Source of the DNA: Saprospiraceae bacterium | GTDB taxonomy: Bacteria; Bacteroidota; Bacteroidia; Chitinophagales; Saprospiraceae | Length of the DNA stretch: 64,000 bases | Direction of reading: 5' to 3' | Assembly: GCA_020628475.1 (NCBI GenBank) | Contig: JAHDFB010000001.1 | Coordinates: 1-64,000, forward strand | Notes under the pieces: model-generated | Told to the model about the DNA's origin: nothing | Databases searched by the model: none | What the model saw: the letters and a program-made list of their open reading frames with translations, nothing else | Shown here: positions 1 through 64,000 of the stretch, in pieces | Layout: each line of letters opens with the position of its first letter | Position numbering within the stretch: position 1 is the stretch's first letter | Program-made: the position numbers and the translations under genes

Positions 1-18
1 ATAACCAAACTATTTTTT

Positions 19-2586
19 ATGAAAAAATTATACTACTTAATGATTTTGTGTTTGTTTAGCTTAGCGGCACATGCACAGAGCACGATTACCGGGAAAATTT
101 TAGAAGATGGTACGAACGAACCTATGATAGGTGCTTCCGTACTAATTGATGGTACATCGAGCGGAACGGTTACGGACATCGATGGAAACTTTACTTTAAA
201 CGCACCGAATAAAGGCTTGATGACACTTGTCGTAACCTATGTTGGCTACCAAACACGAAGAATGGAAGTGAATATAGATTCAGATAAAGTGGATTTGGGA
301 ACGATTTTATTATCAACAGACGCAGTAGGCCTTGGAGAGGTTGTGGTTACTGGTATCGTTGATATCGTTCGAGATAGGCGCACACCTGTGGCTGTATCAA
401 CAGTAGGTTTGGCTGAAATACAGGCGAAAGCTGTTGGTAATGTTGAATTCCCAGAAGTATTAAAAAATACGCCTTCAGTATACGTATCTAACCAAATGGG
501 ATTTGGTGATTCTCAAATGTTTATGAGAGGATTCAATCAGATTAATACAGCATTCTTATTAAATGGACAGCCGATTAACGGAATGGAAGATGGTAGAATG
601 TACTGGTCAAACTGGTCTGGAATGTCTGATGTGGCTACTGCTGTTCAAGTACAGAGAGGTCTAGGATCATCTAAATTGGCTATCTCTTCAGTAGGAGGTA
701 CGGTGAATATCGTTACCAAAACAGTGGATAAAAAAGAAGGAGGATTTGGACGTGTAATGGTTGGAAACGATGGTTACTTCAAAAGTACTATTGCGTACAA
801 TACTGGATTAAAAGGAAAAATTGCCGTATCTGCATTAATGGATCATTGGCAAGCGAACAGAAAATGGGCAGAAGGTACCTTTGGTCAAGGACAAAACTAT
901 TTCTTATCAATTGGATTTGTTCCTTCTCCAAAGCATACATTCAATTTCTTGATTACAGGTGCACCTCAAAACCACGGTCAGAGATGGTCTCAAGATTCAT
1001 TGACATTGGCAGAAACACCAAAATTCAACCAACACTGGGGAATGTACAATGGTGAATTGATCTCAGAAAGAACGAATTTTTACCACAAACCAGTTCTTAA
1101 TTTATCTTGGGATTTTGCGATCAATGAAAAATCATCACTTTCTTCTGTCTTGTATGCTTCTTTTGGTCGAGGTGGTGGAACAGGAAACTACGGTAGAGCA
1201 AGAATTAGAACGGAAGAAGGTCAAGTGGATTGGGATGCTATTCAAGCTGCGGGAGCAGCAGATGACGATGGTATTGGTACCTTTAGCGATAACTATGCAA
1301 GAAGAGCTTCCATGAATAATCACCAATGGTATGGAAATGTAACAAGCTATGAGACGAAGCTTACAGATGATATATCATTGTCAGTAGGAGCTGATTTTAG
1401 ATTCTATAGAGGAGATCACTTCAGACAATTAGTTAATCTATTTGGATTGAACAGCTGGAATGAATCATTTAGACATGCTGAAAGACCGTCAGATTATCAA
1501 GTGACAGAAACATTCAGTGTAAACCCTTGGTCAACACTATTTACTTTTGCGGATGAATCTCAGAGAATTGCCTATGATTATTCAGAGAACATCAATTACC
1601 AAGGAGTATTTGGACAATTGGAATATGCGACCGCTAAACTTTCAACTTTTGTTCAAACGGCTGTATCAAACCAGACATATCAAAGAGAAGGACGTTGGTC
1701 TGATATCGGAAAATCTGAATTGATCAGTAAAATTGGATACAATGTAAAAGGTGGAGCTTCTTACTCGTTCGATCAGTCTAACACCGTATTTGCCAATGCT
1801 GGATATTACTCTAGACAACCATTCTTAGATAACATTTTCTCAAATATTAGATATTCAAATGACTTTGTAGAGCCAGAGGTATCGAACGAAAGTGTTGTAG
1901 GACTAGAATTAGGATACAAATTATTTACAGAGAACTTTGCGGCTAATTTAAACCTTTACAGAACGACTTGGGGTAACCGTACGAATATCACTGTATTCAA
2001 TAATGATAACGGTACACCAGATGATGAGTCTGACGATTTTGCTCAGAGAAATATTGAAAGAGGAATTGCTCAATTACACTCGGGAATTGAATTGGATTTA
2101 GGTTATAAAATCATGCGTGGCTTGAAGGTGAAAGGATATGCATCTTACGGTGACTGGAAATTTACTGAAATTGCAAGTGTGACGGTATTTAATGATGATA
2201 CAGGAGACTTAATTGGAGAGGAAGATGGAACTGATTTATCAGCGATTCACGTACCAAATGCTCCACAAACATCTTTTGGATTAGGTTTAGATTATGAAAT
2301 TCAAGGATTTACTGCTTATGCAGATTTCAACTATTTCGATAGAATCTTTAGAAATGATAATTTCTCAAGCGAATCTTTCCTTAGATCTGAAATCGGAACT
2401 TTAGATCCATATTCATTAGTAGATATGGGATTAGGATATAAGTTCAAGTTTGGAGCGAGAAGCTTGGAATTAAGAGCGAATATCTATAATGTATTGAATA
2501 CATTTTATATCAACCAATCCGATCCATTTGGATTGTTAAACGGTAATGGAAGAACTTGGAATACATCTTTAAGATTTAATTTCTAA
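19..2586 (+). CDS. TonB-dependent outer-membrane receptor with carboxypeptidase-regulatory-like domain
   Basis: An 855-residue outer-membrane active transporter. Residues 1-20 form a signal peptide ending in AHAQ. Residues about 22-105 are a carboxypeptidase-regulatory-like (beta-sandwich) domain, recognisable from the GKILEDGTNEPMIGASV start and the VVTYVGYQT end. Residues about 108-235 are the plug, with NTPSVYV, RGFNQINTAFLLNG and GGTVNIVTK motifs. The rest is a 22-stranded barrel ending in the terminal aromatic RFNF. No SusD gene follows, so it is not a classical glycan utilisation pair; the substrate is unknown. Only 18 bases precede the start, so the upstream context is cut off. A strong terminator follows at 2611-2642. 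Confidence 0.93.
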   Translation: MKKLYYLMILCLFSLAAHAQSTITGKILEDGTNEPMIGASVLIDGTSSGTVTDIDGNFTLNAPNKGLMTLVVTYVGYQTRRMEVNIDSDKVDLGTILLSTDAVGLGEVVVTGIVDIVRDRRTPVAVSTVGLAEIQAKAVGNVEFPEVLKNTPSVYVSNQMGFGDSQMFMRGFNQINTAFLLNGQPINGMEDGRMYWSNWSGMSDVATAVQVQRGLGSSKLAISSVGGTVNIVTKTVDKKEGGFGRVMVGNDGYFKSTIAYNTGLKGKIAVSALMDHWQANRKWAEGTFGQGQNYFLSIGFVPSPKHTFNFLITGAPQNHGQRWSQDSLTLAETPKFNQHWGMYNGELISERTNFYHKPVLNLSWDFAINEKSSLSSVLYASFGRGGGTGNYGRARIRTEEGQVDWDAIQAAGAADDDGIGTFSDNYARRASMNNHQWYGNVTSYETKLTDDISLSVGADFRFYRGDHFRQLVNLFGLNSWNESFRHAERPSDYQVTETFSVNPWSTLFTFADESQRIAYDYSENINYQGVFGQLEYATAKLSTFVQTAVSNQTYQREGRWSDIGKSELISKIGYNVKGGASYSFDQSNTVFANAGYYSRQPFLDNIFSNIRYSNDFVEPEVSNESVVGLELGYKLFTENFAANLNLYRTTWGNRTNITVFNNDNGTPDDESDDFAQRNIERGIAQLHSGIELDLGYKIMRGLKVKGYASYGDWKFTEIASVTVFNDDTGDLIGEEDGTDLSAIHVPNAPQTSFGLGLDYEIQGFTAYADFNYFDRIFRNDNFSSESFLRSEIGTLDPYSLVDMGLGYKFKFGARSLELRANIYNVLNTFYINQSDPFGLLNGNGRTWNTSLRFNF

Positions 2587-2610
2587 GAATTACTTCTAAA
2601 TAGAAACAAA

Positions 2611-2642
2611 CGTCAAGTAACTGGGTTGCTTGGCGTTTTTTT
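2611..2642 (+). terminator. Rho-independent terminator after the TonB receptor gene
   Basis: A 10-bp stem (2611-2620 with 2626-2635, two G-U pairs) with loop CTGGG is followed by a run of seven T. It separates the receptor gene from the next gene, so the two are probably transcribed separately. Confidence 0.8.
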
Positions 2643-2677
2643 ATGTTAACGAATCATATTATACAAATAACATATTG

Positions 2678-2685
2678 TACCTTTA
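2678..2685 (+). promoter_or_regulatory. Candidate -7 promoter element (TACCTTTA)
   Basis: TACCTTTA matches the Bacteroidota -7 consensus TAnnTTTG at seven of eight positions and lies about 34 bases before the ATG at 2720, just after the terminator. No convincing -33 box was seen. Confidence 0.4.
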
Positions 2686-2719
2686 TGCATATGTTTATTA
2701 AAAATATAAACCCTATTAA

Positions 2720-5551
2720 ATGAAGATAATTCTACGTTCGTTTGGCCTTTTACTTGGCTTAATTCTCAGCTTTACAGTATCTGCACAATTATTAATAACA
2801 GAAGTGATGTACAACCCTCCAGAATCTGGAAATGATTCATTGGAATACATCGAAATATATAATGCCGGAGCGGATTTAGATGTCACAGGATATAGAATGG
2901 AAGGCGTTCAATACGATTTTCCAGCGGGTATCATGACTTCGGGAGAATTTAAGATCATAGCTATCAATCCAGATGCCTTTGAAAATGTATTTGGAATGAC
3001 GGCAGAATCATTTGGTGGTGCGCTTTCTAATGGAGGAGAAGATGTAAGTATCCGTGATGAAAATGATGCCGTTGTTCATGAAATTATTTACGACAATTCA
3101 GATCCTTGGCCAACGAGTACCGATGGCGCGGCCGGAGAAGGTGCTTCGATTGTATTATGTGATTTTGATAACCCCAGTTTACCAGAATCTTGGAAGGCTT
3201 CTCAGAACTTAATCGGTGTGACCATTAATGGCAAATCCGTAAAAGGAAGTCCAAATGCAACGGAAGATCCGGGCTGTGAAGGTGGACCTTCAGGAATTGT
3301 AGTGACAACAGATGGATTGGATTTTGTACCAAAAGATATAACAATTAATGTAGGCGAAACCATCACTTTTTATAACGGAGGCGGTGGAAATCATAACGTC
3401 AATGGAAGTCTGGACGCTTATCCGGATAACCCAGAAGGATTTTACAGTGGAGACCCGTCTTCGGATGCATGGGAATATCCATTTACTTTCAATATTGCTG
3501 GCGTATATGATTATCAATGTGATCTGCACGTAGGCGCAGGTATGGTCGGTACAGTAACCGTTCTCGCTCAACCGGATAACTCTGATCTTCGAGTAACGGA
3601 GGTATTTTACAATTCCGGAATTCAATTAGACACATTGGAGTTTATTGAATTGTTCAATGCTGGAACTGGAGCAGCTCAGCTTGAGAATTACACACTTCAG
3701 TCAGCAGCTATAAATTCGACGCTTGGAGCTATGACTGTTGCACCAGGTGAGTACGCGGTTATATGTAAAAATAAAACAGCTTTTGAAGAAGCATTTGGAA
3801 CGGGAATCAATGCCATAGAGTGGGGTGAAGGAACCTTGAGCAATGGAGGCGATAATATTATTATGTTGAACGCGGATGGGGCAGAGATCATTAATGTAAG
3901 CTACGAAGATGTAGACCCATGGCCATTAGAGGCAGATGGATTTGGTGCGTCTCTGATTTTATGTAACCCATTTGGGAGCTTCTCAATTGATAATATTCAA
4001 GCAAATACCTTCCCAGAAATTACCTTTGCCGATAAAACATTCCAAACTTCTCCAGGAATGGAAAATTATTGTACCTATTCTATTGATGAAGTGAGTCAAG
4101 TAGATGGTCAAGGTGTAAATACCAAAACGAATTACAATGCTATTATTGAAGGAGTAGTATATGGAATTAATCTAAGACAAGGTGGTCTTCAATTTACAGT
4201 AATAGATGACGCAGGTGATGGTATTGGGGTATTTAGCAATGATACGGATTTTGGCTATGCAGTTACAGAAGGAGATATTGTTCAATTACGAGGAAATATT
4301 GGTCAATTCAATGGTTTAAGTCAAATTTATTTAGACGACGTACAGTTATTGAATACAACAAGTATAGCAGCTCCAACAGTAGTGACTGAATTGAATGAAT
4401 CAACAGAATCTCAATTAATTACTATAGAAAATGTGAGCATAGTAAATCCCGATGATTGGGATAATTTCATTGGAGGATTTAATGTAGAAGTGACCAATGG
4501 TACAAACACTTTTAATCTTCGAATTGATAATGACCTAACAGATATTATTCCATTAGCTTATCCTACTGGAACCTTTAATCTTACAGGGATAGGAGGTCAA
4601 TTTGATCAAAATGCACCGTATGACGAGGGGTATCAAATATTACCAAGATACATGAGCGATATCGATCCATTCAATCCATTTGTCAACAATTACCCTCCAC
4701 GAACTATTGGCGAGATGACTGAAAATGATGCCGAGGGCGTTGCGGATTCATTGGATATCAATTGTACCTTAGAAGGAACAGTATATGGTTTCAATTTGAG
4801 AGCTACCGGATTACAATTTACCATTATTGATGATGCCGGAGACGGTATTGCGATATTTTCTTCAGCAGAGAATTTTGGATACACACCAAATGAAGGAGAT
4901 TATATACAAGTAAAGGGACAGATTGATCAATTCAATGGACTGACAGAATTAATCCCGGATTCCTTATTTGTTTTAGGAACGGAGGATTTGATCAATCCTA
5001 TATTTATTATCTCAGACCTTGGTGAATATTCTGAATCACAATATGTTAAGATTAGTAATACAGTGGAGCTTGTTGATCCAACTCAATGGTTAGGCGATGG
5101 GTCGACGTTCTCAGTGGATGTGACAGACGGCAGTACTACTTGGGAAATATTAATTGATAATGAAACGGATTTAGCCAATACACCACTTCCTGCACATGAT
5201 TTATTAGAAATCAGTGGAATCGGAAGCCAGCGGGATATCAGTGCGCCATTTGATGAAGGCTACAGAATTGTCCCGCGATATGCAGATGATATCAACTTTA
5301 TTGTTTCAACGGAAAACTACTTAGATGATAATTCGCTAATGGTCTACCCAAATCCAGCTAGTAATTTTGTGGTTTTAGAGGGAAGTTCAGTGGATGTTAT
5401 ATCCTATGAAATGTACGATATATTGGGAGGACTTACGTCCAAAGGCACGGGTACCTTGATCGATATTACAGCATTTAATTCGGGGAACTATTTGATTAAA
5501 GTATTTACATCGAAAGGAGTAGTGACGAAGAAAGTGGATATTATCAGATAA
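2720..5551 (+). CDS. Secreted lamin-tail / cupredoxin / OB-like domain protein with T9SS type A sorting domain
   Basis: A 943-residue secreted protein. Signal peptide at 1-22 (ends VSAQ). A lamin-tail-like domain covers about 24-165 (LLITEVMYNPPE start, LSNGGEDVSI, DPWP). A plastocyanin-like domain covers about 190-283 and keeps all four type-1 copper ligands: H225, C267, H270, M275. A second lamin-tail domain covers about 288-440. Two similar OB-fold/DUF5689-like modules follow (about 455-640 and 675-855), each with a VYG-NLR-x-GLQFT-IDDAGDGI core. The C terminus (about 866-943) is a T9SS type A sorting domain (MVYPNPASNFVVLEG). Export by T9SS to the cell surface is inferred. Function beyond copper binding is unknown. 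Confidence 0.88.
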   Translation: MKIILRSFGLLLGLILSFTVSAQLLITEVMYNPPESGNDSLEYIEIYNAGADLDVTGYRMEGVQYDFPAGIMTSGEFKIIAINPDAFENVFGMTAESFGGALSNGGEDVSIRDENDAVVHEIIYDNSDPWPTSTDGAAGEGASIVLCDFDNPSLPESWKASQNLIGVTINGKSVKGSPNATEDPGCEGGPSGIVVTTDGLDFVPKDITINVGETITFYNGGGGNHNVNGSLDAYPDNPEGFYSGDPSSDAWEYPFTFNIAGVYDYQCDLHVGAGMVGTVTVLAQPDNSDLRVTEVFYNSGIQLDTLEFIELFNAGTGAAQLENYTLQSAAINSTLGAMTVAPGEYAVICKNKTAFEEAFGTGINAIEWGEGTLSNGGDNIIMLNADGAEIINVSYEDVDPWPLEADGFGASLILCNPFGSFSIDNIQANTFPEITFADKTFQTSPGMENYCTYSIDEVSQVDGQGVNTKTNYNAIIEGVVYGINLRQGGLQFTVIDDAGDGIGVFSNDTDFGYAVTEGDIVQLRGNIGQFNGLSQIYLDDVQLLNTTSIAAPTVVTELNESTESQLITIENVSIVNPDDWDNFIGGFNVEVTNGTNTFNLRIDNDLTDIIPLAYPTGTFNLTGIGGQFDQNAPYDEGYQILPRYMSDIDPFNPFVNNYPPRTIGEMTENDAEGVADSLDINCTLEGTVYGFNLRATGLQFTIIDDAGDGIAIFSSAENFGYTPNEGDYIQVKGQIDQFNGLTELIPDSLFVLGTEDLINPIFIISDLGEYSESQYVKISNTVELVDPTQWLGDGSTFSVDVTDGSTTWEILIDNETDLANTPLPAHDLLEISGIGSQRDISAPFDEGYRIVPRYADDINFIVSTENYLDDNSLMVYPNPASNFVVLEGSSVDVISYEMYDILGGLTSKGTGTLIDITAFNSGNYLIKVFTSKGVVTKKVDIIR

Positions 5552-5680
5552 GTTATTCGTTAAAAAATTGTTATTTAATCTAGGGATTAATGACTTTTTG
5601 TCGAATAATTCGTCAATTTAGAAACTAATAGTACAAATTGTTACTTAATACATGTACATAACCAAAACAAATTATAAAAA

Positions 5681-6406
5681 ATGAATAAAATATTTTCGAT
5701 AACAGCCGTAATGGCCTTGTGCTTTTCTTTCATTTCAAATGTTTCAGCACAAAAAGAATTGAAAGAAGGTGTGATAACCATGGAATTAACGGAAGTTAAG
5801 GCAGATGATCCAGCTATGCAGGCTCAATTGCAAATGATGAAAGGTTCTTCTACTGTGGTAGCCTTTGATGAGAAAAAATCGGTTGTGAAAATGGAAATGA
5901 TGGGTGGAATGATGGGTATGACCATTGTCACCAGCAATGAAGATAAAACAGGGTTTTTATTGTTCGACATGTCTATGGTCGGTATGAAAAACAAGGTGAA
6001 TATCAATGCCGAAGATGTTGCTAAACAAAAGGAAACAGAAGCGGCAAATGATATGGAAGTAACCTATGACAAATCCGACACAAAAGAAATCGCTGGGTAC
6101 AAATGTTTCAAAGCGACGATCAGTTCACCAGATATGCAAGGTTCAACGATTACGGCATATTTGACGGATGAAATAAAGATTAAAGCGGACGTAATCCAAG
6201 GTATTAGCGCCGATAAAATCGATGGTTTTCCATTGGAGTATTCTATTGGCGGACCTGGAATGTCAATGATCTATACAACGACCGATGTGAAATTCGAAGT
6301 GGATGATTCTATGTTAAACGTAAATACAGAGGGGTTCGAAGAAATGTCTATGGAAGAGTTTCAGAATAAAATGAAAGCGTTTGGTGGCGGAGGAATGGGA
6401 TTCTAA
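5681..6406 (+). CDS. DUF4412-type secreted protein
   Basis: A 241-residue protein with a signal peptide at 1-23 (NVSAQ). Its body has the pattern of DUF4412 proteins: a first strand EGVITMELTEVK, a Met/Gly-rich segment about 68-80, and the stretch KEIAGYKCFKATI with a single Cys. The C terminus is glycine-rich. These proteins are probably periplasmic or surface lipid/envelope-associated beta-sandwich proteins of unknown role. The gene stands alone between a 129-base gap and a convergent terminator. Confidence 0.75.
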   Translation: MNKIFSITAVMALCFSFISNVSAQKELKEGVITMELTEVKADDPAMQAQLQMMKGSSTVVAFDEKKSVVKMEMMGGMMGMTIVTSNEDKTGFLLFDMSMVGMKNKVNINAEDVAKQKETEAANDMEVTYDKSDTKEIAGYKCFKATISSPDMQGSTITAYLTDEIKIKADVIQGISADKIDGFPLEYSIGGPGMSMIYTTTDVKFEVDDSMLNVNTEGFEEMSMEEFQNKMKAFGGGGMGF

Positions 6407-6435
6407 GAAATCAATTGTAAGTTAGATATATAAAG

Positions 6436-6467
6436 GCCAGGTTCTGCATTAAGAACTTGGCTTTTTT
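6436..6467. terminator. Terminator between convergent genes
   Basis: A 10-bp stem (6436-6445 with 6452-6461, one G-U) with a six-base loop is followed by TTTTTT on the plus strand. It ends the DUF4412 gene and may also serve the facing receptor gene. Confidence 0.75.
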
Positions 6468-6544
6468 ATTGGATATTGGTTTGTACAATGAACCTAGATT
6501 GTATAATATCGATGAGTTCAATATTCTCAATTAAGTCTTATATA

Positions 6545-9130
6545 TTAAAACTCTAAACGCACACTCAGATTGGGAGTAAATAATAGGTTCCTTCGTTCTA
6601 AGCTTGTAATGTTTGTTGTCATATTAGGACCTTGCAGTAAGAAGTATTCGCGGCTTTCAATGTTTTCTTGATTAAAAAGGTTAAGTACCGAAAAACTGAT
6701 GGTCATCGTCTGATGTTTATTCCATTGATAATTATAGGCAATGGAGCTGTTAATTTCATAAATAGGACTTAGGCGTTCGGTATTAATGCCCGAGTATATG
6801 AGTTGATATTGATTATCTTGCCCCGTTTGTATGAAATCAACAATTTCTGAATAAGGTAACCCAGAGGCAAATTTTAAGCCGAGACCCAATTCAAATCGTT
6901 GTATTCGAATTTTATTCGACCATTGTAGAACATGTGTTTGATCAAAATCCGATAAAAATGCTGCTTCCTGAAGTTCTAAAAATTCAAAGGCCGTTCTGCT
7001 TAATGAATAACTGAGCCAAGATTTTAGATTTTTGTATCGTTTCTTTATTAGAATATCCAGCCCTAAAATATCTGCCGATCCAACAATAGGTTGTCCACGG
7101 TCGACCAATTCAATATCATGTGCACGACTACTTAAGTTGCTGATGGTTCTGCGATAAGCTTGTATATCGAAGACCCATTGCCCAAAACTAGCAACACTAC
7201 CAATCTGGAATAAATCGGCCGATTGTACAGGAATTTTATTACGTTCAGATAGAGCCCAAAGGGAAGCGCTGATTCCAAAATTATTCCCTCGAAACTCTTG
7301 AACCTGACTTATAAATTGATAGTGACGTCCATAATTAGCATGAACACTTATCTGGTCATTAAGTGCATAGGAAAGACGCACTCGTGGCTCGGGATACAGA
7401 TTGTCAAAACGTCCAAACAAGCTTGTACGTAGTCCGATATTGACGCCTATAATTTGGTGAATAGGGTTTTTCCAACTGACATATAGGCTATGTAATGAAG
7501 ATTGAGTATTCGCATTATCTTCAACTTTAGTGTCCATCCGAACCTGTTCCAATACAGAAAACGCGACTTCATAGTGATTGTATTGATATCCAATTTCCCA
7601 AACTTGATGCAATCGATTTTTACCCTTGGTGCTTATACCAATCTGACGATCGATAATTTGATTGGTTTTCTCGCCGATAACCTGAAAATCTTCAGGATTA
7701 TCAACCCGGTTAGCAAACGCATAATCAAATGAATAATTCGTGTAAATGCCTTGTATATTTGATTGAATAGAAGAGTTCCATTGTTTTTGATAAAAAGCAC
7801 TCAATCCAATATTAGAAATGAATAGACTGTCACTTTGAAATTCGTTTTGGACATTGTTCTGAATATCATCTATAAATTGATTTCGTGCAAAGAGGCCAGA
7901 AAATTCAAGTCGTTGAGTGGCTGAAAGTTTCGATGAAATTTTAATATTGGCATCGCCAAAATAAATGTCATCTTCCACCATAATGTGATCTGGTAAACCA
8001 GCTAAAGCCTTATTTCCCAGAATTAAACCTTGTTCATTGTATAGAGCGATATTTTTGAAAGTTGGCGTTCTGAACCATTCATCATAAGACCGTCTCAATG
8101 AAAAATCAATACTAACAGGCCGCTTTCCAGGAAGAAATTGATGCCCATATAAATAGGCATGTGTCATATTTATTCCTACGCCATATCGAACAAGCGTATC
8201 CCGTTCATTCGAGCTGCTAAGTTTCATCACGCCGGCTATTCGCCCACCGTATTCTGCACCAAAACCTCCACGATAAACCTCCATTTCATCAATAATAAAA
8301 GGATTTATAGCAGATACCATCCCAAAATAATGAGCCGCGTGATAAATTGGAATGTTTTCCCATAAAATGAGATTTTGATCCGGTGTACATCCTCGGATGC
8401 GAATATCCGATGCCTGTGAACTAGGAGAGGAGATGCCGGGTAAGAACTGAGCTAAAGCCAGCACATCTGGTTCTGCAGCCCCAGGAAGACTACCAATCCG
8501 TCTAGGAGAGAGAACCGTTGATGCCCCATTATCCTGAAGATCGATACCGTCTAGTATGTAATCTTTAATAATTAAGAAATCGTCCGAATAATCTGGAAGT
8601 TCCAAGTAAATTTCAACACAATCTCCGTCAATGGCTTTTATGGAATACAGCCTTTGTTCATAACCTACATATCGAATGACCAAGTTACTTCCAATTTGAA
8701 GCTGATTCAGCTCGAAAAAACCTTGTTCATTGGCAGCCGTTCCAACGGAGCTCCCTTCAATTTGAACCGTGGCATAGGGTAGTATTGAGTTGCTTTCCGC
8801 ATCTTTTATAGTCCCGCATACGTACCCTTTGATGGGAATAGGCATTGCTTTGATCGCGATGAAGTTTCCTTCCAAGCGAACATATGTAAGCTGATTTTTA
8901 GTAAAAACTTCTTCGAGAATGAGCTCAATAGAATCGGTCTCTATATGAACTTCAATAAATCGATTTTCTACGTCAGCAATCTTATACGAAAAAAGAATGT
9001 CCGTTTGAGATTCAATGTCTTGCATGATATCAATGATCGAACCATGATTAAAATGCAAGATGACACTTGGACCTTGAGCCCAAATTGCACAGCTTAGAAA
9101 TATGAAAATAAGCGTGATTCCCCCGCGCAC
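6545..9130 (-). CDS. FecA-like TonB-dependent receptor with STN signalling domain
   Basis: An 861-residue receptor starting at GTG 9130; no ATG is near and a signal peptide (1-18, AIWAQ) follows directly. Residues about 20-77 form an STN (secretin/TonB N-terminal) domain, the part that contacts a FecR anti-sigma factor in the periplasm. Residues about 95-180 are a carboxypeptidase-regulatory-like domain (ILPYATVQIEGSSVGT). The plug follows (VLALAQFLPGISSPSS, SDIRIRGCTPDQNLILW), then the barrel, ending VRLEF. It is the last gene of a sigma - fecR - receptor operon, 15 bases after fecR, so ligand uptake probably induces its own synthesis. The ligand is unknown. Confidence 0.92.
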   Translation of the reverse strand: MRGGITLIFIFLSCAIWAQGPSVILHFNHGSIIDIMQDIESQTDILFSYKIADVENRFIEVHIETDSIELILEEVFTKNQLTYVRLEGNFIAIKAMPIPIKGYVCGTIKDAESNSILPYATVQIEGSSVGTAANEQGFFELNQLQIGSNLVIRYVGYEQRLYSIKAIDGDCVEIYLELPDYSDDFLIIKDYILDGIDLQDNGASTVLSPRRIGSLPGAAEPDVLALAQFLPGISSPSSQASDIRIRGCTPDQNLILWENIPIYHAAHYFGMVSAINPFIIDEMEVYRGGFGAEYGGRIAGVMKLSSSNERDTLVRYGVGINMTHAYLYGHQFLPGKRPVSIDFSLRRSYDEWFRTPTFKNIALYNEQGLILGNKALAGLPDHIMVEDDIYFGDANIKISSKLSATQRLEFSGLFARNQFIDDIQNNVQNEFQSDSLFISNIGLSAFYQKQWNSSIQSNIQGIYTNYSFDYAFANRVDNPEDFQVIGEKTNQIIDRQIGISTKGKNRLHQVWEIGYQYNHYEVAFSVLEQVRMDTKVEDNANTQSSLHSLYVSWKNPIHQIIGVNIGLRTSLFGRFDNLYPEPRVRLSYALNDQISVHANYGRHYQFISQVQEFRGNNFGISASLWALSERNKIPVQSADLFQIGSVASFGQWVFDIQAYRRTISNLSSRAHDIELVDRGQPIVGSADILGLDILIKKRYKNLKSWLSYSLSRTAFEFLELQEAAFLSDFDQTHVLQWSNKIRIQRFELGLGLKFASGLPYSEIVDFIQTGQDNQYQLIYSGINTERLSPIYEINSSIAYNYQWNKHQTMTISFSVLNLFNQENIESREYFLLQGPNMTTNITSLERRNLLFTPNLSVRLEF

Positions 9131-9145
9131 AAAACGATTTCTTAT

Positions 9146-10054
9146 TTAATAAATATAGACAGTCTGTTGATCAATTCGATAAGATAAATCCAATGGAAGC
9201 GTAATGGCCTTCATGGCAAGATCTAAATTGTCATGTTTAAAATTACAGGATAATTTTACATTCAAATCAATATTTTCATGATTTATTTCAATGGCGTATT
9301 GACGTTCTAATTCACTTAAAATAAATCCTAAAGTTTCATTATTAAATCGACTAATCCCGTCCACCCAATCATGATGGTTTTTTGCACCGATTAAAGATTC
9401 TTCTATCAATCGACCTTGCTGTAATTTTACATAAGCTCCTTTCTCTAAAATCCAGCGTTCGGAATTGGATGCATTGGACACGCGAACACGTCCTTCTGTA
9501 CAAGAAACCACATAGTTTTTCCCTCGATCCTTCACTTGGAAGACCGTTCCCAAAACTTCGACCGTACCATTCGGACTCGAGACACTAAACGTACTACCTT
9601 TTCGAACAGTAAATTGAGCTTCTCCTTCAAGCTGAACTTGACGATTCGAATCCCAATCCTTTTTAGAATAGCTTAATATACTTGAAGCATTCAATATAAC
9701 TTCAGATCCATCAGGTAATAGTTCATGAATCTTTTGGCCTTGAGCCACTTCTATACGAACTAGCTGATCGCCAGGCCAAGCAACATATCCTATGATAAAT
9801 AGTAAACAAGCTGCAACAGCAATAGAACCCAATCTTTTAATGGAGAAAATGTTGGTGGTTGTCGGTAAGGTTTTTTTCTGGTTTAGTATTTCATTCAACA
9901 TCGAAGATTCATCGATTGAAGCTACCTGAAGTTGATCCGCATGTTGAATCGTTTTAGACAATGATTCAAATTCTGGCCTTTGCTTAAAAACGTTTAATTC
10001 TTCTTCAGAAATCGTTCCTTCTATCCATTTATGTAATAATTCGTCATCTTTCAT
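9146..10054 (-). CDS. fecR: FecR-family anti-sigma factor / sigma regulator
   Basis: A single-pass inner-membrane regulator. It begins with a cytoplasmic anti-sigma region (ELLHKWIEGTISEEEL), has one membrane segment near residues 78-96 (IAVAACLLFIIGYVAW), a periplasmic FecR beta region with LPDGSEVILNASS and GEAQFTVRKG, and a C-terminal DUF4974 (STN-like) domain that would meet the receptor STN domain. The longest frame starts at GTG 10078 (310 residues), but ATG 10054 gives the usual N terminus MKDDELLHKW (302 residues) and is preferred. It lies between the sigma gene and the receptor gene. Confidence 0.92.
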   Translation of the reverse strand: MKDDELLHKWIEGTISEEELNVFKQRPEFESLSKTIQHADQLQVASIDESSMLNEILNQKKTLPTTTNIFSIKRLGSIAVAACLLFIIGYVAWPGDQLVRIEVAQGQKIHELLPDGSEVILNASSILSYSKKDWDSNRQVQLEGEAQFTVRKGSTFSVSSPNGTVEVLGTVFQVKDRGKNYVVSCTEGRVRVSNASNSERWILEKGAYVKLQQGRLIEESLIGAKNHHDWVDGISRFNNETLGFILSELERQYAIEINHENIDLNVKLSCNFKHDNLDLAMKAITLPLDLSYRIDQQTVYIY

Positions 10055-10110
10055 TTCATATTTATCTTCTTTTGTCACTACTACAAGTGAAATCTTAAAA
10101 GTCCTACCAC

Positions 10111-10614
10111 TTAACGGATTTTTTTTGAAATTTTTCGAAGTGTATCTAATGCTAAATACATTCTTTTTTCAACAGCTTTCTTGCTGATTCCAAGTATATC
10201 GGCTATTTCCTGATACTTTTTTTTATCGATTCGACTCATTAAAAATACCACACGTTGCTTTTCGGGGAGATTTGAAATCGCTTGTTCCAAACTTTCCTTG
10301 AATTCGTTCTCTTCCATGATATATTCAGGATTTTCTTGAACATGTTTTAGGCGATGTTGACGTTCAAATTTTAAACTCACCTGCTCGTGTTTGAAATGAT
10401 TAGTCAATAAATTGTTCGCCGTCGTATAGACATATGCCTTTGCTGTATCCGCAAGGATGGATTGACAATGTTGCCAGATTTTTAAAAATGCTTCTTGAAC
10501 GATATCCTGAGACAAGCTGGATTGACCACATTTATAATAAATGAAGTTGTACAGTGATTTTGCGTGTTGATTAAAAAAGGATGCGTATTTCTTTTCGTCA
10601 CACAATGAACTCAT
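10111..10614 (-). CDS. ECF RNA polymerase sigma-70 factor (FecI-like)
   Basis: A 167-residue extracytoplasmic-function sigma factor. Region 2 is at about 10-75 (FNQHAKSLYNFIYYKCG, DIVQEAFLKIWQ). Region 4 is at about 110-165 (LPEKQRVVFLMSRIDKKKYQEIA, then LGISKKAVEKRMYLAL helix-turn-helix). It is first in the operon with FecR and an STN receptor and is expected to transcribe that operon when released by FecR. A TAnnTTTG element on the minus strand lies at 10653-10660. Confidence 0.93.
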   Translation of the reverse strand: MSSLCDEKKYASFFNQHAKSLYNFIYYKCGQSSLSQDIVQEAFLKIWQHCQSILADTAKAYVYTTANNLLTNHFKHEQVSLKFERQHRLKHVQENPEYIMEENEFKESLEQAISNLPEKQRVVFLMSRIDKKKYQEIADILGISKKAVEKRMYLALDTLRKISKKIR

Positions 10615-10652
10615 TGGATGCTTGAACTTTGATCTATAATCTTATATCAGTA

Positions 10653-10660
10653 CAAATCTA
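10653..10660 (-). promoter_or_regulatory. Candidate -7 promoter element for the sigma-fecR-receptor operon
   Basis: The minus strand reads TAGATTTG, a full TAnnTTTG match, 38 bases upstream of the sigma-factor ATG. This would be a housekeeping promoter; the promoter used by the ECF factor itself was not identified. Confidence 0.5.
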
Positions 10661-10734
10661 ATCTTTTGATCGAATATGGAGTAAACTTAAGGACTTACAC
10701 CTCCCAATATAAGAGAAGTATTTACGTCCTGAAC

Positions 10735-11850
10735 TCACTGATGCGATTTTTTGAAAGCATTGGGTGTCATACCGGTGAATTTTTTAAAGGCATTATGAAA
10801 AGTGGTTTTGGATGAAAAGCCACATTCCAAGCCGATGGCTAAAAGACTGTAATGTTCGAATGCAGGATTGACAATAATTTTCTTGATGGCTTCGACCCGA
10901 TATCGATTGATAAAAGTGGTGAAATTTTCACTACTGACCGAGTTTATCATTTGAGAAACATAGCTTGGACTGATTCCTAATAGTGCTGCCGTTTTATTCC
11001 GGTCTAAGGATTGGTCTTTATATATATGATCTTCTTCACAGAGTTTGATCAGCTGTATATAATAACTATTATCTGCGGTCATTGATTTTTTATAAGCCTT
11101 TTCCTCTGGAACAGTAAGCGGAACTTTGGGCTTTTCCTGTGTCTTGGAAGTTTGATCTTTGAAAAATTGTCGAATGGCAGCTTGATCCTTCGCCAATTTA
11201 AATTTGTAAATCCCGTAATAACTTACCCAATGAAACAATAAAACCACGACCACCGTTAGAGCCTTCATACTATAAGTCAATTCTAAGCCAAATATTATAC
11301 TCGTAAGGATTAAAAGGAGCCAAGAAATAAATAAAATGCTGCTGAGCAGCCATAAGGATTGAAGCCATCTTTTTTCGGGCCTTTGCGTTATGGATTTAAT
11401 GAGGCGATAACAAGCAAATAGTATAGCAGGAATAAATAAAAAACTGAGTAATAGATTTACCAATTCAAAGAATACAGTAATAATACCTCCATTATTAGTA
11501 ATTGTATTAAGTATACTGCTAAATACCGAAAGAAAATATGGGAGGAATAGCCAGTAACGCTTATTGGAACGCCTAAAGGGATGATCTACGTAATGTATAA
11601 AATAGAAAAAAAGAAGCACTGGAAAAAGTACGGAGGAGTCTATGATATCGATGATTTGTAAGGGGTCATATCGTTGATACAAACCCATTTCATCCAGTAC
11701 AAAATTTAGTAAAGATACTGAAAGTGTAATCATGGAGTAGGCCAGAAAGTTGTTCGCTTGGCTCTTAAATAAGGGGGACCTCAGAATGAGGAGCGCAAGA
11801 ATAAAACCTTGAAAAATGGCAATATTAAGTATAGAAATAAGTAAATCCAA
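10735..11850 (-). CDS. AraC-family regulator with N-terminal multi-spanning membrane domain
   Basis: A 371-residue protein. The first about 215 residues contain around seven hydrophobic segments (for example LNIAIFQGFILALLIL and LLLSFLFIPAILFACY), a linker follows, and the last about 100 residues are an AraC helix-turn-helix domain (TAALLGISPSYVSQMI; LAIGLECGFSSKTTFHNAF; KKFTGMTPNAFKK). The start is TTG at 11850: an in-frame TAG lies 21 bases upstream and the first membrane helix starts at once. Such proteins are common in Bacteroidota, but their signals are poorly known. It lies just upstream of, and on the same strand as, the sigma operon. Confidence 0.88.
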   Translation of the reverse strand: MDLLISILNIAIFQGFILALLILRSPLFKSQANNFLAYSMITLSVSLLNFVLDEMGLYQRYDPLQIIDIIDSSVLFPVLLFFYFIHYVDHPFRRSNKRYWLFLPYFLSVFSSILNTITNNGGIITVFFELVNLLLSFLFIPAILFACYRLIKSITQRPEKRWLQSLWLLSSILFISWLLLILTSIIFGLELTYSMKALTVVVVLLFHWVSYYGIYKFKLAKDQAAIRQFFKDQTSKTQEKPKVPLTVPEEKAYKKSMTADNSYYIQLIKLCEEDHIYKDQSLDRNKTAALLGISPSYVSQMINSVSSENFTTFINRYRVEAIKKIIVNPAFEHYSLLAIGLECGFSSKTTFHNAFKKFTGMTPNAFKKSHQ

Positions 11851-12038
11851 TCGCTTGTTTTTGTATTGCTAATTTGACCGCAAAAGTCGGTAATTCTTAG
11901 GATAGAACCCCTCTTCTTTATCGATTCTAAAAACAATTTGATAGAAAATTAAAAATATTTAAAAATGTAGGTAGGACTTTTTTAAACTGCATTGTATAGA
12001 TAACGAACGCATTTTTATTCACGCTAAAATTTAAACCT

Positions 12039-12317
12039 ATGAACAGCGCGGCAGTAACGAATCAAGCAAGCATCAAAATCTTAAGTATACGAAGAGATGT
12101 CCCAGTCGAAAGAAAGTATTTAAAAATTGAATCGAATAATGTCAAGACTGTTCAAAACCCAAAAGTTGGCTTCTTTTCTATCGCGACCTTAAGTACATTG
12201 GTGTTATTGTCATTAAATATTTTTGTGCTATATCAATATTTTAATGTATCAAATGCCGGTTTGATGGAAACGGCGACCTATGAAATTCCCGGTAGCCTAT
12301 TAAATCTTTATGAATAA
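12039..12317 (+). CDS. Small single-pass membrane protein, unknown function
   Basis: A 92-residue protein I do not recognise. Residues 1-43 are polar and basic, residues about 44-67 form one membrane helix (FFSIATLSTLVLLSLNIFVLY), and a short 25-residue tail follows. It is read divergently from the AraC-type gene and ends only four bases before the convergent lipoprotein gene. The ATG at 12039 is the first in frame. Divergent placement suggests, but does not show, control by the AraC protein. Confidence 0.6.
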   Translation: MNSAAVTNQASIKILSIRRDVPVERKYLKIESNNVKTVQNPKVGFFSIATLSTLVLLSLNIFVLYQYFNVSNAGLMETATYEIPGSLLNLYE

Positions 12318-12320
12318 TCC

Positions 12321-13409
12321 TTAAAAATGCGCTTCAAAGTATTTTAATATATCTTGGGCAAAGATGGTTTTAATATCATCCTGATCAGGAAGTTCATCAG
12401 GAAATATATCTTCCGAATAGCAACTAGGTAAGGCCTTCTCATCTCCCGAATAGGATTCCGTTTCTATTTCAAATTCACGTATAAAGCGATGTTCTCGAAT
12501 AGACTTCGTACAAGCTCCGCTGATATCCTTTACATGAAACTCAACATTCCATTGCGCTCGTCTTGTTGTTGTGGTTTCATAAGTGGTAGCCTGAACAGTA
12601 CGATACTTGGGAGTTTTAATTTTTTTTCCGGATGTATCAATATGGGTAGTATATCCGTCTTCAATTTCCTTCTCATGCGACTCGCAAGATTGATCCTCAT
12701 GATCCTCATAATTGAAGAAAGCGCAATCAATATGAACATGACAATCCGTTTGTTGATTTTTAATAAAAGAAAAATTTCTAAATCCTATTTTCTTGCTTAA
12801 ATGCATTTGAAAATGCCAACTCACTTCTTGTTCAAAGGGATCAATACTTACGTAAATAAATTCTTGAGCGAAAGACAACATTTTTTGCATGTCTTCCTGT
12901 GGAAAATAGTATTCGAAATCTAAATCTTTCGCCTTGCGATAATAGTTATAAGACTTTTGCGCATAGATCTTTTTTTTCAATGAATAGTAATTCGACTTAT
13001 GTTCTTCAGCTACATTCAAATAATAGTCATAAAACGATTTTTCGAAATCGGAGATATCCATTTTTATGCGCTGAAATCGATTCAATGATTCTTCATTTAA
13101 ATAGTGTGAATGTTCCTGAAATAAGGAATATAGACCATATAAAGTGCTTAAACGCTCTTTATATTCTTGTTCCTTCGTACTAAAAGAGCGCAGCGTTAGT
13201 TTCTGCTGTTCTTTATCTTGATGCAGCCGAAGTGATTGATTCAAAATGTAAAATTCTGCAAGATTGTTAGGATCTTTTTGAAGTTGTCGTCTGGCATGAT
13301 CAATAGCCGAAAGATATTTACCTTTTTCTAAGAGAACTTCTGAACTTACACAGCTGCAAATAAGTAGAATTAACATGAAATAGGCGTAAAAAGAATTTGT
13401 CGAATTCAT
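12321..13409 (-). CDS. Lipoprotein of unknown function
   Basis: A 362-residue protein with a lipoprotein-type signal (LILLICSC; lipidated Cys 18 or 20). Residues about 25-170 are helical and TPR-like (GKYLSAIDHARRQLQKDPNN). The C-terminal half is beta-rich with a motif seen in uncharacterised Bacteroidota lipoproteins: an ExEIEDG segment, then a DTSGKKIKTPKY segment, then a long Thr/Glu strand and SGDEKALP. No enzyme motif was seen. It is transcribed alone, convergent with the small membrane protein gene. Confidence 0.7.
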   Translation of the reverse strand: MNSTNSFYAYFMLILLICSCVSSEVLLEKGKYLSAIDHARRQLQKDPNNLAEFYILNQSLRLHQDKEQQKLTLRSFSTKEQEYKERLSTLYGLYSLFQEHSHYLNEESLNRFQRIKMDISDFEKSFYDYYLNVAEEHKSNYYSLKKKIYAQKSYNYYRKAKDLDFEYYFPQEDMQKMLSFAQEFIYVSIDPFEQEVSWHFQMHLSKKIGFRNFSFIKNQQTDCHVHIDCAFFNYEDHEDQSCESHEKEIEDGYTTHIDTSGKKIKTPKYRTVQATTYETTTTRRAQWNVEFHVKDISGACTKSIREHRFIREFEIETESYSGDEKALPSCYSEDIFPDELPDQDDIKTIFAQDILKYFEAHF

Positions 13410-13571
13410 GGTAAAATGCTTGGATAACGAATCTATTCGGAAGTTACTATTTATAGCGTATAAGCGTATCCATTGAGCGTAGTAATAACTTTTTTTTATA
13501 AAAAAAATAAAAATATTAGCATCGTTTTAACAGAAGTTGAATTCAAATAAGTAGAATCTTAATTGTCTACT

Positions 13572-16500
13572 ATGAAACGAATAAACTTACTTACTACACT
13601 ATTTACTATTATTTATTCTTTTCAATTTGTTCAAGCACAAGACTGCATTCAATTACCAGATACCATCTATCATTGTGGATTTACACTGGAAGTAATGCCC
13701 ACGGAATTTAATTTCCCCGGAATTTGGATTTACGATTGCGAAGATGGCGATGGAAATATTGCTATTCAGGAAATTAACAACGGAATTTATCAATTTACCT
13801 TTTCAAATTGTGGTTATTACTCTGTTCGATTTTATGTTGAAGAGTGTGATGAAGAAAAGCTAGTGGTGTTTAGGGTAGATGACCCTAGTTACACCCATAC
13901 AGAAATCAATGGCAATAATAGCCTAGGATACTTCAATTATTCTTGCCATTCTGATGGGAGTTCTTGTGATAATGTTGTCACCATAGAAGGAGAATTACCA
14001 CCTGATCCAGAATGGGATATTTGTTATGATTTGTTTTGCGAATACAAACATTATTTTACGACATCTACACCGGACGATCCAGAGAATTGTTTAGTCCAGC
14101 TCATTGAAGTCGATAGTGTTTCAGGCGCCAATTCGTCTTCATCCTGTTCGCCTTTTGATGCGACCGATATGACAGCGGATATTTTCTGCGATATTGTCGA
14201 TAGTATATACAATCAAGCCATCTCAGAGGCTTCCTGCCCTCCAGTGCTTTCTGAATGTTTTGATATTCCAGAATCTTGTATCGATAGTATTACCTATGAT
14301 ACCATCGATTTATTATTTCCCATCCATGATGGAGGTAGATGGACGATGTTAGAAGGGATAGATACGATCATATTAGACGATACCACTTCGATTAATAAAT
14401 ACATGAAAGATCTTCTATTTATTATTGAACCAGGAGCGGATTATTATGGCCCAGGTGATTTAACCTTTACACTTTTGGAAATCGATAGCAATGGCGATAC
14501 GATTCCGACGGCCTTTGACGCAGAATTTGTATTATGGTGGCAGGAATTATGGCATTATGATACACTAACACAGATAATTCCGACTATTCATTATGCAGAT
14601 GATCCAGAATGTCAGAGTTGCGGAGGAAATTCATTCAGTAGTTCTAAGAATATTCCTGGGATTCCGGAGTACCTCTGTCCACCAATAACCATTTCCTTTG
14701 GAGATCCTTGTTCTTGCGAAGAAGGCGCAATTTCTATTACGGGAGGAGATATTTCTTGCTATGATCCGTGTACCATCTTGGTGGCTGATGTCAATTTTAG
14801 TGAACCGAATATCACGATTGATTCAGCTTATTGGACAGGTCCAGCTGGTGACATGGGCGGTAGCAACACCATAACGGTTTGCGAAGGAGGGGTCTATAGT
14901 TATACGGTTATCACAGCTCCACATGGCTGCGAATACAGTGAGTCATTCGTCGTTCAAGAAAACTTCAATGAACCGATGGCAAATATCTCAGGAAATTTAG
15001 TCATTGACTGTATACACCAATGTGCAACGATTATAATTGAGATATTTTCCGAATTTACATCGGGAATCATACAATTACCGGACGGAGAAAATATTCCGAT
15101 ATCAGATCCAACGACAATTTTAGATTGGTGTCAGCCGGGTAGCCTAACAATAGAACTCTTAGATACGATTTCAGGATGTACCAACGAATATACTCTTGAA
15201 ATAATAGATGAGACAGAGGATATAGAATTTATGATCAATCCTACCGAAACGATTACTTGCTTAGTTGAGTGTGTCCCCTTAACCATTTCTGAATTAAATG
15301 TTCCTGCTGGTGCGGACTACCTGTGGACAGGCCCTAATGGATTTACGGCAAATACTCCTAACACGGAAGCATGTGAAGCGGGAATCTATGTATTGATGAT
15401 AAATTATGGTAATTGTTGGGATGCGCAAACGATAGAAGTCTTTGACTTCTTCGAATCGGTGGAAATTCAGGAAGCTGCCGAAGTTTGTGAAGGTGATTGC
15501 TACATTTTCCAAGGACAATTATTCTGCGAGTCAGGTATCTACTCCTTTGAAGGGGCATGTGATTCTTTATTCATACTAGATTTGACTGTCCACACACCTG
15601 ATTTCATTGATAAGTACGAATTTATCTGTGAGGGCGATCAAGTCATTGTAGATGGAATGGTATTCGATTCAGAAGGAATCTTCCCCTACGAAATACAAGA
15701 TGGAAACCTTTGTCCAACTTTCGTAACGCTCGAAGTAGAAGTATTTGAAATGGATCTGTTCGTGTCGGGTACACCATCCATTGATTGTAACAATAGTACG
15801 ACCATTTTATCGGTGAGCACGAGCAATCCTGAACAAAATTTCTATTGGTATGATCCACAAAATCAAGTAATTTCGACATCCTATATGGTGGAAGTTTCAG
15901 AAGCTGGTACCTATACCGTCCAAAATGTCTCTTCGAACAATCTTTGCATAGCAGAATTACAAATTGTTGTACAAGGAAACTTCGAAATACCAGCATTAGA
16001 CCTACCTACGCATCAAGAGATAAATTGTCAAAATGAAATTCAATTGTTTGCGGATATTGATATGAATGAAGATATCGATTTTTATTGGACAGGTCCCAAT
16101 ATGCCGGCAGATCAGCAAATTGTCCAAAACCCTATTGTTACGGAACCTGGTATATATGAATTAATCATAGAAAATGAATTTGGTTGTACAAATTCGGCTA
16201 GTGTAGAATTGATTCAACTTGATCCGTTGACCGCCTCGATTCAAACAGATAAGACCTGTGAAAATGAAGCCAATGGACGTATAGAAGTCGAGCTAATATC
16301 AGGTGGAGTAGCTCCATTCCAATATAGGCTCATCGATGGTGAATATCAATCGAGTAATGTCTTCGAAAATGTAGAAGCAGGCGAACATATAGTATACATT
16401 CTACAAGGAGATGGATGTATTTCTGAATCTGAAGCGGTGGTAGAAAACATTGCACCAATCGAACCAATAGTTCAGTTTGAAGAAGCCTATGAATTATGTG

Positions 16501-16982
16501 ATAATCCTTCATTGGAATTTGATCTGAGCGAAGATCTGGACAATCACAAAAATTGGAACATTGTATGGTCCGATGGTAGCAATGCCTTAAAAAGAACCTT
16601 TGAAGAAGCCGGCGATTATAGCTTGACGATCTACAACGAATGTGAAGAAAGAGCTTTCGATTTTCGTGTCGATGATTCTAGGCTTCAAGATGATCTACCC
16701 ATTTACATCGCCAATATGTTTACGCCAAATAATGACGGAGTCAATGACCTTTTCGAAATACACACTGCTGTAGAACCGTATACGTTCGAAATAGATATTT
16801 ACGATCGATGGGGAAACAAAGTATTTGAAAGTCAGGATATCAATTTTTCTTGGGATGGGCTAATTCACCAAACAGGCAGTAAATCAGATGTATTTGCATA
16901 TATCACCAGATATAGTTACTTAGAATGCAAGGATGAAATAAAAGAGTTTCAGATTATTGGAGATGTAACCTTGATTCGCTAG
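13572..16982 (+). CDS. Giant secreted Cys-rich protein with gliding-motility-type (type B) T9SS domain
   Basis: About 1,136 residues. A frame open from TTG 13563 exists, but ATG 13572 directly begins the signal peptide (MKRINLLTTLFT to VQAQ) and is preferred. The body is a string of Ig/PKD-like beta domains with many Cys and repeated phrases such as YWTGP, LWTGPNGF and EAGIYVL, typical of surface adhesins. The last about 90 residues are the type B sorting domain: NMFTPNNDGVNDLFEI, then IYDRWGNKVFES, ending IGDVTLIR. Export by the type IX machinery and surface attachment are inferred. The nearby gene content gives no substrate. Confidence 0.88.
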   Translation: MKRINLLTTLFTIIYSFQFVQAQDCIQLPDTIYHCGFTLEVMPTEFNFPGIWIYDCEDGDGNIAIQEINNGIYQFTFSNCGYYSVRFYVEECDEEKLVVFRVDDPSYTHTEINGNNSLGYFNYSCHSDGSSCDNVVTIEGELPPDPEWDICYDLFCEYKHYFTTSTPDDPENCLVQLIEVDSVSGANSSSSCSPFDATDMTADIFCDIVDSIYNQAISEASCPPVLSECFDIPESCIDSITYDTIDLLFPIHDGGRWTMLEGIDTIILDDTTSINKYMKDLLFIIEPGADYYGPGDLTFTLLEIDSNGDTIPTAFDAEFVLWWQELWHYDTLTQIIPTIHYADDPECQSCGGNSFSSSKNIPGIPEYLCPPITISFGDPCSCEEGAISITGGDISCYDPCTILVADVNFSEPNITIDSAYWTGPAGDMGGSNTITVCEGGVYSYTVITAPHGCEYSESFVVQENFNEPMANISGNLVIDCIHQCATIIIEIFSEFTSGIIQLPDGENIPISDPTTILDWCQPGSLTIELLDTISGCTNEYTLEIIDETEDIEFMINPTETITCLVECVPLTISELNVPAGADYLWTGPNGFTANTPNTEACEAGIYVLMINYGNCWDAQTIEVFDFFESVEIQEAAEVCEGDCYIFQGQLFCESGIYSFEGACDSLFILDLTVHTPDFIDKYEFICEGDQVIVDGMVFDSEGIFPYEIQDGNLCPTFVTLEVEVFEMDLFVSGTPSIDCNNSTTILSVSTSNPEQNFYWYDPQNQVISTSYMVEVSEAGTYTVQNVSSNNLCIAELQIVVQGNFEIPALDLPTHQEINCQNEIQLFADIDMNEDIDFYWTGPNMPADQQIVQNPIVTEPGIYELIIENEFGCTNSASVELIQLDPLTASIQTDKTCENEANGRIEVELISGGVAPFQYRLIDGEYQSSNVFENVEAGEHIVYILQGDGCISESEAVVENIAPIEPIVQFEEAYELCDNPSLEFDLSEDLDNHKNWNIVWSDGSNALKRTFEEAGDYSLTIYNECEERAFDFRVDDSRLQDDLPIYIANMFTPNNDGVNDLFEIHTAVEPYTFEIDIYDRWGNKVFESQDINFSWDGLIHQTGSKSDVFAYITRYSYLECKDEIKEFQIIGDVTLIR

Positions 16983-17013
16983 GCTGATTTTTTATTCTTA
17001 GAACACATTTCAT

Positions 17014-17021
17014 TACTTTTG
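17014..17021 (+). promoter_or_regulatory. Candidate -7 promoter element for the acyl carrier protein gene
   Basis: TACTTTTG is a full TAnnTTTG match, 34 bases before the ACP ATG. Its last bases overlap a small palindromic repeat (17017-17042), so the transcript would begin inside the palindrome. Confidence 0.5.
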
Positions 17022-17042
17022 GGCAAGCGCCAGCGCAAGCCC
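17017..17042. repeat. Small palindromic repeat, copy 1
   Basis: Reads TTTT, GGGC, AA, GCGC, CA, GCGC, AA, GCCC. Two nested self-complementary blocks (GGGC/GCCC and GCGC/GCGC) surround a tiny centre. Related copies lie at 31662-31689 and 43315-43342 on the opposite strand. GC content is far above the surrounding DNA. Confidence 0.6.
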
Positions 17043-17055
17043 TAAGAAAAAGTAT

Positions 17056-17304
17056 ATGGATAATAACACAGAACATTTCGAAACGTTAAAGGAAATCATT
17101 AAACCATACGTGCAAAATGAGGAGGCTTATAATCAGCTTTCCATGGAAACGAAATTTATTGATGACTTGGAGATAAATTCCGCGAATCTAGTTGATATTA
17201 TTTTAGATGTCGAGGATAAATATGATATTGAAATAGATAATGATAGCATGGAAAAAATGCTAGATGTCCAATCGGCCATTGAAGTAATCACGAGCAAGAA
17301 ATAG
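17056..17304 (+). CDS. Acyl carrier protein
   Basis: An 82-residue acyl carrier protein of the usual length. S42 in the motif DDLEINSANLVDIILDVEDKY is the predicted phosphopantetheine site, although the classical DSL is replaced by NSA. The acidic helix II after it is well conserved. It is probably a second, specialised ACP, because the standard fabF-linked gene has a DSLD context. It heads a plus-strand cluster ending with lipB, whose enzyme takes octanoyl groups from ACP, a suggestive but unproven link. Confidence 0.85.
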   Translation: MDNNTEHFETLKEIIKPYVQNEEAYNQLSMETKFIDDLEINSANLVDIILDVEDKYDIEIDNDSMEKMLDVQSAIEVITSKK

Positions 17305-17360
17305 CATCTTTCCGTAGACAACTATTCGTTCGTTCCACTGTTCATTAGTAAACATTCAAT

Positions 17361-17900
17361 ATGATAACTGTCATTGCAGGTACCAATAGACCAGACTCGA
17401 AAACCGAGCTAATAGCCAGATTCTATTACCAAAGCTTGCAAACGCAAACGGAAGAAAAAGTACATTATTACAGTCTTCAAGATGTACCCTTGGACATTAT
17501 AAATCCCAGAATGTACGAAGAGCAAGGACAGCATCCAGCTTTAGCCAGATTGCAAGATGAAATATTGACACCTGCGAATAAATGGGTGCTAGTCATGCCC
17601 GAATATAATGGATCATATCCCGGAATCCTAAAGTTATTTATAGACGCTGTTTCCGTTCGAAACTATAAAGAGACATTTAAAGAGAAAAAAATGGCATTAA
17701 TCGGAGTAGCCTCTGGTAGAGCCGGTAATCTCCGAGGGATCGATCAATTTTCCAATGCTGCTAATTATTTAGGATTTACCGTCTTTTCAAGAAAACTACC
17801 GATATCTTTGGTCAAATCAATCAGTAACGACTTAGAAATTACAGACGATTTCACCAAGGAGACCTTACAGGAACATGCACGTGCATTTATAGATTTTTAA
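17361..17900 (+). CDS. NADPH-dependent FMN reductase family flavoprotein
   Basis: A 179-residue flavodoxin-fold protein. The N-terminal phosphate loop is ITVIAGTNRPDSKTELIA, and the central motif VLVMPEYNGSYPGILKLFIDA matches the PEYN(G/x)S(Y/I)PG(V/I)LKN signature of NAD(P)H-dependent FMN or quinone reductases. It would transfer electrons from NAD(P)H through bound FMN in the cytoplasm. It lies 56 bases after the ACP gene, and its stop codon overlaps the start of the next gene (TAATG), implying translational coupling. Confidence 0.9.
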   Translation: MITVIAGTNRPDSKTELIARFYYQSLQTQTEEKVHYYSLQDVPLDIINPRMYEEQGQHPALARLQDEILTPANKWVLVMPEYNGSYPGILKLFIDAVSVRNYKETFKEKKMALIGVASGRAGNLRGIDQFSNAANYLGFTVFSRKLPISLVKSISNDLEITDDFTKETLQEHARAFIDF

Positions 17901-19525
17901 TGAGAAGCAATTGGCTATATCTGACAATATTCATGGTCGTTTTAGGAGGCTGTCAATCCAATACGAATTCCACAGATCATGTTCATGTTTTTCATTACAA
18001 TCAACCCAACAGAATTACCTCTTTAGACCCCGCTTTTGCCAAAAGTCAAAACAATATGTGGGCGATTCATCATATTTTCAGCACGCTGGTACAGCTGGAC
18101 GAAAATCTAGAATTGCAGCCGAATCTGGCTAAAAGTTGGTCAATAACTGACGATGGATTGGAATATACCTTTCATCTACATAAGGACGTGCGATTTCATG
18201 ATAATGAATGTTTTGAAAATGAGCAAGATCGAAGCTTACGGGCCCAAGATGTGGTGTTTAGTTTCAATCGTTTAATCAGTAAAGATTTAAATGCTCCCGG
18301 GTCTTGGATATTTGCTGGAAAAGTAGACCCTCAGCGGCCATTCGAAGCCCCCGATGATAGCACCTTCGTTCTTCATCTTCAGAAACCTTTCCTGCCCATG
18401 CTCAATATGTTGAGTATGCAATATTGTTCCGTGGTATCCGAGAATGCCGTCCGTTATTACAAGAAAAATACAAGATCCAATCCAGTCGGTACGGGGCCTT
18501 TTCGGTGTAAACGATGGATCGAAACGCAAGGATTATACCTCGTTAAAAATGAAGACTATTTCGAAAATGTAGGTGGTCAAGGACCGCCATACTTGGATGG
18601 AGTGCGCACCTCCTTCATGGAAGATAAAAAAATCGCATTTCTCGAATTATTAAACCAAAAGGTAGAGTGTGTTTCTGGTTTGGAATCCTCATTTATCAAC
18701 GAATTATTGGACCAAGAGGGCGATTTGAAAGAAGATAAAAAGTCAAAAATTAACTTATATAAAAGTCCATATCTCAACGTTGAATATCTAGGAATAAATA
18801 TGGACAATATTGCCTCGAATCAGGCGCTTTCGGATAAACGCGTTCGTCAAGCATTAAACTATGCTATAGATCGGATAACCATGATGCAATCATTGAGAAA
18901 TAATATCGGGATTCCAGCTAATTCAGGGATAATTCCGAGAGGATTGCCTTCCTATGACCCCAAAATGGTGCCGGGATATGCCTATGATTTACAAAAGGCC
19001 AAAATGCTATTGAAAGAGGCGGGCTATGAAAATGGAGTAGGCATGGAGCCCTTGGACATTCATACAAACAAGGATTATCTAGATATCACTACTTTCGTTG
19101 CCAAACAGTGGGAAGCGCTTGGAATACAAGTTAGTATTAACCTGTTAGAATCCGCCTCTTTACGGGAAGGCATGCGCAAGGGAAATCTGGATATATTCAG
19201 GGCATCTTGGATCGCGGATTACCCCGATGGAGAAAATTTTCTTTGTCTATTTTACTCGGATTACCCAGCACCACCCAATTATACTAGATTTAAAAACCCT
19301 GATTTTGATATGTTGTACAAGCAAGCCATTGCTGAAACAGATTTATCAAAGCGAACGGAACTCTATCATCAAATGAATCGTATTATAGTGGATGAAGCAC
19401 CCGTCATATTCTTATTTTATGATGAATCTGCCTTATTTACCACCAAAAATATACAAGGAATAGAAACGAATGCCCTTAATTTATTACAAGTTAAAAATTT
19501 GAAAGAAGTAGCATGGAAAGAGTAA
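17900..19525 (+). CDS. Family 5 (oligopeptide-type) ABC solute-binding lipoprotein
   Basis: A 541-residue protein. The signal ends in the lipobox VLGGC, so Cys18 is lipidated. The SBP family 5 fold is clear: LDPAFAKSQNN, then LAKSWSITDDGLEYTFHL and DVRFHDN, then VVFSFNRL, VGTGPFRCKRW, DKRVRQALNYAIDR and ANSGIIPRGLPSYD. It binds peptides or similar solutes outside the cytoplasmic membrane. No permease or ATPase gene is adjacent, so it is an orphan here. It overlaps the FMN reductase gene by one base and lipB by 13 bases. Confidence 0.9.
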   Translation: MRSNWLYLTIFMVVLGGCQSNTNSTDHVHVFHYNQPNRITSLDPAFAKSQNNMWAIHHIFSTLVQLDENLELQPNLAKSWSITDDGLEYTFHLHKDVRFHDNECFENEQDRSLRAQDVVFSFNRLISKDLNAPGSWIFAGKVDPQRPFEAPDDSTFVLHLQKPFLPMLNMLSMQYCSVVSENAVRYYKKNTRSNPVGTGPFRCKRWIETQGLYLVKNEDYFENVGGQGPPYLDGVRTSFMEDKKIAFLELLNQKVECVSGLESSFINELLDQEGDLKEDKKSKINLYKSPYLNVEYLGINMDNIASNQALSDKRVRQALNYAIDRITMMQSLRNNIGIPANSGIIPRGLPSYDPKMVPGYAYDLQKAKMLLKEAGYENGVGMEPLDIHTNKDYLDITTFVAKQWEALGIQVSINLLESASLREGMRKGNLDIFRASWIADYPDGENFLCLFYSDYPAPPNYTRFKNPDFDMLYKQAIAETDLSKRTELYHQMNRIIVDEAPVIFLFYDESALFTTKNIQGIETNALNLLQVKNLKEVAWKE

Positions 19526-20229
19526 CCGTACAAGTGGAGGATTTGGGTAAAATTCGGTATCAAGAGGCTTGGGATTACCAGACAGAAGTGCATAATCGCG
19601 TCAAGAATATTAAGATCGATAATCGTAAGGCGGAGGAAAAAGACCGGCAAAAACAGGAGCATTACTTTTTGTTTTGTGAGCATCCTCACGTATACACCTT
19701 GGGTAAAAGCGGTTCGGTCGATCATCTTTTGATCGATGAGAAGAAGCGGGCCACGGAATCGATCGATTACTTCAAGATCAATCGAGGTGGAGATATTACC
19801 TATCACGGTCCAGGACAGGTCGTGGGATACCCGATCTTGGATATGGATGAAATTTTTACAGACATCCATAAATATGTGAGATTCTTGGAGGAAATGGTGA
19901 TTCGCACCTGTGCGGATTATGGTATCAAGGCAGATCGTATACCAGATTATACGGGCGTCTGGTTATTAGATGGCGATAAAAAACGCAAGATTTGTGCGAT
20001 CGGCGTTCATCTTTCACGTTGGGTTACCATGCATGGATTTGCTTTCAATATCAATACGGATTTGGATTATTTCAATTACATCGTGCCTTGTGGCATCAAT
20101 GATCAAGACAAGACAGTCACTTCTCTTCAGAAAGAGCTAGGCAGACCGATAGATATGAAGGAAGTGAGACAGCGATTATTACATCACTTTAAAGCATTGT
20201 TCGAGGTCGATTTATTGATCGATGAATAA
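19513..20229 (+). CDS. lipB: Octanoyl-[acyl-carrier-protein]:protein N-octanoyltransferase (LipB)
   Basis: A 238-residue enzyme that moves octanoyl groups from acyl carrier protein to lipoyl domains, the first step of lipoate synthesis. Visible signatures: HPHVYTLGKSG, the RGGDITYHGPGQVVGYPI block, the catalytic Lys (K159) in KRKICAIGV, HGFAFNINTDLDYF, and the catalytic Cys (C193) in IVPCGI. The start at ATG 19513 overlaps the preceding lipoprotein gene by 13 bases, implying co-translation. An ACP gene opens the same cluster. LipA was not seen in the window. Confidence 0.95.
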   Translation: MERVTVQVEDLGKIRYQEAWDYQTEVHNRVKNIKIDNRKAEEKDRQKQEHYFLFCEHPHVYTLGKSGSVDHLLIDEKKRATESIDYFKINRGGDITYHGPGQVVGYPILDMDEIFTDIHKYVRFLEEMVIRTCADYGIKADRIPDYTGVWLLDGDKKRKICAIGVHLSRWVTMHGFAFNINTDLDYFNYIVPCGINDQDKTVTSLQKELGRPIDMKEVRQRLLHHFKALFEVDLLIDE

Positions 20230-20233
20230 TATT

Positions 20234-20346
20234 TGGGGCGTCCCTTGCCGATCTTTCAGATCGTCGACGGGTCGGGTCGTTCGCTGTTTCACGATGTTCA
20301 TCCCTTCGGGAGGCGGAATACTCCGCCCAGCTGCCACCCCTTAGCC
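20234..20346. repeat. GC-rich multi-hairpin intergenic element
   Basis: About 113 bases of clearly higher GC than the flanks, directly after lipB. It opens with GGGGCGTCCC and contains three hairpins: CGATCT/AGATCG (20249-20263), TCCC/GGGA (20301-20311), and GGCGGA/TCCGCC (20312-20327). Between them lies GGGTCGGGTCGTTCGCT, and it ends CTGCCACCCCTTAGCC. No open frame of note runs through it. From memory, this order (GGGCGT, hairpin, GTCGGGC, TTCGCT, hairpin, CCATCCCT) is like a dispersed repeat seen in many Bacteroidota genomes; that cannot be checked here. Confidence 0.5.
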
Positions 20347-20405
20347 ATATCGAGGGCGTATCAAGGCCAGACTGTTAGGATACTTCAAACTCTTATACGT
20401 TGAAA

Positions 20406-21245
20406 CTATAGGTTCTTCAATTGCTCTTCTATATCAAATGTGGAAATATTGTACGTGGCAAAAATGGCTCTATTATATCCACCATGCTTTCCTTTTTTTC
20501 GCTCCAAAGAAGCTTGATAATATTTTCGAGCTTGATCAATATTCCCTTGAGCTTGATGTATACGACCTAGATAGAAATAGTTGTCTGCAAATTTTTCATC
20601 GTAAGACAATTGTCTCTCAAAATGCTGGTAAGCTTGTACATAATCCTTCTTCTGAAAATAAAGCAAGCCAAGACAATAATGATCGTATAATCCTTTTAAA
20701 TTAGCTTCCTGTTCATAGAGAACCATCAATTGCTCGATGATGTGGATACCTTTATCAACGGAACCTTCTAAGGCATAGGCCATAGCCAATAACAAACGCA
20801 TTTCAAGTTCGCCACCCGGGGTAGTTACATAATGGGCTTGATGCACCTGATACAGGCTTTCTAAATCTTGGATACAAGCTTGGAAATTATAATTATAGAA
20901 ATACCAGTAAGCCCTGTAAAATAAGTAATTAGCAGGTTCCAATTCGATGGCTTTATTAATCAACGTCAAGCCTTCGGCGTACCGTGCTCGTTTAAAATAA
21001 GGGACTGACTTCTGATAATAGGCGTAAGCATACTTCGGACCGATCTGGATGGCTTGATCAAACAGATATTGCGATTCCTTACTGCCTTGCTCGTACTCGA
21101 TGGCTCGATAACTCAGTTCACATGCCATCCGCTCACCGCTTTCCAAAGGATAAATCTGACAATTTCCTTGCCCCTGTATGCTAGAGTACAGCATGATACA
21201 GGCTAAGATAGCGACGAATCTACAGTAAAATATGTTGTATTTCAC
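20406..21245 (-). CDS. Secreted tetratricopeptide-repeat protein
   Basis: A 279-residue protein with a signal peptide (about 1-26, ending SIQGQ) and at least four TPR units, among them AYAYYQKSVPYFKRARYAEG, GLYDHYCLGLLYFQKKDYVQ and ADNYFYLGRIHQAQGNIDQ. The start is GTG 21245, and the gene overlaps the upstream gene by 26 bases. It is likely a periplasmic or surface scaffold; no partner is evident beyond the co-transcribed lipoprotein. Confidence 0.8.
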   Translation of the reverse strand: MKYNIFYCRFVAILACIMLYSSIQGQGNCQIYPLESGERMACELSYRAIEYEQGSKESQYLFDQAIQIGPKYAYAYYQKSVPYFKRARYAEGLTLINKAIELEPANYLFYRAYWYFYNYNFQACIQDLESLYQVHQAHYVTTPGGELEMRLLLAMAYALEGSVDKGIHIIEQLMVLYEQEANLKGLYDHYCLGLLYFQKKDYVQAYQHFERQLSYDEKFADNYFYLGRIHQAQGNIDQARKYYQASLERKKGKHGGYNRAIFATYNISTFDIEEQLKNL

Positions 21246-21762
21246 CTCGTTCTAATTTTAAATTCACGTATTTATAGTATTCTATTTCCTCCGTCCCTTC
21301 AGCCTTCTTCCAAGCATCTAATCGTTTAATAGAATGTAGACAAATATCCCGCAATGAAGTGGGAGCTTCCGATTTGGAAAAGTCAGGATTCAACGTTTCT
21401 AGACGATATCTTCCAGCCTCATGGTGACAATTATGTAAAAATCGGATGATGACGTATCCGGAAAAGTCAGATTGTAGGTCTTTAGACTCAAAAAAGCGAC
21501 GGATATCCTGTTTTAGCTGTTCATTGCCACCAATGTATTGAAGTCGATTTCGACCGGATTGAAAAGCCGTCGAATCGCAAACCACAAAGTCTGATCGATC
21601 CAAATCCTTATCAAAAGGAATATAACTCAGATCGTGATTCGTACGAGGTAGATTGGAAGTACTTTTCTTGAAATCCAAATGTTGTACACAAGCTAAGAGG
21701 ATAAAACTGAAACCAATCCCGAAAATTAACAATACTCTTTTTAACTGTATAGATTGATTCAT
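21220..21762 (-). CDS. Putative lipoprotein with a possible TonB-C-like domain
   Basis: A 180-residue protein with a lipoprotein-type signal (FSFILLAC, Cys25). The C-terminal half has a layout like the TonB C-terminal fold: YIGGNEQLKQDIRRFF, then a strand FSGYVIIRFL, then an H-E-AGRY segment, a helix and a final VNLKLERGEI strand. The similarity is weak. It is the first gene of a two-gene operon with the TPR protein, whose start lies inside its 3' end. Confidence 0.55.
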   Translation of the reverse strand: MNQSIQLKRVLLIFGIGFSFILLACVQHLDFKKSTSNLPRTNHDLSYIPFDKDLDRSDFVVCDSTAFQSGRNRLQYIGGNEQLKQDIRRFFESKDLQSDFSGYVIIRFLHNCHHEAGRYRLETLNPDFSKSEAPTSLRDICLHSIKRLDAWKKAEGTEEIEYYKYVNLKLERGEIQHILL

Positions 21763-22058
21763 TTGTAAATAAAATACCTTTAGTCTGATATAAAACTAGA
21801 TAAATAGTAAGCTTTACGAAGCCTTTAATCTCGCCATTAACAATCCATTCACGAACTTTTAAACATATAAGATTCGAACGGTTTATCTATTAATAATGGA
21901 CGGCCAATGCATCGATTTTCCGACCATTCATATATAAAGAAGACCAGATATTAAATCCAACGACCATCTATGAAAAATCACTTTTCCTCAAGATTGATCT
22001 ACCGTATTATTGTAGCACCATAAAAGAGATTTTATAACCTTACAAATGATACATTAAT
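21763..22058. other. AT-rich intergenic region between divergent genes
   Basis: About 296 bases that must hold the promoters of the lipoprotein/TPR operon and of the FG-GAP-like gene. The only structure noted is an imperfect inverted repeat, AATGGACGG (21895-21903) with CCGACCATT (21920-21928), eight of nine matching. No open frame above about 17 codons was found by eye. Confidence 0.5.
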
Positions 22059-23624
22059 ATGAAAAAGAACAACAAATTAATCATGAACATGAAAACTTTC
22101 AGGACAGAATGTTGGAGGGATCACCTCAGGCGATTTACAAAAAAAATGCAACTCTTTATGCTTGCTTCCATGATTTTTCTGATCCACCAACATGTAGTAG
22201 CACAGGAAAATTATTGTGAGGTAGCTCCCGCTCATTTCACGGATTATGTATTGGCAGGAGAATATGTGGAAGATATGTATGGAAATGGGGCCGGAATCGA
22301 TGATGTCATTATGATCAATGCAAATAATCCTAGTGGTTTTGTCACGATCGATATGTTAGCGAATGTAAGTCACAGCAAATATTTGAATAAATCGCTGAGC
22401 ATATCTCCACCATTAGGATTCAACTACCATTTCGACAATGTTAATGGACGTATGATTGGCGGAGATTTTGATAACGACGGAGATCGAGATGATTTTGTCT
22501 TATTATATCGCGTATCGTCATCTAAGATGAGATTTGATGTGTTTATTGGGAATGGAGCAGGTGGATTTACACGTACTGAAATGTATACGCAAAATGGTTA
22601 TGATGCTGATAAAATAACGGGTAGAGTAGTATCGGGAGATTTTGATGGAGACCATGAATGGGATGATATAGCGGCCTTTTATGATTATGGAGACGGAGAA
22701 ACCAGAATTCATGTTTGGTTGGGAACTGGAAGTTCATTTTCTTATCAAAGCAGCTGGGGCTGGTGGAATTCCAATGGCTACTCGGCAGAAAAAATAACGA
22801 ATCGAGTGGTATCAGGAGATTTTGATAAAGACGGATTCGTTAATGATATAGCAGCTTTTTATGATTATGGAGATGGCGAAACCAGAATACATGTTTGGTT
22901 AGGTCAGGGAACATTCTTTGATTATCAATCTTCTTATGGATGGTATGTGGCCAATCAGTATACGGCCAATAATATCACGGGTAGAGTTATATCGGTAGAT
23001 TTTATGTACGATGAAAAAGAATATGATGATATCGTTGCATTCTATGATGTCGGAAATGGAATCACAAAAATGCATATCTTCAAATCTACAGGATCATCTT
23101 TTGATTTTCAGGGATCTAATTCCGCGTGGGTCGGAAATGTGTATAATGCGGATAAAATCACGAATAAATTGGCGGCTGTAAAGACTGGATCTGGACAACC
23201 TGTTTCAGATATTATTGGACTTTATGATTATGGCGCGTATACAGATAAATACCATTTATGGCAAGGATTCTATGATTTTTGGAACAACTTTTATGTAGAA
23301 TATAGTCATCATACCTTTTGCAGAGACAAAAAAATGGCATCGGGAGCGCAAGCAGACAAGGAAGGCATACAGGGTAGGAAATCGGAATTTTCATCCATCA
23401 ACCAATTCCCGAATCCAGCAAAAGATGAATTTACCTATGATCTAGCAGATGTTGAAGTATCTGAAATTTGGATCTTAAATAAGCTTGGTCAACGAGTACA
23501 GAAACATATCGTTGAACAATCAAATAGCACGGTAAAACTGAATCTTCCCGCTGGAACCTATTATTGCGTATACCGTAATGGAACAGATATAGTAGATCGG
23601 AAAAAATTAATTATCGTCGAATAA
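22059..23624 (+). CDS. FG-GAP/VCBS-like repeat protein with T9SS type A sorting domain
   Basis: A 521-residue protein. The signal peptide core is MQLFMLASMIFLIHQH to VVAQ at residues 30-49, so ATG 22146 is an alternative start; the 22059 start gives an unusually long n-region. Residues about 125-395 hold four to five repeats of about 55-60 residues with calcium-loop-like DFDGD or DFDKDG motifs followed by DDIAAFYDYGDGETRIHVWLG. Two central repeats are almost identical. The C-terminal about 75 residues form a T9SS sorting domain (INQFPNPAKDEFTYDL). Probably a beta-propeller-like surface lectin or adhesin (inference). Confidence 0.82.
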   Translation: MKKNNKLIMNMKTFRTECWRDHLRRFTKKMQLFMLASMIFLIHQHVVAQENYCEVAPAHFTDYVLAGEYVEDMYGNGAGIDDVIMINANNPSGFVTIDMLANVSHSKYLNKSLSISPPLGFNYHFDNVNGRMIGGDFDNDGDRDDFVLLYRVSSSKMRFDVFIGNGAGGFTRTEMYTQNGYDADKITGRVVSGDFDGDHEWDDIAAFYDYGDGETRIHVWLGTGSSFSYQSSWGWWNSNGYSAEKITNRVVSGDFDKDGFVNDIAAFYDYGDGETRIHVWLGQGTFFDYQSSYGWYVANQYTANNITGRVISVDFMYDEKEYDDIVAFYDVGNGITKMHIFKSTGSSFDFQGSNSAWVGNVYNADKITNKLAAVKTGSGQPVSDIIGLYDYGAYTDKYHLWQGFYDFWNNFYVEYSHHTFCRDKKMASGAQADKEGIQGRKSEFSSINQFPNPAKDEFTYDLADVEVSEIWILNKLGQRVQKHIVEQSNSTVKLNLPAGTYYCVYRNGTDIVDRKKLIIVE

Positions 23625-23644
23625 TAGATTCCATTAACTCAATC

Positions 23645-23676
23645 AAGAGGCGTTTTCTACATAGAGATCGCCTCTT
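23645..23676. terminator. Bidirectional terminator between convergent genes
   Basis: AAGAGGCG (23645-23652) pairs perfectly with CGCCTCTT (23669-23676), followed by an AT-rich run with six T. It lies in the 57-base gap between the FG-GAP-like gene and the GH109-type gene. Confidence 0.7.
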
Positions 23677-23681
23677 ATTTT

Positions 23682-25076
23682 TTATCCGACAATATCCAAT
23701 GGTCTTGTTGTTTTCCAGCCTCCTCTTGTAAAATCAGGGAAGCTCTGAGGTGCACCATCCATTTGAACGGATGCTTCACTAAGTGGAGAAACCGCACTCC
23801 AAAAACAGCCTTCGTAGACATTTTGATCCAATGGAAGTCCATTTCGAAGACATTCGATAATTCGGTAGAGCATTAATCCATCCATTCCTCCATGTCCGCT
23901 TCCTTTCGCAGCATTTTTACCTCTTAAATATAAAGGATGATCATATTTTTCATACAAAGCTTCCAATTGATCTCCTTGGATCCATCGATGGTGATGATCT
24001 ACGATGCCTTCGTAGCCTCCTTCTAAAGCAACTCGAGTTGGAAAACCTGCCAGGGTTCCCTTCGTTCCTTGTATAAGATTGTGACGGGAATAAGGACGAG
24101 GACTCGTTTCATCCCATTGTATCATGATCGTTCTTCCTAATTCTGTTTTGATAATGGAAGTATTCAGATCACCACCTGTATAATCGAGAGCATTCCATTT
24201 ATGATCGGCAGGATAATTTTTTTCGGCATATTGCTGTCGTCCCATAGCAGGGGTAGAAAAGGATACTAAACGCTTAAAATTATCATCGCCTCTAGCCAAA
24301 TTCATATACTGCGCAACAGGTCCGAGACCATGGGTAGGGTATAAATTACCATTTCGATGGGCATAATGATGAGTTCTCCACGAACCTGTACCGCGTTCTT
24401 GCTCTTCCATTTGAAACCGCAATTCATGGATATAGGCAGCTTCAGCATGTAATAAATCACCAATTACTTGTTGTCTGCACATATTCAAGAACATCAACTC
24501 ATCTCGACTGTAGTTGACATTTTCCATCATCATGCAGTGCTTTTTGGTAGATTCAGAAGTGTCTACGATATCCCACATTTCCTGTAGCGTGACAGCCATC
24601 GGAACTTCTATAAAAACATGAGCACCTTGTTTCATGGACTCAATGGCCATGGGTGCATGGTTCTTCCAATTGGTGCAGATGAAAACGATGTCTGGTTTGA
24701 CCTCCGAAAGCATTCGTTTCCATTGATCTTCACCACCGTAGTATGTGGCAATATTAGCATGTTTTTCTCCAGCATCAATGGCTTCACAAAAAGCTTTTTC
24801 CTTAAGGACCAAATCTTCATATAAATCAGAAATGGCGACCACTTCGCAGTGATCTTGTTGAGCAAAAAATCGCAAATGATATGGGCCCCTTGCACCAACT
24901 CCTATGAAGGCCGCGCGAATATGATCCAGTTTTGGGGCGGCGTAATCACCCATGTATTGAGCTTTTGAAGATCTTTCCTGCGCTTCTGCACGATTTGAGC
25001 TTAATCCCGTTAAGGCAATGGCCGCTCCCGAAAGAGAAGTTTTTTTAATAAAATTTCTTCTATTGATTTGTTTCAT
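23682..25076 (-). CDS. GH109-type Gfo/Idh/MocA family protein (putative alpha-N-acetylgalactosaminidase), Tat-exported
   Basis: A 464-residue protein starting at ATG 25076 (a longer frame begins at TTG 25082). The N terminus carries a twin-arginine signal (NRRNFIKK, hydrophobic core, AEAQ). The Rossmann nucleotide-binding motif is AFIGVGARGPYHLRFF. The segments VEVPMAVTLQEMWD-like and LYPTHGLGPVAQYMN are, as I recall, characteristic of glycoside hydrolase family 109, whose members use bound NAD in an oxidation-elimination mechanism. Periplasmic removal of GalNAc is plausible, but other Gfo/Idh activities are not excluded. It lies nine bases after the NUDIX gene. Confidence 0.85.
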   Translation of the reverse strand: MKQINRRNFIKKTSLSGAAIALTGLSSNRAEAQERSSKAQYMGDYAAPKLDHIRAAFIGVGARGPYHLRFFAQQDHCEVVAISDLYEDLVLKEKAFCEAIDAGEKHANIATYYGGEDQWKRMLSEVKPDIVFICTNWKNHAPMAIESMKQGAHVFIEVPMAVTLQEMWDIVDTSESTKKHCMMMENVNYSRDELMFLNMCRQQVIGDLLHAEAAYIHELRFQMEEQERGTGSWRTHHYAHRNGNLYPTHGLGPVAQYMNLARGDDNFKRLVSFSTPAMGRQQYAEKNYPADHKWNALDYTGGDLNTSIIKTELGRTIMIQWDETSPRPYSRHNLIQGTKGTLAGFPTRVALEGGYEGIVDHHHRWIQGDQLEALYEKYDHPLYLRGKNAAKGSGHGGMDGLMLYRIIECLRNGLPLDQNVYEGCFWSAVSPLSEASVQMDGAPQSFPDFTRGGWKTTRPLDIVG

Positions 25077-25085
25077 GTACAATGA

Positions 25086-25676
25086 TTAGATAAGCTTATG
25101 AATTGTGGCATATTGTAAAAGCATGATAGTTTTCGCATCGCAAATACTACCGTCGCGTATTAAATTATTGGCCTCGGAAAAGGGCATCTCTAAGACTTCA
25201 ATGTCCTCATGTTCTTCTTCCAATCCACCGCCCGCGTGCACTTTCATACTAGCATCATATTCGGCGATGAAAAAATGAATAATCTCGGTGATGGAACCGG
25301 GTGACATAAATGCCTCAAAGATTTTCTCGACCTTCTCAACCTGATATCCTGTTTCTTCTAAAATTTCTCGTTTGATACATGCTTCAGGACTGTCATCATC
25401 CAGCATGCCGGCACAGCATTCAATCAGAAATGGATCGGATTGACCAGTAAGAAGAGCAGGTAGTCGAAATTGTTTAGTCAGAAGAACCGTTTTTTTAGTT
25501 GGATTATAGAGCAGGGCAGAAGCCGCGTGCCCCTTGTTGAGAATTTCTTTTTCTTGTTTTTCCCAGATGTTTTTCTTGTTTTTATACTGCAAGAAATATT
25601 TTTCAAACGTAAAAAAGCCCTTGGCCAAGATTTCTGACCGATCTATTTTAATTCGTTCATTATTCAATTCTGGCAT
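25086..25676 (-). CDS. NUDIX hydrolase, NudK/AdpP-like
   Basis: A 196-residue NUDIX enzyme. The Nudix box is AGMLDDDSPEACIKREILEETGY, with the REILEE metal-binding core. The segment GGGLEEEHEDIEVLEMPF is the sort of ending seen in GDP-mannose pyrophosphatase NudK and related ADP-sugar pyrophosphatases. It would hydrolyse nucleoside diphosphate sugars in the cytoplasm. It is upstream of, and on the same strand as, the GH109-type gene. The exact substrate cannot be told from sequence. Confidence 0.88.
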   Translation of the reverse strand: MPELNNERIKIDRSEILAKGFFTFEKYFLQYKNKKNIWEKQEKEILNKGHAASALLYNPTKKTVLLTKQFRLPALLTGQSDPFLIECCAGMLDDDSPEACIKREILEETGYQVEKVEKIFEAFMSPGSITEIIHFFIAEYDASMKVHAGGGLEEEHEDIEVLEMPFSEANNLIRDGSICDAKTIMLLQYATIHKLI

Positions 25677-25846
25677 ATGTTCGATTATGAAGGACTAAAA
25701 TAAGAAAACAATCGACTTGTTAAGTCAAAACATGAGCGAATATCTAGATAATTATTACTCCGTACAAAAAGGTATTTTATAGCACATTTAGAGCTGGATT
25801 CTGTGCGATGTACGTTTCATTGGTAGTTTAAAAGTAGTTGATACTG

Positions 25847-25854
25847 TATCTTTG
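25847..25854 (+). promoter_or_regulatory. -7 promoter element of the thioesterase gene
   Basis: TATCTTTG, a full TAnnTTTG match, 23 bases before the ATG at 25878. The -33 region has only a weak TTTG-like match. Confidence 0.55.
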
Positions 25855-25877
25855 TGCTGTAATTAGAACAAATTAGA

Positions 25878-26417
25878 ATGAGTGAATTGAAAGGTAAGAC
25901 AACAGTTGAATCAAAAACGACCATGACGGAATTGATCATGCCAAATGATACAAATCCACTGGGAAATTTAATGGGAGGTAATTTGATGAGATGGATGGAT
26001 ATTGCAGGTGGAATTTGTGCCGCTAAGCACTGTGCCCAACATGTAGTAACTGCATCGGTCGATCACATATCCTTTACAGCGCCCATTCGATTGGGAGATG
26101 CCATCACCATTGAAGCAACAGTGACAAGAGCTTTCAATACATCTGTCGAGGTTTATATTGAAGTGTTCGCTAGAGATATTACAGGAGACAATCCTAGACA
26201 GTCAAATCATGCATTTTTCACCTTCGTAGCCTTAGACTATGATACTAGAAAACCCATGAAAGTTCCTCCGGTTATTGCGCTGTCAACAGAAGAAAAGAAA
26301 TTATACGCTGGTGCTGTTCGAAGAAGAGAGTTGAGATTAATTCTAAGTGGAAGAATGAAACCAGAAGATGCCTCTGAAATCAGAGATTATTTCGACAGAA
26401 TTCCGAAGAGTAAATAA
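25878..26417 (+). CDS. Acyl-CoA thioesterase, hotdog fold (YciA/BFIT type)
   Basis: A 179-residue hotdog-fold enzyme. Motifs: LIMPNDTNPLGNLMGGNLMRWMDIAGG (substrate pocket, with the conserved Asn and Asp), HVVTASVDHISFTAPIRLGD and the long second strand VYIEVFARDI. It hydrolyses acyl-CoA to free acid and CoA in the cytoplasm; chain-length preference is unknown. It has its own promoter and is followed 57 bases later by the NTF2-like gene. Confidence 0.9.
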   Translation: MSELKGKTTVESKTTMTELIMPNDTNPLGNLMGGNLMRWMDIAGGICAAKHCAQHVVTASVDHISFTAPIRLGDAITIEATVTRAFNTSVEVYIEVFARDITGDNPRQSNHAFFTFVALDYDTRKPMKVPPVIALSTEEKKLYAGAVRRRELRLILSGRMKPEDASEIRDYFDRIPKSK

Positions 26418-26474
26418 TGTGTAACGAAGGCTAGTGGCTTGCAGAACTGGGAATAATTCGGTATTTTCAGTTTT

Positions 26475-26951
26475 ATGAGTAACAATACAGAAATAGTACA
26501 TCAATTCTATCAATGTTTTGCCAGTAAAGATGTTGAAGGCATGGTCAGTTTGTACCATGATCAAGTCCAATTTACAGATCCTGCATTCGGTACACTACAG
26601 GGCGAAAGAGCCAAAATGATGTGGCGTATGTTAATAGAAAGAGGATCTGATAATCTATCTATTACACATCACAACGTGCAAAAAATCAACGACACTGTTC
26701 AGGCACAATGGCATGCTGATTATTTATACGGTGCTAAGAAACGAAAAGTGCACAACGAAGTACAGGCTCAATTTCGATTTAAAGACGGTAAAATAATTGA
26801 ACATGTAGATGATTTCAATCTGCATCGTTGGGCGAAACAAGCATTGGGATTTTCTGGTTTGCTTCTAGGAGGCACCAATTTTTTTAAGAATAAAATTCAA
26901 AAAACAACCAATACATTTTTGGATAAGTATATAGAGAAAGTTCGTTCATGA
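26475..26951 (+). CDS. SnoaL/NTF2-like protein
   Basis: A 158-residue protein. The first about 120 residues have the NTF2-like cone fold pattern: IVHQFYQCFASKDVEGMVSLYH, VQFTDPAFGTLQG, then strands QAQWHADYLYG and EVQAQFRFKDGKIIEHVDDFN. A C-terminal tail of about 35 residues follows. These proteins are enzymes (isomerases, cyclases) or ligand binders; no clear catalytic set is visible. It is convergent with the next lipoprotein gene, two bases apart. Confidence 0.8.
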   Translation: MSNNTEIVHQFYQCFASKDVEGMVSLYHDQVQFTDPAFGTLQGERAKMMWRMLIERGSDNLSITHHNVQKINDTVQAQWHADYLYGAKKRKVHNEVQAQFRFKDGKIIEHVDDFNLHRWAKQALGFSGLLLGGTNFFKNKIQKTTNTFLDKYIEKVRS

Positions 26952-26953
26952 GG

Positions 26954-27772
26954 CTACTGTACCATTTCTACTTGGATTAATTCCATATCTAAAGATTGGC
27001 CGATATAATTCGTGGATTCAAATTTTATAAAGCCAAAAGTCTCATGAAACCAATAAGTCATATACGAAGTACCTAAAGGAATTTGAGAACTTGCTTCGAT
27101 TTTCCAACAAGAATCAATGTCGGCATAAGGCGTTTTAACAGATTCCTTAGCCACCACTTCAAAACGACTTCTTACCCTCAGACCTTTCCATTCACCGGGA
27201 TAGTCGGATAAATCTATTTCGGAATCCGTCCACTTTTTACCGATCCTTATTGGTAAAACAACTTGGGGGAATGGCAATATTTCCGTCATATGATATTGAT
27301 TGGATCGAAATGGATGCATCCATACTTTTTCAACATTTTCAGTAATTCCAGTAATTTCACTTCTTTGCCAGTCAAATCGAGTAAAATGTTGATTTAAAAA
27401 ATGAGATTCAATAATATCCAATTTGCTGGAATCATAGCTGTATTCTATTAATATTTCATCTTGTTTTTCAGGATCTATTTTCCAACGATTACCTGTTGGT
27501 GTTATCTTAATAATTTCATCGGAAATAACTTGATTTAAAGAATCTTTGTAAATAACTCGATAGCTCATTTTTTGACACGGTTTGAATATATCTCGTCTTT
27601 TTTCGATTCTCAATAATGAGTCAATCTCAGGAGTCATTTCACCTACAATCTTCGCTCGATAATCATAGGCAGGCATATTATCATTATTGCAGATGGAGTC
27701 TGTTGCAGATTTGCTCGGTTGGCAATTCCAAAAGAGTATAATGGATATGAAAAGGAATATAAGTGTTTTCAT
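26954..27772 (-). CDS. Lipoprotein of unknown function
   Basis: A 272-residue protein that starts at ATG 27772 (an open frame begins at TTG 27778). The signal IILFWNC makes Cys17 the lipidation site. The rest is beta-rich, with strands such as KMSYRVIYKDSLNQVISDEIIKI and LPIRIGKKWTDSEIDLSDY, resembling outer-membrane-lipoprotein-like sandwich proteins. I do not recognise a family. It sits downstream of pssA on the same strand, with a 61-base gap. Confidence 0.65.
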   Translation of the reverse strand: MKTLIFLFISIILFWNCQPSKSATDSICNNDNMPAYDYRAKIVGEMTPEIDSLLRIEKRRDIFKPCQKMSYRVIYKDSLNQVISDEIIKITPTGNRWKIDPEKQDEILIEYSYDSSKLDIIESHFLNQHFTRFDWQRSEITGITENVEKVWMHPFRSNQYHMTEILPFPQVVLPIRIGKKWTDSEIDLSDYPGEWKGLRVRSRFEVVAKESVKTPYADIDSCWKIEASSQIPLGTSYMTYWFHETFGFIKFESTNYIGQSLDMELIQVEMVQ

Positions 27773-27833
27773 GATCAAGAATTTTGTAGAAAAATAAAGA
27801 TTAATTCTTAATTCTTGTACCAGAAAAGCAGTT

Positions 27834-28511
27834 TTAACTTTCCAGATTATTGTTACTTTCAGGATTGCCTAATAGGAAATGATAGATTACAGAAAGTATG
27901 ATATATACACTCATTCCAATAAACAAGGCACTAGCTAGATTAACAAAGCTAGCGATCAATACACTTAACATCGTCATGGCCAAAAATAATCCAGTCCATT
28001 TATCCTTGCGCAATCCTTTGAATGAGAACATTTTAATGCTACTAACATTAAGTAATGCGACAAAGATGAAAAGAATACTAAATAGTGGATAATCAAATAG
28101 TAGACTATTTTGATTGAATATAATTAACCCAAGAAAAAATAGGGCAGATGCTGGAACGGCTAAGCCTTTGAAATAATATTGTTCCCCTCCAGAAATATTA
28201 AATCGTGCTAAACGAAGGGCAGCTGTCACTACGATAATAACACTCAAAAATTCCCAGTTTTCATCCAGTTCATGAGCGATAAGAAAGGCGGGTGCTGCAC
28301 CAAAAGTAACCATATCCGCAAGACTGTCAAGTTCGCCACCAAATTTGGATTGAGCATTCAACCACCGAGCGACGGCACCATCAAATACATCAAACAACGC
28401 ACCTAAAAGAATCAACCAAATTCCTGAATTAATATCAACGATGAAGACGAGAAATCCACATACTAGATTGGCACAGGTTAATGCGGATGGAATGGCATTT
28501 TTAATATTCAT
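27834..28511 (-). CDS. pssA: CDP-diacylglycerol-serine O-phosphatidyltransferase
   Basis: A 225-residue multi-pass membrane enzyme making phosphatidylserine, precursor of phosphatidylethanolamine. The CDP-alcohol phosphotransferase signature is complete: DVFDGAVARWLNAQSKFGGELDSLAD fits DG-x2-AR-x8-G-x3-D-x3-D. Around seven hydrophobic segments are seen, and the start MNIKNAIPSALTCANLVCGF is typical. A TAGATTTG element on the minus strand lies at 28517-28524, immediately before the ATG, suggesting its own leaderless promoter in the 15-base gap after the HtrA gene. Confidence 0.93.
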   Translation of the reverse strand: MNIKNAIPSALTCANLVCGFLVFIVDINSGIWLILLGALFDVFDGAVARWLNAQSKFGGELDSLADMVTFGAAPAFLIAHELDENWEFLSVIIVVTAALRLARFNISGGEQYYFKGLAVPASALFFLGLIIFNQNSLLFDYPLFSILFIFVALLNVSSIKMFSFKGLRKDKWTGLFLAMTMLSVLIASFVNLASALFIGMSVYIILSVIYHFLLGNPESNNNLES

Positions 28512-28516
28512 ACAAT

Positions 28517-28524
28517 CAAATCTA
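28517..28524 (-). promoter_or_regulatory. -7 promoter element of pssA, leaderless arrangement
   Basis: The minus strand reads TAGATTTG (full TAnnTTTG), with only five bases between it and the pssA ATG. The transcript should start at or next to the start codon. Confidence 0.5.
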
Positions 28525-28526
28525 CA

Positions 28527-29645
28527 CTAATTCTGACTGAGGACCACCTGGGCAGATTCTTTTTTATCATTTCGTATATATTCAACCGTGACGGTATCAC
28601 CGGGATTATACTCTTCAAGATGCAATACTAAATCGCTATTATTTTTAATTGCTTTTCCATCGACGCTTACGATGAGATCTCCAAGAATAATTCTTCCTCG
28701 TCGGTCTCTCTTTGTTCCCTGCATTCCTGCTATGGCGGCGCCTTTACCGGCTGTCACATTCATAATTAGAGCTCCTTCCAGTCCATATCGATCCTGAGCA
28801 ACAGTTCCTTGAAGTAGTTCTACGCCGAGTACTGGACGTCTGATTTTTCCATATTGAATCAAATCGGAAACGACCCATTTTACCTCATCAACAGGGATGG
28901 AAAATCCAATACCCGCGTAGGCACCAGATGGGCTATAAATAGCGGTGTTGACACCGATTAATTCTCCTGTTGAATTAAGAAGTGGGCCTCCTGAATTACC
29001 TGGATTAATAGCGGCATCGGTCTGGATTACATCCGTGATTTTAATATCATTGACGGAGTTGATTTCTCTTCCTAAGGCGCTAATGATTCCAGTCGTTAAA
29101 GAATAGTCCAATCCAAATGGATTTCCGATAGCCAGGGTAGTTTGTCCTACTTGCAAGCTAGAGGATTCACCCTTCGCCAAAGCTTGGAGTTCAGAGAGCG
29201 GAGCATCAATTTTAAGCACCGCCAAATCTTTATCCGGTGCTATGCCTACGGGAATAGCATCATAGGTAGATTGATTATGTAGTGTAACGGTTGCCTTGTC
29301 CGCTCCTTGAATCACATGGAAATTTGTAACGATATGACCCTGCTCATCCCAAATAAACCCGGATCCACTGCCTCGAGGAATCTCGCTCACATTTCTGTTC
29401 CAGTAATTTTTCTCTAAGGTACTCGTAGTAATATAAGTAACCGAAGGTACGCTTTGATTAAACAATGCGATGATCGCTTTTTCATTTTCTTGTAGGTCCT
29501 CAGGGGTATATTCAACCTGCTGTAAAGCTGGTGATTCTTGCCTTTCAACCTCAGAGGATGGATGTATATTTTGGTATGATAAACCAAATAATACACCGGC
29601 GATTAATACCAATATGCCACTAATTACAATCCCAAAATTTTTCAC
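28527..29645 (-). CDS. HtrA/DegP-like serine protease with one PDZ domain
   Basis: A 372-residue envelope protease. It has an N-terminal membrane anchor or signal (about 5-27, LVLIAGVLFGLSY), a trypsin-like domain with the triad H110 (NFHVIQ), D140 (DKDLAVL) and S218 (NPGNSGGPLL), and one PDZ domain at about 260-365 (GRIILGDLIVSVDGKAI). It degrades misfolded envelope proteins. With one PDZ and an anchor it is closer to DegS/HtrA-like proteins than to two-PDZ DegP. The start is GTG at 29645. A TACTTTTA element sits upstream at 29661-29668 on the minus strand. Confidence 0.93.
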   Translation of the reverse strand: MKNFGIVISGILVLIAGVLFGLSYQNIHPSSEVERQESPALQQVEYTPEDLQENEKAIIALFNQSVPSVTYITTSTLEKNYWNRNVSEIPRGSGSGFIWDEQGHIVTNFHVIQGADKATVTLHNQSTYDAIPVGIAPDKDLAVLKIDAPLSELQALAKGESSSLQVGQTTLAIGNPFGLDYSLTTGIISALGREINSVNDIKITDVIQTDAAINPGNSGGPLLNSTGELIGVNTAIYSPSGAYAGIGFSIPVDEVKWVVSDLIQYGKIRRPVLGVELLQGTVAQDRYGLEGALIMNVTAGKGAAIAGMQGTKRDRRGRIILGDLIVSVDGKAIKNNSDLVLHLEEYNPGDTVTVEYIRNDKKESAQVVLSQN

Positions 29646-29718
29646 CTCAATATTTTTTTGTAAAAGTAGAATTTTAACGCTTGACCTACAAGAATAGAAG
29701 GCATTCGAGAATATTAAA

Positions 29719-29751
29719 AAAGCCTTAATTCTTTCAAAGAATCAAGGCTTT
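29719..29751. terminator. Bidirectional terminator-like hairpin
   Basis: Two nearly perfect arms (29719-29734 and 29736-29751; AAAGCCTT, then ATTCTTT, with their complements) form a long hairpin flanked by A/T runs. It lies downstream of the DUF4252 gene on the minus strand and upstream of htrA, ending the sigma operon. Confidence 0.7.
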
Positions 29752-29779
29752 ATAGTAGTAAAGTAGTAGTTAGTTAAAT

Positions 29780-30298
29780 TTACTTTTCTTCAATTTTCTC
29801 AAAGTGCTCCATACCTTCGATATCAATATCTTTACTTAATCTAGCGAGAACCGCCAAATCTATATCTCCGATGAAGGAAATCATACTGAAATCGCTCGAG
29901 GAACCACTAATCATAAGTAATTCTGAGATAACATCGTTTTTCTCTTTCACTAAGAATAAAACTTCTTCATCCGGACCATCTCGAACCGACATTAACTCTT
30001 CATACCCCTTGGTATTAATTTTAGATTTTGCCTCTCGGTATAATTGCATGCCGTTAGAAGAATCGGTAGATAAGATCCGAAGACCTTCCAAATTTGAGAT
30101 GAGTTTTTTGACATCGTCATCCATATCCTCCGGAGCCACCTTAGACACCAATTTGAATAATTTGGGACTGATGAACACCGATGTAAATTCGTCATCTTCC
30201 ATATATTGACTGAAAAAACTGGCAATCGCATCCTTTTGACCGAAAGAGACATTTGAAATAAGGGTGGCAAAAAGCAAGATTAAGCCTATCTGTTTCAT
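29780..30298 (-). CDS. DUF4252 protein
   Basis: A 172-residue protein with signal peptide MKQIGLILLFATLISNVSFGQ. DUF4252 pattern: FFSQYMEDDEFTSVFISPKLF, then ISNLEGLRIL, then ELMISGSSSDFSMISFIGDIDL. These small exported beta-alpha proteins commonly accompany ECF sigma operons in Bacteroidota and have no known activity. It is the third gene of the sigma - membrane protein - DUF4252 operon. Confidence 0.85.
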   Translation of the reverse strand: MKQIGLILLFATLISNVSFGQKDAIASFFSQYMEDDEFTSVFISPKLFKLVSKVAPEDMDDDVKKLISNLEGLRILSTDSSNGMQLYREAKSKINTKGYEELMSVRDGPDEEVLFLVKEKNDVISELLMISGSSSDFSMISFIGDIDLAVLARLSKDIDIEGMEHFEKIEEK

Positions 30299-30324
30299 TG
30301 TTAAATATTGTTTGTTAAAAATAA

Positions 30325-31101
30325 TTATTTGAATATACTAGTATGTTTTAAATCTTTTAATCGTTCCATGTTGTTCGTGCCTTTTTGAAACTTTTCTCCT
30401 GTTTTACCGAGAGCTGCTAAGGCATAACTCATAGCTTCTTCAGGATCATCTATCTGAACACCATTGACCACGGCATAACCAGATTCATCTCCTGTTGGAT
30501 CACCATCCGGTATCAAAAAGAGAGCCGTTAAGACGAATACAAACATGGCAGCTATACCCGCTACGTTTCTCCAAGATCTTCTTCTAGAAGACATAGGTAT
30601 GACGGTAGCTTCTGATTTTTGTCGCTCTTTTTCCTCTAAAGAAGCAACCAACGCAGCCACGTCAATAGAACAGGTTCGTAGGCGTTCCGCTTCTACAAAG
30701 TGATTGTAGATTGGTCCCATATCGTTCTGCTCAACAAAATCGGCAACATCCAGTTCAGATTGAAGCAAGCGTTCTTGTTCGATAAAGGCAATATAGGCCG
30801 GGTGCATACTTTGTTCTGCAGCTTCTAAAAAAGCCTCGACTTGTGCAGTTTCTGCTGGATTGGTGAGCTCGCGTTCATAGCGATCAAGCAATACCTCCAT
30901 ATCATTGGTGGGCGTCAAAAGAGAAGGGATGTCGACAGAGCTAATAATCTCTCGTTCTTTCTCTATAAAATCATTATATCCAGGGATGATTTCTTGTTCG
31001 GATTCCAGTAAAAATGCTTCTACAATTTCTGTTTCTTCGGGAGAACAAATACCTTGTTCATATTTATCAAGAAGTTGTTCTATATGATCGTAATTCATCA
31101 T
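30325..31101 (-). CDS. Membrane protein with three N-terminal sequence repeats, probable sigma-factor regulator
   Basis: A 258-residue protein. Its N-terminal about 160 residues consist of a duplicated module: LLDKYEQGICSPEETEIVEAFL with YNDFIEKERE at about 8-57, and LLDRYERELTNPAETAQVEAFL with YIAFIEQERL at about 68-119, plus a third half-copy YNHFVEAERL at about 130-155. A basic stretch (SSRRRSWR) and one membrane helix (about 177-197) follow, then a short periplasmic tail. It starts one base inside the stop codon of the sigma gene, so it is probably the anti-sigma partner. No zinc motif (HxxxCxxC) is present. Confidence 0.7.
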   Translation of the reverse strand: MMNYDHIEQLLDKYEQGICSPEETEIVEAFLLESEQEIIPGYNDFIEKEREIISSVDIPSLLTPTNDMEVLLDRYERELTNPAETAQVEAFLEAAEQSMHPAYIAFIEQERLLQSELDVADFVEQNDMGPIYNHFVEAERLRTCSIDVAALVASLEEKERQKSEATVIPMSSRRRSWRNVAGIAAMFVFVLTALFLIPDGDPTGDESGYAVVNGVQIDDPEEAMSYALAALGKTGEKFQKGTNNMERLKDLKHTSIFK

Positions 31102-31604
31102 TATGCGTTCTTTAATACTTCTAATTGTGACTTAATAGCTTGTCGACCACGGTAAATATTAATTTTTACCTGATTGTTAGAGAAACCCGTTATTTCAGCA
31201 ATTTCATCATAGCTATATTGTTCAATATCGCGAAGATGGAGCACCGTTTTCTGTGTTTCCGGCAATTGATCATACAATTCCTTTACTTTTCTCAGCAAAT
31301 CACTGTTTTCAAGAGATTGACCCGGGGTAGGGCCTCCATCTGATAAATGACCATAGTCGCTGAGGTCATTGGTTCTACGATGTTTTGATCGCGTTTTGTC
31401 AATCGATAAATTTCTAGTTAAGGTCATACACCATCCAGCTTTATTATCAATAGAAGCAAAATGTTCACGTTTGTTCCAGACTTTGATGATCACTTCTTGA
31501 ACCACATCTTCAGCATCAAACTGATTGCCAACGATACGGTAAGAAAGCCGATACATTTTGTCTTTGACGTCGTTGATTATATTTGTAAATTCTTGATTGT
31601 CCAT
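31101..31604 (-). CDS. ECF RNA polymerase sigma-70 factor
   Basis: A 167-residue sigma factor. Region 2 is YRLSYRIVGNQFDAEDVVQEV followed by IKVWNKRE; region 4 is LPETQKTVLHLRDIEQYSYDEIA followed by TGFSNNQVKINIYRGRQ. It heads an operon with the repeat-containing membrane protein and DUF4252. It differs from the FecI-like factor at 10.1 kb, as no TonB receptor follows. A TATCTTTC element lies 23 bases upstream on the minus strand (31628-31635). Confidence 0.93.
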   Translation of the reverse strand: MDNQEFTNIINDVKDKMYRLSYRIVGNQFDAEDVVQEVIIKVWNKREHFASIDNKAGWCMTLTRNLSIDKTRSKHRRTNDLSDYGHLSDGGPTPGQSLENSDLLRKVKELYDQLPETQKTVLHLRDIEQYSYDEIAEITGFSNNQVKINIYRGRQAIKSQLEVLKNA

Positions 31605-31661
31605 TGTTTATTTTTGGAGAATAATGCGAAAGATAAGACAATTATTCTTCTTTTCTTTCTA

Positions 31662-31689
31662 GGACTTTCGCCTATCGGCTCGTCCAAAA
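31662..31689. repeat. Small palindromic repeat, copy 3
   Basis: Reads GGAC, TT, TCGCC, TAT, CGGC, TC, GTCC, AAAA. It matches copy 2 at 43315-43342 at 23 of 28 positions, and the outer stem change GGGC/GCCC to GGAC/GTCC keeps pairing. It lies in the gap upstream of the sigma gene. Confidence 0.55.
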
Positions 31690-31802
31690 TTTATTCCTAC
31701 ATCTTTCTGACGATCCAAGCTAAAAAAAAGTTACAGCTTTCCTTAAGAAAATTTTAAAACTCTATATCTTCGTCCTCAATTAACGAACTAAAACGCTATA
31801 TC

Positions 31803-33812
31803 ATGAAAGCGATACTACCCTTACTATTCCTTATAACGATTTCTATTAATTCCGTATTTGCTCAAAAAGTAAAATTTGGAAAAGTAGATAAAACTTGGTT
31901 AAAACAGGAATCTTGCACCTATGATCAGGCTGATGCCGAATATATTTATCATTCTGCAAAAGTCCAATTTGAATACAACGATACTTATGGTCGATTTGAT
32001 CTGGTATACTACATTCATGATCAAATTAAAATTTACACGAAAGAAGGGGTGGAATACGCCAATTTTTCGATTCCATATTACATCGGGGGAAACAGCCCAG
32101 ATAATGAAAATATATCCAATCTTAAAGCCTTAACCTACAATCTAGTAGATGGAAAAACAGAGGTGTCGAAACTATCCAAAAAAAATATTTTCGATGAAGA
32201 ATTGAATCAATATTATGCGCTCAAGAAATTTGCATTACCAGCGGTAAAAAAGGGTAGTGTAATAGAGATCAAATATAAATTAACTTCTCCACGCGTGTTT
32301 TCCGTAGATGAATTCTATTTCCAAGAAGATATTCCGATTTCCAATGCATTTTTTGAAGCAACAATTCCAGAATTTTATAACTACAATGTTGATATCAAGG
32401 GTAATGTTGCACTGAATAAAGAAGAAGAACGAGAGTCACGTAGTTTCAATATGACCACTACGGTCGTAGGCAAAGACTTACCAGGCTCACAAACAGGACG
32501 AGCACAGAAACAAAGGGTCAATGTCGATGTGAATGTCGATATTAAGCGTTATACCGCCAATAATGTTCCGGCCATTAAAAATGAGCCCTACGTTTATACG
32601 ATGAATAATTATAAAAGTGCAGTAAGAATGGAGCTTTTATCAACGAAGTTTCCTAATTCCAAAATCAATTATTACACCAAAGATTGGAATAAAGTAGCTA
32701 CATTGATTAGTAAAACAAGTTTCGGAACAGCTTTACGAAAAAAATATAAAGATCTGGATGATCTTGTTGAAAAAGTGGCCGATCTATCGGAAGAGGAGAA
32801 AATCGCTACCATATTTAATGCCTTTCAATCAAGCTTTACCTGGAATGGATTCTATTCCATTTATCCAGGTGATGACATGAAAAAATTAATGAAGGAAGGT
32901 ACTGGAAACGTCGCGGCCATTAATCTGTTGTTGGTTAATATTCTTCAAAAATCAGGCGTTCAAGCTTTTCCATTGGTTTACAAAACGAGAAAATCAGGAA
33001 ATTTAAATATATCGAACCCAACAATTGATAATTTAGATTATGTCCTTGCGGTGGTTCAATTGGAGAAAGGGCTGTTGTACTTAGATGCAACAAGTCCCAA
33101 TGTTTCTCCCAACATGCTTCCTTCTCGAGCACTCAATTTACGGGGAGTCGTCGTAAATGATGATCAAGGAATGTTGATGCCCATTCAAAATCCAAATCGA
33201 GGTTCGGTGACGAATTATTACACCTTAAAAATAGAAGACGGCCAGCTTGAAGGTAGTTTCCAAGGGAGAATAAAAGGATATGAAGCTTACAAAGAGAGAG
33301 TTCGATATGAAAAAGAGGAGAATTTTATAGAAGGAATGGATGAGTCGGGAGTAAGCTATTCAGATATAGAAATATCGGATTTCTACAGTAATAAGAACAG
33401 TGTTTCAGTAAAAGCTTCCGTACAATTTCAAGAAGGACTGCGACAGATAGGTGATGAGTACTTTATCGATCTTTCATTATTACATGCTTCCTTTGAAAAT
33501 CCGTTCACATCGGAAGAGAGAAATTTTCCTATATTTTTCGAGTCTACTTCCAAGGTGAATTCTATTGTGAAAATTGCGATACCTGAGGGCTATGAAATCA
33601 AGAGCATTCCAGAAAAAATGTTGATAGCATCGCCGGAAAAACAACTCCAGTATTTAATCGAACCCAAGGTGCAAGGTGCCGAAATCGTCTTAAATATAAG
33701 AGAAACGAGAAATGTAACAATGATAGAACCAAGTTATTACAGTTCTGTGAAGCAATTCTATGACCAGGTTCAATCTAAGTTTCAGGATAAAATAATACTT
33801 GCTAAAAACTAA
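31803..33812 (+). CDS. DUF3857 / transglutaminase-like-fold secreted protein
   Basis: A 669-residue protein with signal peptide 1-20 (SVFAQ). An N-terminal DUF3857 domain covers about 60-230 (YYIHDQIKIYTKEGVEYANF, then KFALPAVKKGSVIEIKYKL). A transglutaminase-like core covers about 300-430, with NLLLVNILQKSGVQAFPLV. The position that is a Cys in active transglutaminases reads V370 (GTGNVAAIN), and no other Cys is near, so this core is probably catalytically dead. A DUF3858-like end follows. Usually periplasmic; role unknown. Its own promoter, TATCTTCG, is at 31765-31772. Confidence 0.85.
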   Translation: MKAILPLLFLITISINSVFAQKVKFGKVDKTWLKQESCTYDQADAEYIYHSAKVQFEYNDTYGRFDLVYYIHDQIKIYTKEGVEYANFSIPYYIGGNSPDNENISNLKALTYNLVDGKTEVSKLSKKNIFDEELNQYYALKKFALPAVKKGSVIEIKYKLTSPRVFSVDEFYFQEDIPISNAFFEATIPEFYNYNVDIKGNVALNKEEERESRSFNMTTTVVGKDLPGSQTGRAQKQRVNVDVNVDIKRYTANNVPAIKNEPYVYTMNNYKSAVRMELLSTKFPNSKINYYTKDWNKVATLISKTSFGTALRKKYKDLDDLVEKVADLSEEEKIATIFNAFQSSFTWNGFYSIYPGDDMKKLMKEGTGNVAAINLLLVNILQKSGVQAFPLVYKTRKSGNLNISNPTIDNLDYVLAVVQLEKGLLYLDATSPNVSPNMLPSRALNLRGVVVNDDQGMLMPIQNPNRGSVTNYYTLKIEDGQLEGSFQGRIKGYEAYKERVRYEKEENFIEGMDESGVSYSDIEISDFYSNKNSVSVKASVQFQEGLRQIGDEYFIDLSLLHASFENPFTSEERNFPIFFESTSKVNSIVKIAIPEGYEIKSIPEKMLIASPEKQLQYLIEPKVQGAEIVLNIRETRNVTMIEPSYYSSVKQFYDQVQSKFQDKIILAKN

Positions 33813-33819
33813 ATTATCG

Positions 33820-34452
33820 ATGACCAAACTATTACTACTATTTTCATTAACAATTTTTTCATTACAACTCTGTACACCTAAGACGGATCAAAATACGAAG
33901 CATGTCTTTTATTTACATGGGAGTATTTTAGAAGGAGAGGAGCGAAATGCCATTAGTCCAGATTATGGAGAATATCAGTATACTGAGATCATCGAAAAAA
34001 TTAAAGCAAGTGGAGTCGTACTGCATACAGAACTACGTGAAGCCAATACCAGTGTGGATGTCTACTCGGATAAAATAATCAATGAAATCAAGGATTTGAT
34101 TTCCAAAGGGGTACAACCAGCAGAAATTTATGTGATTGGTGCCTCAAAAGGTGCACTTATTGCCATGTTGGTTTCTACGAAATATGATAATCCTGCCATC
34201 TCTTATGTTGTGATGGGCAATTGTAATCAATGGGTAGCAGATCACTACGCTCTAAATTTACACGGAAGAGTATTATCCATCCTTGAATCCTCCGATGATA
34301 TCGGTGGAGAGAGTTGCGAAGTTATGAAGCCCACCTCTCCAGACTTGAAATATTTTAACGAGATAAAACTAAATACAGGTCTGAGTCATGGATTCCTTTA
34401 CAAACCCTTAGAAGAATGGATGAAACCGACATTGGATTTTATTCATTCTTAG
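33820..34452 (+). CDS. Alpha/beta-hydrolase-like lipoprotein
   Basis: A 210-residue protein starting at ATG 33820 (a frame from TTG 33799 overlaps the preceding gene). The signal ends LQLC, so Cys18 is lipidated. The fold is alpha/beta hydrolase: VFYLHGSILEG (oxyanion strand), IYVIGASKGALIAMLVS with the nucleophile-elbow-like G-A-S-K-G, and GLSHGFLYKPLEEWM supplying a His near the end. It follows the DUF3857 gene by seven bases. Substrate unknown. It converges with the response-regulator gene, overlapping by four bases. Confidence 0.75.
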   Translation: MTKLLLLFSLTIFSLQLCTPKTDQNTKHVFYLHGSILEGEERNAISPDYGEYQYTEIIEKIKASGVVLHTELREANTSVDVYSDKIINEIKDLISKGVQPAEIYVIGASKGALIAMLVSTKYDNPAISYVVMGNCNQWVADHYALNLHGRVLSILESSDDIGGESCEVMKPTSPDLKYFNEIKLNTGLSHGFLYKPLEEWMKPTLDFIHS

Positions 34453-35132
34453 TCTACAAATTTATAGCCTACGCCACGTACTGATATGAAGTGCTTGGGA
34501 TGCGAAGGATCTTCTTCAAAATTTTTTCGAAGAACCAATATGAAATTGTCGATGGTTCTCGTAGAAGGTATGACATCGTATCCCCATACGGCTTGCAAGA
34601 TTTCTTTTCTACTTACAACTTGATTTTTACGCTCAATCAATAAGCGAAGAAGCATTACTTCTTTTTTGGTTAGAACAAAGATGCCTTTGGGCCCCCGAGC
34701 CTCAAACGTATTAAAATCAACCTCATTATTGCCAAATTCGTAAGCTTCCATCTCAGACTTAATATCATCTTTAGACCGCTGTAGCAATTTTTCAATCCGA
34801 AGTAATAATTCTTCAAGAACAAATGGTTTGCTCAGGTAATCATCCGCACCTTTTTTTAAACCCTTGATGCGATCTTCCGGTTGCGAACGAGCAGAGAGCA
34901 TCAAAATAGGAATAGATGAATCCGTCAATCGAATTTGCTGGCAGACTTCGATCCCGCTCATACCGGGTAACATGATGTCTAATATGATTAAATCAAATCG
35001 TTCATTGTTAAATACCTCCACAGCTTTTTTCCCATTTTCGCAGGCTACTACGGTGTAATTATCCAACTCCAAATTAATTTTAATAAGGTTGGAAATACTT
35101 TCTTCGTCTTCTACTAATAATATTCTAATCAT
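34449..35132 (-). CDS. OmpR-family response regulator
   Basis: A 227-residue DNA-binding regulator. Receiver domain at 1-120 with the acidic pair E8/D9 and the phospho-acceptor D52 (LIILDIMLPGMSG), plus the conserved Lys in GADDYLSKPF. Winged helix at about 130-227 (VSRKEILQAVWGYD, RTIDNFILVLRKNFE, ISVRGVGYKFVD). It overlaps the histidine kinase gene by four bases, and the kinase gene comes first, so they form one operon. Confidence 0.94.
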   Translation of the reverse strand: MIRILLVEDEESISNLIKINLELDNYTVVACENGKKAVEVFNNERFDLIILDIMLPGMSGIEVCQQIRLTDSSIPILMLSARSQPEDRIKGLKKGADDYLSKPFVLEELLLRIEKLLQRSKDDIKSEMEAYEFGNNEVDFNTFEARGPKGIFVLTKKEVMLLRLLIERKNQVVSRKEILQAVWGYDVIPSTRTIDNFILVLRKNFEEDPSHPKHFISVRGVGYKFVD

Positions 35133-36124
35133 GCCATCTTAAGTTCTGCTGTAAATATGCTTCCTTTCGGAGTATTATCGGAAATGCTAATGTCTCCTTT
35201 ATTTTTTTGTGTAATCGTTTTTACGATGTATAACCCGAGACCTGTGCCCTTGTGACTTCGAGTTTCTTCGTTGCCAATTCTGTAAAAACGCTTAAATATA
35301 TGTTTTCGTTCTTCTTTTGGGATGCCTTCTCCGGTATCTTTCACGCGTATAATAAAAGAATCTTCCACAATCTCAAAGCTGCACGCTACCTCATCCTGGC
35401 TGTATTTTAATGCATTATTGATCAAATTATCGGCAATACGTTGCACGCCTTCCATATCTATATGGATTTTTTTGGGGCTTTCGCTTTGCTCGCCCAAAAT
35501 GGAATAGGTTACACGTGATTCTCCTGGGGCATACATTCTGGAAGTTTGAATCAGATTTATGAGTTCAGGTACGGTCGTTTCAACGTGATTTACAAAATAT
35601 CGTTGTTCTATCGCGTTTACGGATAAGATATTTTCCACTTGACGATGCAATCGATCTACTTCGTAAATGCCGTTTTCTGAAATAGCACTATTTTGCTCAA
35701 AATTTAGGTTGCGCTTTTTAATGGTTTCAAAAGCCAGTTTTATAGAAGCTAGAGGCGATTTCAACTCATGAGTTACAGACAACAAAAAGTTGTTTTGATT
35801 TTCTGAGTTTTTTAAATTTTTCCGATATCCGACCCACAAAAAAAACAAGCCACTGATTAGGGCTAGGGTAAATACAATACCCTCACTGATTATCATGATT
35901 TTTTGTCGTTCATAAGTATCTTTGACCTCTGCTCGAAAAGCTTGATTCTGTTCGTCACTCAAATAGAAAATCGCTTCTTGTTGCTGAAAGATAATCTCAT
36001 TTTTATTGTACAATAAATAAGTCCACCAACACAAAGCAGCTAACATATAGAGAATAATTACCCAAGGGGCCCATTTCATACGTAGAAATATTTTTGCAAA
36101 AATCGAAAATATTTTTAGCATCAT
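35129..36124 (-). CDS. Membrane sensor histidine kinase
   Basis: A 331-residue kinase. Two membrane helices (about 15-37 and 73-95) enclose a short periplasmic loop of about 35 residues. H-box: LLSVTHELKSPLASIKL. N-box: ADNLINNALKYSQ. G boxes: VKDTGEGIPKEERKHIFKRFYR and GTGLGLYIVK. It phosphorylates the adjacent OmpR-type regulator. The small sensor loop gives no clue to the signal. Confidence 0.93.
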   Translation of the reverse strand: MMLKIFSIFAKIFLRMKWAPWVIILYMLAALCWWTYLLYNKNEIIFQQQEAIFYLSDEQNQAFRAEVKDTYERQKIMIISEGIVFTLALISGLFFLWVGYRKNLKNSENQNNFLLSVTHELKSPLASIKLAFETIKKRNLNFEQNSAISENGIYEVDRLHRQVENILSVNAIEQRYFVNHVETTVPELINLIQTSRMYAPGESRVTYSILGEQSESPKKIHIDMEGVQRIADNLINNALKYSQDEVACSFEIVEDSFIIRVKDTGEGIPKEERKHIFKRFYRIGNEETRSHKGTGLGLYIVKTITQKNKGDISISDNTPKGSIFTAELKMA

Positions 36125-36263
36125 CCCATTTCATGGAATGATGGACTACAATTTCTTACATATTATACTACGGAATGATATATTAATTTGTTATTTTAGG
36201 AATGTCAAAATACCGTAAATTCCTTTACTAATGTTGTATTATTGCAGCCACTAAAATTGAGAA

Positions 36264-37283
36264 ATGTACTATAAAAGTCTGGTTCAATGTTTGAAAAAAC
36301 TAGGGTATCTATACCTCCCGGGCATCGGTACACTCCGGCTAAATTCAGCGCAGTCAATCGTAAATAGCGCTAGCCAAGAAGTTTCAAAAGAACCAAGCGA
36401 ATTACGATTGATTGAAAATGAATCCATACAGTTCGACGCTCAAATTCAATTTCTATCGGAATATTGGGAAACTGAACCTATTAGAACAAGAGCAGCGCTA
36501 AATCAATTATCTGCTCGAATAAACCAAGCCTGTGCTAACAAACAGGCTTTTGAATTTCCAGGAATGGGGCGATTCAATTGTTTGGATAATAAAATTCAGT
36601 TTGAGAGTTCAGGACAATTGGAATTGAGTCAACATTATTTTGAGCGATCTTGGACTTTAAATAAGGCTTTTCAGGTTCAAAATAATCAATCCGATGTGTT
36701 AGAAGTAGCTGCTCCTGACACCTGGAAGGATGAGGATTATATTGTCATTAGACCGAAATATTATCGTTGGATTGCGGCCTCTTTATTATTCTTTTGTCTC
36801 TCTCTGATAGGTATTTCTATGTGGGATCAGGCTAATAATAGTTTCATTAAACCAGTACGGTATAATTTGGATAGTAGTGAATATTCAATGGAACAAATCA
36901 ATCGGTCTCCAGAAACCGATGGATCTGAAAAAAATATAGACCACGTTTTATCCAAGGAGGATTCAGTAGATCTATTAACATCAGAAAATGAAGATACGCC
37001 TGTACAGGCTAATGCTATTATCGATTCAACAGAATCTGTGGTAGAACAGCAAGTCACAGTAGAAGAAAATACTGTAGAAGAATGCATCTACATTCTAGGA
37101 AGCTTTTCCAATCAAGCCAATGCCAACAAAATGAAACGGAAAATTGAACAACTGGATCTAAAGGTGTACAAAGCTCCCTTTAATGGTAATACCAGAATCG
37201 GTGTTCTAATCCCATGTGGCAACCTAGATCAGCTACATCAAATTAAATCTCTGGAAGAAAATTATTGGTTATTAGAGAAATAA
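36264..37283 (+). CDS. HU/CCDC81-like and SPOR domain membrane protein
   Basis: A 339-residue protein. The N-terminal about 135 residues look like the two prokaryotic CCDC81-type HU domains (KKLGYLYLPGIGTLRLN; FEFPGMGRFNCLDN). One membrane helix lies at about 172-190 (WIAASLLFFCLSLIGISMW). An acidic linker leads to a C-terminal SPOR-like domain (about 272-338, ECIYILGSFSNQANANKM). SPOR domains bind denuded peptidoglycan at division sites, so a role in cell-envelope or division organisation is inferred. It converges with the OmpA-type gene, four bases apart. Confidence 0.78.
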   Translation: MYYKSLVQCLKKLGYLYLPGIGTLRLNSAQSIVNSASQEVSKEPSELRLIENESIQFDAQIQFLSEYWETEPIRTRAALNQLSARINQACANKQAFEFPGMGRFNCLDNKIQFESSGQLELSQHYFERSWTLNKAFQVQNNQSDVLEVAAPDTWKDEDYIVIRPKYYRWIAASLLFFCLSLIGISMWDQANNSFIKPVRYNLDSSEYSMEQINRSPETDGSEKNIDHVLSKEDSVDLLTSENEDTPVQANAIIDSTESVVEQQVTVEENTVEECIYILGSFSNQANANKMKRKIEQLDLKVYKAPFNGNTRIGVLIPCGNLDQLHQIKSLEENYWLLEK

Positions 37284-37287
37284 GCTC

Positions 37288-39039
37288 TTAAATACTGAGA
37301 ATTTTTATTTCTACACGCTGATTTTTATTCCGCCCTGCTAAAGACGCATTTGAAGCGATCGGTTTATCTTTTCCGTAACCTTTATAACTGATCCTATCGG
37401 CGTTAATTCCTTTTCGATATAGGAACTCAGCGATGTTTTTAGCACGAGCTGTCGAAAGTCGATAACAAACTTCTTTTGGCGGTTGATTATTGGTGTGTCC
37501 TCCAATTTCAATAACCACTGATGGATTCGATTTAAGAAATCCATAAATCTCATTGAGTACGGGTTCAAAATCTGTAGTAATGCTACTTGAGTCGGCTTGG
37601 AAGAACAGTTGATTCACCTTGAGAGTCTGGCCGACTTCTATATTGGCTAAATCCAATTGTGGAATGAATTTTTCTGCGGGGATATCAATGGTTACGGCCA
37701 CTTTACATTGATCAGCATCCGTGATTGTCAGGGCATGTTCTCCCGCACTCAATGTTTTATTATTCTTTTCGGTACTTCCATCGTCCCATAGATAAGAGTA
37801 GGGTGGAACACCACCAGATATAGAAACCATGGCTACACCATCCTTTTTTCCTGCTTCTGTAATTCCCTTAATCTCATCAAAGCTCAGATTTAAAGGATAT
37901 GGATTATCTAAGAAAATTTCTGTTTCGAACTGATTATTATTTTTATCCGTAACGGTGACGGCATAGGTTCCTTCTTTCAACCCACTGAGACGACTTCCAG
38001 AAAGTTTCTCCTGATTCCATTTATACCGATATGGACTATTCCCTCCAGAAGCTCTTACAGTAATAGCACCACTATTGCTTCCTTTACAAGAAATTTTTTG
38101 ATCGACTATGATTATAGCCGAAAGATCAAGCGTTTTTGTGTCTCCGAAAGATAATAAATACAGTCCATCGGATTCAGTACCAATCCAAATATCCTGGTTT
38201 AAATCACCTTCAAGAGCATTGGTTTGTTTAGAAAGAAATCCCAACTGATCCGAATATGAATGTATCTCTTCAATATAAGGATTGTAGCGGACAAGGGCAT
38301 TACTGGCTAGAACAAGCCGACCATCTCGATCGGTGGTGATATCTCGAACTTTTCCTTCTTTCAATCCTTTATCCAAAGCAGCTGGATACCAACGACCAAA
38401 ATCATCGATTACCCACATTTCTTCATTGGAAACCAACCATAAACCCTCTTTATTATAAGCCATTGATTCCATGGCAAGGTTCTTTTCGTAGATTTTCCAA
38501 TTATTCTTTTTATTAATAAGACAAATACCTGCATTCGTGCCAATCCAGATTTGATTTTGTCGATCTGCAAAAACGAAATTGACGATGTCGGATTTCATTT
38601 TACTATTTCTACTGCTGTAATTCGCTGTTTTTCTTTTGGTTTTGATATTAACTTTCTGAACACCGTTGTTCGTAGATATCCATATATTACCGCGATGGTA
38701 TAATAAATGATTGACTTCAATTCCATCCTCCAATCGAGTAATTTCCTCCGTTAATGACTGAAGTACATTTCCGCGCATTGCCCAGACGTCCTCCTTTTTA
38801 TTGGTACAGACCGCTGAGAAATCACCTTCTACCAATAATTCGGGAGCCGATGTTCTATTAATGATTCTAAATAATCCATTATTCGTTGCGATATATTTGG
38901 CATTGGATTTAGTGACTACGATATCGCGAACGGATGTATTATTGGGTAATCCTTGATAAGAAATGATACTAAGTAATGAATCAGGAAGTTGTGCTGATAA
39001 TAAACAAGGAAACAGCAATAAAAAGATAATATATCTCAT
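37288..39039 (-). CDS. Beta-propeller / SprB-repeat / OmpA-like protein
   Basis: A 583-residue exported protein, signal peptide 1-16 (CLLSAQ). Residues about 30-300 form a regulator-type beta-propeller (repeats such as NNGLFRI, IWISTNNGVQKVN, IWIGTNAGICLI, IWIGTESDGLYLL). Two SprB-like repeats follow at about 320-385 and 390-450 (GGNSPYRYKWN; GGVPPYSYLWDDGS). An OmpA-like peptidoglycan-binding domain ends the protein (about 465-583: IGGHTNNQPP, LSTARAKNIAEFL, GYGKDKPIA, GRNKNQRVEIKI). It should sit in the periplasm or outer membrane, tied to the cell wall. A TACCTTTG element lies at 39069-39076 on the minus strand. Confidence 0.86.
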   Translation of the reverse strand: MRYIIFLLLFPCLLSAQLPDSLLSIISYQGLPNNTSVRDIVVTKSNAKYIATNNGLFRIINRTSAPELLVEGDFSAVCTNKKEDVWAMRGNVLQSLTEEITRLEDGIEVNHLLYHRGNIWISTNNGVQKVNIKTKRKTANYSSRNSKMKSDIVNFVFADRQNQIWIGTNAGICLINKKNNWKIYEKNLAMESMAYNKEGLWLVSNEEMWVIDDFGRWYPAALDKGLKEGKVRDITTDRDGRLVLASNALVRYNPYIEEIHSYSDQLGFLSKQTNALEGDLNQDIWIGTESDGLYLLSFGDTKTLDLSAIIIVDQKISCKGSNSGAITVRASGGNSPYRYKWNQEKLSGSRLSGLKEGTYAVTVTDKNNNQFETEIFLDNPYPLNLSFDEIKGITEAGKKDGVAMVSISGGVPPYSYLWDDGSTEKNNKTLSAGEHALTITDADQCKVAVTIDIPAEKFIPQLDLANIEVGQTLKVNQLFFQADSSSITTDFEPVLNEIYGFLKSNPSVVIEIGGHTNNQPPKEVCYRLSTARAKNIAEFLYRKGINADRISYKGYGKDKPIASNASLAGRNKNQRVEIKILSI

Positions 39040-39068
39040 TAATTAATAATGTTTAAACAATTCAATTA

Positions 39069-39076
39069 CAAAGGTA
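39069..39076 (-). promoter_or_regulatory. -7 promoter element for the propeller-OmpA gene
   Basis: The minus strand reads TACCTTTG, 29 bases before the ATG at 39039 and inside the 41-base gap after the CHAP gene. Confidence 0.5.
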
Positions 39077-39080
39077 AGCA

Positions 39081-39644
39081 TTATAATCTAAGCCAACCTA
39101 GCACATCAAAGTCGGCTACCGTATAGATGCCGTTGTACTCTACTAAGTTGAGTCGTTGTCGTGTTTTCTTACCTACATTTTGCTGCACTAAAATGACATA
39201 GTCTTGTCCCACTTCGGCAATGATTCCTATGTGCCCATATGGATTACCTTCATAAGCGTCATAGATTAAAATATCATTGACCTGAGGTTTTTCGTATCGC
39301 ACATTTTTAAATTGGTGCAGCCCACGAGCTTGATTGAATCCAACATCTCCAATGTTCTTATCGAAGAAATCTTTTGCATGACCATAAGAATTAGGCATAC
39401 GGTGACCGTATTTTTCGTAATAATAGCGTTTTACAAATTCCACACATTGCCATTTTAAACCGAGATTGTAACCATCTTTGGCTACATTTCGGCCACCCAC
39501 GTGTAATAAAGAACCATTATAATAGATCGGAACTCCATGCAGACGATCGATTACATCACCAATCTTGGGGTTGGTCATTGAAAACGATGTACAAATGAAA
39601 AATGCTACGAAGAGCAAGGAATATTTGGGGGATTTTTTGGTCAT
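39081..39644 (-). CDS. CHAP-domain cysteine peptidase/amidase
   Basis: A 187-residue exported protein: signal peptide about 1-24, then a CHAP domain with the catalytic Cys in LKWQCVEFVKRYYYEKYG and the catalytic His in NPYGHIGIIAEV. Such enzymes cut peptidoglycan stem peptides or glutathionylspermidine. Its promoter, TAACTTTG at 39651-39658 on the minus strand, leaves only six bases before the ATG, a leaderless design. It lies upstream of the propeller-OmpA gene on the same strand; both may act on the cell wall. Confidence 0.9.
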   Translation of the reverse strand: MTKKSPKYSLLFVAFFICTSFSMTNPKIGDVIDRLHGVPIYYNGSLLHVGGRNVAKDGYNLGLKWQCVEFVKRYYYEKYGHRMPNSYGHAKDFFDKNIGDVGFNQARGLHQFKNVRYEKPQVNDILIYDAYEGNPYGHIGIIAEVGQDYVILVQQNVGKKTRQRLNLVEYNGIYTVADFDVLGWLRL

Positions 39645-39650
39645 AATTCA

Positions 39651-39658
39651 CAAAGTTA
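39651..39658 (-). promoter_or_regulatory. -7 promoter element of the CHAP gene, leaderless arrangement
   Basis: The minus strand reads TAACTTTG; a TTG triplet (39678-39680 complement) lies about 19 bases upstream as a -33 candidate. Six bases separate it from the ATG. Confidence 0.55.
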
Positions 39659-39699
39659 TGACTATCATTTATTTATACAATAGAAATTATTAAAATATT

Positions 39700-40386
39700 T
39701 TACTTATTAATAACTTTTCTTGCTCGGGTCATTTCTCTTTTTCCAGGAGGTCCGGCCAAAGCTTCGATGCTAAATCCTACAGATTTGAGATTCCGTTTTA
39801 CATAACCCTTCGCACAATAGGTTACAAGCACTCCATCATGCTTCAGAGCATCAAACATTTTCTGAAAAATGTCGACCGTCCATAATTCTTCTTGAGCACT
39901 GGGAGCAAAAGCATCGTAATAAATAACATCGAATTGATTCAACATATTCAATGCATTAATATCTTTTTTTATTTTTTGAAAACTAAAAAAAGAAGATAAC
40001 TGATGTACTTCTTGCCAAGTAGATTGATGCAGCTGGACGAAGTCAAGGGTGCTGTTCAGAATCTTTGGAAATTTGAATTTCTGGGCTAGATCAGCGTCTA
40101 CGGGATACTTTTCATAGCCAACATAATCAACCTGTTGCAGATTTTTTTCCGATTCAATCCAGGACATATAAGCGTTGAGGCCAGTACCAAAACCCATTTC
40201 TAAAATGGATACGGAGTCTTGATGCATTTTATCATGAAGACCTGCCTCTATAAAAACGACCTGAGATTCAGTCTTAGCCCCATAAATGGAATGATATCGC
40301 TCTCCGAAAACCTCAGATATCAAGGTTTGAGAACCATCTTCTGTAGTTATAATAGAACCTTGATCTTTCTGGTCAGAATGAATCAA
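39700..40386 (-). CDS. mnmD: tRNA (mnm5s2U34) methyltransferase MnmD
   Basis: A 228-residue SAM-dependent enzyme that finishes the wobble-uridine modification of some tRNAs. SAM site: ILEMGFGTGLNAYMSW. DUF752-type core: FDVIYYDAFAPSAQEELWT, VLVTYCAKGYVKRNLKSVGF and GPPGKREMTRA. The FAD domain (MnmC1) fused in enterobacteria is absent, as in many Bacteroidota. Its ATG overlaps the stop of the ytxJ-like gene by four bases. Confidence 0.93.
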   Translation of the reverse strand: MIHSDQKDQGSIITTEDGSQTLISEVFGERYHSIYGAKTESQVVFIEAGLHDKMHQDSVSILEMGFGTGLNAYMSWIESEKNLQQVDYVGYEKYPVDADLAQKFKFPKILNSTLDFVQLHQSTWQEVHQLSSFFSFQKIKKDINALNMLNQFDVIYYDAFAPSAQEELWTVDIFQKMFDALKHDGVLVTYCAKGYVKRNLKSVGFSIEALAGPPGKREMTRARKVINK

Positions 40387-40727
40387 TTCTGCAGAAATTT
40401 GAAATGTTCCAATAGTTCATCAACCTGAATGTCCAGATGACTTTCGTCATAGCTGACCTCTCCTTGATGAACAACAATAACTTGTGGTGATTCATGGTGT
40501 ACTGCTAGTCGATTGGCAATCAAATTAGATAAACTTCTATAAGCTAACAAATCCAAATAGTAGCTATCTACATGATCTAATTGTCCTTGATCTCGATCCA
40601 AACGAGCCTTGGCCATTGAAGAAATAGGACAAGAGGTACTATGCTTAAAAATAATCTGAGGTGTGTCATTAGATGCGGCAATGATAGAATCTAATTGCCG
40701 TTCATCATTCAATGTAATCCAATTCAA
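40383..40727 (-). CDS. ytxJ: YtxJ-like redox protein (bacillithiol system)
   Basis: A 114-residue thioredoxin-fold protein. The motif FKHSTSCPISSMAKARLDRD has the TSCPIS active-site Cys typical of YtxJ monothiol proteins, which are thought to reverse bacillithiol mixed disulfides. HHESPQVIVVHQGEVSYDESH completes the fold with a cis-Pro-like SPQ. It lies between a 44-residue lipoprotein gene and mnmD on one strand, probably one operon. Confidence 0.9.
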   Translation of the reverse strand: MNWITLNDERQLDSIIAASNDTPQIIFKHSTSCPISSMAKARLDRDQGQLDHVDSYYLDLLAYRSLSNLIANRLAVHHESPQVIVVHQGEVSYDESHLDIQVDELLEHFKFLQN

Positions 40728-40736
40728 AATAACGGA

Positions 40737-40871
40737 TTAAAAGATTTTAATAATACTGGTTGTTGTCATCTCACCTGGACATCCAATGCCTCTATTACAA
40801 GAACTAAATACACTAAGGAATAGTACTAATGCAAAAGCCGCAGCAACTGATTTTAAAACTGATTTTTTCAT
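40737..40871 (-). CDS. Small (44-residue) lipoprotein
   Basis: Reading the minus strand from ATG 40871 gives a 44-codon frame: basic start MKKSVLKSVAAA, hydrophobic core, lipobox VFSSC (Cys25), then NRGIGCPGEMTTTSIIKIF and a stop. Cys25 is the lipidation site; one further Cys (31) remains. It ends nine bases before the ytxJ-like start. Tiny lipoproteins like this occur beside ytxJ in Bacteroidota as I recall, but no function is known. It is too short for normal gene-length cutoffs. Confidence 0.68.
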   Translation of the reverse strand: MKKSVLKSVAAAFALVLFLSVFSSCNRGIGCPGEMTTTSIIKIF

Positions 40872-40925
40872 TCTTCAACAAGATTTTAGTTAAATAATAT
40901 AATGTTTGTATCGGTTTAACACCAA

Positions 40926-40948
40926 TATGACGCATATTATGCATCATA
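40926..40948. promoter_or_regulatory. 23-bp near-perfect palindrome, possible operator
   Basis: TATGACGCATA (40926-40936) and TATGCATCATA (40938-40948) are complementary at 10 of 11 positions around a single T. It sits 55 bases upstream of the small lipoprotein start, the expected place for a regulator site. Confidence 0.35.
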
Positions 40949-41311
40949 CCCCTATTAAAACGAATAAAAATATATTTTCATATATATAATATAGCAATTT
41001 TAAGAAAGTTTTGACTTTCGTTCAAAATGTCTTTCCTAAAACACCAATAAAATACAAAGTACAAGAGAAATTAATATCGAAGTGCTATTACAGATCGATA
41101 CTGCAAATTTGATACCAAATCTCTGAGTAGGTATGAAATTATACATATTTTATCAACATGTAGGTCTGTTGACGGTTTAATCAAAGAAATATGATGTAAT
41201 TGTATCATGAATGAAGGAGGGAATACCTCTCAATAAATCCAGATTGATTCCAAAATAAAATAACGATTGGATTAATATTTCAATGTTATTTATCAAATAT
41301 TCAATTTTTGA

Positions 41312-41319
41312 TACATTTG
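41312..41319 (+). promoter_or_regulatory. -7 promoter element of pdhB
   Basis: TACATTTG, full TAnnTTTG match, 20 bases before the ATG at 41340. It lies inside the longer frame from 41283, which argues that 41340 is the true start. Confidence 0.6.
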
Positions 41320-41339
41320 CGCTTGAAAACATAGATCAA

Positions 41340-42320
41340 ATGAGCAGAATAATAAATCTGAGAGATGCTTTAAATGAAGCAATGAAAGAAGAAATGAGAA
41401 GAGACGAAAATGTCTTTTTGATGGGAGAGGAAGTTGCAGAATACAATGGAGCATATAAAGTGAGTAAGGGAATGTTGGACGAGTTTGGCCCTAAACGAGT
41501 CATTGATACACCCATTGCAGAATTAGGATTTGCGGGAATCGGAGTCGGAGCAGCAATGAATGGTTTAAGACCCATTGTTGAGTTTATGACATGGAATTTC
41601 GCCGTGCTTGCATTTGATCAAATCGTAAATAATGCTGCTAAAACGGTATCGCAATCGGCGAGTGAATTTCATTGTCCAATAGTATTTAGAGGACCATCAG
41701 GTTCTGCAGGACAGCTGGCACAACAGCATTCACAGACTTTTGAAGCGTGGATGGCAAATACACCAGGATTGAAAGTGATTTCTTGTATCGATCCAGCGGA
41801 TGCCAAAGGCTTACTAAAATCGGCGATTCGAGACGAAGATCCGGTTTGTGTAATGGAATCTGAAATCATGTATGGCTTCAAAGGAGAAGTTCCTGAAGGC
41901 GAAATTTTAGTCCCTATCGGAAAAGCAGCCGTTCGAAGAGAAGGTACTGATGTAACCCTAGTTTCTTTCAATAAAATGATTGAAGTCGCTAAATCTGCGG
42001 CAGATGAGTTAGCAAAAGATGGAATTTCTGCAGAAGTGATTGATTTAAGAACCATCCGACCTTTAGATATTGACACCGTGATTCAGTCGGTGAAAAAAAC
42101 CAATAGATTGGTTGTTGTAGATGAGTCCTGGCCATTCTCAGGTGTATCTGCCGAGATTACCTACGAAGTGCAAAAATATGCCTTTGATTATCTTGATGCC
42201 CCAGTGGTTCGAGTAAATTCGGCAGACGTTTCATTACCATATGCACCAACCCTAGTAGAGGCTTATTTACCGAATCCTTCAAAAGTGATCCAAGCGGTTA
42301 AACAAGTAATGTATAGATAA
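41340..42320 (+). CDS. pdhB: Pyruvate dehydrogenase E1 component, beta subunit
   Basis: A 326-residue E1-beta subunit. The frame is open from 41283, but its first 19 codons contain the promoter, and the family start MSRIINLRDALNEAMKEEM is at 41340. Motifs: NVFLMGEEVAEYNGAYKVSKG, then DTPIAELGFAGIGVGAAMNG, then MTWNFAVLAFDQI, FRGPSGSAGQLAQQHSQ, and the transketolase C-terminal part VVVDESWPFSGVSAEI. It forms a heterotetramer with E1-alpha, converting pyruvate to acetyl groups on E2. The alpha and E2 genes are not in the window. Confidence 0.95.
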   Translation: MSRIINLRDALNEAMKEEMRRDENVFLMGEEVAEYNGAYKVSKGMLDEFGPKRVIDTPIAELGFAGIGVGAAMNGLRPIVEFMTWNFAVLAFDQIVNNAAKTVSQSASEFHCPIVFRGPSGSAGQLAQQHSQTFEAWMANTPGLKVISCIDPADAKGLLKSAIRDEDPVCVMESEIMYGFKGEVPEGEILVPIGKAAVRREGTDVTLVSFNKMIEVAKSAADELAKDGISAEVIDLRTIRPLDIDTVIQSVKKTNRLVVVDESWPFSGVSAEITYEVQKYAFDYLDAPVVRVNSADVSLPYAPTLVEAYLPNPSKVIQAVKQVMYR

Positions 42321-43826
42321 TTACTTTTTAAGTAATTCATTCAAACTAGATCCAGGATTGATGACTTCTTTGATTTGGTTATCCTGTGTTCGTATACCAG
42401 TATCCGAAAGTAATTGAAAGGCTTCTTGGCTCGTCAAATCGGGTTTATAGCATTTCATCAAGGTAACAAGACCGGCAACATACGGAGTCGCCATGGAAGT
42501 TCCACTAAATCGTTCATATCGAGACTTAGGAAAGGTCGATAAAATATCTACACCAGGAGCAGAAATCCCCATTTCAATATCCTCTAAGGTATTTGAAAAA
42601 CTCGCTTTTTGCAAGTTTTGATCGACGGCCGCTACGGTAATGACACCTTTAGAGTTAGCAGGGCTGTAAAATTTAGCATTTTGATTCGAATTGCCTGCAG
42701 CCACTATCACGATGACATTATTTCGCTCAGCGTATTCGATGACCTCATTATAGGCTTTTTGTCGACTATCATTGGATCTACCACCTAAGGACATGGAGAT
42801 AACATCCGCCCCTTGATCGATCGCTTTGATCATTCCATTGATAATACCTTGCTGAGTTCCGCCACCAAAATCAGCAAGCACTTTAATCGAGCTTACTTCA
42901 AAAATTCCTTCCGCATTGTAGGAACTAATTCCTAGATGATTTCCTGTCATTGCACCTGCAATTCCAGCACAATGCGTTCCATGCCCTTTGACATCCTTAT
43001 CATTTCGTTGTTCTGTTTTGACGAAAATATCTTTTATGTCAGGATGTTGACTATCTACGCCTGTATCCAAAATAAACAGTCGCGCTTTATTTTCAGGTTT
43101 ATTCGATTTAATGATCTTGAAAACCTCATTCATATTCGTTTGCTCCAGTGCCCATTGGTCTTTGCTCAGGGGATCAAAAAACAAATAATGCGAACCATCA
43201 GAACGGCGTATCTTACTTCGTTGAAGGCTCGGAATATCGATTTGTTCATTTACTTCAACATGCAAGACTTCAGGTTGAGCTCGAAGTAGTTCTATTATAT
43301 GATCTATTTCTTGCGGGCTTGCGCCTTTCGGCTTGCCCAAAATATCTACCGTAAAGTAATCGTCTAATTCTGTCTCCGCTTGATACATGGGATCAAAAGC
43401 AGGGCTTACTGTAATTGTGTGTACACTTTGGGCGAAAGCCTCAAAAGATTGCACCTGATCATGACGCACCTTGACCAAAATTTCAGCGGTAGGATCCGAT
43501 TGAATAGATAGGATCGGAAAAGTTGATTTCGGCATAAACAACAGAATATTCCACATGGCAAAACAAGAAACAGCCAGATAGGGTATTTTTAGAATGCTGA
43601 TATGACGTACAGTACTGGCGATAGATGATAATAAAGCCAAGCTTAATAAGCTTACGGCCAAAAGACCTAATCGTTGAACCGAGAACCCTTTTATGAAAAG
43701 TAAACTAGAAAAAACGATAAATACCAAGGTTAAAACACCTAGGAATTGAGCTTTTTCGGATTCTTTCCAGAGTTGCCATGCCAGCAAGCTAATTGTCAAA
43801 CCTAATATGGAAATAGTAAATAACAT
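42321..43826 (-). CDS. Membrane-anchored subtilisin-like (S8) serine protease
   Basis: A 501-residue protease. Residues 1-105 hold four hydrophobic helices, unusual for a subtilase. Residues about 110-195 are a prodomain-like segment (FTVDIL, LRAQPEVLHVEVNEQI). The catalytic domain has D254 (FILDTGVDSQH), H282 (GHGTHCAG), oxyanion Asn in VIVAAGNSNQ, and S444 (SGTSMATPYVAG). Two small palindromic-repeat relatives lie within the coding sequence (43315-43342 and 43430-43440). It converges exactly with pdhB, ending the base after it. Confidence 0.9.
   Translation of the reverse strand: MLFTISILGLTISLLAWQLWKESEKAQFLGVLTLVFIVFSSLLFIKGFSVQRLGLLAVSLLSLALLSSIASTVRHISILKIPYLAVSCFAMWNILLFMPKSTFPILSIQSDPTAEILVKVRHDQVQSFEAFAQSVHTITVSPAFDPMYQAETELDDYFTVDILGKPKGASPQEIDHIIELLRAQPEVLHVEVNEQIDIPSLQRSKIRRSDGSHYLFFDPLSKDQWALEQTNMNEVFKIIKSNKPENKARLFILDTGVDSQHPDIKDIFVKTEQRNDKDVKGHGTHCAGIAGAMTGNHLGISSYNAEGIFEVSSIKVLADFGGGTQQGIINGMIKAIDQGADVISMSLGGRSNDSRQKAYNEVIEYAERNNVIVIVAAGNSNQNAKFYSPANSKGVITVAAVDQNLQKASFSNTLEDIEMGISAPGVDILSTFPKSRYERFSGTSMATPYVAGLVTLMKCYKPDLTSQEAFQLLSDTGIRTQDNQIKEVINPGSSLNELLKK
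43315..43342. repeat. Small palindromic repeat, copy 2, inside the S8 protease gene
   Basis: Reads GGGC, TT, GCGC, CTTTCG, GCTT, GCCC, AAAA. It encodes G-K-P-K-G-A-S-P on the minus strand in a prodomain loop, so it is in frame. It is related to copies at 17017-17042 and 31662-31689. Confidence 0.55.
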
Positions 43827-44137
43827 ATATTCTATTCTATACTATGATAACAGGAGTTTAATAGATAAAATTCACCCGAACTTCAATTTAACGTATTTTT
43901 TTAAGGAAAGATTGAACGGAGCCGCTCTCTTGGATGAATATGCTGATTTAATAGACTAAAAATAGATTTATCTGCTGACGGACAAATCGACTCTATTTGA
44001 GCTTCTCAAGCTCGTTTAATCAAACAATTGATCCAAGAAACCGTGTTGTATTGATTGATTTGATTTGTACCCTTAAAATAAAGATTCAACAAATCAATAA
44101 TTTTTTACATTTGTGGAAATTTAAAAAGAGAAAGATT
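43827..44137. other. 311-base intergenic region between divergent protease and trxB genes
   Basis: Contains the trxB -7 element at 44106-44113 and a small hairpin GAGCTT/AAGCTC at 43999-44013. A frame open from 43997 runs into trxB but shows no similarity to the family before codon 48, so it is treated as untranslated. Confidence 0.55.
44106..44113 (+). promoter_or_regulatory. -7 promoter element of trxB
   Basis: TACATTTG, full TAnnTTTG match, 24 bases before the TTG start at 44138. Confidence 0.55.
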
Positions 44138-45070
44138 TTGGAACACGTAAAATGTTTAATTATAGGATCAGGACCAGCGGGTTACACTGCTGCGATCTAT
44201 GCTGCAAGAGCTGCTATGAAACCATTGATGTTTACGGGGCAAGAACCTGGTGGACAGCTAATGATTACAACGGATGTTGAGAATTATCCAGGTTACCCAG
44301 AAGGAATTATGGGACCTCAAATGATGGATGATTTTAGAAAACAAGCAGAGCGCTTCGGAACGGAAATTCGCTATGATGTGGTGACGGAAGTGAAGTTGGA
44401 AGGAGATAAAAAATACATCAAAACCGAAGGTGGACAAGAACTGACTGCGGATAGTGTGATAATATCAACTGGAGCTAGTGCAAAGTGGTTGGGATTGGAG
44501 TCTGAAACGAAATTAATGAACAAGGGAGTTTCAGCCTGTGCAGTATGTGATGGATTCTTTTTTAAAGGACAGGATGTAATTGTTGTAGGAGGTGGAGACA
44601 CCGCAGCAGAAGAAGCATCTTACCTGGCAAAATTGTGTCCGAATGTACATCTTTTGATTAGAAGAGACGAAATGAGAGCTTCTAAGATTATGCAGCAGCG
44701 TGTTGAAAATACAGAGAATATCACGATTCATTGGAATACTTCTACGGTAGAGGTATTGGGAGAAGATGAAGTAGTCGGTGCTCGAGTAAAGGATACAAAG
44801 ACGGGTGAAGAGCGAGTGATTGATGCTTCTGCCTTCTTCGTTGCGATCGGACATAAGCCAAATACGGATTTATTTAAAGGAGCGTTGGATATGGATGATA
44901 CGGGATATTTAATTACTAAACCAGATTCAACAAAAACCAATATTGAGGGAGTTTTTGCCAGTGGAGATGCACAAGACAACGTTTATCGCCAAGCTGTTAC
45001 GGCTGCTGGTACTGGATGTATGGCAGCATTGGATGCAGAACGCTACTTAGTCGAAAAGGGAATTATTTAA
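44138..45070 (+). CDS. trxB: Thioredoxin reductase
   Basis: A 310-residue flavoenzyme reducing thioredoxin with NADPH. Motifs: CLIIGSGPAGYTAAIYAARA (FAD site), redox pair C134/C137 in SACAVCDGFFFKG, VVGGGDTAAEEASYLAK (NADPH site) and GVFASGDAQDNVYRQAVTAAG. The start is taken as TTG 44138, because the family N terminus MEHVKCLIIG begins there and the longer frame from 43997 crosses the promoter. The FBP aldolase gene follows after 42 bases. Confidence 0.94.
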   Translation: MEHVKCLIIGSGPAGYTAAIYAARAAMKPLMFTGQEPGGQLMITTDVENYPGYPEGIMGPQMMDDFRKQAERFGTEIRYDVVTEVKLEGDKKYIKTEGGQELTADSVIISTGASAKWLGLESETKLMNKGVSACAVCDGFFFKGQDVIVVGGGDTAAEEASYLAKLCPNVHLLIRRDEMRASKIMQQRVENTENITIHWNTSTVEVLGEDEVVGARVKDTKTGEERVIDASAFFVAIGHKPNTDLFKGALDMDDTGYLITKPDSTKTNIEGVFASGDAQDNVYRQAVTAAGTGCMAALDAERYLVEKGII

Positions 45071-45112
45071 ATTGATCACTTCAAAGTCACAAATCGCAAA
45101 TCAACATATATT

Positions 45113-46180
45113 ATGTCTAAATTTAAAAAAGGAGTACTCGTCGGTGACGAGGTGACGGAATTACTGAGTTACGCAAATCAACATGATTTTGCCTTACCTG
45201 CAGCAAATATCGTTGGAACCAATTCATTAAATGCTGTTTTAGAAACAGCTAAGAAAGTCAATTCACCAGTCATTGTTCAATTATCAAATGGTGGTGCACA
45301 GTTTTATGCTGGGAAATCTGTTGATAATTCAAATCAGCAAGCGGCTGTAGCAGGTTCTATTTCGGCAGCTCATCATGTTAATACGATGGCTGAATTGTAT
45401 GGAGTGACGGTTGTTTTACATACGGATCACTGTGCCAAGAAATTATTACCATGGGTGGATGGTTTAGTATCCGCTAGTGAAGCACATTTCAAAAATACAG
45501 GTAGAGCATTATATAGTTCTCATATGATTGATTTGTCAGAAGAGCCAATCGAAGAGAATATAGAAATATGTAGCAACTACTTAGAACGAATGGATAAAAT
45601 CGGTATGACACTTGAAATTGAATTGGGTGTTACTGGTGGTGAAGAAGATGGTGTAGATAACACCGATGTAGATAGCTCAAGGCTGTACACGCAGCCTGAA
45701 GAAGTTGCCTATGCCTATGAAAAATTGATGGCCATTAGCTCTAAGTTTACGATTGCAGCGGCATTTGGAAATGTACATGGAGTATATAAACCTGGAAATG
45801 TTGAACTGAGACCGATCATTCTCAAGAATTCACAAGACTATGTTCAAGAAAAGTTTAATACCGATGCTAATCCAATAAATTTCGTATTTCACGGTGGATC
45901 TGGTTCTTCCGCATCTGAAATTGCAGAAGCAATCAAGTATGGAGCTGTAAAAATGAATATTGATACAGATTTACAATGGGCGTTTTGGAATGGAGTAAGA
46001 AACTACGAGGCTAAGAATCATGACTTTTTACAAGGACAAATTGGAAACCCTACAGGTGATGATGTACCAAATAAGAAGTTTTACGATCCAAGAAAATGGT
46101 TACGAGTAGCAGAAGAAAGTTTTGTAGTTCGTATGACGCAAGCTTTTGAGGAGTTAAATTGTATTGACAGAAATGCTTAA
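45113..46180 (+). CDS. fbaA: Class II fructose-bisphosphate aldolase
   Basis: A 355-residue zinc enzyme interconverting fructose 1,6-bisphosphate and triose phosphates. Motifs: LPAANIVGTNSLNAVLETA, VVLHTDHCAKKLLPWVDGL (catalytic Asp and zinc His), EIELGVTGGEEDGVDN, AFGNVHGVYKPGNVEL (zinc His), FVFHGGSGSS and the phosphate-binding KMNIDTDLQWAFW. The length fits the long E. coli-like class IIA group. It lies 42 bases after trxB on the same strand; a hairpin terminator follows. Confidence 0.95.
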   Translation: MSKFKKGVLVGDEVTELLSYANQHDFALPAANIVGTNSLNAVLETAKKVNSPVIVQLSNGGAQFYAGKSVDNSNQQAAVAGSISAAHHVNTMAELYGVTVVLHTDHCAKKLLPWVDGLVSASEAHFKNTGRALYSSHMIDLSEEPIEENIEICSNYLERMDKIGMTLEIELGVTGGEEDGVDNTDVDSSRLYTQPEEVAYAYEKLMAISSKFTIAAAFGNVHGVYKPGNVELRPIILKNSQDYVQEKFNTDANPINFVFHGGSGSSASEIAEAIKYGAVKMNIDTDLQWAFWNGVRNYEAKNHDFLQGQIGNPTGDDVPNKKFYDPRKWLRVAEESFVVRMTQAFEELNCIDRNA

Positions 46181-46204
46181 TTCAAGCTTTGAATAAATAA
46201 TAAT

Positions 46205-46233
46205 AGGGAATTTCTATTGAATAGATTTTCCCT
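46205..46233 (+). terminator. Terminator after fbaA
   Basis: AGGGAA/TTCCCT and CTAT/ATAG arms (46205-46217 with 46221-46233, two internal mismatches) followed by TTTTT. It closes the trxB-fbaA transcript. Confidence 0.65.
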
Positions 46234-46275
46234 TTTTCTTTGTCTTAAAACAAGCTAGATAAGCATGGACACCGA

Positions 46276-46800
46276 TTATTCGAAAAATGCCTTCGGATAT
46301 TCTACGGTACCCTTAACATGGAGAAGTCCATCCGGAACGAGTTCTAAAACCATACAATTTCGTGCTGGTGCATCGAAGGGGAAATCAATGCCGAAGGTCT
46401 CAGCCACTTTATAACCAAATTTGGGATAGTAATCCTCATGCCCTAAAAGTACGATGGATCGGAAGCCAAGAGCTTTTGCTCTTTTGTGTGCTTCTTGTAT
46501 TAAAAGACTGCCAATTCCTTTTCTTTGATGGCTTGGCAAAACGGAAACAGGAGCCAGGGCCAGCGATTCAAAACGGTCGGTTTCATTTTTTATACTTAAT
46601 CGGCTAAGTAATATGTGACCTACAATTTCTTCATTGATTTCGGCGATTAATGAAAGTTCAGGAATAAATGAATCCGATTGACGTAATCGTTCTACCAGAA
46701 AATGTTCCTTTCCGTCGCTGAAAGGTTCATGCTCAAAAGCCTCTTTAATAAGGCTAAATACGATTTGGAAATCGGTAGGGCGTTCCTTTCTAATAATCAT
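46276..46800 (-). CDS. GNAT-family N-acetyltransferase
   Basis: A 174-residue acetyltransferase. The acetyl-CoA loop is VLPSHQRKGIGSLLIQEAHKRAKALGFRSIVLLGH (Q-x2-G-x-G/A pattern). The N terminus IIRKERPTDFQIVFSLIKEAF and the middle strand EIVGHILLSRL complete the fold. The LGHEDYYPKFGYK segment resembles the YhbS-like group. Substrate unknown. It ends a short operon after the CAP-domain gene, 12 bases away. Confidence 0.9.
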   Translation of the reverse strand: MIIRKERPTDFQIVFSLIKEAFEHEPFSDGKEHFLVERLRQSDSFIPELSLIAEINEEIVGHILLSRLSIKNETDRFESLALAPVSVLPSHQRKGIGSLLIQEAHKRAKALGFRSIVLLGHEDYYPKFGYKVAETFGIDFPFDAPARNCMVLELVPDGLLHVKGTVEYPKAFFE

Positions 46801-46812
46801 AGCAGATCAGGC

Positions 46813-47502
46813 TTATAGCTTGGTACCGAAAACTTGTGTAGCATAGATCGCATAGTTTTCAGCATTAAAGGCCATTGCAGTACCGACCAGCTTTAATTCT
46901 GATTGCAGTATATTTTTGCGGTGAGGTGGAGAGCCTAGCCAATTCTTGGTCATCGTTTTAGCCATTTCTCGATACGTTGGGGCAAAGATTTCGGCTTTTA
47001 CGCCATTTATGGTACGGACGGTAAAACCTTCATAGATTAAATTCTCTGCCATTAACTGAAATCCACCACCATAATGACGTACGCGATCAATGAGATTTTC
47101 TTTTCCAGGTGTTTTTTGTTGGTGTGTAAGTTCTTTAACGGTTAGTTGATAATTATTTTGATCGACTGCAGCATTTCTGAGAATATTATTTTTCCCAAGA
47201 ATGCTCAATTGATTAGCACGACGCACCTTATTGATTTCTTCATGTAAGAGTTGTTCCAATAATTGCAGGTCGATATTTCTATAATCAATCGTAGAATTTG
47301 CCTTAGATTCAGAATAGTTATTGTTGGCTTCGGTTACTTTGATACCATCGCCTTTAGAAGTAACACTGGTTTTCTTCTTTTTCTTGACGGGAGCTTTTTT
47401 TTCGGTCGACGTTTTATCCGGAGTCGGTTTTTTATCCGCGGAATCAGGAAGACAACTCCATTGTAATACGGTCAAAATAAGAAGAATACTATACCATTTC
47501 AT
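46813..47502 (-). CDS. CAP-domain (SCP-like) lipoprotein
   Basis: A 229-residue protein from ATG 47502 (a longer frame from 47538 adds 12 unrelated codons). The signal ends QWSC, so Cys17 is lipidated. A Lys/Thr-rich linker leads to a CAP domain (about 95-229): LLHEEINKVRRANQLS, ENLIDRVRHYGGGFQLMAENL, and NWLGSPPHRKNILQSELKLVG with the conserved His and Glu positions. CAP proteins are mostly secreted binding proteins. A TACTTTTA promoter-like element lies at 47522-47529 on the minus strand. Confidence 0.85.
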   Translation of the reverse strand: MKWYSILLILTVLQWSCLPDSADKKPTPDKTSTEKKAPVKKKKKTSVTSKGDGIKVTEANNNYSESKANSTIDYRNIDLQLLEQLLHEEINKVRRANQLSILGKNNILRNAAVDQNNYQLTVKELTHQQKTPGKENLIDRVRHYGGGFQLMAENLIYEGFTVRTINGVKAEIFAPTYREMAKTMTKNWLGSPPHRKNILQSELKLVGTAMAFNAENYAIYATQVFGTKL

Positions 47503-47521
47503 ATCAGAAAGTTTAGGGCGG

Positions 47522-47529
47522 TAAAAGTA
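47522..47529 (-). promoter_or_regulatory. Candidate -7 promoter element of the CAP-lipoprotein gene
   Basis: The minus strand reads TACTTTTA (seven of eight to TAnnTTTG), 19 bases before ATG 47502. Confidence 0.4.
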
Positions 47530-47688
47530 TAATAACATGTGAAATTATAGGCTTTGAAAATGGATTTTTATTGTTTTTTAACGCGAGTAGGGACCAAGTT
47601 GACGATTTGTTGACTATTCAAAAATGTTAAGGTTTTTACTACACATTAAGAAAAAATGTAATATTTATATACTTGATAAATAATTTAT

Positions 47689-47696
47689 TACATTTG
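47689..47696 (+). promoter_or_regulatory. -7 promoter element of the MAM-like T9SS gene
   Basis: TACATTTG, full TAnnTTTG match, 47 bases before ATG 47744. Confidence 0.5.
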
Positions 47697-47743
47697 CACA
47701 TTCATGTTAATATAACTACTATTAGGATACAAAAACAACTTAT

Positions 47744-49636
47744 ATGCAAAACGTAAAAAATACGACCCTGGTAGCTTGGATGCTATTGCTGTCCTTTGGT
47801 TTACTAGCTCAGCCTGATTGCCCCATATTAATTTCGCCGATGAATAATGCGGTGGATCAGGAATTAACCATCACTTTTGAGTGGAGTGCCGCTCCAACTG
47901 GAGATGTGCCAACGAATTATATCTTGTCGGCGGGTGAAACTAGTGGAAATCTAACTCAATTGTTTTCAGGAAACGAAACGTCAGCTACCATATCATCTTT
48001 TTTTGATCTGGGTAAAACCTATTATTGGCAGGTCATTGCTGAATCGGCAGGTGGATCTTCTTCTGGTTGTTCTGAAAATGTCTTTAGTACGATTTCTATA
48101 CCACAACCTTCTGGCGTTACCTGTGGAAATGGTGTTACTGAAGTGAGCGTGACAGAAGATATGGAATCTGAAACAGGTTGGACAGGAGATATTAGTGCTT
48201 CTACTAATTTAACTTGGCAATTGGATAGTGGTACAACGCCTTCGGGAGGTACAGGAAATACAGGACCTGCCTCAGCACATTCAGGATCGTCCTACTTTTA
48301 TTACGAATCAAGTAGTTCTTCAGAAACTTCTCCAGATGCTTCTTTAATCAGCCCAGCAATTGATTTAACAGCAGCATCAGGAACGGTAGATATGAGTTTT
48401 TATATGTTTGCCTATGGGACTGGAATTCATTCTTTAAGCGTTGGGGTAAGTACTTCAGCGACCGGACCATTTACCAATCTTTGGTCTTGGAATGGCCCGC
48501 TTCAAACAAATCAAAGTGATCCATGGCAACTGGTCGGATTGGATGTTTCCGCATATGCTGGTCAAACGATTTATGTAGAATTTTTACATGTAGCTACAGC
48601 AAGTGGGGGATTTCTAGGAGATCTTGCTGTAGATCTTCTTCAATTTGACGGATGTGAAATGGAAACTGCGCCAAATGATGATTGTTCCACGGCTATGGTT
48701 CTTGCCGAAGCTGGTGAACCGGGAAGTTTGGCAGGACAATCTACCGAATTTGCTACGGATTCAGGATTAGCAGCAGCATCTTGTGGCTCTTCTCCGACGA
48801 AGGATGTTTACTATAGTATAGAAACAGATATTGATGGTGGTGGTCTTAATGTAGACATAACAAGCGGACCTTCTAGTAAATTCACTGCTGTTTTATATGA
48901 AAATAGTTGTGGAAGTTTGGTTGAATTGGCCTGTGCAACGGCCGCGGCAACGGGAGATGATGTTAATCTTTATTACTTCGTTCCAAATACCTTAGTTGGA
49001 AAAGAAGGGAACAATAATCGTTTTACACCTCAAAATTTAACGGTTCGAGTATTTGATGAAAATAATGCGAATGAGACTTTTTCAATTGATGCGACAGGAA
49101 CTTCATTGGCAGCACTACCGGTTCAATTGACGGATTGGAAAGCAAGCTTACAAGATAGATCAGTACTATTATCTTGGCAGACGGCTCAGGAATTTAATAC
49201 GGAAAAGTTTGTTGTAGAAAAGTCTTTCGACGGTAAAAGGTGGTTTGAGGTACATACAGAGAAAGCAATTGGATTTTCGAATATCCAGCAAACGTATGAA
49301 TTTGAAGACCTTGACTTATCGGTACAGCAAATGTATCGTTTAAGAATCATTGATTTTGATGGATTTGAAGAGCTTTCTAAGATCATTCGAATTACAAGAG
49401 AGGATTTGTCTATTGAAATTTATCCAAATCCGGCCGTTGATGTTATTCAAATTGACTTGGGTGAGCGTCAAGAGGATGTACAGATAAGAATTGTGGATCT
49501 ATCTGGAAGAGAAATATGGTCAGGAAAAAATCAAAGCGGAAATCCATTGGATGTTTCCAACTTGGAGGCAGGTATGTATAGAATCTTGATAGAGTATTCG
49601 GGAGGTTTCTATCAACAATCGTTTATGAAACAATAG
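47744..49636 (+). CDS. Secreted MAM-like domain protein with T9SS type A sorting domain
   Basis: A 630-residue protein. Signal peptide 1-22 (LLAQ). A fibronectin-III-like domain covers about 25-115 (CPILISPMNNAVDQELTITF, TYYWQVIAES). A MAM-like domain covers about 128-305 (MESETGWTGD, WQLDSGTTPSGGTGNTGPA, HSGSSYFYYES, LISPAIDLT, VEFLHVATASGG). A bacterial pre-peptidase-like sandwich follows at about 308-455. The C-terminal region (about 465-630) contains LPVQLTDWKA and the sorting domain IEIYPNPAVDVIQID. Cell-surface location is expected; the function is probably adhesion or carbohydrate binding (inference). Confidence 0.84.
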   Translation: MQNVKNTTLVAWMLLLSFGLLAQPDCPILISPMNNAVDQELTITFEWSAAPTGDVPTNYILSAGETSGNLTQLFSGNETSATISSFFDLGKTYYWQVIAESAGGSSSGCSENVFSTISIPQPSGVTCGNGVTEVSVTEDMESETGWTGDISASTNLTWQLDSGTTPSGGTGNTGPASAHSGSSYFYYESSSSSETSPDASLISPAIDLTAASGTVDMSFYMFAYGTGIHSLSVGVSTSATGPFTNLWSWNGPLQTNQSDPWQLVGLDVSAYAGQTIYVEFLHVATASGGFLGDLAVDLLQFDGCEMETAPNDDCSTAMVLAEAGEPGSLAGQSTEFATDSGLAAASCGSSPTKDVYYSIETDIDGGGLNVDITSGPSSKFTAVLYENSCGSLVELACATAAATGDDVNLYYFVPNTLVGKEGNNNRFTPQNLTVRVFDENNANETFSIDATGTSLAALPVQLTDWKASLQDRSVLLSWQTAQEFNTEKFVVEKSFDGKRWFEVHTEKAIGFSNIQQTYEFEDLDLSVQQMYRLRIIDFDGFEELSKIIRITREDLSIEIYPNPAVDVIQIDLGERQEDVQIRIVDLSGREIWSGKNQSGNPLDVSNLEAGMYRILIEYSGGFYQQSFMKQ

Positions 49637-49664
49637 AATTTAATTCATTATTTATACTTATATT

Positions 49665-49702
49665 ATAAGCTTGATCAATGATTTGATCAAGCTTATTTTT
49701 TT
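49665..49702. terminator. Strong bidirectional terminator
   Basis: A perfect 14-bp stem (49665-49678 with 49683-49696) with loop TGAT and a T-run afterward, in the 65-base gap between the convergent MAM-like and MBL-fold genes. Confidence 0.85.
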
Positions 49703-50685
49703 TAAGTTAATAAGAATGTTTTGTTATGATCACGATCGTATTCAAAACGAAAATCATCGTTTTCTTCGAGGATTGATTGTAACGTTTCGATTGGATCGAA
49801 CATTCCTTCATCAGTCAATCGAAATGTGCCCCAATGGATAGCCAGACTTTTTGTAGGGTCTAATATTTGATGCGCTTTAAATGCATCGCTCGGATTCATG
49901 TGCACATATTTCATGAAAAATCTGGGTTCATATGCTCCGATAGGGATCAATGCCAAGTCAATATGTTGATATTGTTCTTTTATGGACTCAAAATGTTGAT
50001 CAAAGGCAGAATCTCCCGCGTAATAAATTGTTTTTGACTCACTTTGGAGCATCCAACTACCCCAAAGCGTACTGTAAGGCGATGCAAATCGATTACTCCA
50101 GTGTTTAGCCGGTAGAAAGCTAAATTGAACGCCATGTATACTATATGATTGTTGCCAATCCATCTCAATGATATTGCCGATGTTAAATTTTTCAAGATAC
50201 TTTTTCAAACCTAATCCTACCAAAAAATGGCTGTTATGATGTTCATAGAAATATTTTAAAGAATGAATATCCAAATGATCGTAATGATCATGCGAAATTA
50301 AGACGACATCAATATTGGCTAATTGTTCCTTAAACAAAGATGGTTCTCTGTAGCGCGCAGGTCCCATGAAGGAAAGCGGACTGGCTCGTATGGAGAAGAC
50401 AGGATCTGTAATAATATGGATACCTTGATGTTGAAGTAATACCGTTGCATGATTAATGTGTTTATATTGAATGGCTTCTGGAGTTATTTTATCCCATGGA
50501 TCCTGATGCTCGGCTTGGACAATCCTAGAAGGCCAAGGCTGCCGGTTTCTTTTCAGCTGATGACGCATTAAAGCCCGGAAATCACCCATTTCATTTCCTC
50601 CTGGTTGAAAGAATTTTTTTCCGTCGAAGTGATCTGTAATTGGCCCTTTATATGGAGGAATACTTGTGTTTCTCCAAAGCCACAA
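49702..50685 (-). CDS. MBL-fold hydrolase, NAPE-PLD/UlaG-like
   Basis: A 327-residue metallo-beta-lactamase-fold enzyme. The metal motif is LISHDHYDHLD, with further ligands in YYAGDSAFD and LAIHWGTFRL. The opening YKGPITDHFDGKKFFQPGG is typical of the N-acylphosphatidylethanolamine phospholipase D-like group. The first codon is TTG 50685, but in-frame codons upstream encode a hydrophobic helix (IQIILFVFVLLVILFTLWLW) with no ATG before a stop at about 50761; the real start may use a rare codon or the N terminus may be frameshifted. Confidence 0.82.
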   Translation of the reverse strand: MWLWRNTSIPPYKGPITDHFDGKKFFQPGGNEMGDFRALMRHQLKRNRQPWPSRIVQAEHQDPWDKITPEAIQYKHINHATVLLQHQGIHIITDPVFSIRASPLSFMGPARYREPSLFKEQLANIDVVLISHDHYDHLDIHSLKYFYEHHNSHFLVGLGLKKYLEKFNIGNIIEMDWQQSYSIHGVQFSFLPAKHWSNRFASPYSTLWGSWMLQSESKTIYYAGDSAFDQHFESIKEQYQHIDLALIPIGAYEPRFFMKYVHMNPSDAFKAHQILDPTKSLAIHWGTFRLTDEGMFDPIETLQSILEENDDFRFEYDRDHNKTFLLT

Positions 50686-50786
50686 AGTAAAAAGTATGAC
50701 TAAGAGAACAAAGACGAATAATATTATCTGAATGACTCCGATGCTGATACATGTTTTCTGTTAAAAAATAAATGGCTTGTTCCAAT

Positions 50787-53700
50787 TTATTGATGACACA
50801 GACATGAAGGTCTCATGAAACTGTTTGTCGTTGTAGAAAAAGGATATCCATTTCCACTTCCTTCTATTTCCCAGTGAAATTTAGTCCGTTTTTTATTTCT
50901 TAGACCAATTTCATTCATGGTAGAAGCATCGTAAAGTCGGCCATTTGCAATGGTATATTGTATCAATTCTGTATGCAGAATATCCTCCAATGGATTTTCA
51001 TCAAGCACTATAAAATCGGCTAATTTACCGGCTTCCAAACTGCCAATTTCGTCTTGCATACCCAGATAAATTGCCCCATTTATTGTAGCTGATTGTAAGG
51101 CTTCAAAGTTGGTAGCACCTCCTTGGTGAATCATCCATAATTCCCAATGAGCTCCAATTCCTTGAATTTGCCCATGTGATCCCAAATTTATTCGGACCCC
51201 AGCATCTGTCAATTTTTTACAAGATTGAGAAACCAAAATATGTCCATTGTCATATTCTTCTTGAGGTGCCATCGTTCGATGTCTTGCTCTTGAATCAATC
51301 ATACCTCGTGGGGTAAAGTTCAAGAGTCGATCTTTTTCCCAAACATTGGTATTTTGATACCAATAGTATTCACCATTCAAACCTCCATAGTTTACGATTA
51401 ATGTCGGCGTATTAGCGGTTTGAGTTTTGGACCAGAATTGAATAACATCGTCAAATAGGGGAGCTACCGGAATGTTGTGTTCTACACCAGTATGCCCATC
51501 TGCCACCATACTTAAGTTGTGATAGAAGAAAGAACCACCTTCGGGTACCACTTGAATGTCGAGTTGTCTAGCAGCCTCGATAACCTGTTGTCGTTGTTCT
51601 CGTCTTGGTTGATTATAGGATTTGACAGAAAATGCACCAAATGCCTTTGTTCTTCTCAAGGCACTTTTTGCATCTTCCAAATTATTGATGACCGCTTTAA
51701 AGTCACCTTCTGCTCCATAAAGAATAGTCCCCGTAGAAAATATTCTTGGTCCTGTCATGATGCCTGCTTTGACCATTTCGCTTTGTGCAAAGGTGATTTC
51801 TGTATTCACAGACGGATCATGAGTCGTTGTAACACCATAGGCCAAATTTGCATAATACTCCCAATGCTTTTGAGGACTCAATCCGAATCTAAAAGCTCCT
51901 AAGTGTGCATGCACATCAATGATGCCCGGCATGATGGTTTTAGATTGTCCATCAATAATTTCGGCCTTTTTCGGAATTTTTGTTTCATCCATCGGGCCTA
52001 CATATTGAATTTTATTTCCTTTCGTTACAATTAATCCATTTTCAATAACCTGTTCGCCGACCATGGTGATAATTCGAGCATTCGTGATTGCTAAACTTCC
52101 TTCAGGTTGATCATGCTTTTGCTGCAATTGAATTTTTATACCCACCGTGTCGATTGGTTGAATGGTATCCGCTGCTCCCTGAAGAAATAAAAATTGATCG
52201 GTTAAGGCTTCCGTAAAATATCGATTTCCTAGGGTCCAATGTAATTGCTTACTATCTGCAGACCAATGTAAATTAATACCCGCATCCCTGGATACTTTGG
52301 CTATGGGAAAAGCTTTTGTTTTGGACGAAAGTCCCATACCCTTACCAATTTCCGACATAGGTGCTATATAAACATTCCATAATTCCGTAAAGGCAATCCA
52401 TTTGTTATCAGGACTAGGAACATATTGATTGGCGTAAGTAGAATTATAGAGTACGGAGGTATTGTTGTCTTCAAGATTGAATGCTTTATAGGCTTTGTTT
52501 AGACTTCCGAATAGGTAGCCACCCGTTTGATAAAGAATCCGTTGACCATCCGCGCTGAATCTTGGGTTTTCACCTTCTCGACATACAAATCGAATTTCGC
52601 TTGAATTCAAATCCATGATATATATTCCTGGATCTTGGGAATATAGGTAGCCTTGATGGTTATTACCGGCTTCTACTCGATAAACAATTTTATCGCCGTC
52701 TGGAGAAAATCGAGGCGTTCGATAAATTCCCTTACTAGTGGTGAGCTTTTTGGCATTATTCCCCTTATTGTCACACAATATCAAAGATCCCATGTCTTCG
52801 TCATTCCAAGACACATAAACGATTTTTTTACCATCTGGAGAATAATCAGGTTCAAACTCAAAATGATCTGAATTGGTTAATCGCTTGGCTCCTGATCCAT
52901 TGGTTTTAGAGGTGTGCAAACTACCTAAAGCATTAAACAATAAAGTTTTGTTGTCCGGAGAAGTCGTGAGTTGTCGAATCACTTTTACGTCGAAGCTTTC
53001 AGGTGCAACTTCATTCTTGAATTGGACCGTCTCCATAAACTTATGATTGGCCTTTACTTCGAAAGGGATATCTGTGACATTTTTGGTAGAAACTTCGATC
53101 TTCTTAATCTTCCCTTGAGCCCAGATATAGATATATGCATCGTCTTTAGACCAGGCAAAACCAGGGTAGGTGCCAAATATAGACCAGGCCTCCTGTTGAT
53201 CCTTACTAAGACCGTCGTAAATAGCAAATTGCTGATTGGTTTTTAGGTTTTTGATATATAAGACAGATTTAGTCCTTACGCGTTTGACAAAGGCCAAATA
53301 TTGCCCGTCATTCGAAATCTGAGGTCTGCAGGCGCCTCCCGGGCCACCGGCCACATTTTTGATTTCTCCAGATTCCATATCGTATCGTCGAATGGCGAAA
53401 ATTTGATCATTTGGATCTTTGTTATATTGAAAATAACCTCCTGGATACATGTCTTCACTGAAGTAAAGGTATTGACCATCTTTTGACCAAGAAGGTTCAT
53501 TAACGTCCTGTTGATCATTTTTACGTTTGGTGATTTGTATACCTGATCCACCGGAAATATGATATTTCCACATTTCTCCAGCTCCGAGCGATCGAGTCGA
53601 TGAAAAGTGTTTTCTAGCAATGATATACTGGCCATCCGGAGACCAAACGGCATTGTTTAATAAGCGAAAAGATTCATTGGTTACTTGTTTTGCATCAGAA

Positions 53701-54038
53701 CCATCTTTCGCCATATGCCAAATATTGTCACCTCCACCAACATCCGAAGTGAAGAGTATCCTTTTTCCATCTGGACTAAAGCGGGGTTGAACTTCCCAAG
53801 CTAATCCACTTCTTAAAACGTTTGCTTCTCCACCAGTAATAGGCATCGAATAGATATCGCCTAATAGATCAAAAACCATGGTGCTACCATCGGGACTGAT
53901 GTCCAAGTTCATCCAAGTACCTTCCGTTAGATGTAAAACTTCTTCTTTGAAGGAGCCCGGTGGATTATTTACATCCCATTTGTCTTGGGCCTTGATCAAA
54001 GCAGGTAGTAAAAAAAGTAGCATCAGTATATTTCTCAT
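50787..54038 (-). CDS. TolB-like propeller fused to amidohydrolase, secreted
   Basis: About 1,083 residues, from ATG 54038 (open frame from TTG 54047). Signal peptide about 1-18 (LIKAQ). The N-terminal about 600 residues carry many PD40/WD40-like repeats (ISPDGSTMVFDLLGDIY, PRFSPDGKRILFTSD, PRFSPDGDKIVYRVE). Residues about 650-1,050 are an amidohydrolase domain, with metal ligands in IMPGIIDVHAHLGAF (HxH), the GVEHNI His, and the ending GSLEAGKLADFIVLDENPLED. It is probably a periplasmic imidazolonepropionase-like or peptidase-like metal hydrolase. Substrate unknown. Confidence 0.88.
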   Translation of the reverse strand: MRNILMLLFLLPALIKAQDKWDVNNPPGSFKEEVLHLTEGTWMNLDISPDGSTMVFDLLGDIYSMPITGGEANVLRSGLAWEVQPRFSPDGKRILFTSDVGGGDNIWHMAKDGSDAKQVTNESFRLLNNAVWSPDGQYIIARKHFSSTRSLGAGEMWKYHISGGSGIQITKRKNDQQDVNEPSWSKDGQYLYFSEDMYPGGYFQYNKDPNDQIFAIRRYDMESGEIKNVAGGPGGACRPQISNDGQYLAFVKRVRTKSVLYIKNLKTNQQFAIYDGLSKDQQEAWSIFGTYPGFAWSKDDAYIYIWAQGKIKKIEVSTKNVTDIPFEVKANHKFMETVQFKNEVAPESFDVKVIRQLTTSPDNKTLLFNALGSLHTSKTNGSGAKRLTNSDHFEFEPDYSPDGKKIVYVSWNDEDMGSLILCDNKGNNAKKLTTSKGIYRTPRFSPDGDKIVYRVEAGNNHQGYLYSQDPGIYIMDLNSSEIRFVCREGENPRFSADGQRILYQTGGYLFGSLNKAYKAFNLEDNNTSVLYNSTYANQYVPSPDNKWIAFTELWNVYIAPMSEIGKGMGLSSKTKAFPIAKVSRDAGINLHWSADSKQLHWTLGNRYFTEALTDQFLFLQGAADTIQPIDTVGIKIQLQQKHDQPEGSLAITNARIITMVGEQVIENGLIVTKGNKIQYVGPMDETKIPKKAEIIDGQSKTIMPGIIDVHAHLGAFRFGLSPQKHWEYYANLAYGVTTTHDPSVNTEITFAQSEMVKAGIMTGPRIFSTGTILYGAEGDFKAVINNLEDAKSALRRTKAFGAFSVKSYNQPRREQRQQVIEAARQLDIQVVPEGGSFFYHNLSMVADGHTGVEHNIPVAPLFDDVIQFWSKTQTANTPTLIVNYGGLNGEYYWYQNTNVWEKDRLLNFTPRGMIDSRARHRTMAPQEEYDNGHILVSQSCKKLTDAGVRINLGSHGQIQGIGAHWELWMIHQGGATNFEALQSATINGAIYLGMQDEIGSLEAGKLADFIVLDENPLEDILHTELIQYTIANGRLYDASTMNEIGLRNKKRTKFHWEIEGSGNGYPFSTTTNSFMRPSCLCHQ

Positions 54039-54088
54039 CTCGAACAATTTTGAATGACGAGTAAATATAGTGAACTAGAAGGAATTAT

Positions 54089-54721
54089 TTATTTTCGATA
54101 GAGAATCGTCAAGGACAGATATTGATTTCGTAGATTGATATTTCCGATAGGCATGCCGAAATCATTTTCGTATCGAATCGTAATGGCTTCATTGATATCG
54201 GCGTTTGCCGCTAATATCACCTCTAGGTAGGGATTTAAAGTATATCCCAATCCCAATACGCCAGCAACAATATTTCTGTTGGGGACGCTATTTGTGACAT
54301 CAGTCTCCAAACCATCTTCCTCGATGGTAAAATGTAATACGTGGCTATAAGATGGCCCTGCCATAAATTCGATTTTACGCCAAATTTTGAAATGCGCTAA
54401 AAGCGGAAAATCGAGATTGTAGCCTGTATATTTTTGAGCGCCAAATACATCATTGGCACCCTTGATGACAATGGATGGGTTCAAGGAAATTTTCCAACGT
54501 TCATTCAGGATGTAAGCCGATCTTGTTTGAAAGGTCATTGAAAACCTTGATTTATCTATTTCTGGAAGAGAAACGTCCGATTCAAAGATGATATCTTCTG
54601 AATAATCGCCAAATATTACACCAACCCCGACACCATATTCAATTTGATTTTGCCCCTTTAGATGAATGCATAATTGACACAATAGGAGCAAAATGAATGG
54701 TAATCTAAGTTGAAATCGCAT
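54089..54721 (-). CDS. Outer-membrane beta-barrel protein
   Basis: A 210-residue exported protein, signal peptide about 1-23 (HLKGQ). Alternating strands such as IEYGVGVGVIFGDYSED, WKISLNPSIVIKGAND and IVAGVLGLGYTLNPYLEVILAAN, ending YLSLTILYRK, are typical of small eight-stranded porin-like barrels. No family name can be given safely. It is upstream of the propeller-amidohydrolase gene on the same strand, with a 50-base gap. Confidence 0.72.
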   Translation of the reverse strand: MRFQLRLPFILLLLCQLCIHLKGQNQIEYGVGVGVIFGDYSEDIIFESDVSLPEIDKSRFSMTFQTRSAYILNERWKISLNPSIVIKGANDVFGAQKYTGYNLDFPLLAHFKIWRKIEFMAGPSYSHVLHFTIEEDGLETDVTNSVPNRNIVAGVLGLGYTLNPYLEVILAANADINEAITIRYENDFGMPIGNINLRNQYLSLTILYRK

Positions 54722-54807
54722 GCAAGTAAGTTTGTAGTTGGTCGATCACTGAAAACAGCGATATATTTTAAACTTCCTTCCTTGCGCTTTATTGTTTAGA
54801 GTTTTAA

Positions 54808-56277
54808 TTAATATTTGGATATGATGATATTATTTAATTTGAGTGTATCCGAAGGCGGTACCTCATCGATAAATATGGACCGACCATCAGGAATCCTACC
54901 TGTCTTGATAAAAAGGCCATCAAGAATGCATGATTGCTCGAGAAAATACACGCTTAAAATATCTTTGATATCATCGTAATGATCATCTAATAAACCGATA
55001 TTCCCGGATAAAACGGTCGGATTATTAATGTAATCTCTTTGGGCGAAAGCCCCACCTTCTAAAGGAAAACCACCATATAAATTCAAGGAAGTATGTAATA
55101 CAAAGGAGGCGGTATCTCTTGTTTTATCCGGAAGATATTCTCCCTGCGCGATGCAAATACTATCGCCCGATTTGGACATGGCCATAATATCTGCCAAATG
55201 ACCATGCGCTGTTTCCCAACTCCGACCATTTCCAACGGCATCTTTGATGACAAACCAACTACTATGATCATCTATTGCTGTCCTTGAATCGCATTGTATT
55301 CCCGGAAATGTGGCCCGTAAGGCATGTGCCATTTTATCCCAACCCAAGGAATCTTTGCGCAATCGATGATACTCTTGTTCAATGTGCAGAAAACGGCCTG
55401 CACTCATGGTCGCGTTTTGATTACAAGGCGCAGAGGAATTGTTGATTAATCGACCATTGGTATTGGTAAAACCGAGCAACCTGCTCCAAGAAGGATCTAA
55501 ATGACCAATCTTAGAACTCAATAATGTATCCTTAATAAGAAGATATCGAGCCAATTTTTCAATAGGATCATAACTCGGTGTGTCTCTGGTCCCATTACTC
55601 ATGATCAAATAAGGATCCGTTTCCTTTTTAGAAAAACCATGTAGCTGAATAAAATAAGGATTTAGGTGTTCGTCCAATATAGTCGCGCAACTTTGTTGAA
55701 ACACACTGTTTTCATTATGTGCTAAATCGGATATTCGATAATCTTCACTCGTTCCACAGACACTAGTTGAACCTGAACAACTAGAGAATTGCGAGGAATT
55801 GCAGCGGTTTGTGCCGGAAATCATTAGTAAACCGGCTTCTGTGTTTTGAAAACAATAGGCGGCTTGAAGTCCCGTATTTAAATCTTTTTTAGGATGCGGT
55901 GCCATAAACACCAATTGACTGCGACAGGCCTTCGGATTAAAGAGGTATAATCCCCAATGTGGACCAGAGGCTTGCCTTTCTAATCCATAAAAAGTATCAC
56001 TGGATATAGTATCGATTAATAAATCCAATCGATAATTCAGTGACTGCGCCTTGATATCTGCTAGGTTATATTCCTCCCGAAGTAGGTGCATGAAGCAACT
56101 ATCCCATCGGATCATTTCTGCATTCGTCGGTTCTATGAATTCGTCTGTAAAGCTCGGTGGAATAAGGTCAATATAGTTGAGAATGTAGGCTTCATAATTG
56201 ATCTCCAAGGTGTCCAAAGCTTGCCCAGAAAAGGGACTCAAAAGTATAGCCAAAAAGCACCATAGAAGAAGTCGCAC
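54808..56277 (-). CDS. Secreted protein ending in a cut-short beta-helix start domain
   Basis: A 489-residue protein starting at GTG 56277, signal peptide about 1-20 (FSGQA). Residues about 25-320 form a unique Cys-containing part with a serine-peptidase-like motif only by chance (ISGTNRCNSS). From about 345 the family opening of Bacteroidota beta-helix (choice-of-anchor/POMP-like) proteins appears: DAVGNGRSWETAHGHLADIM, GDSICIAQGEYLPD, FVLHTSLNLYGGFPL, TVLSGNIG, but only one turn follows (ILDGLFIKTG) before a stop. The remaining repeats and any T9SS domain are missing, so it may be truncated. Confidence 0.7.
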   Translation of the reverse strand: MRLLLWCFLAILLSPFSGQALDTLEINYEAYILNYIDLIPPSFTDEFIEPTNAEMIRWDSCFMHLLREEYNLADIKAQSLNYRLDLLIDTISSDTFYGLERQASGPHWGLYLFNPKACRSQLVFMAPHPKKDLNTGLQAAYCFQNTEAGLLMISGTNRCNSSQFSSCSGSTSVCGTSEDYRISDLAHNENSVFQQSCATILDEHLNPYFIQLHGFSKKETDPYLIMSNGTRDTPSYDPIEKLARYLLIKDTLLSSKIGHLDPSWSRLLGFTNTNGRLINNSSAPCNQNATMSAGRFLHIEQEYHRLRKDSLGWDKMAHALRATFPGIQCDSRTAIDDHSSWFVIKDAVGNGRSWETAHGHLADIMAMSKSGDSICIAQGEYLPDKTRDTASFVLHTSLNLYGGFPLEGGAFAQRDYINNPTVLSGNIGLLDDHYDDIKDILSVYFLEQSCILDGLFIKTGRIPDGRSIFIDEVPPSDTLKLNNIIISKY

Positions 56278-56349
56278 AGAAAAATGGAGTTTTATTCTGT
56301 GTAATATTAGAAAAGAAATCGTTTTACTATTGAATTAAATGAAGAAATT

Positions 56350-56820
56350 ATGCGAAAATCTTATATACTTAGTTGGATATTCTCCTTCATGTTGCTTGTA
56401 CCAGCATTGGCTCAAATCAAAAATATAGATATCGCGATGAAAGGTTCGATAGAAGCAAATCAGGAGCATGTAAGTTTTATTGAGCGACTAGCCGATGGTG
56501 AATCATATCGCATCGAATTGAACAGTATGGGCTGTTTTGGAGGGTCAGAATATGTGATGACGATCTTCAGAAAATCGAATAATTATTTTGCTACGTTTGA
56601 CGACCAGACCATCGAACTCACCGAAGAAGATCTAAAAGATTTTATTGGATTCGAACAGGAATTGGTCAATATTTCTAAGGGGTACTGTACCTCAGTCGAT
56701 ACCTACACACTCAGTTATAAAAATGAAAAATGGTCAAAAAAGGATGCCAGTTGTAGTTGGAATGGAATGGCTAGATTAAGGCATAAATTCAAGTCCAGAT
56801 CTCTTACAAATAAGTCTTAA
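56350..56820 (+). CDS. Small secreted protein, unknown function
   Basis: A 156-residue protein with signal peptide 1-22 (VPALAQ). The body alternates strands (YRIELNSMGCFGGSEYVMTIF, NYFATFDDQTIELTEED, VDTYTLSYKNEKWSK) and has three Cys (about 56, 117, 134 in the full chain). No motif that I recognise. It is divergent from the preceding gene, and its ATG lies 72 bases from that gene's start. Confidence 0.65.
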   Translation: MRKSYILSWIFSFMLLVPALAQIKNIDIAMKGSIEANQEHVSFIERLADGESYRIELNSMGCFGGSEYVMTIFRKSNNYFATFDDQTIELTEEDLKDFIGFEQELVNISKGYCTSVDTYTLSYKNEKWSKKDASCSWNGMARLRHKFKSRSLTNKS

Positions 56821-56887
56821 AATCGAATCGATGCATAATTTAACGCTATAACACATAACAGATTTCTATATATGATAAGGAATTCGT

Positions 56888-56895
56888 TACCTTTG
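56888..56895 (+). promoter_or_regulatory. -7 promoter element of the DEAD-box helicase gene
   Basis: TACCTTTG, full TAnnTTTG match, 19 bases before ATG 56915. Confidence 0.55.
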
Positions 56896-56914
56896 GGGCT
56901 TATTCAAGGAAGTT

Positions 56915-58417
56915 ATGACGTTTAAAGAGTTGGGATTGATTGATCCCATATTGAAATCAATAGAAGAGCAAGGATACGAAAGGCCCACACCCATTCAGAA
57001 AAAAGCCATTCCTATTTTATTAAAAAGAAGAGATTTGATGGGCTGTGCCCAAACGGGTACGGGCAAAACGGCTGCCTTTTCCATTCCAATTATTCAACAT
57101 CTGGTCAATGACGATCAAAATGTACCGGGTAAGCGAAAAATAAAAGCTTTAATCGTAACGCCGACTAGAGAATTGGCGATTCAAATTGATGATAATCTCA
57201 CGCAATATGCCAAGTATACGCGCATCAAAAATGTGGTGATCTTTGGTGGAGTTAAGCAGGGTCGACAAGTTGATCAATTAAAACAAGGGACAGATATCTT
57301 AGTGGCAACACCGGGTAGATTATTGGATTTACAAGGTCAAGGAATCATCTCTCTGGAGGATCTTTCGTACTTTGTACTGGATGAGGCCGATCAAATGTTG
57401 GATATGGGATTTATCCATGATATCAAGAAAATCTTGAAACTTATTCCTCAAAAACGACAATCTTTATTCTTTTCTGCAACGATGCCAAAATCCATTGTAG
57501 AATTGTCTAAAAAAATACTTGGGAGTTACGAATCCGTCACTATTAAACCTGAACAAGCGACAGCCGAACGAGTCGAGCAGGCAATTTATCATGTCAATAA
57601 ACAAAATAAGATCAATCTTTTGATCGATATTTTACGTGAACGAAAGGCCGATTCCACCTTAGTGTTTTCAAGAACTAAATACGGTGCAGATAAAATAGTG
57701 CGTAAATTAATGAAAGCCGATATCCAAGCGGCGGCGATACACGGGAATAAGACGCAAAATAATCGACAGAGAGCCCTCAATGCTTTCAAAGAAGGAAAAG
57801 TGCGCGTTCTGGTTGCCACGGATATTGCAGCAAGGGGAATCGATGTCTCTGAGCTGGCATTGGTTATAAATTATGATCTTCCTAATGTCCCGGAAACCTA
57901 CGTACATCGTATCGGGCGAACGGGTAGGGCATCAGCGAGTGGAATTGCCCTCTCATTCAGTATGCCAGATGATGGAGCTAACTTAAAAGCAATACAAAAG
58001 TTGATTAATCAGCAGATTCCAGTTATTGATAATCACGCTTATGTAGGAATGGTCGATCAACCTATTGAACAGAAGCATCCTAATAAACAGGGGAATCGAT
58101 CTTCTCGAAATGGAAAAAAATCAAGGGCACAACAGGCAAAAGGGGAGAGAAGGGGAAAAAAAGATGGCCCTCAAAAGTCAGGAGGCTCCAATTCGAAAAA
58201 ACAAGGAAAAGAGCAAATCAAGTCTACTAAATCGAACCAAAATAAAAGGGACGAACGATCGAAAAATGAAGAGCAACCATTTGCGGAGACTAAAACGAAG
58301 CGGAATCCATCTAAAAAGAAATCAAGGAATAAAAATAAACGTAGACACAATCGCGATCATGATCCAATAACCGGGAAAAAGAAACCAGACAGAAGTTATC
58401 TCAATTTATTGGACTAA
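56915..58417 (+). CDS. DEAD-box RNA helicase, RhlE-like
   Basis: A 500-residue ATP-dependent RNA helicase. Q motif: GYERPTPIQKKAIP. Motif I: AQTGTGKT. Ia: PTRELA. Ib: TPGRLLD. II: DEAD. III: SAT. Second RecA domain: TLVFSRTK, ATDIAARGIDV and HRIGRTGRA. The last about 120 residues are a Lys/Arg/Gln-rich disordered tail, typical of RhlE-type enzymes that act in ribosome assembly or RNA turnover, often at low temperature. It has its own promoter. Confidence 0.94.
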   Translation: MTFKELGLIDPILKSIEEQGYERPTPIQKKAIPILLKRRDLMGCAQTGTGKTAAFSIPIIQHLVNDDQNVPGKRKIKALIVTPTRELAIQIDDNLTQYAKYTRIKNVVIFGGVKQGRQVDQLKQGTDILVATPGRLLDLQGQGIISLEDLSYFVLDEADQMLDMGFIHDIKKILKLIPQKRQSLFFSATMPKSIVELSKKILGSYESVTIKPEQATAERVEQAIYHVNKQNKINLLIDILRERKADSTLVFSRTKYGADKIVRKLMKADIQAAAIHGNKTQNNRQRALNAFKEGKVRVLVATDIAARGIDVSELALVINYDLPNVPETYVHRIGRTGRASASGIALSFSMPDDGANLKAIQKLINQQIPVIDNHAYVGMVDQPIEQKHPNKQGNRSSRNGKKSRAQQAKGERRGKKDGPQKSGGSNSKKQGKEQIKSTKSNQNKRDERSKNEEQPFAETKTKRNPSKKKSRNKNKRRHNRDHDPITGKKKPDRSYLNLLD

Positions 58418-58472
58418 TGTTAATATTATCTTAAAATGAACAAGTCTGTCTGTTTTCAAAATGAGACTCTTA

Positions 58473-58480
58473 TATCTTTG
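58473..58480 (+). promoter_or_regulatory. -7 promoter element of the tetR-like gene, leaderless arrangement
   Basis: TATCTTTG, full match, five bases before ATG 58486. A GTCTGTCT block (58444-58451), also found in the palindrome at 59059-59078, lies near the -33 position, so the repressor may control itself. Confidence 0.55.
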
Positions 58481-58485
58481 TCTCG

Positions 58486-59040
58486 ATGAAACATGCATTG
58501 GTTAAAAGTACGATAATCGAAACAGCTGCAAAGCTGTTTTATACCAACGGTTACAATAGTACCGGGATCAATGAAATTATTAAAACAGCTGGTATTGCCA
58601 AGGCAACGCTATACAATCACTTCAAGTCTAAAGAAGATATCTGTGTAGCCTATTTGCAATTCCGAAATAATCAATTCTATCAGCAGCTCGATGAATTTAT
58701 AGAAGGACAGTCGGGAAAGACGGAAAAGGTCCTATATCTGTTTGATTTCTTATTGGAGTTTTTCAAAGAAGACGATTTCAATGGTTGTTGGTGTTTGAAT
58801 ACACTTTCTGAACTACCCAAAGAAAATGTCATGGTTCGCGACGAAATCATGAAACAGAAAAAGCAGTTCTTAAGCTATATCCAAGCATTGTTGGAGACCT
58901 CAGAAACTGTAGATAAAGATCAACTTCTTAGCAGAAGAGTATACCTGTTATACGAAGCCGCCATTTCGGAGAGTAATTTGTATCGGGAGAAATGGCCCAT
59001 CGATGAGGCTAAGAAGCTGTGTACATCCATTTTAAAATAA
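58486..59040 (+). CDS. TetR-family transcriptional regulator
   Basis: A 184-residue repressor. The N-terminal helix-turn-helix is [20 protein letters not shown] followed by [21 protein letters not shown]. The C-terminal ligand domain has two Cys in a [15 protein letters not shown] segment, reminiscent of thiol-sensing relatives such as NemR (weak). It is followed by an SDR gene, with a perfect inverted repeat between them, so the SDR gene is the likely target. Confidence 0.92.
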
Positions 59041-59058
59041 TATTTTTTTACATCTTAT

Positions 59059-59078
59059 AAGACAGACTGGTCTGTCTT
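59059..59078. promoter_or_regulatory. 20-bp palindromic operator, probable TetR-family site
   Basis: AAGACAGAC (59059-59067), two bases, GTCTGTCTT (59070-59078): a perfect 9-bp inverted repeat, 17 bases before the SDR start. GTCTGTCT recurs upstream of the tetR-like gene. Confidence 0.7.
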
Positions 59079-59095
59079 TATTTAAAAATTACTTA

Positions 59096-59842
59096 ATGTC
59101 TGAATTTAACAACAAAACAGCCCTGATAATTGGAGGAACTAGTGGTATCGGCTGGGCACTGGCTAAACAACTTCTCGATCAAGGAGCACAGGTGCACATC
59201 GTGGGACGAAATCCTGGAAAAGTACAAGATCAAAACGGATTGACAAAACATCAAGTTAATATTAGCAATACAACTGAGGTACAAGAATTTATCGAGCAAT
59301 TAAACCAGTGGAATAACTTAGACTATTTGGTTAATGCCTCTGGTATATTTGGACCAAAACCTTTTCTAGAACATAATCAAGCCGATTACGATGCCTATAT
59401 GGATTTAAATCGTGGGTTCTTTTTCTTGACGCAGGCTTCCGCTAATAAGATGAAGGATACAAAAGGTGGATCCATTGTAAATGTAGGTTCTATGTGGGCT
59501 AAACAAGCTGTAAAAGCCACACCGTCTTCTGCCTATTCTATGCAGAAAGCAGGTCTTCATTCCTTAACCCAACATTTGGCGATGGAACTAGCTGATTACA
59601 ATATTCGTGTGAATGCTGTCTCACCAGCTGTGGTTCAAACTCCAGTATATGATGCGGTATTTGGTGGAACGAACGAAGCAGAAGAAGCTTTGAAAGGTTT
59701 TAATGCTTTTCATCCTATCGGTAGAAATGGTCAAGCGCAAGATGTGGCTGAAGCGATTTCCTTTTTGTTATCCGATAAAGCATCATGGATCACAGGAGCT
59801 ATCTGGGATACCGATGGAGGTGTTATGGCTGGACGAAATTAA
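59096..59842 (+). CDS. SDR-family oxidoreductase
   Basis: A 248-residue short-chain dehydrogenase/reductase. Nucleotide site: [16 protein letters not shown] (TGxxxGIG type). NASGIFG corresponds to the NNAG motif. The catalytic Ser is in [11 protein letters not shown], and YSMQKAG supplies Tyr-x3-Lys. The C-terminal [15 protein letters not shown] is the classical end. It reduces or oxidises an unknown carbonyl or alcohol, likely under control of the preceding TetR-type repressor. Confidence 0.94.
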
Positions 59843-59856
59843 AATCCTCATCGCAT

Positions 59857-59887
59857 TACAGGATATTCTCAAAGGGAATATCCTGTA
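59857..59887 (+). terminator. Hairpin after the SDR gene
   Basis: TACAGGATATTC (59857-59868) and GAATATCCTGTA (59876-59887) form a perfect 12-bp stem. The following TTAAAAATT is a weak T-run, so termination may be partial. Confidence 0.55.
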
Positions 59888-59925
59888 TTAAAAATTCTAA
59901 AGTACAGATTGGCCAGAGAATTGTA

Positions 59926-59933
59926 TATCTTTA
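59926..59933 (+). promoter_or_regulatory. -7 promoter element of the DinB-family gene, leaderless arrangement
   Basis: TATCTTTA (seven of eight) four bases before ATG 59938. It lies inside the longer open frame from 59785, arguing against that upstream start. Confidence 0.45.
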
Positions 59934-59937
59934 TCGC

Positions 59938-60486
59938 ATGGCGGATCATCAAGTAATAGCGATCAGAGCATTGGATCGCTGCAATGTTCAATTGGATCAA
60001 TTATTTCAACGTATTGATGATATTGATCCTCATTACTTGTCGGAAAAACTCGACGAAAATACCTGGTCGGTGATTCAAATTTTGAATCATGTGCTTCAAG
60101 GAGAACAATTGGCCCTATCGTATATGCAATATAAAAAAGAGCAAGGTGCTGTATTGGAAAAGGAAAGTTGGAAAGCACGCTGGAGATTTCATCTCACTAT
60201 GATAGCGCTGAGTCTACCACTTAAATTTAAAGCACCAGGCAAACTCAATAGTCCTTCCAATCAAGAATCCTTGGAAGAAGTGAAAGCTAATTTTTTAGCG
60301 GCAAGAGTAGCCTTGAGAGCATTCATGGACGAGCAGGATCCTAGCTTTTTTCGAATGGCCAGTTGTAAGCATCCAAGAATTGGAAGGATTACATTAACAC
60401 GTATGATCCGTTTCTTTCACAAGCATGTGCAACATCACGAAAAGCAAATACTACGCCGACTAATCACCTTATCCAAGATGGAATAA
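59938..60486 (+). CDS. DinB-family four-helix metalloprotein
   Basis: A 182-residue DinB-like protein. ATG 59938 is chosen over the open frame from 59785, which overlaps the SDR gene. Motifs: YLSEKLDENTWSVIQILNHVL (first His), RFFHKHVQHHEKQILRRL (two further His), completing the typical His3 metal site. DinB-fold proteins are often thiol-dependent (bacillithiol) transferases; with a YtxJ protein in the same window this is a hint only. Role unknown. Confidence 0.82.
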   Translation: MADHQVIAIRALDRCNVQLDQLFQRIDDIDPHYLSEKLDENTWSVIQILNHVLQGEQLALSYMQYKKEQGAVLEKESWKARWRFHLTMIALSLPLKFKAPGKLNSPSNQESLEEVKANFLAARVALRAFMDEQDPSFFRMASCKHPRIGRITLTRMIRFFHKHVQHHEKQILRRLITLSKME

Positions 60487-60490
60487 TATC

Positions 60491-61006
60491 TTAAAAACCA
60501 ATGGTTTTCTTCTTCTGTTGCATGTTCTTTTTTAAATGCGCCATTTTCACAGCAGTAGCCGCGGCCTCTACGCCTTTATTTCCATGTTTGCCACCCGAAC
60601 GATCTTCCGCTTGTTCCATACTATTCGGAGTCAAAACGCCGAAGATAACTGGTTTTGACGCCACAATATTCAGTTGAGCGATAGCGGTGGCTACAGCATG
60701 GCCAATGTATTCATCGTGCTTCGTCTCACCCTTGATAATACAACCAAGGCAAATAATAGCATCAAAGGACTCTTTACCGAGCATGATTTTAGCGCCCATG
60801 GGTAATTCAAAAGAACCTGGTACATCTGCTACTTCAATATCTTTTTCGTCCGCCCCACATTCTATCAAGAATTGTTTACACCCTTCTGTCAACGCAGTGG
60901 TGATCTTCGTATTCCATTCTGCTCGAACAATGCCGAACTTCATTCCCTTTGCATCAGGCACATCTTGAGACACTACACTGGATAAATTTTCAATTGAACT
61001 CGCCAT
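60491..61006 (-). CDS. ribH: 6,7-dimethyl-8-ribityllumazine synthase
   Basis: A 171-residue enzyme of riboflavin synthesis. Motifs: GIVRAEWN, VADVPGSFELPMGAKIM, CLGCIIKGETKHDEYI and FGVLTPNSMEQAEDRSGGKHGNKGVEAA (with the catalytic His in the ETKHD region). It condenses ArP with dihydroxybutanone phosphate in an icosahedral or pentameric assembly. It follows the TPR-protein gene after a hairpin, and converges with the DinB gene. Confidence 0.95.
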   Translation of the reverse strand: MASSIENLSSVVSQDVPDAKGMKFGIVRAEWNTKITTALTEGCKQFLIECGADEKDIEVADVPGSFELPMGAKIMLGKESFDAIICLGCIIKGETKHDEYIGHAVATAIAQLNIVASKPVIFGVLTPNSMEQAEDRSGGKHGNKGVEAAATAVKMAHLKKNMQQKKKTIGF

Positions 61007-61025
61007 AATTTCTTTTTTAAATAAA

Positions 61026-61056
61026 AATAGAGATGAATTAGTAACTCATCTCTATT
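61026..61056 (-). terminator. Terminator/attenuator between the TPR gene and ribH
   Basis: AATAGAGATGA (61026-61036) and TCATCTCTATT (61046-61056) form a perfect 11-bp stem. On the minus strand it is followed by TTTTATTT. It would stop or reduce read-through into ribH. Confidence 0.7.
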
Positions 61057-61084
61057 GTAACTCTTTTATATTGCTAAGGTTCGC

Positions 61085-61762
61085 TTATTGAACCAAAAAT
61101 TTGTCGACTTCTGCAGCAATTGCTGAATCTGGAAATTCATCTTTTATCTGAGCAAATAGCTTTTGAGATGTGCTAACGTCACCTTGTGTTAAATTCAACA
61201 AAGCCAACTTATTTAGATAGTACGGCGTAAGAAAATCATTCTTCTTTGCGGAAACAGCTTTGTTGTAAGAATTTTTCGCTTTATCCATATCGCCAAGTTC
61301 AGAATAAGCATCACCCAAACTTCCATATTTCATAATTGGAAGAATATTTCCTTTAGTTTTCACAGATTCTAAATACTCAACGGCATCATCATATCTACCT
61401 AGGTTTAGGTAACAGACTCCTGCATAATATTTAGCGGTATTGGCTGTTGGAGTACCACCATAATTGTCAGCGATTTCAACAAATCCTTCGTATCCTTCTC
61501 CAGGATTCGTTAATGCTAGAGCGAAAGAATCACGTGCAAACTGCTCCTGAGCTTTTGAAATTTGCTCGATCGCATTCACTTTTCTTGGACCCATGATACC
61601 ATATTGATAAAATAAATATCCACCAATCAATAGGATGATCGCAGCAATAATACCACCTACAAGACCTTTGTTCTTGTTGATATAATCCTGAAAATTGTCT
61701 CTTGCTTCAACAATGTCTATGATCGTTTCGTCCGCTTTACGTTCTACTTTTCTCTTTGCCAT
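61085..61762 (-). CDS. YfgM-like membrane TPR protein
   Basis: A 225-residue protein with one membrane helix at about 36-53 (GLVGGIIAAIILLIGGYLF) after a charged cytoplasmic start, then TPR units (AKYYAGVCYLNLGRYDDAVE, GDAYSELGDMDKAKNSYNKA, LNLTQGDVSTSQKLFAQ). This resembles YfgM, a chaperone-associated anchor protein of the Sec translocon. It lies upstream of ribH on the same strand. A TACTTTTG element at 61788-61795 (minus strand) is its likely promoter. Confidence 0.8.
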   Translation of the reverse strand: MAKRKVERKADETIIDIVEARDNFQDYINKNKGLVGGIIAAIILLIGGYLFYQYGIMGPRKVNAIEQISKAQEQFARDSFALALTNPGEGYEGFVEIADNYGGTPTANTAKYYAGVCYLNLGRYDDAVEYLESVKTKGNILPIMKYGSLGDAYSELGDMDKAKNSYNKAVSAKKNDFLTPYYLNKLALLNLTQGDVSTSQKLFAQIKDEFPDSAIAAEVDKFLVQ

Positions 61763-61787
61763 TATGTTAATCTTAAAAAATCAAGCG

Positions 61788-61795
61788 CAAAAGTA
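61788..61795 (-). promoter_or_regulatory. -7 promoter element of the YfgM-like gene
   Basis: The minus strand reads TACTTTTG, full TAnnTTTG match, 25 bases before ATG 61762. Confidence 0.5.
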
Positions 61796-61971
61796 AGTAA
61801 TCCTTTCCATATTATTGCTTTAAGTACATGAAATATTCATGTCATATATGAAAATATTAAATGTATAATACTTTAAGACCTCTTTTTACGTTCTGAAGCA
61901 TAGAACATTATGTGTAAGATGACAAGATTTTATCCTGTCTCTTATATCTAGCTATGTAAGCACTTTGTTGG

Positions 61972-62850
61972 ATGAAAAGAACGTTTTACTTACTTCTCAT
62001 TTTTTGTTGTTACACAGAACTCCTTGCTCAAAATCCAAGCTTTAGCCCTTTCGAAGGAAATATATACGTATTACCCAATAAAGAATTGGAAATGGGGCAT
62101 GGTCCGCATATTTATGACGATTCAATTATAGGTCAAGTAAGATTCGAGGAATTGAATTTTGAATCTAGAAATTTTAATCTTGGTTTACCGGGCGTTCCTA
62201 TCAAGGATGCCTTTGGATTGGTTCTATTTTCCACACTGTCGATTGAACAAGATGGATGCTATCTTTTCGCACTGAATTCTGATGATGGCTCCAAACTTTG
62301 GATAGATCAACATTTATTATTGAATAATGACCGTCCCCATAAAATGAGGCTCAAGATCGATACCTTGTGGTTGAAAAGAGGGAAATATCCCGTAAAACTG
62401 TGGTATTATAACGCATATCCTGAGCGATTAGGTTTGGAGTTGAAATCCAAAATGCTTCCCGACAGCTTAACTTGTCATTCAACCGAACAATTAAGGAGCG
62501 TTTCCGAGCACATTCAAGGTGATATACTATTTGATTTCGATGACATATCCATCAAAAAGGAAGCCTATAGCTACTTGGATAGTCTGGTGTTCATATATGG
62601 TCAGGAAAGATTTGATTCAGTACATATCATTGGTCACACAGATTCTATAGGCTCAGAATTTTATAATCAACAATTATCTTTACGAAGGGCGCATGCAATT
62701 CGTACTTATTTAATGGAAAAGTATGTTAATCTACCATGGAAGATCAAAATTAGTGGTGCAGGAGAGCGACAACCAGTGAAGAACAATACTTCTAAAGAGA
62801 ATCGAAGCCAAAATCGCCGGGTAGAAATCATTTTCTCAAAAACAAAATGA
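61972..62850 (+). CDS. PA14-like and OmpA-like domain outer-membrane protein
   Basis: A 292-residue exported protein. Signal peptide about 1-19 (TELLAQ). Residues about 45-160 look like a PA14 domain (FSTLSIEQDGCYLFALNSDDGSKLWIDQ-type strand, KMRLKIDTLWLKRGKYPVKLWYYNA). Residues about 180-292 are an OmpA-like peptidoglycan-binding domain (DILFDFDDISIKKEA, HIIGHTDSIGSEFYNQQLSLRRAHAI, GERQPVKNNTSKENRSQNRRVEIIF). PA14 suggests carbohydrate binding. No clear promoter was seen. Confidence 0.85.
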   Translation: MKRTFYLLLIFCCYTELLAQNPSFSPFEGNIYVLPNKELEMGHGPHIYDDSIIGQVRFEELNFESRNFNLGLPGVPIKDAFGLVLFSTLSIEQDGCYLFALNSDDGSKLWIDQHLLLNNDRPHKMRLKIDTLWLKRGKYPVKLWYYNAYPERLGLELKSKMLPDSLTCHSTEQLRSVSEHIQGDILFDFDDISIKKEAYSYLDSLVFIYGQERFDSVHIIGHTDSIGSEFYNQQLSLRRAHAIRTYLMEKYVNLPWKIKISGAGERQPVKNNTSKENRSQNRRVEIIFSKTK

Positions 62851-62942
62851 TCCTAAAAAAATACCTGTTCATTTTTCGTTTGTCCGTTCTTTATAATCTT
62901 CGCTATTTTACAATTAAATTGACGGTACTCTAAGAAGAAAAG

Positions 62943-63989
62943 ATGGAAATTAAAGATGTTCAGAAAATTGAAGAATATTATCAAGCTTTAGTAGCTCGCG
63001 ACCAAAGCTATGTGGGAATATTTTTTGTTGGGGTTAAAACCACATCTATTTTCTGCATCGCTAGCTGTAGAGCACGGAAACCAAAGTTCGAAAACACGGT
63101 CTTTTATACAGATTTTAAAGATGCCTTGGATCACGGATTTCGACCTTGCAAAATCTGCAAGCCAACCGAACATGCCCATCAAGCTCCTGAGTTTGTTGAG
63201 TCCGCGATAAAAATGGTCACCGAAAATCCGAAGCAGAAAATTAAGGATTATCAACTCAGACAAGCGGGGATAAGTCCAGAAAAATTGAGGCGCTGGTTCA
63301 ATAAGCACTATGGTATGACCTTTCAATCTTTCCAGAGGATGTATCGTATAAATAATGCCTATACGGAGCTAAAAAATGGAAAGAATACCGCGGAATCGGC
63401 TTATGGTGTAGGTTATGAATCATTAAGTGGCTTTGCTTATACCTTCAAAAAACTATTGGGACAGGCTCCACATCGTATGGAGCATGAGCCAATCAAAATT
63501 CAACGCCTTACAACACCGCTCGGTCCCATGTTTGTGTGTGCTACTGAAAAAGGAATATGCCTGTTGGAATTCGTTGATCGTCGAATGCTAGAAAGTGAGT
63601 TTCAAGATCTTCAGAAACGCCTCCATCGCTCGATCATCATTGGAGAAAATGAACATATTATACAACTTAAAAAGGAATTGAAACAATATTTTGAAGGGCA
63701 ACGATCAGAATTTGAAATATCCTTGCACTTAGTGGGTACAGCATTTCAACAATTGGTTTGGCAGGCTCTGAGAACCATTCCGGCTGGACAGACACGAAGC
63801 TATCAGGAACAGGCTCGGCTAATTCATAAACCAAATGCAGTGCGGGCTGTCGCTTCTGCGAATGGCTACAATAAGATAGCGATTATCATTCCTTGTCATC
63901 GTGTGATCGGTTCAGATGGCCAGTTGAGAGGTTATGGTGGTGGTCTGGAACGGAAAGCTTGGTTACTTCGGCATGAAGCAGCATTATAA
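62943..63989 (+). CDS. ada: Bifunctional DNA repair protein / transcription activator Ada
   Basis: A 348-residue protein. N-terminal methyl-phosphotriester domain with zinc Cys C38, C42, C69 and C72, the same numbering as E. coli Ada. An AraC-type helix-turn-helix covers about 95-180 (IKDYQLRQAGISPEKLRRWF, YGVGYESLSGFAYTFKK). The C-terminal O6-methylguanine methyltransferase covers about 185-348, with the acceptor C318 in IIPCHRVIGSDG. It repairs alkylated bases and, when methylated, activates alkylation-response genes. It lies 92 bases after the PA14-OmpA gene. Confidence 0.95.
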   Translation: MEIKDVQKIEEYYQALVARDQSYVGIFFVGVKTTSIFCIASCRARKPKFENTVFYTDFKDALDHGFRPCKICKPTEHAHQAPEFVESAIKMVTENPKQKIKDYQLRQAGISPEKLRRWFNKHYGMTFQSFQRMYRINNAYTELKNGKNTAESAYGVGYESLSGFAYTFKKLLGQAPHRMEHEPIKIQRLTTPLGPMFVCATEKGICLLEFVDRRMLESEFQDLQKRLHRSIIIGENEHIIQLKKELKQYFEGQRSEFEISLHLVGTAFQQLVWQALRTIPAGQTRSYQEQARLIHKPNAVRAVASANGYNKIAIIIPCHRVIGSDGQLRGYGGGLERKAWLLRHEAAL

Positions 63990-64000
63990 ACATGTTTGAA

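Follow-up and report, generated by a model that had tools for sequence, protein, structure and literature searches.

A GC-rich hairpin element downstream of lipB in a Saprospiraceae genome, probably a divergent copy of a dispersed repeat of Bacteroidota

The element between lipB and a convergent TPR gene

Just downstream of lipB, the window (the whole stretch of Saprospiraceae DNA that was analysed, 64,000 nucleotides) contains about 113 bases that are rich in GC and in hairpins. The question raised by this locus is whether such a stretch exceeds chance and, if so, whether it acts as a structured RNA or as a repeat at the DNA level. Positions 20235-20346 have a GC fraction of 0.62, compared with 0.365 in each 200-base flank, and a GC scan identified them as the only spot in the 64-kb window where 113 bases attain 62% GC. 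The T at position 20234 lies outside the element, which begins at 20235 or 20236. No open reading frame of at least 60 aa overlaps 20235-20346, and a scan of 20100-20500 for terminator-like and promoter-like signals returned none. An earlier note had described a GC-rich stretch of about 113 bases, devoid of a gene, in which three hairpins alternate with sequence blocks. This description is accurate, with the hairpins located at 20249-20263, 20301-20311 and 20312-20327, although the overall folding energy is ordinary when compared with shuffled sequences. The element, which sits between the 3' ends of lipB and of a convergent TPR gene, is drawn here as GGGCG...NNCGC, whereas Rfam models the opposite strand. 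Its parts and neighbours are the following.

19513..20229, + strand: lipB, lipoyl(octanoyl) transferase, which stops just 5' of the element (NF010925, 209.3 bits, cut-off 155)
20235..20346, no strand assigned: complete element, related to the Flavo-1 (RF01705) repeat family but divergent (covariance model, GC content, BLAST)
20237..20239, + strand: outer stem P1, 5' side, GGC (read from the sequence)
20249..20263, + strand: variable hairpin P2, CGATCT-TTC-AGATCG (folding and alignment)
20272..20286, + strand: 5' core, TC-GGG-TCGT-T-CGCTG, where the standard is TC-RGG-CTWT-N-CGCT (alignment)
20301..20311, + strand: hairpin TCCC-TTC-GGGA (sequence and BLAST)
20312..20327, + strand: variable apical hairpin, GGCGGA-ATAC-TCCGCC (RNA and DNA folding)
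20328..20341, + strand: 3' core, CAGC-TG-CCAC-CCC-T (alignment and consensus fold)
20344..20346, + strand: outer stem P1, 3' side, GCC (read from the sequence)
20406..21245, - strand: gene of a TPR-repeat protein, convergent with lipB, with its 3' end beyond the element (ORF call and domain match)

In the window copy, the 3' core pairs with the 5' core through GCTG/CAGC and GGG/CCC. The outer stem comprises only three pairs (GGC/GCC) in a shifted register, compared with GCGNN/NNCGC in standard copies; the pairs of the standard register break, and one internal pair is lost. The hairpin at 20301..20311 carries TCATCCCTTCGGGA or a near-identical string, which is repeated in several other copies of the same genome. 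The folding energy of the element gives z = -0.61 as RNA, with 51 of 200 shuffles being equally or more stable, and z = -1.26 as DNA, with 25 of 200. As both z-scores are ordinary, folding energy was dropped as a proof of structure, and the element exceeds chance because it is recurrent with compensatory changes.

Recurrence and covariation of the family

A BLAST search with the window copy revealed copies on contigs C62, C94, C31 and C23 of the same genome (E-values from 2e-21 to 5e-4), the matches on C94, C31 and C23 being short and the copy on C62 (7226-7306) being 87% identical. Two covariance models were built: R1 was trained on 47 copies, eight of which come from this genome and include the window copy, and R2 on 46 copies, with the window copy left out. 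R2 gives the window copy a weak score of 17.5 bits (E = 0.16), and nothing else in the 64 kb matches at E ≤ 10. The sister copy on C62 scores 16.0 bits, and the copies on C94 and C23 (L003 and L005) score 37.5 and 38.1 bits. A search of the genome with a pattern of the core yielded 13 matches, compared with 8 for the reversed control, so the pattern search alone is unspecific; 11 of the 13 show the block order on reading. At E ≤ 0.01, R1 finds at least 58 matches in this MAG, which is 61% complete, and, in 11 single-contig genomes, at least 28, 28, 11, 9, 9, 1, 29, 31, 9, 17 and 13 matches (range 1-31), counts that are lower bounds since at most 150 candidates were scored per genome.

Plain BLAST against 40 genomes, the own genome and relatives, was too insensitive and matched in the own genome only. 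Among 395 genomes of the phylum, an exact pattern matched 27, with none for the reversed control among the matches listed, and R2 with stricter filters matched 59 (at most 10 candidates scored per genome). Named records with the element, at least 118 stretches, include Flavobacterium, Algibacter, Aquimarina, Pedobacter, Sphingobacterium, Mucilaginibacter, Niabella, Algoriphagus, Bacteroidales MAGs and one Spirochaetales MAG. The earlier note had likened the stretch to a dispersed element of many Bacteroidota genomes, which agrees with the results for the MAG, the 11 single-contig genomes and the phylum survey. The covariance search that it proposed returned many copies with covarying stems, rather than a single copy without covariation. 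Five raw sequence strings were also searched in the literature, and none of the listed papers is on this element, judged by title.

Some copies are unusual in their location or sequence. The standard element of the Spirochaetales MAG (L136, 5847-5923) may result from a transfer or from a misbinned contig. One 37-kb contig of the window's genome, C63, carries three similar copies (66-170, 13594-13697 and 27231-27334), perhaps due to recent local spread. A subfamily of the same genome (L013, L018 and L019) exhibits GGGCGATCC ... TCATCCCTTCGGGA ... CTATCGC with an altered 5' core, and R2 reports L018 alone (18.4 bits). In a relative of the same genus, an apparent degenerate copy, recognised by eye, lies about 750 bp past lipB; R2 does not report this copy.

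The complete unit has a median length of 91 nt, with 90% of 196 copies measuring 77-130 nt and extremes of 72 and 260. The order shared by the copies is GG-GCGNN, CCC with a variable hairpin, TC-RGG-CTWT-N-CGCT, a variable apical part, and CGCT-N-CWAT-CCY-T-NNCGC. The 5' core pairs across the element with CGCT-N-CWAT-CCY-T, and C.T mismatches between the paired segments are kept. The stems vary in a paired fashion and the core sequence is constant, a conservation of core and mismatches that is partly by construction because most elements were found with patterns fixing parts of the core. The bases tested for complementarity (W, R/Y and P1) were left free in the search pattern. Among 151 distinct elements found by pattern, the W/W' pair is complementary in 149 (80 A-T and 69 T-A) and the R/Y pair in all 151 (145 G-C and 6 A-T). 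Leaving out the 23 of these 151 elements that have no upstream GGGYG, 128 copies have a recognisable 5' end, and the variable dinucleotide of P1 is complementary in 120 of them, compared with a mean of 47 and a maximum of 63 in 2000 shuffles. RNAalifold recovered the same fold unaided from 47 copies, with double changes in 10 of 15 pairs; the outer stem is not independent in this analysis because the rows from other genomes were picked for a complementary P1. The 5' end is GGG[CT]G in all 47 aligned copies, partly by construction, as copies were chosen with a 5' GGG. In P2 (116 hairpins), 16 of the 46 triloops are TNC closed by C-G, which we take to be readable as UNCG loops of RNA on one strand and GNA loops of DNA on the other. 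The fold of the family is real, and its stems covary. The stretch at 20235-20346 is probably one diverged copy of a hairpin repeat that is dispersed across the phylum, with Flavo-1 as its standard copies, and this unit probably acts at the DNA level.

Flavo-1 and the choice between RNA and DNA

With regard to Rfam, all 20 submitted loci match Flavo-1 (RF01705) at E ≤ 0.04, nine of them above the gathering score (42 bits), and the matches of standard copies lie on the strand opposite to that drawn here. The conserved core, the apical hairpin and the distribution in Bacteroidota are common to both. In contrast, the RF01705 model (76 nt), which is filed as an sRNA gene, depicts the complementary strand without the pairs of the outer stem P1 and the 5' hairpin P2, and the window copy has no match to Rfam at E ≤ 10. 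Because it is below the Rfam threshold, the window copy is filed as a divergent relative and not as a member of Flavo-1. Judged from sequence and structure (BLAST and R2 scores), it is homologous to the standard Flavo-1 copies. The full anatomy, with an outer stem, a 5' hairpin and a paired core, makes the family searchable beyond the model of Rfam.

Flavo-1 is a candidate sRNA dating from 2010. The table of Weinberg 2010, the part of that source used here, rates it as "probably" RNA and "probably not" cis-regulatory (PMC2864571), and a passage of PMC9029176 counts it among abundant sRNA families. According to the relevant section of a transcriptome study of F. psychrophilum (PMC9723704), several 5' transcribed regions coincide with Flavo-1 hits. 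The same section reports that sense and antisense hits seem to occur indistinctly, with many hits outside any transcribed region, and sees in this no real clue to function. The suggestion of a structured RNA in the earlier note corresponds to the way in which the relatives are catalogued, whereas our own evidence and that section of PMC9723704 fit a DNA repeat better. Its suggestion of a recombination site did not emerge from the analysis.

The placement of the copies is informative in this respect. Among 123 placements, 87 are flanked by called ORFs on both sides, 19 are inside called ORFs (at least 90 aa, 13 of these being below 200 aa) and 17 at locus edges. The 87 intergenic placements comprise 28 (+,+), 23 (+,-), 19 (-,-) and 17 (-,+) gene arrangements, which do not clearly differ from the expectation based on intergenic length (p = 0.066). 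In 60 of the 87, the gene end closest to the copy is a 3' end, compared with 46% expected from intergenic lengths (p = 2e-5). Relative to the upstream gene, 51 copies are sense and 36 antisense, with no significant bias (p = 0.13). The commonest family of neighbour genes occurs at just 7 of 118 loci, and no transposon family is prominent.

The helices of P2 are poor in G-U pairs, with shares of 3.4% and 5.0% on the two strands, compared with 11.3% in 31 tRNAs folded by the same procedure and 11.5% after shuffling of P2. Over whole elements, the shares are 8.4% and 5.0%, nearer to the tRNA value than those of P2. Folded as RNA, 149 of 196 elements are more stable on the strand modelled by Rfam, and the apical stem exhibits a conserved T.G (97 G.T compared with 7 A.C), which points to a folded strand. 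An earlier mixed count over all stems gave 25 G.T and 11 A.C, and the mismatches of P1 and P2 (3 G.T and 11 A.C) name no strand. A strand call from this asymmetry was dropped, since it stems largely from the conserved apical T.G positions and P1 and P2 are without it.

A few sites retain the element across species. For mtaB, the best 30 orthologues were taken from 148 genomes with a match, among 150 genomes of one genus. The element is present in the leader of 10 of these 30, between the start codon and a TAnnTTTG-like motif, recognised by eye, which we take to be the promoter. The outer stem at this site is GCGAA/TTCGC in seven cases and GCGAG/CTCGC, GCGAT/ATCGC or GCGTT/AACGC in the others, and the hairpins differ widely. 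The remaining 20 orthologues have an unrelated leader sequence, and mtaB was rejected as a source of an empty site, as the leader is a different sequence and the element is not simply missing. Eight of the leaders devoid of the element (L303, L305, L309, L310, L313 and L322-L324) show another hairpin, CTCAATT...AATTGAG or similar, perhaps a second leader structure. For ileS, four loci carry the element at a shared upstream site. The retention at mtaB and ileS could reflect either selection at the site or the substitution of one copy for another, and long retention with an intact structure could mean a local function at the RNA level.

Flavo-1 copies could act as small RNAs, or within UTRs to protect or regulate the mRNA next to them. 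The Rfam listing that standard copies match, the rating of Weinberg 2010, the conserved G.T of the apical stem, the structured copies kept upstream of mtaB and ileS, and the transcribed regions of F. psychrophilum all favour this possibility. We nevertheless regard it as unlikely, given the hits in either sense and the many untranscribed hits of F. psychrophilum, the absence of a significant orientation bias relative to the upstream gene, the lack of a widely recurring neighbour gene and the low G-U content of P2. A dispersed hairpin repeat of DNA is probably a better reading of the family than an sRNA. If so, one of the sRNA families in Rfam may consist of DNA repeats, and genome annotations would then contain false sRNA genes.

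Mobility and comparison with known systems

As a dispersed DNA repeat, the unit would act as a scattered hairpin or cruciform substrate. Its core may be a protein-recognition site, as suggested by the kept C.T mismatches, and copies would spread or replace one another by means of a putative trans-acting enzyme. They would settle between genes, near 3' ends, where a copy would probably be nearly neutral for the host, with local effects on mRNA ends, and a few sites, such as the mtaB and ileS leaders, would retain a copy across species.

Neither an insertion nor an excision nor a polymorphic site was observed, and no enzyme emerged from the searches. In the 121 elements with a complementary P1, none has three or more identical abutting bases as a target-site duplication, and 4-base matches at offsets 0-3 number 0-2. 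The 5' flank is rich in TTT (81, 77 and 69%) and the 3' flank in AAA (65, 55 and 48%). The element also occurs on plasmids: 32 records match the stretch around the copy of Q1F2-p2, and of six Bacteroides-group stretches that were read, five have the element and pBACSA01 has a shortened form. As all six contain it, one shortened, plasmids were rejected as a source of an empty site. In four of the six, the element directly follows the stop of an annotated recombinase-family gene; in the pBF9343-type Bacteroides plasmids (L292-L295), it starts right at the stop codon of such a gene. The shortened element of pBACSA01 (L297) has kept its 3' flank and has a different 5' flank, as if a rearrangement had broken at the element. 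Fifteen IMG/VR stretches contain the element, and one contig of 9.2 kb (L282) has three copies (443-511, 6278-6367 and 9070-9138) and encodes an rve-type transposase as well as a TniB-like ATPase; this viral contig is read as Mu-like.

A more specific reading, which we hold only tentatively, takes Flavo-1 not as an RNA gene family but as a DNA hairpin element that is mobile or homing throughout the phylum and relies on a putative enzyme of its own. The GCGNN/NNCGC ends would act as guide and target in single-stranded DNA, and copies would replace one another at occupied sites. Such replacement would explain the differing ends and hairpins at the single mtaB site of related species, and every copy would have its own end specificity.

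The element could instead be a canonical REP of a Y1 (RAYT/TnpA-REP) transposase, perhaps of the Bacteroidetes subclass 2.6, as it is palindromic, mostly intergenic and dispersed without target duplication. To the extent covered by the cited part of PMC6006769, standard REPs carry GTRG at the foot and have tnpA close by, and the flanking structures of the Bacteroidetes subclass 2.6 are atypical. A GT[AG]G foot was not found at the hairpin, the 47 aligned copies all having GGG[CT]G there, partly by construction. We searched for Y1_Tnp (PF01797) in the own genome, 150 genomes of the family, 26 element genomes and the 395 genomes of the phylum. Only 2 of 79 Y1_Tnp loci (303 kb), 30 of which come from genomes not checked beforehand for elements, have an element nearby, about 240 bp (L251) and about 1.9 kb from the match. 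About one is expected at 3.5 copies per Mb, so there is no clear enrichment above background. A motif scan of Y1_Tnp loci found the element in 0 of 57 and 1 of 22. Genomes with the element have the domain slightly more often (47 of 59) than the others (223 of 336; Fisher p = 0.048, without control for phylogeny). No match to it is seen in 12 of the 59, 11 of which are at least 95% complete. The REP-type guess of the earlier note agrees with the distribution and palindromy of the family and fails on the GTRG foot and a flanking tnpA gene. The family is not a standard REP in this comparison, which covers standard GTRG REPs, and a canonical REP is, on the whole, improbable.

Alternatively, the palindromes may be kept perfect by template switching during replication, which is quasi-palindrome correction, around a core selected for another reason, such as the binding of a nucleoid or supercoiling protein. 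The Watson-Crick pairing of P2, in which G-U intermediates are scarce, and the wide changes in hairpin length and sequence at the mtaB site agree with this mechanism. However, the kept C.T/T.C mismatches of the core would be erased unless selected, and dispersal is left unexplained, which makes this explanation quite improbable. A MITE of a cut-and-paste (DDE) transposon, with GCGNN/NNCGC as short terminal inverted repeats and TTT before and AAA after, is highly unlikely, since 0 of 121 elements have a target-site duplication, no transposon family is prominent among the neighbours, and the inverted ends differ among copies yet remain complementary, unlike the TIRs of DDE transposons, which are fixed in sequence.

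We return to the dispersed DNA hairpin repeat and to its position among known systems. With GTAG REPs/BIMEs and their RAYT it shares a short, palindromic, dispersed and intergenic nature and a high number of copies, and REPs also tend to lie near the 3' ends of genes. In contrast to them, the family has no GTRG foot, exhibits a larger two-strand core with kept mismatches, and is not enriched near Y1 genes. CGTC REPs, as presented in the cited sections of PMC3733652, are likewise dispersed palindromes without a flanking dedicated transposase and are also reported in Bacteroidetes and Spirochaetes. Their stems of 8-9 bp, loops of 4-5 nt, unpaired CGTC tag and CCA-like tail (same sections of PMC3733652) differ from the multi-helix unit of about 77-130 nt described here.

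The ends of IS200/IS605 elements differ from the family in that no TnpA was found consistently beside its copies and no replichore bias is evident overall (48 compared with 39, for 87 of 116 matches in four of the 12 genomes searched with R1). One of these genomes, G596, has 18 of its 22 listed elements on the G-poor replichore strand (p = 0.004), unlike the three others. The absence of target duplication and the sequence-biased 5' flank (TTT) are common to both. IS200/IS605 ends form a hairpin in single-stranded DNA, in which a guide pairs with the cleavage site. By analogy, the pairing of one end of the element with the other could serve as both guide and site.
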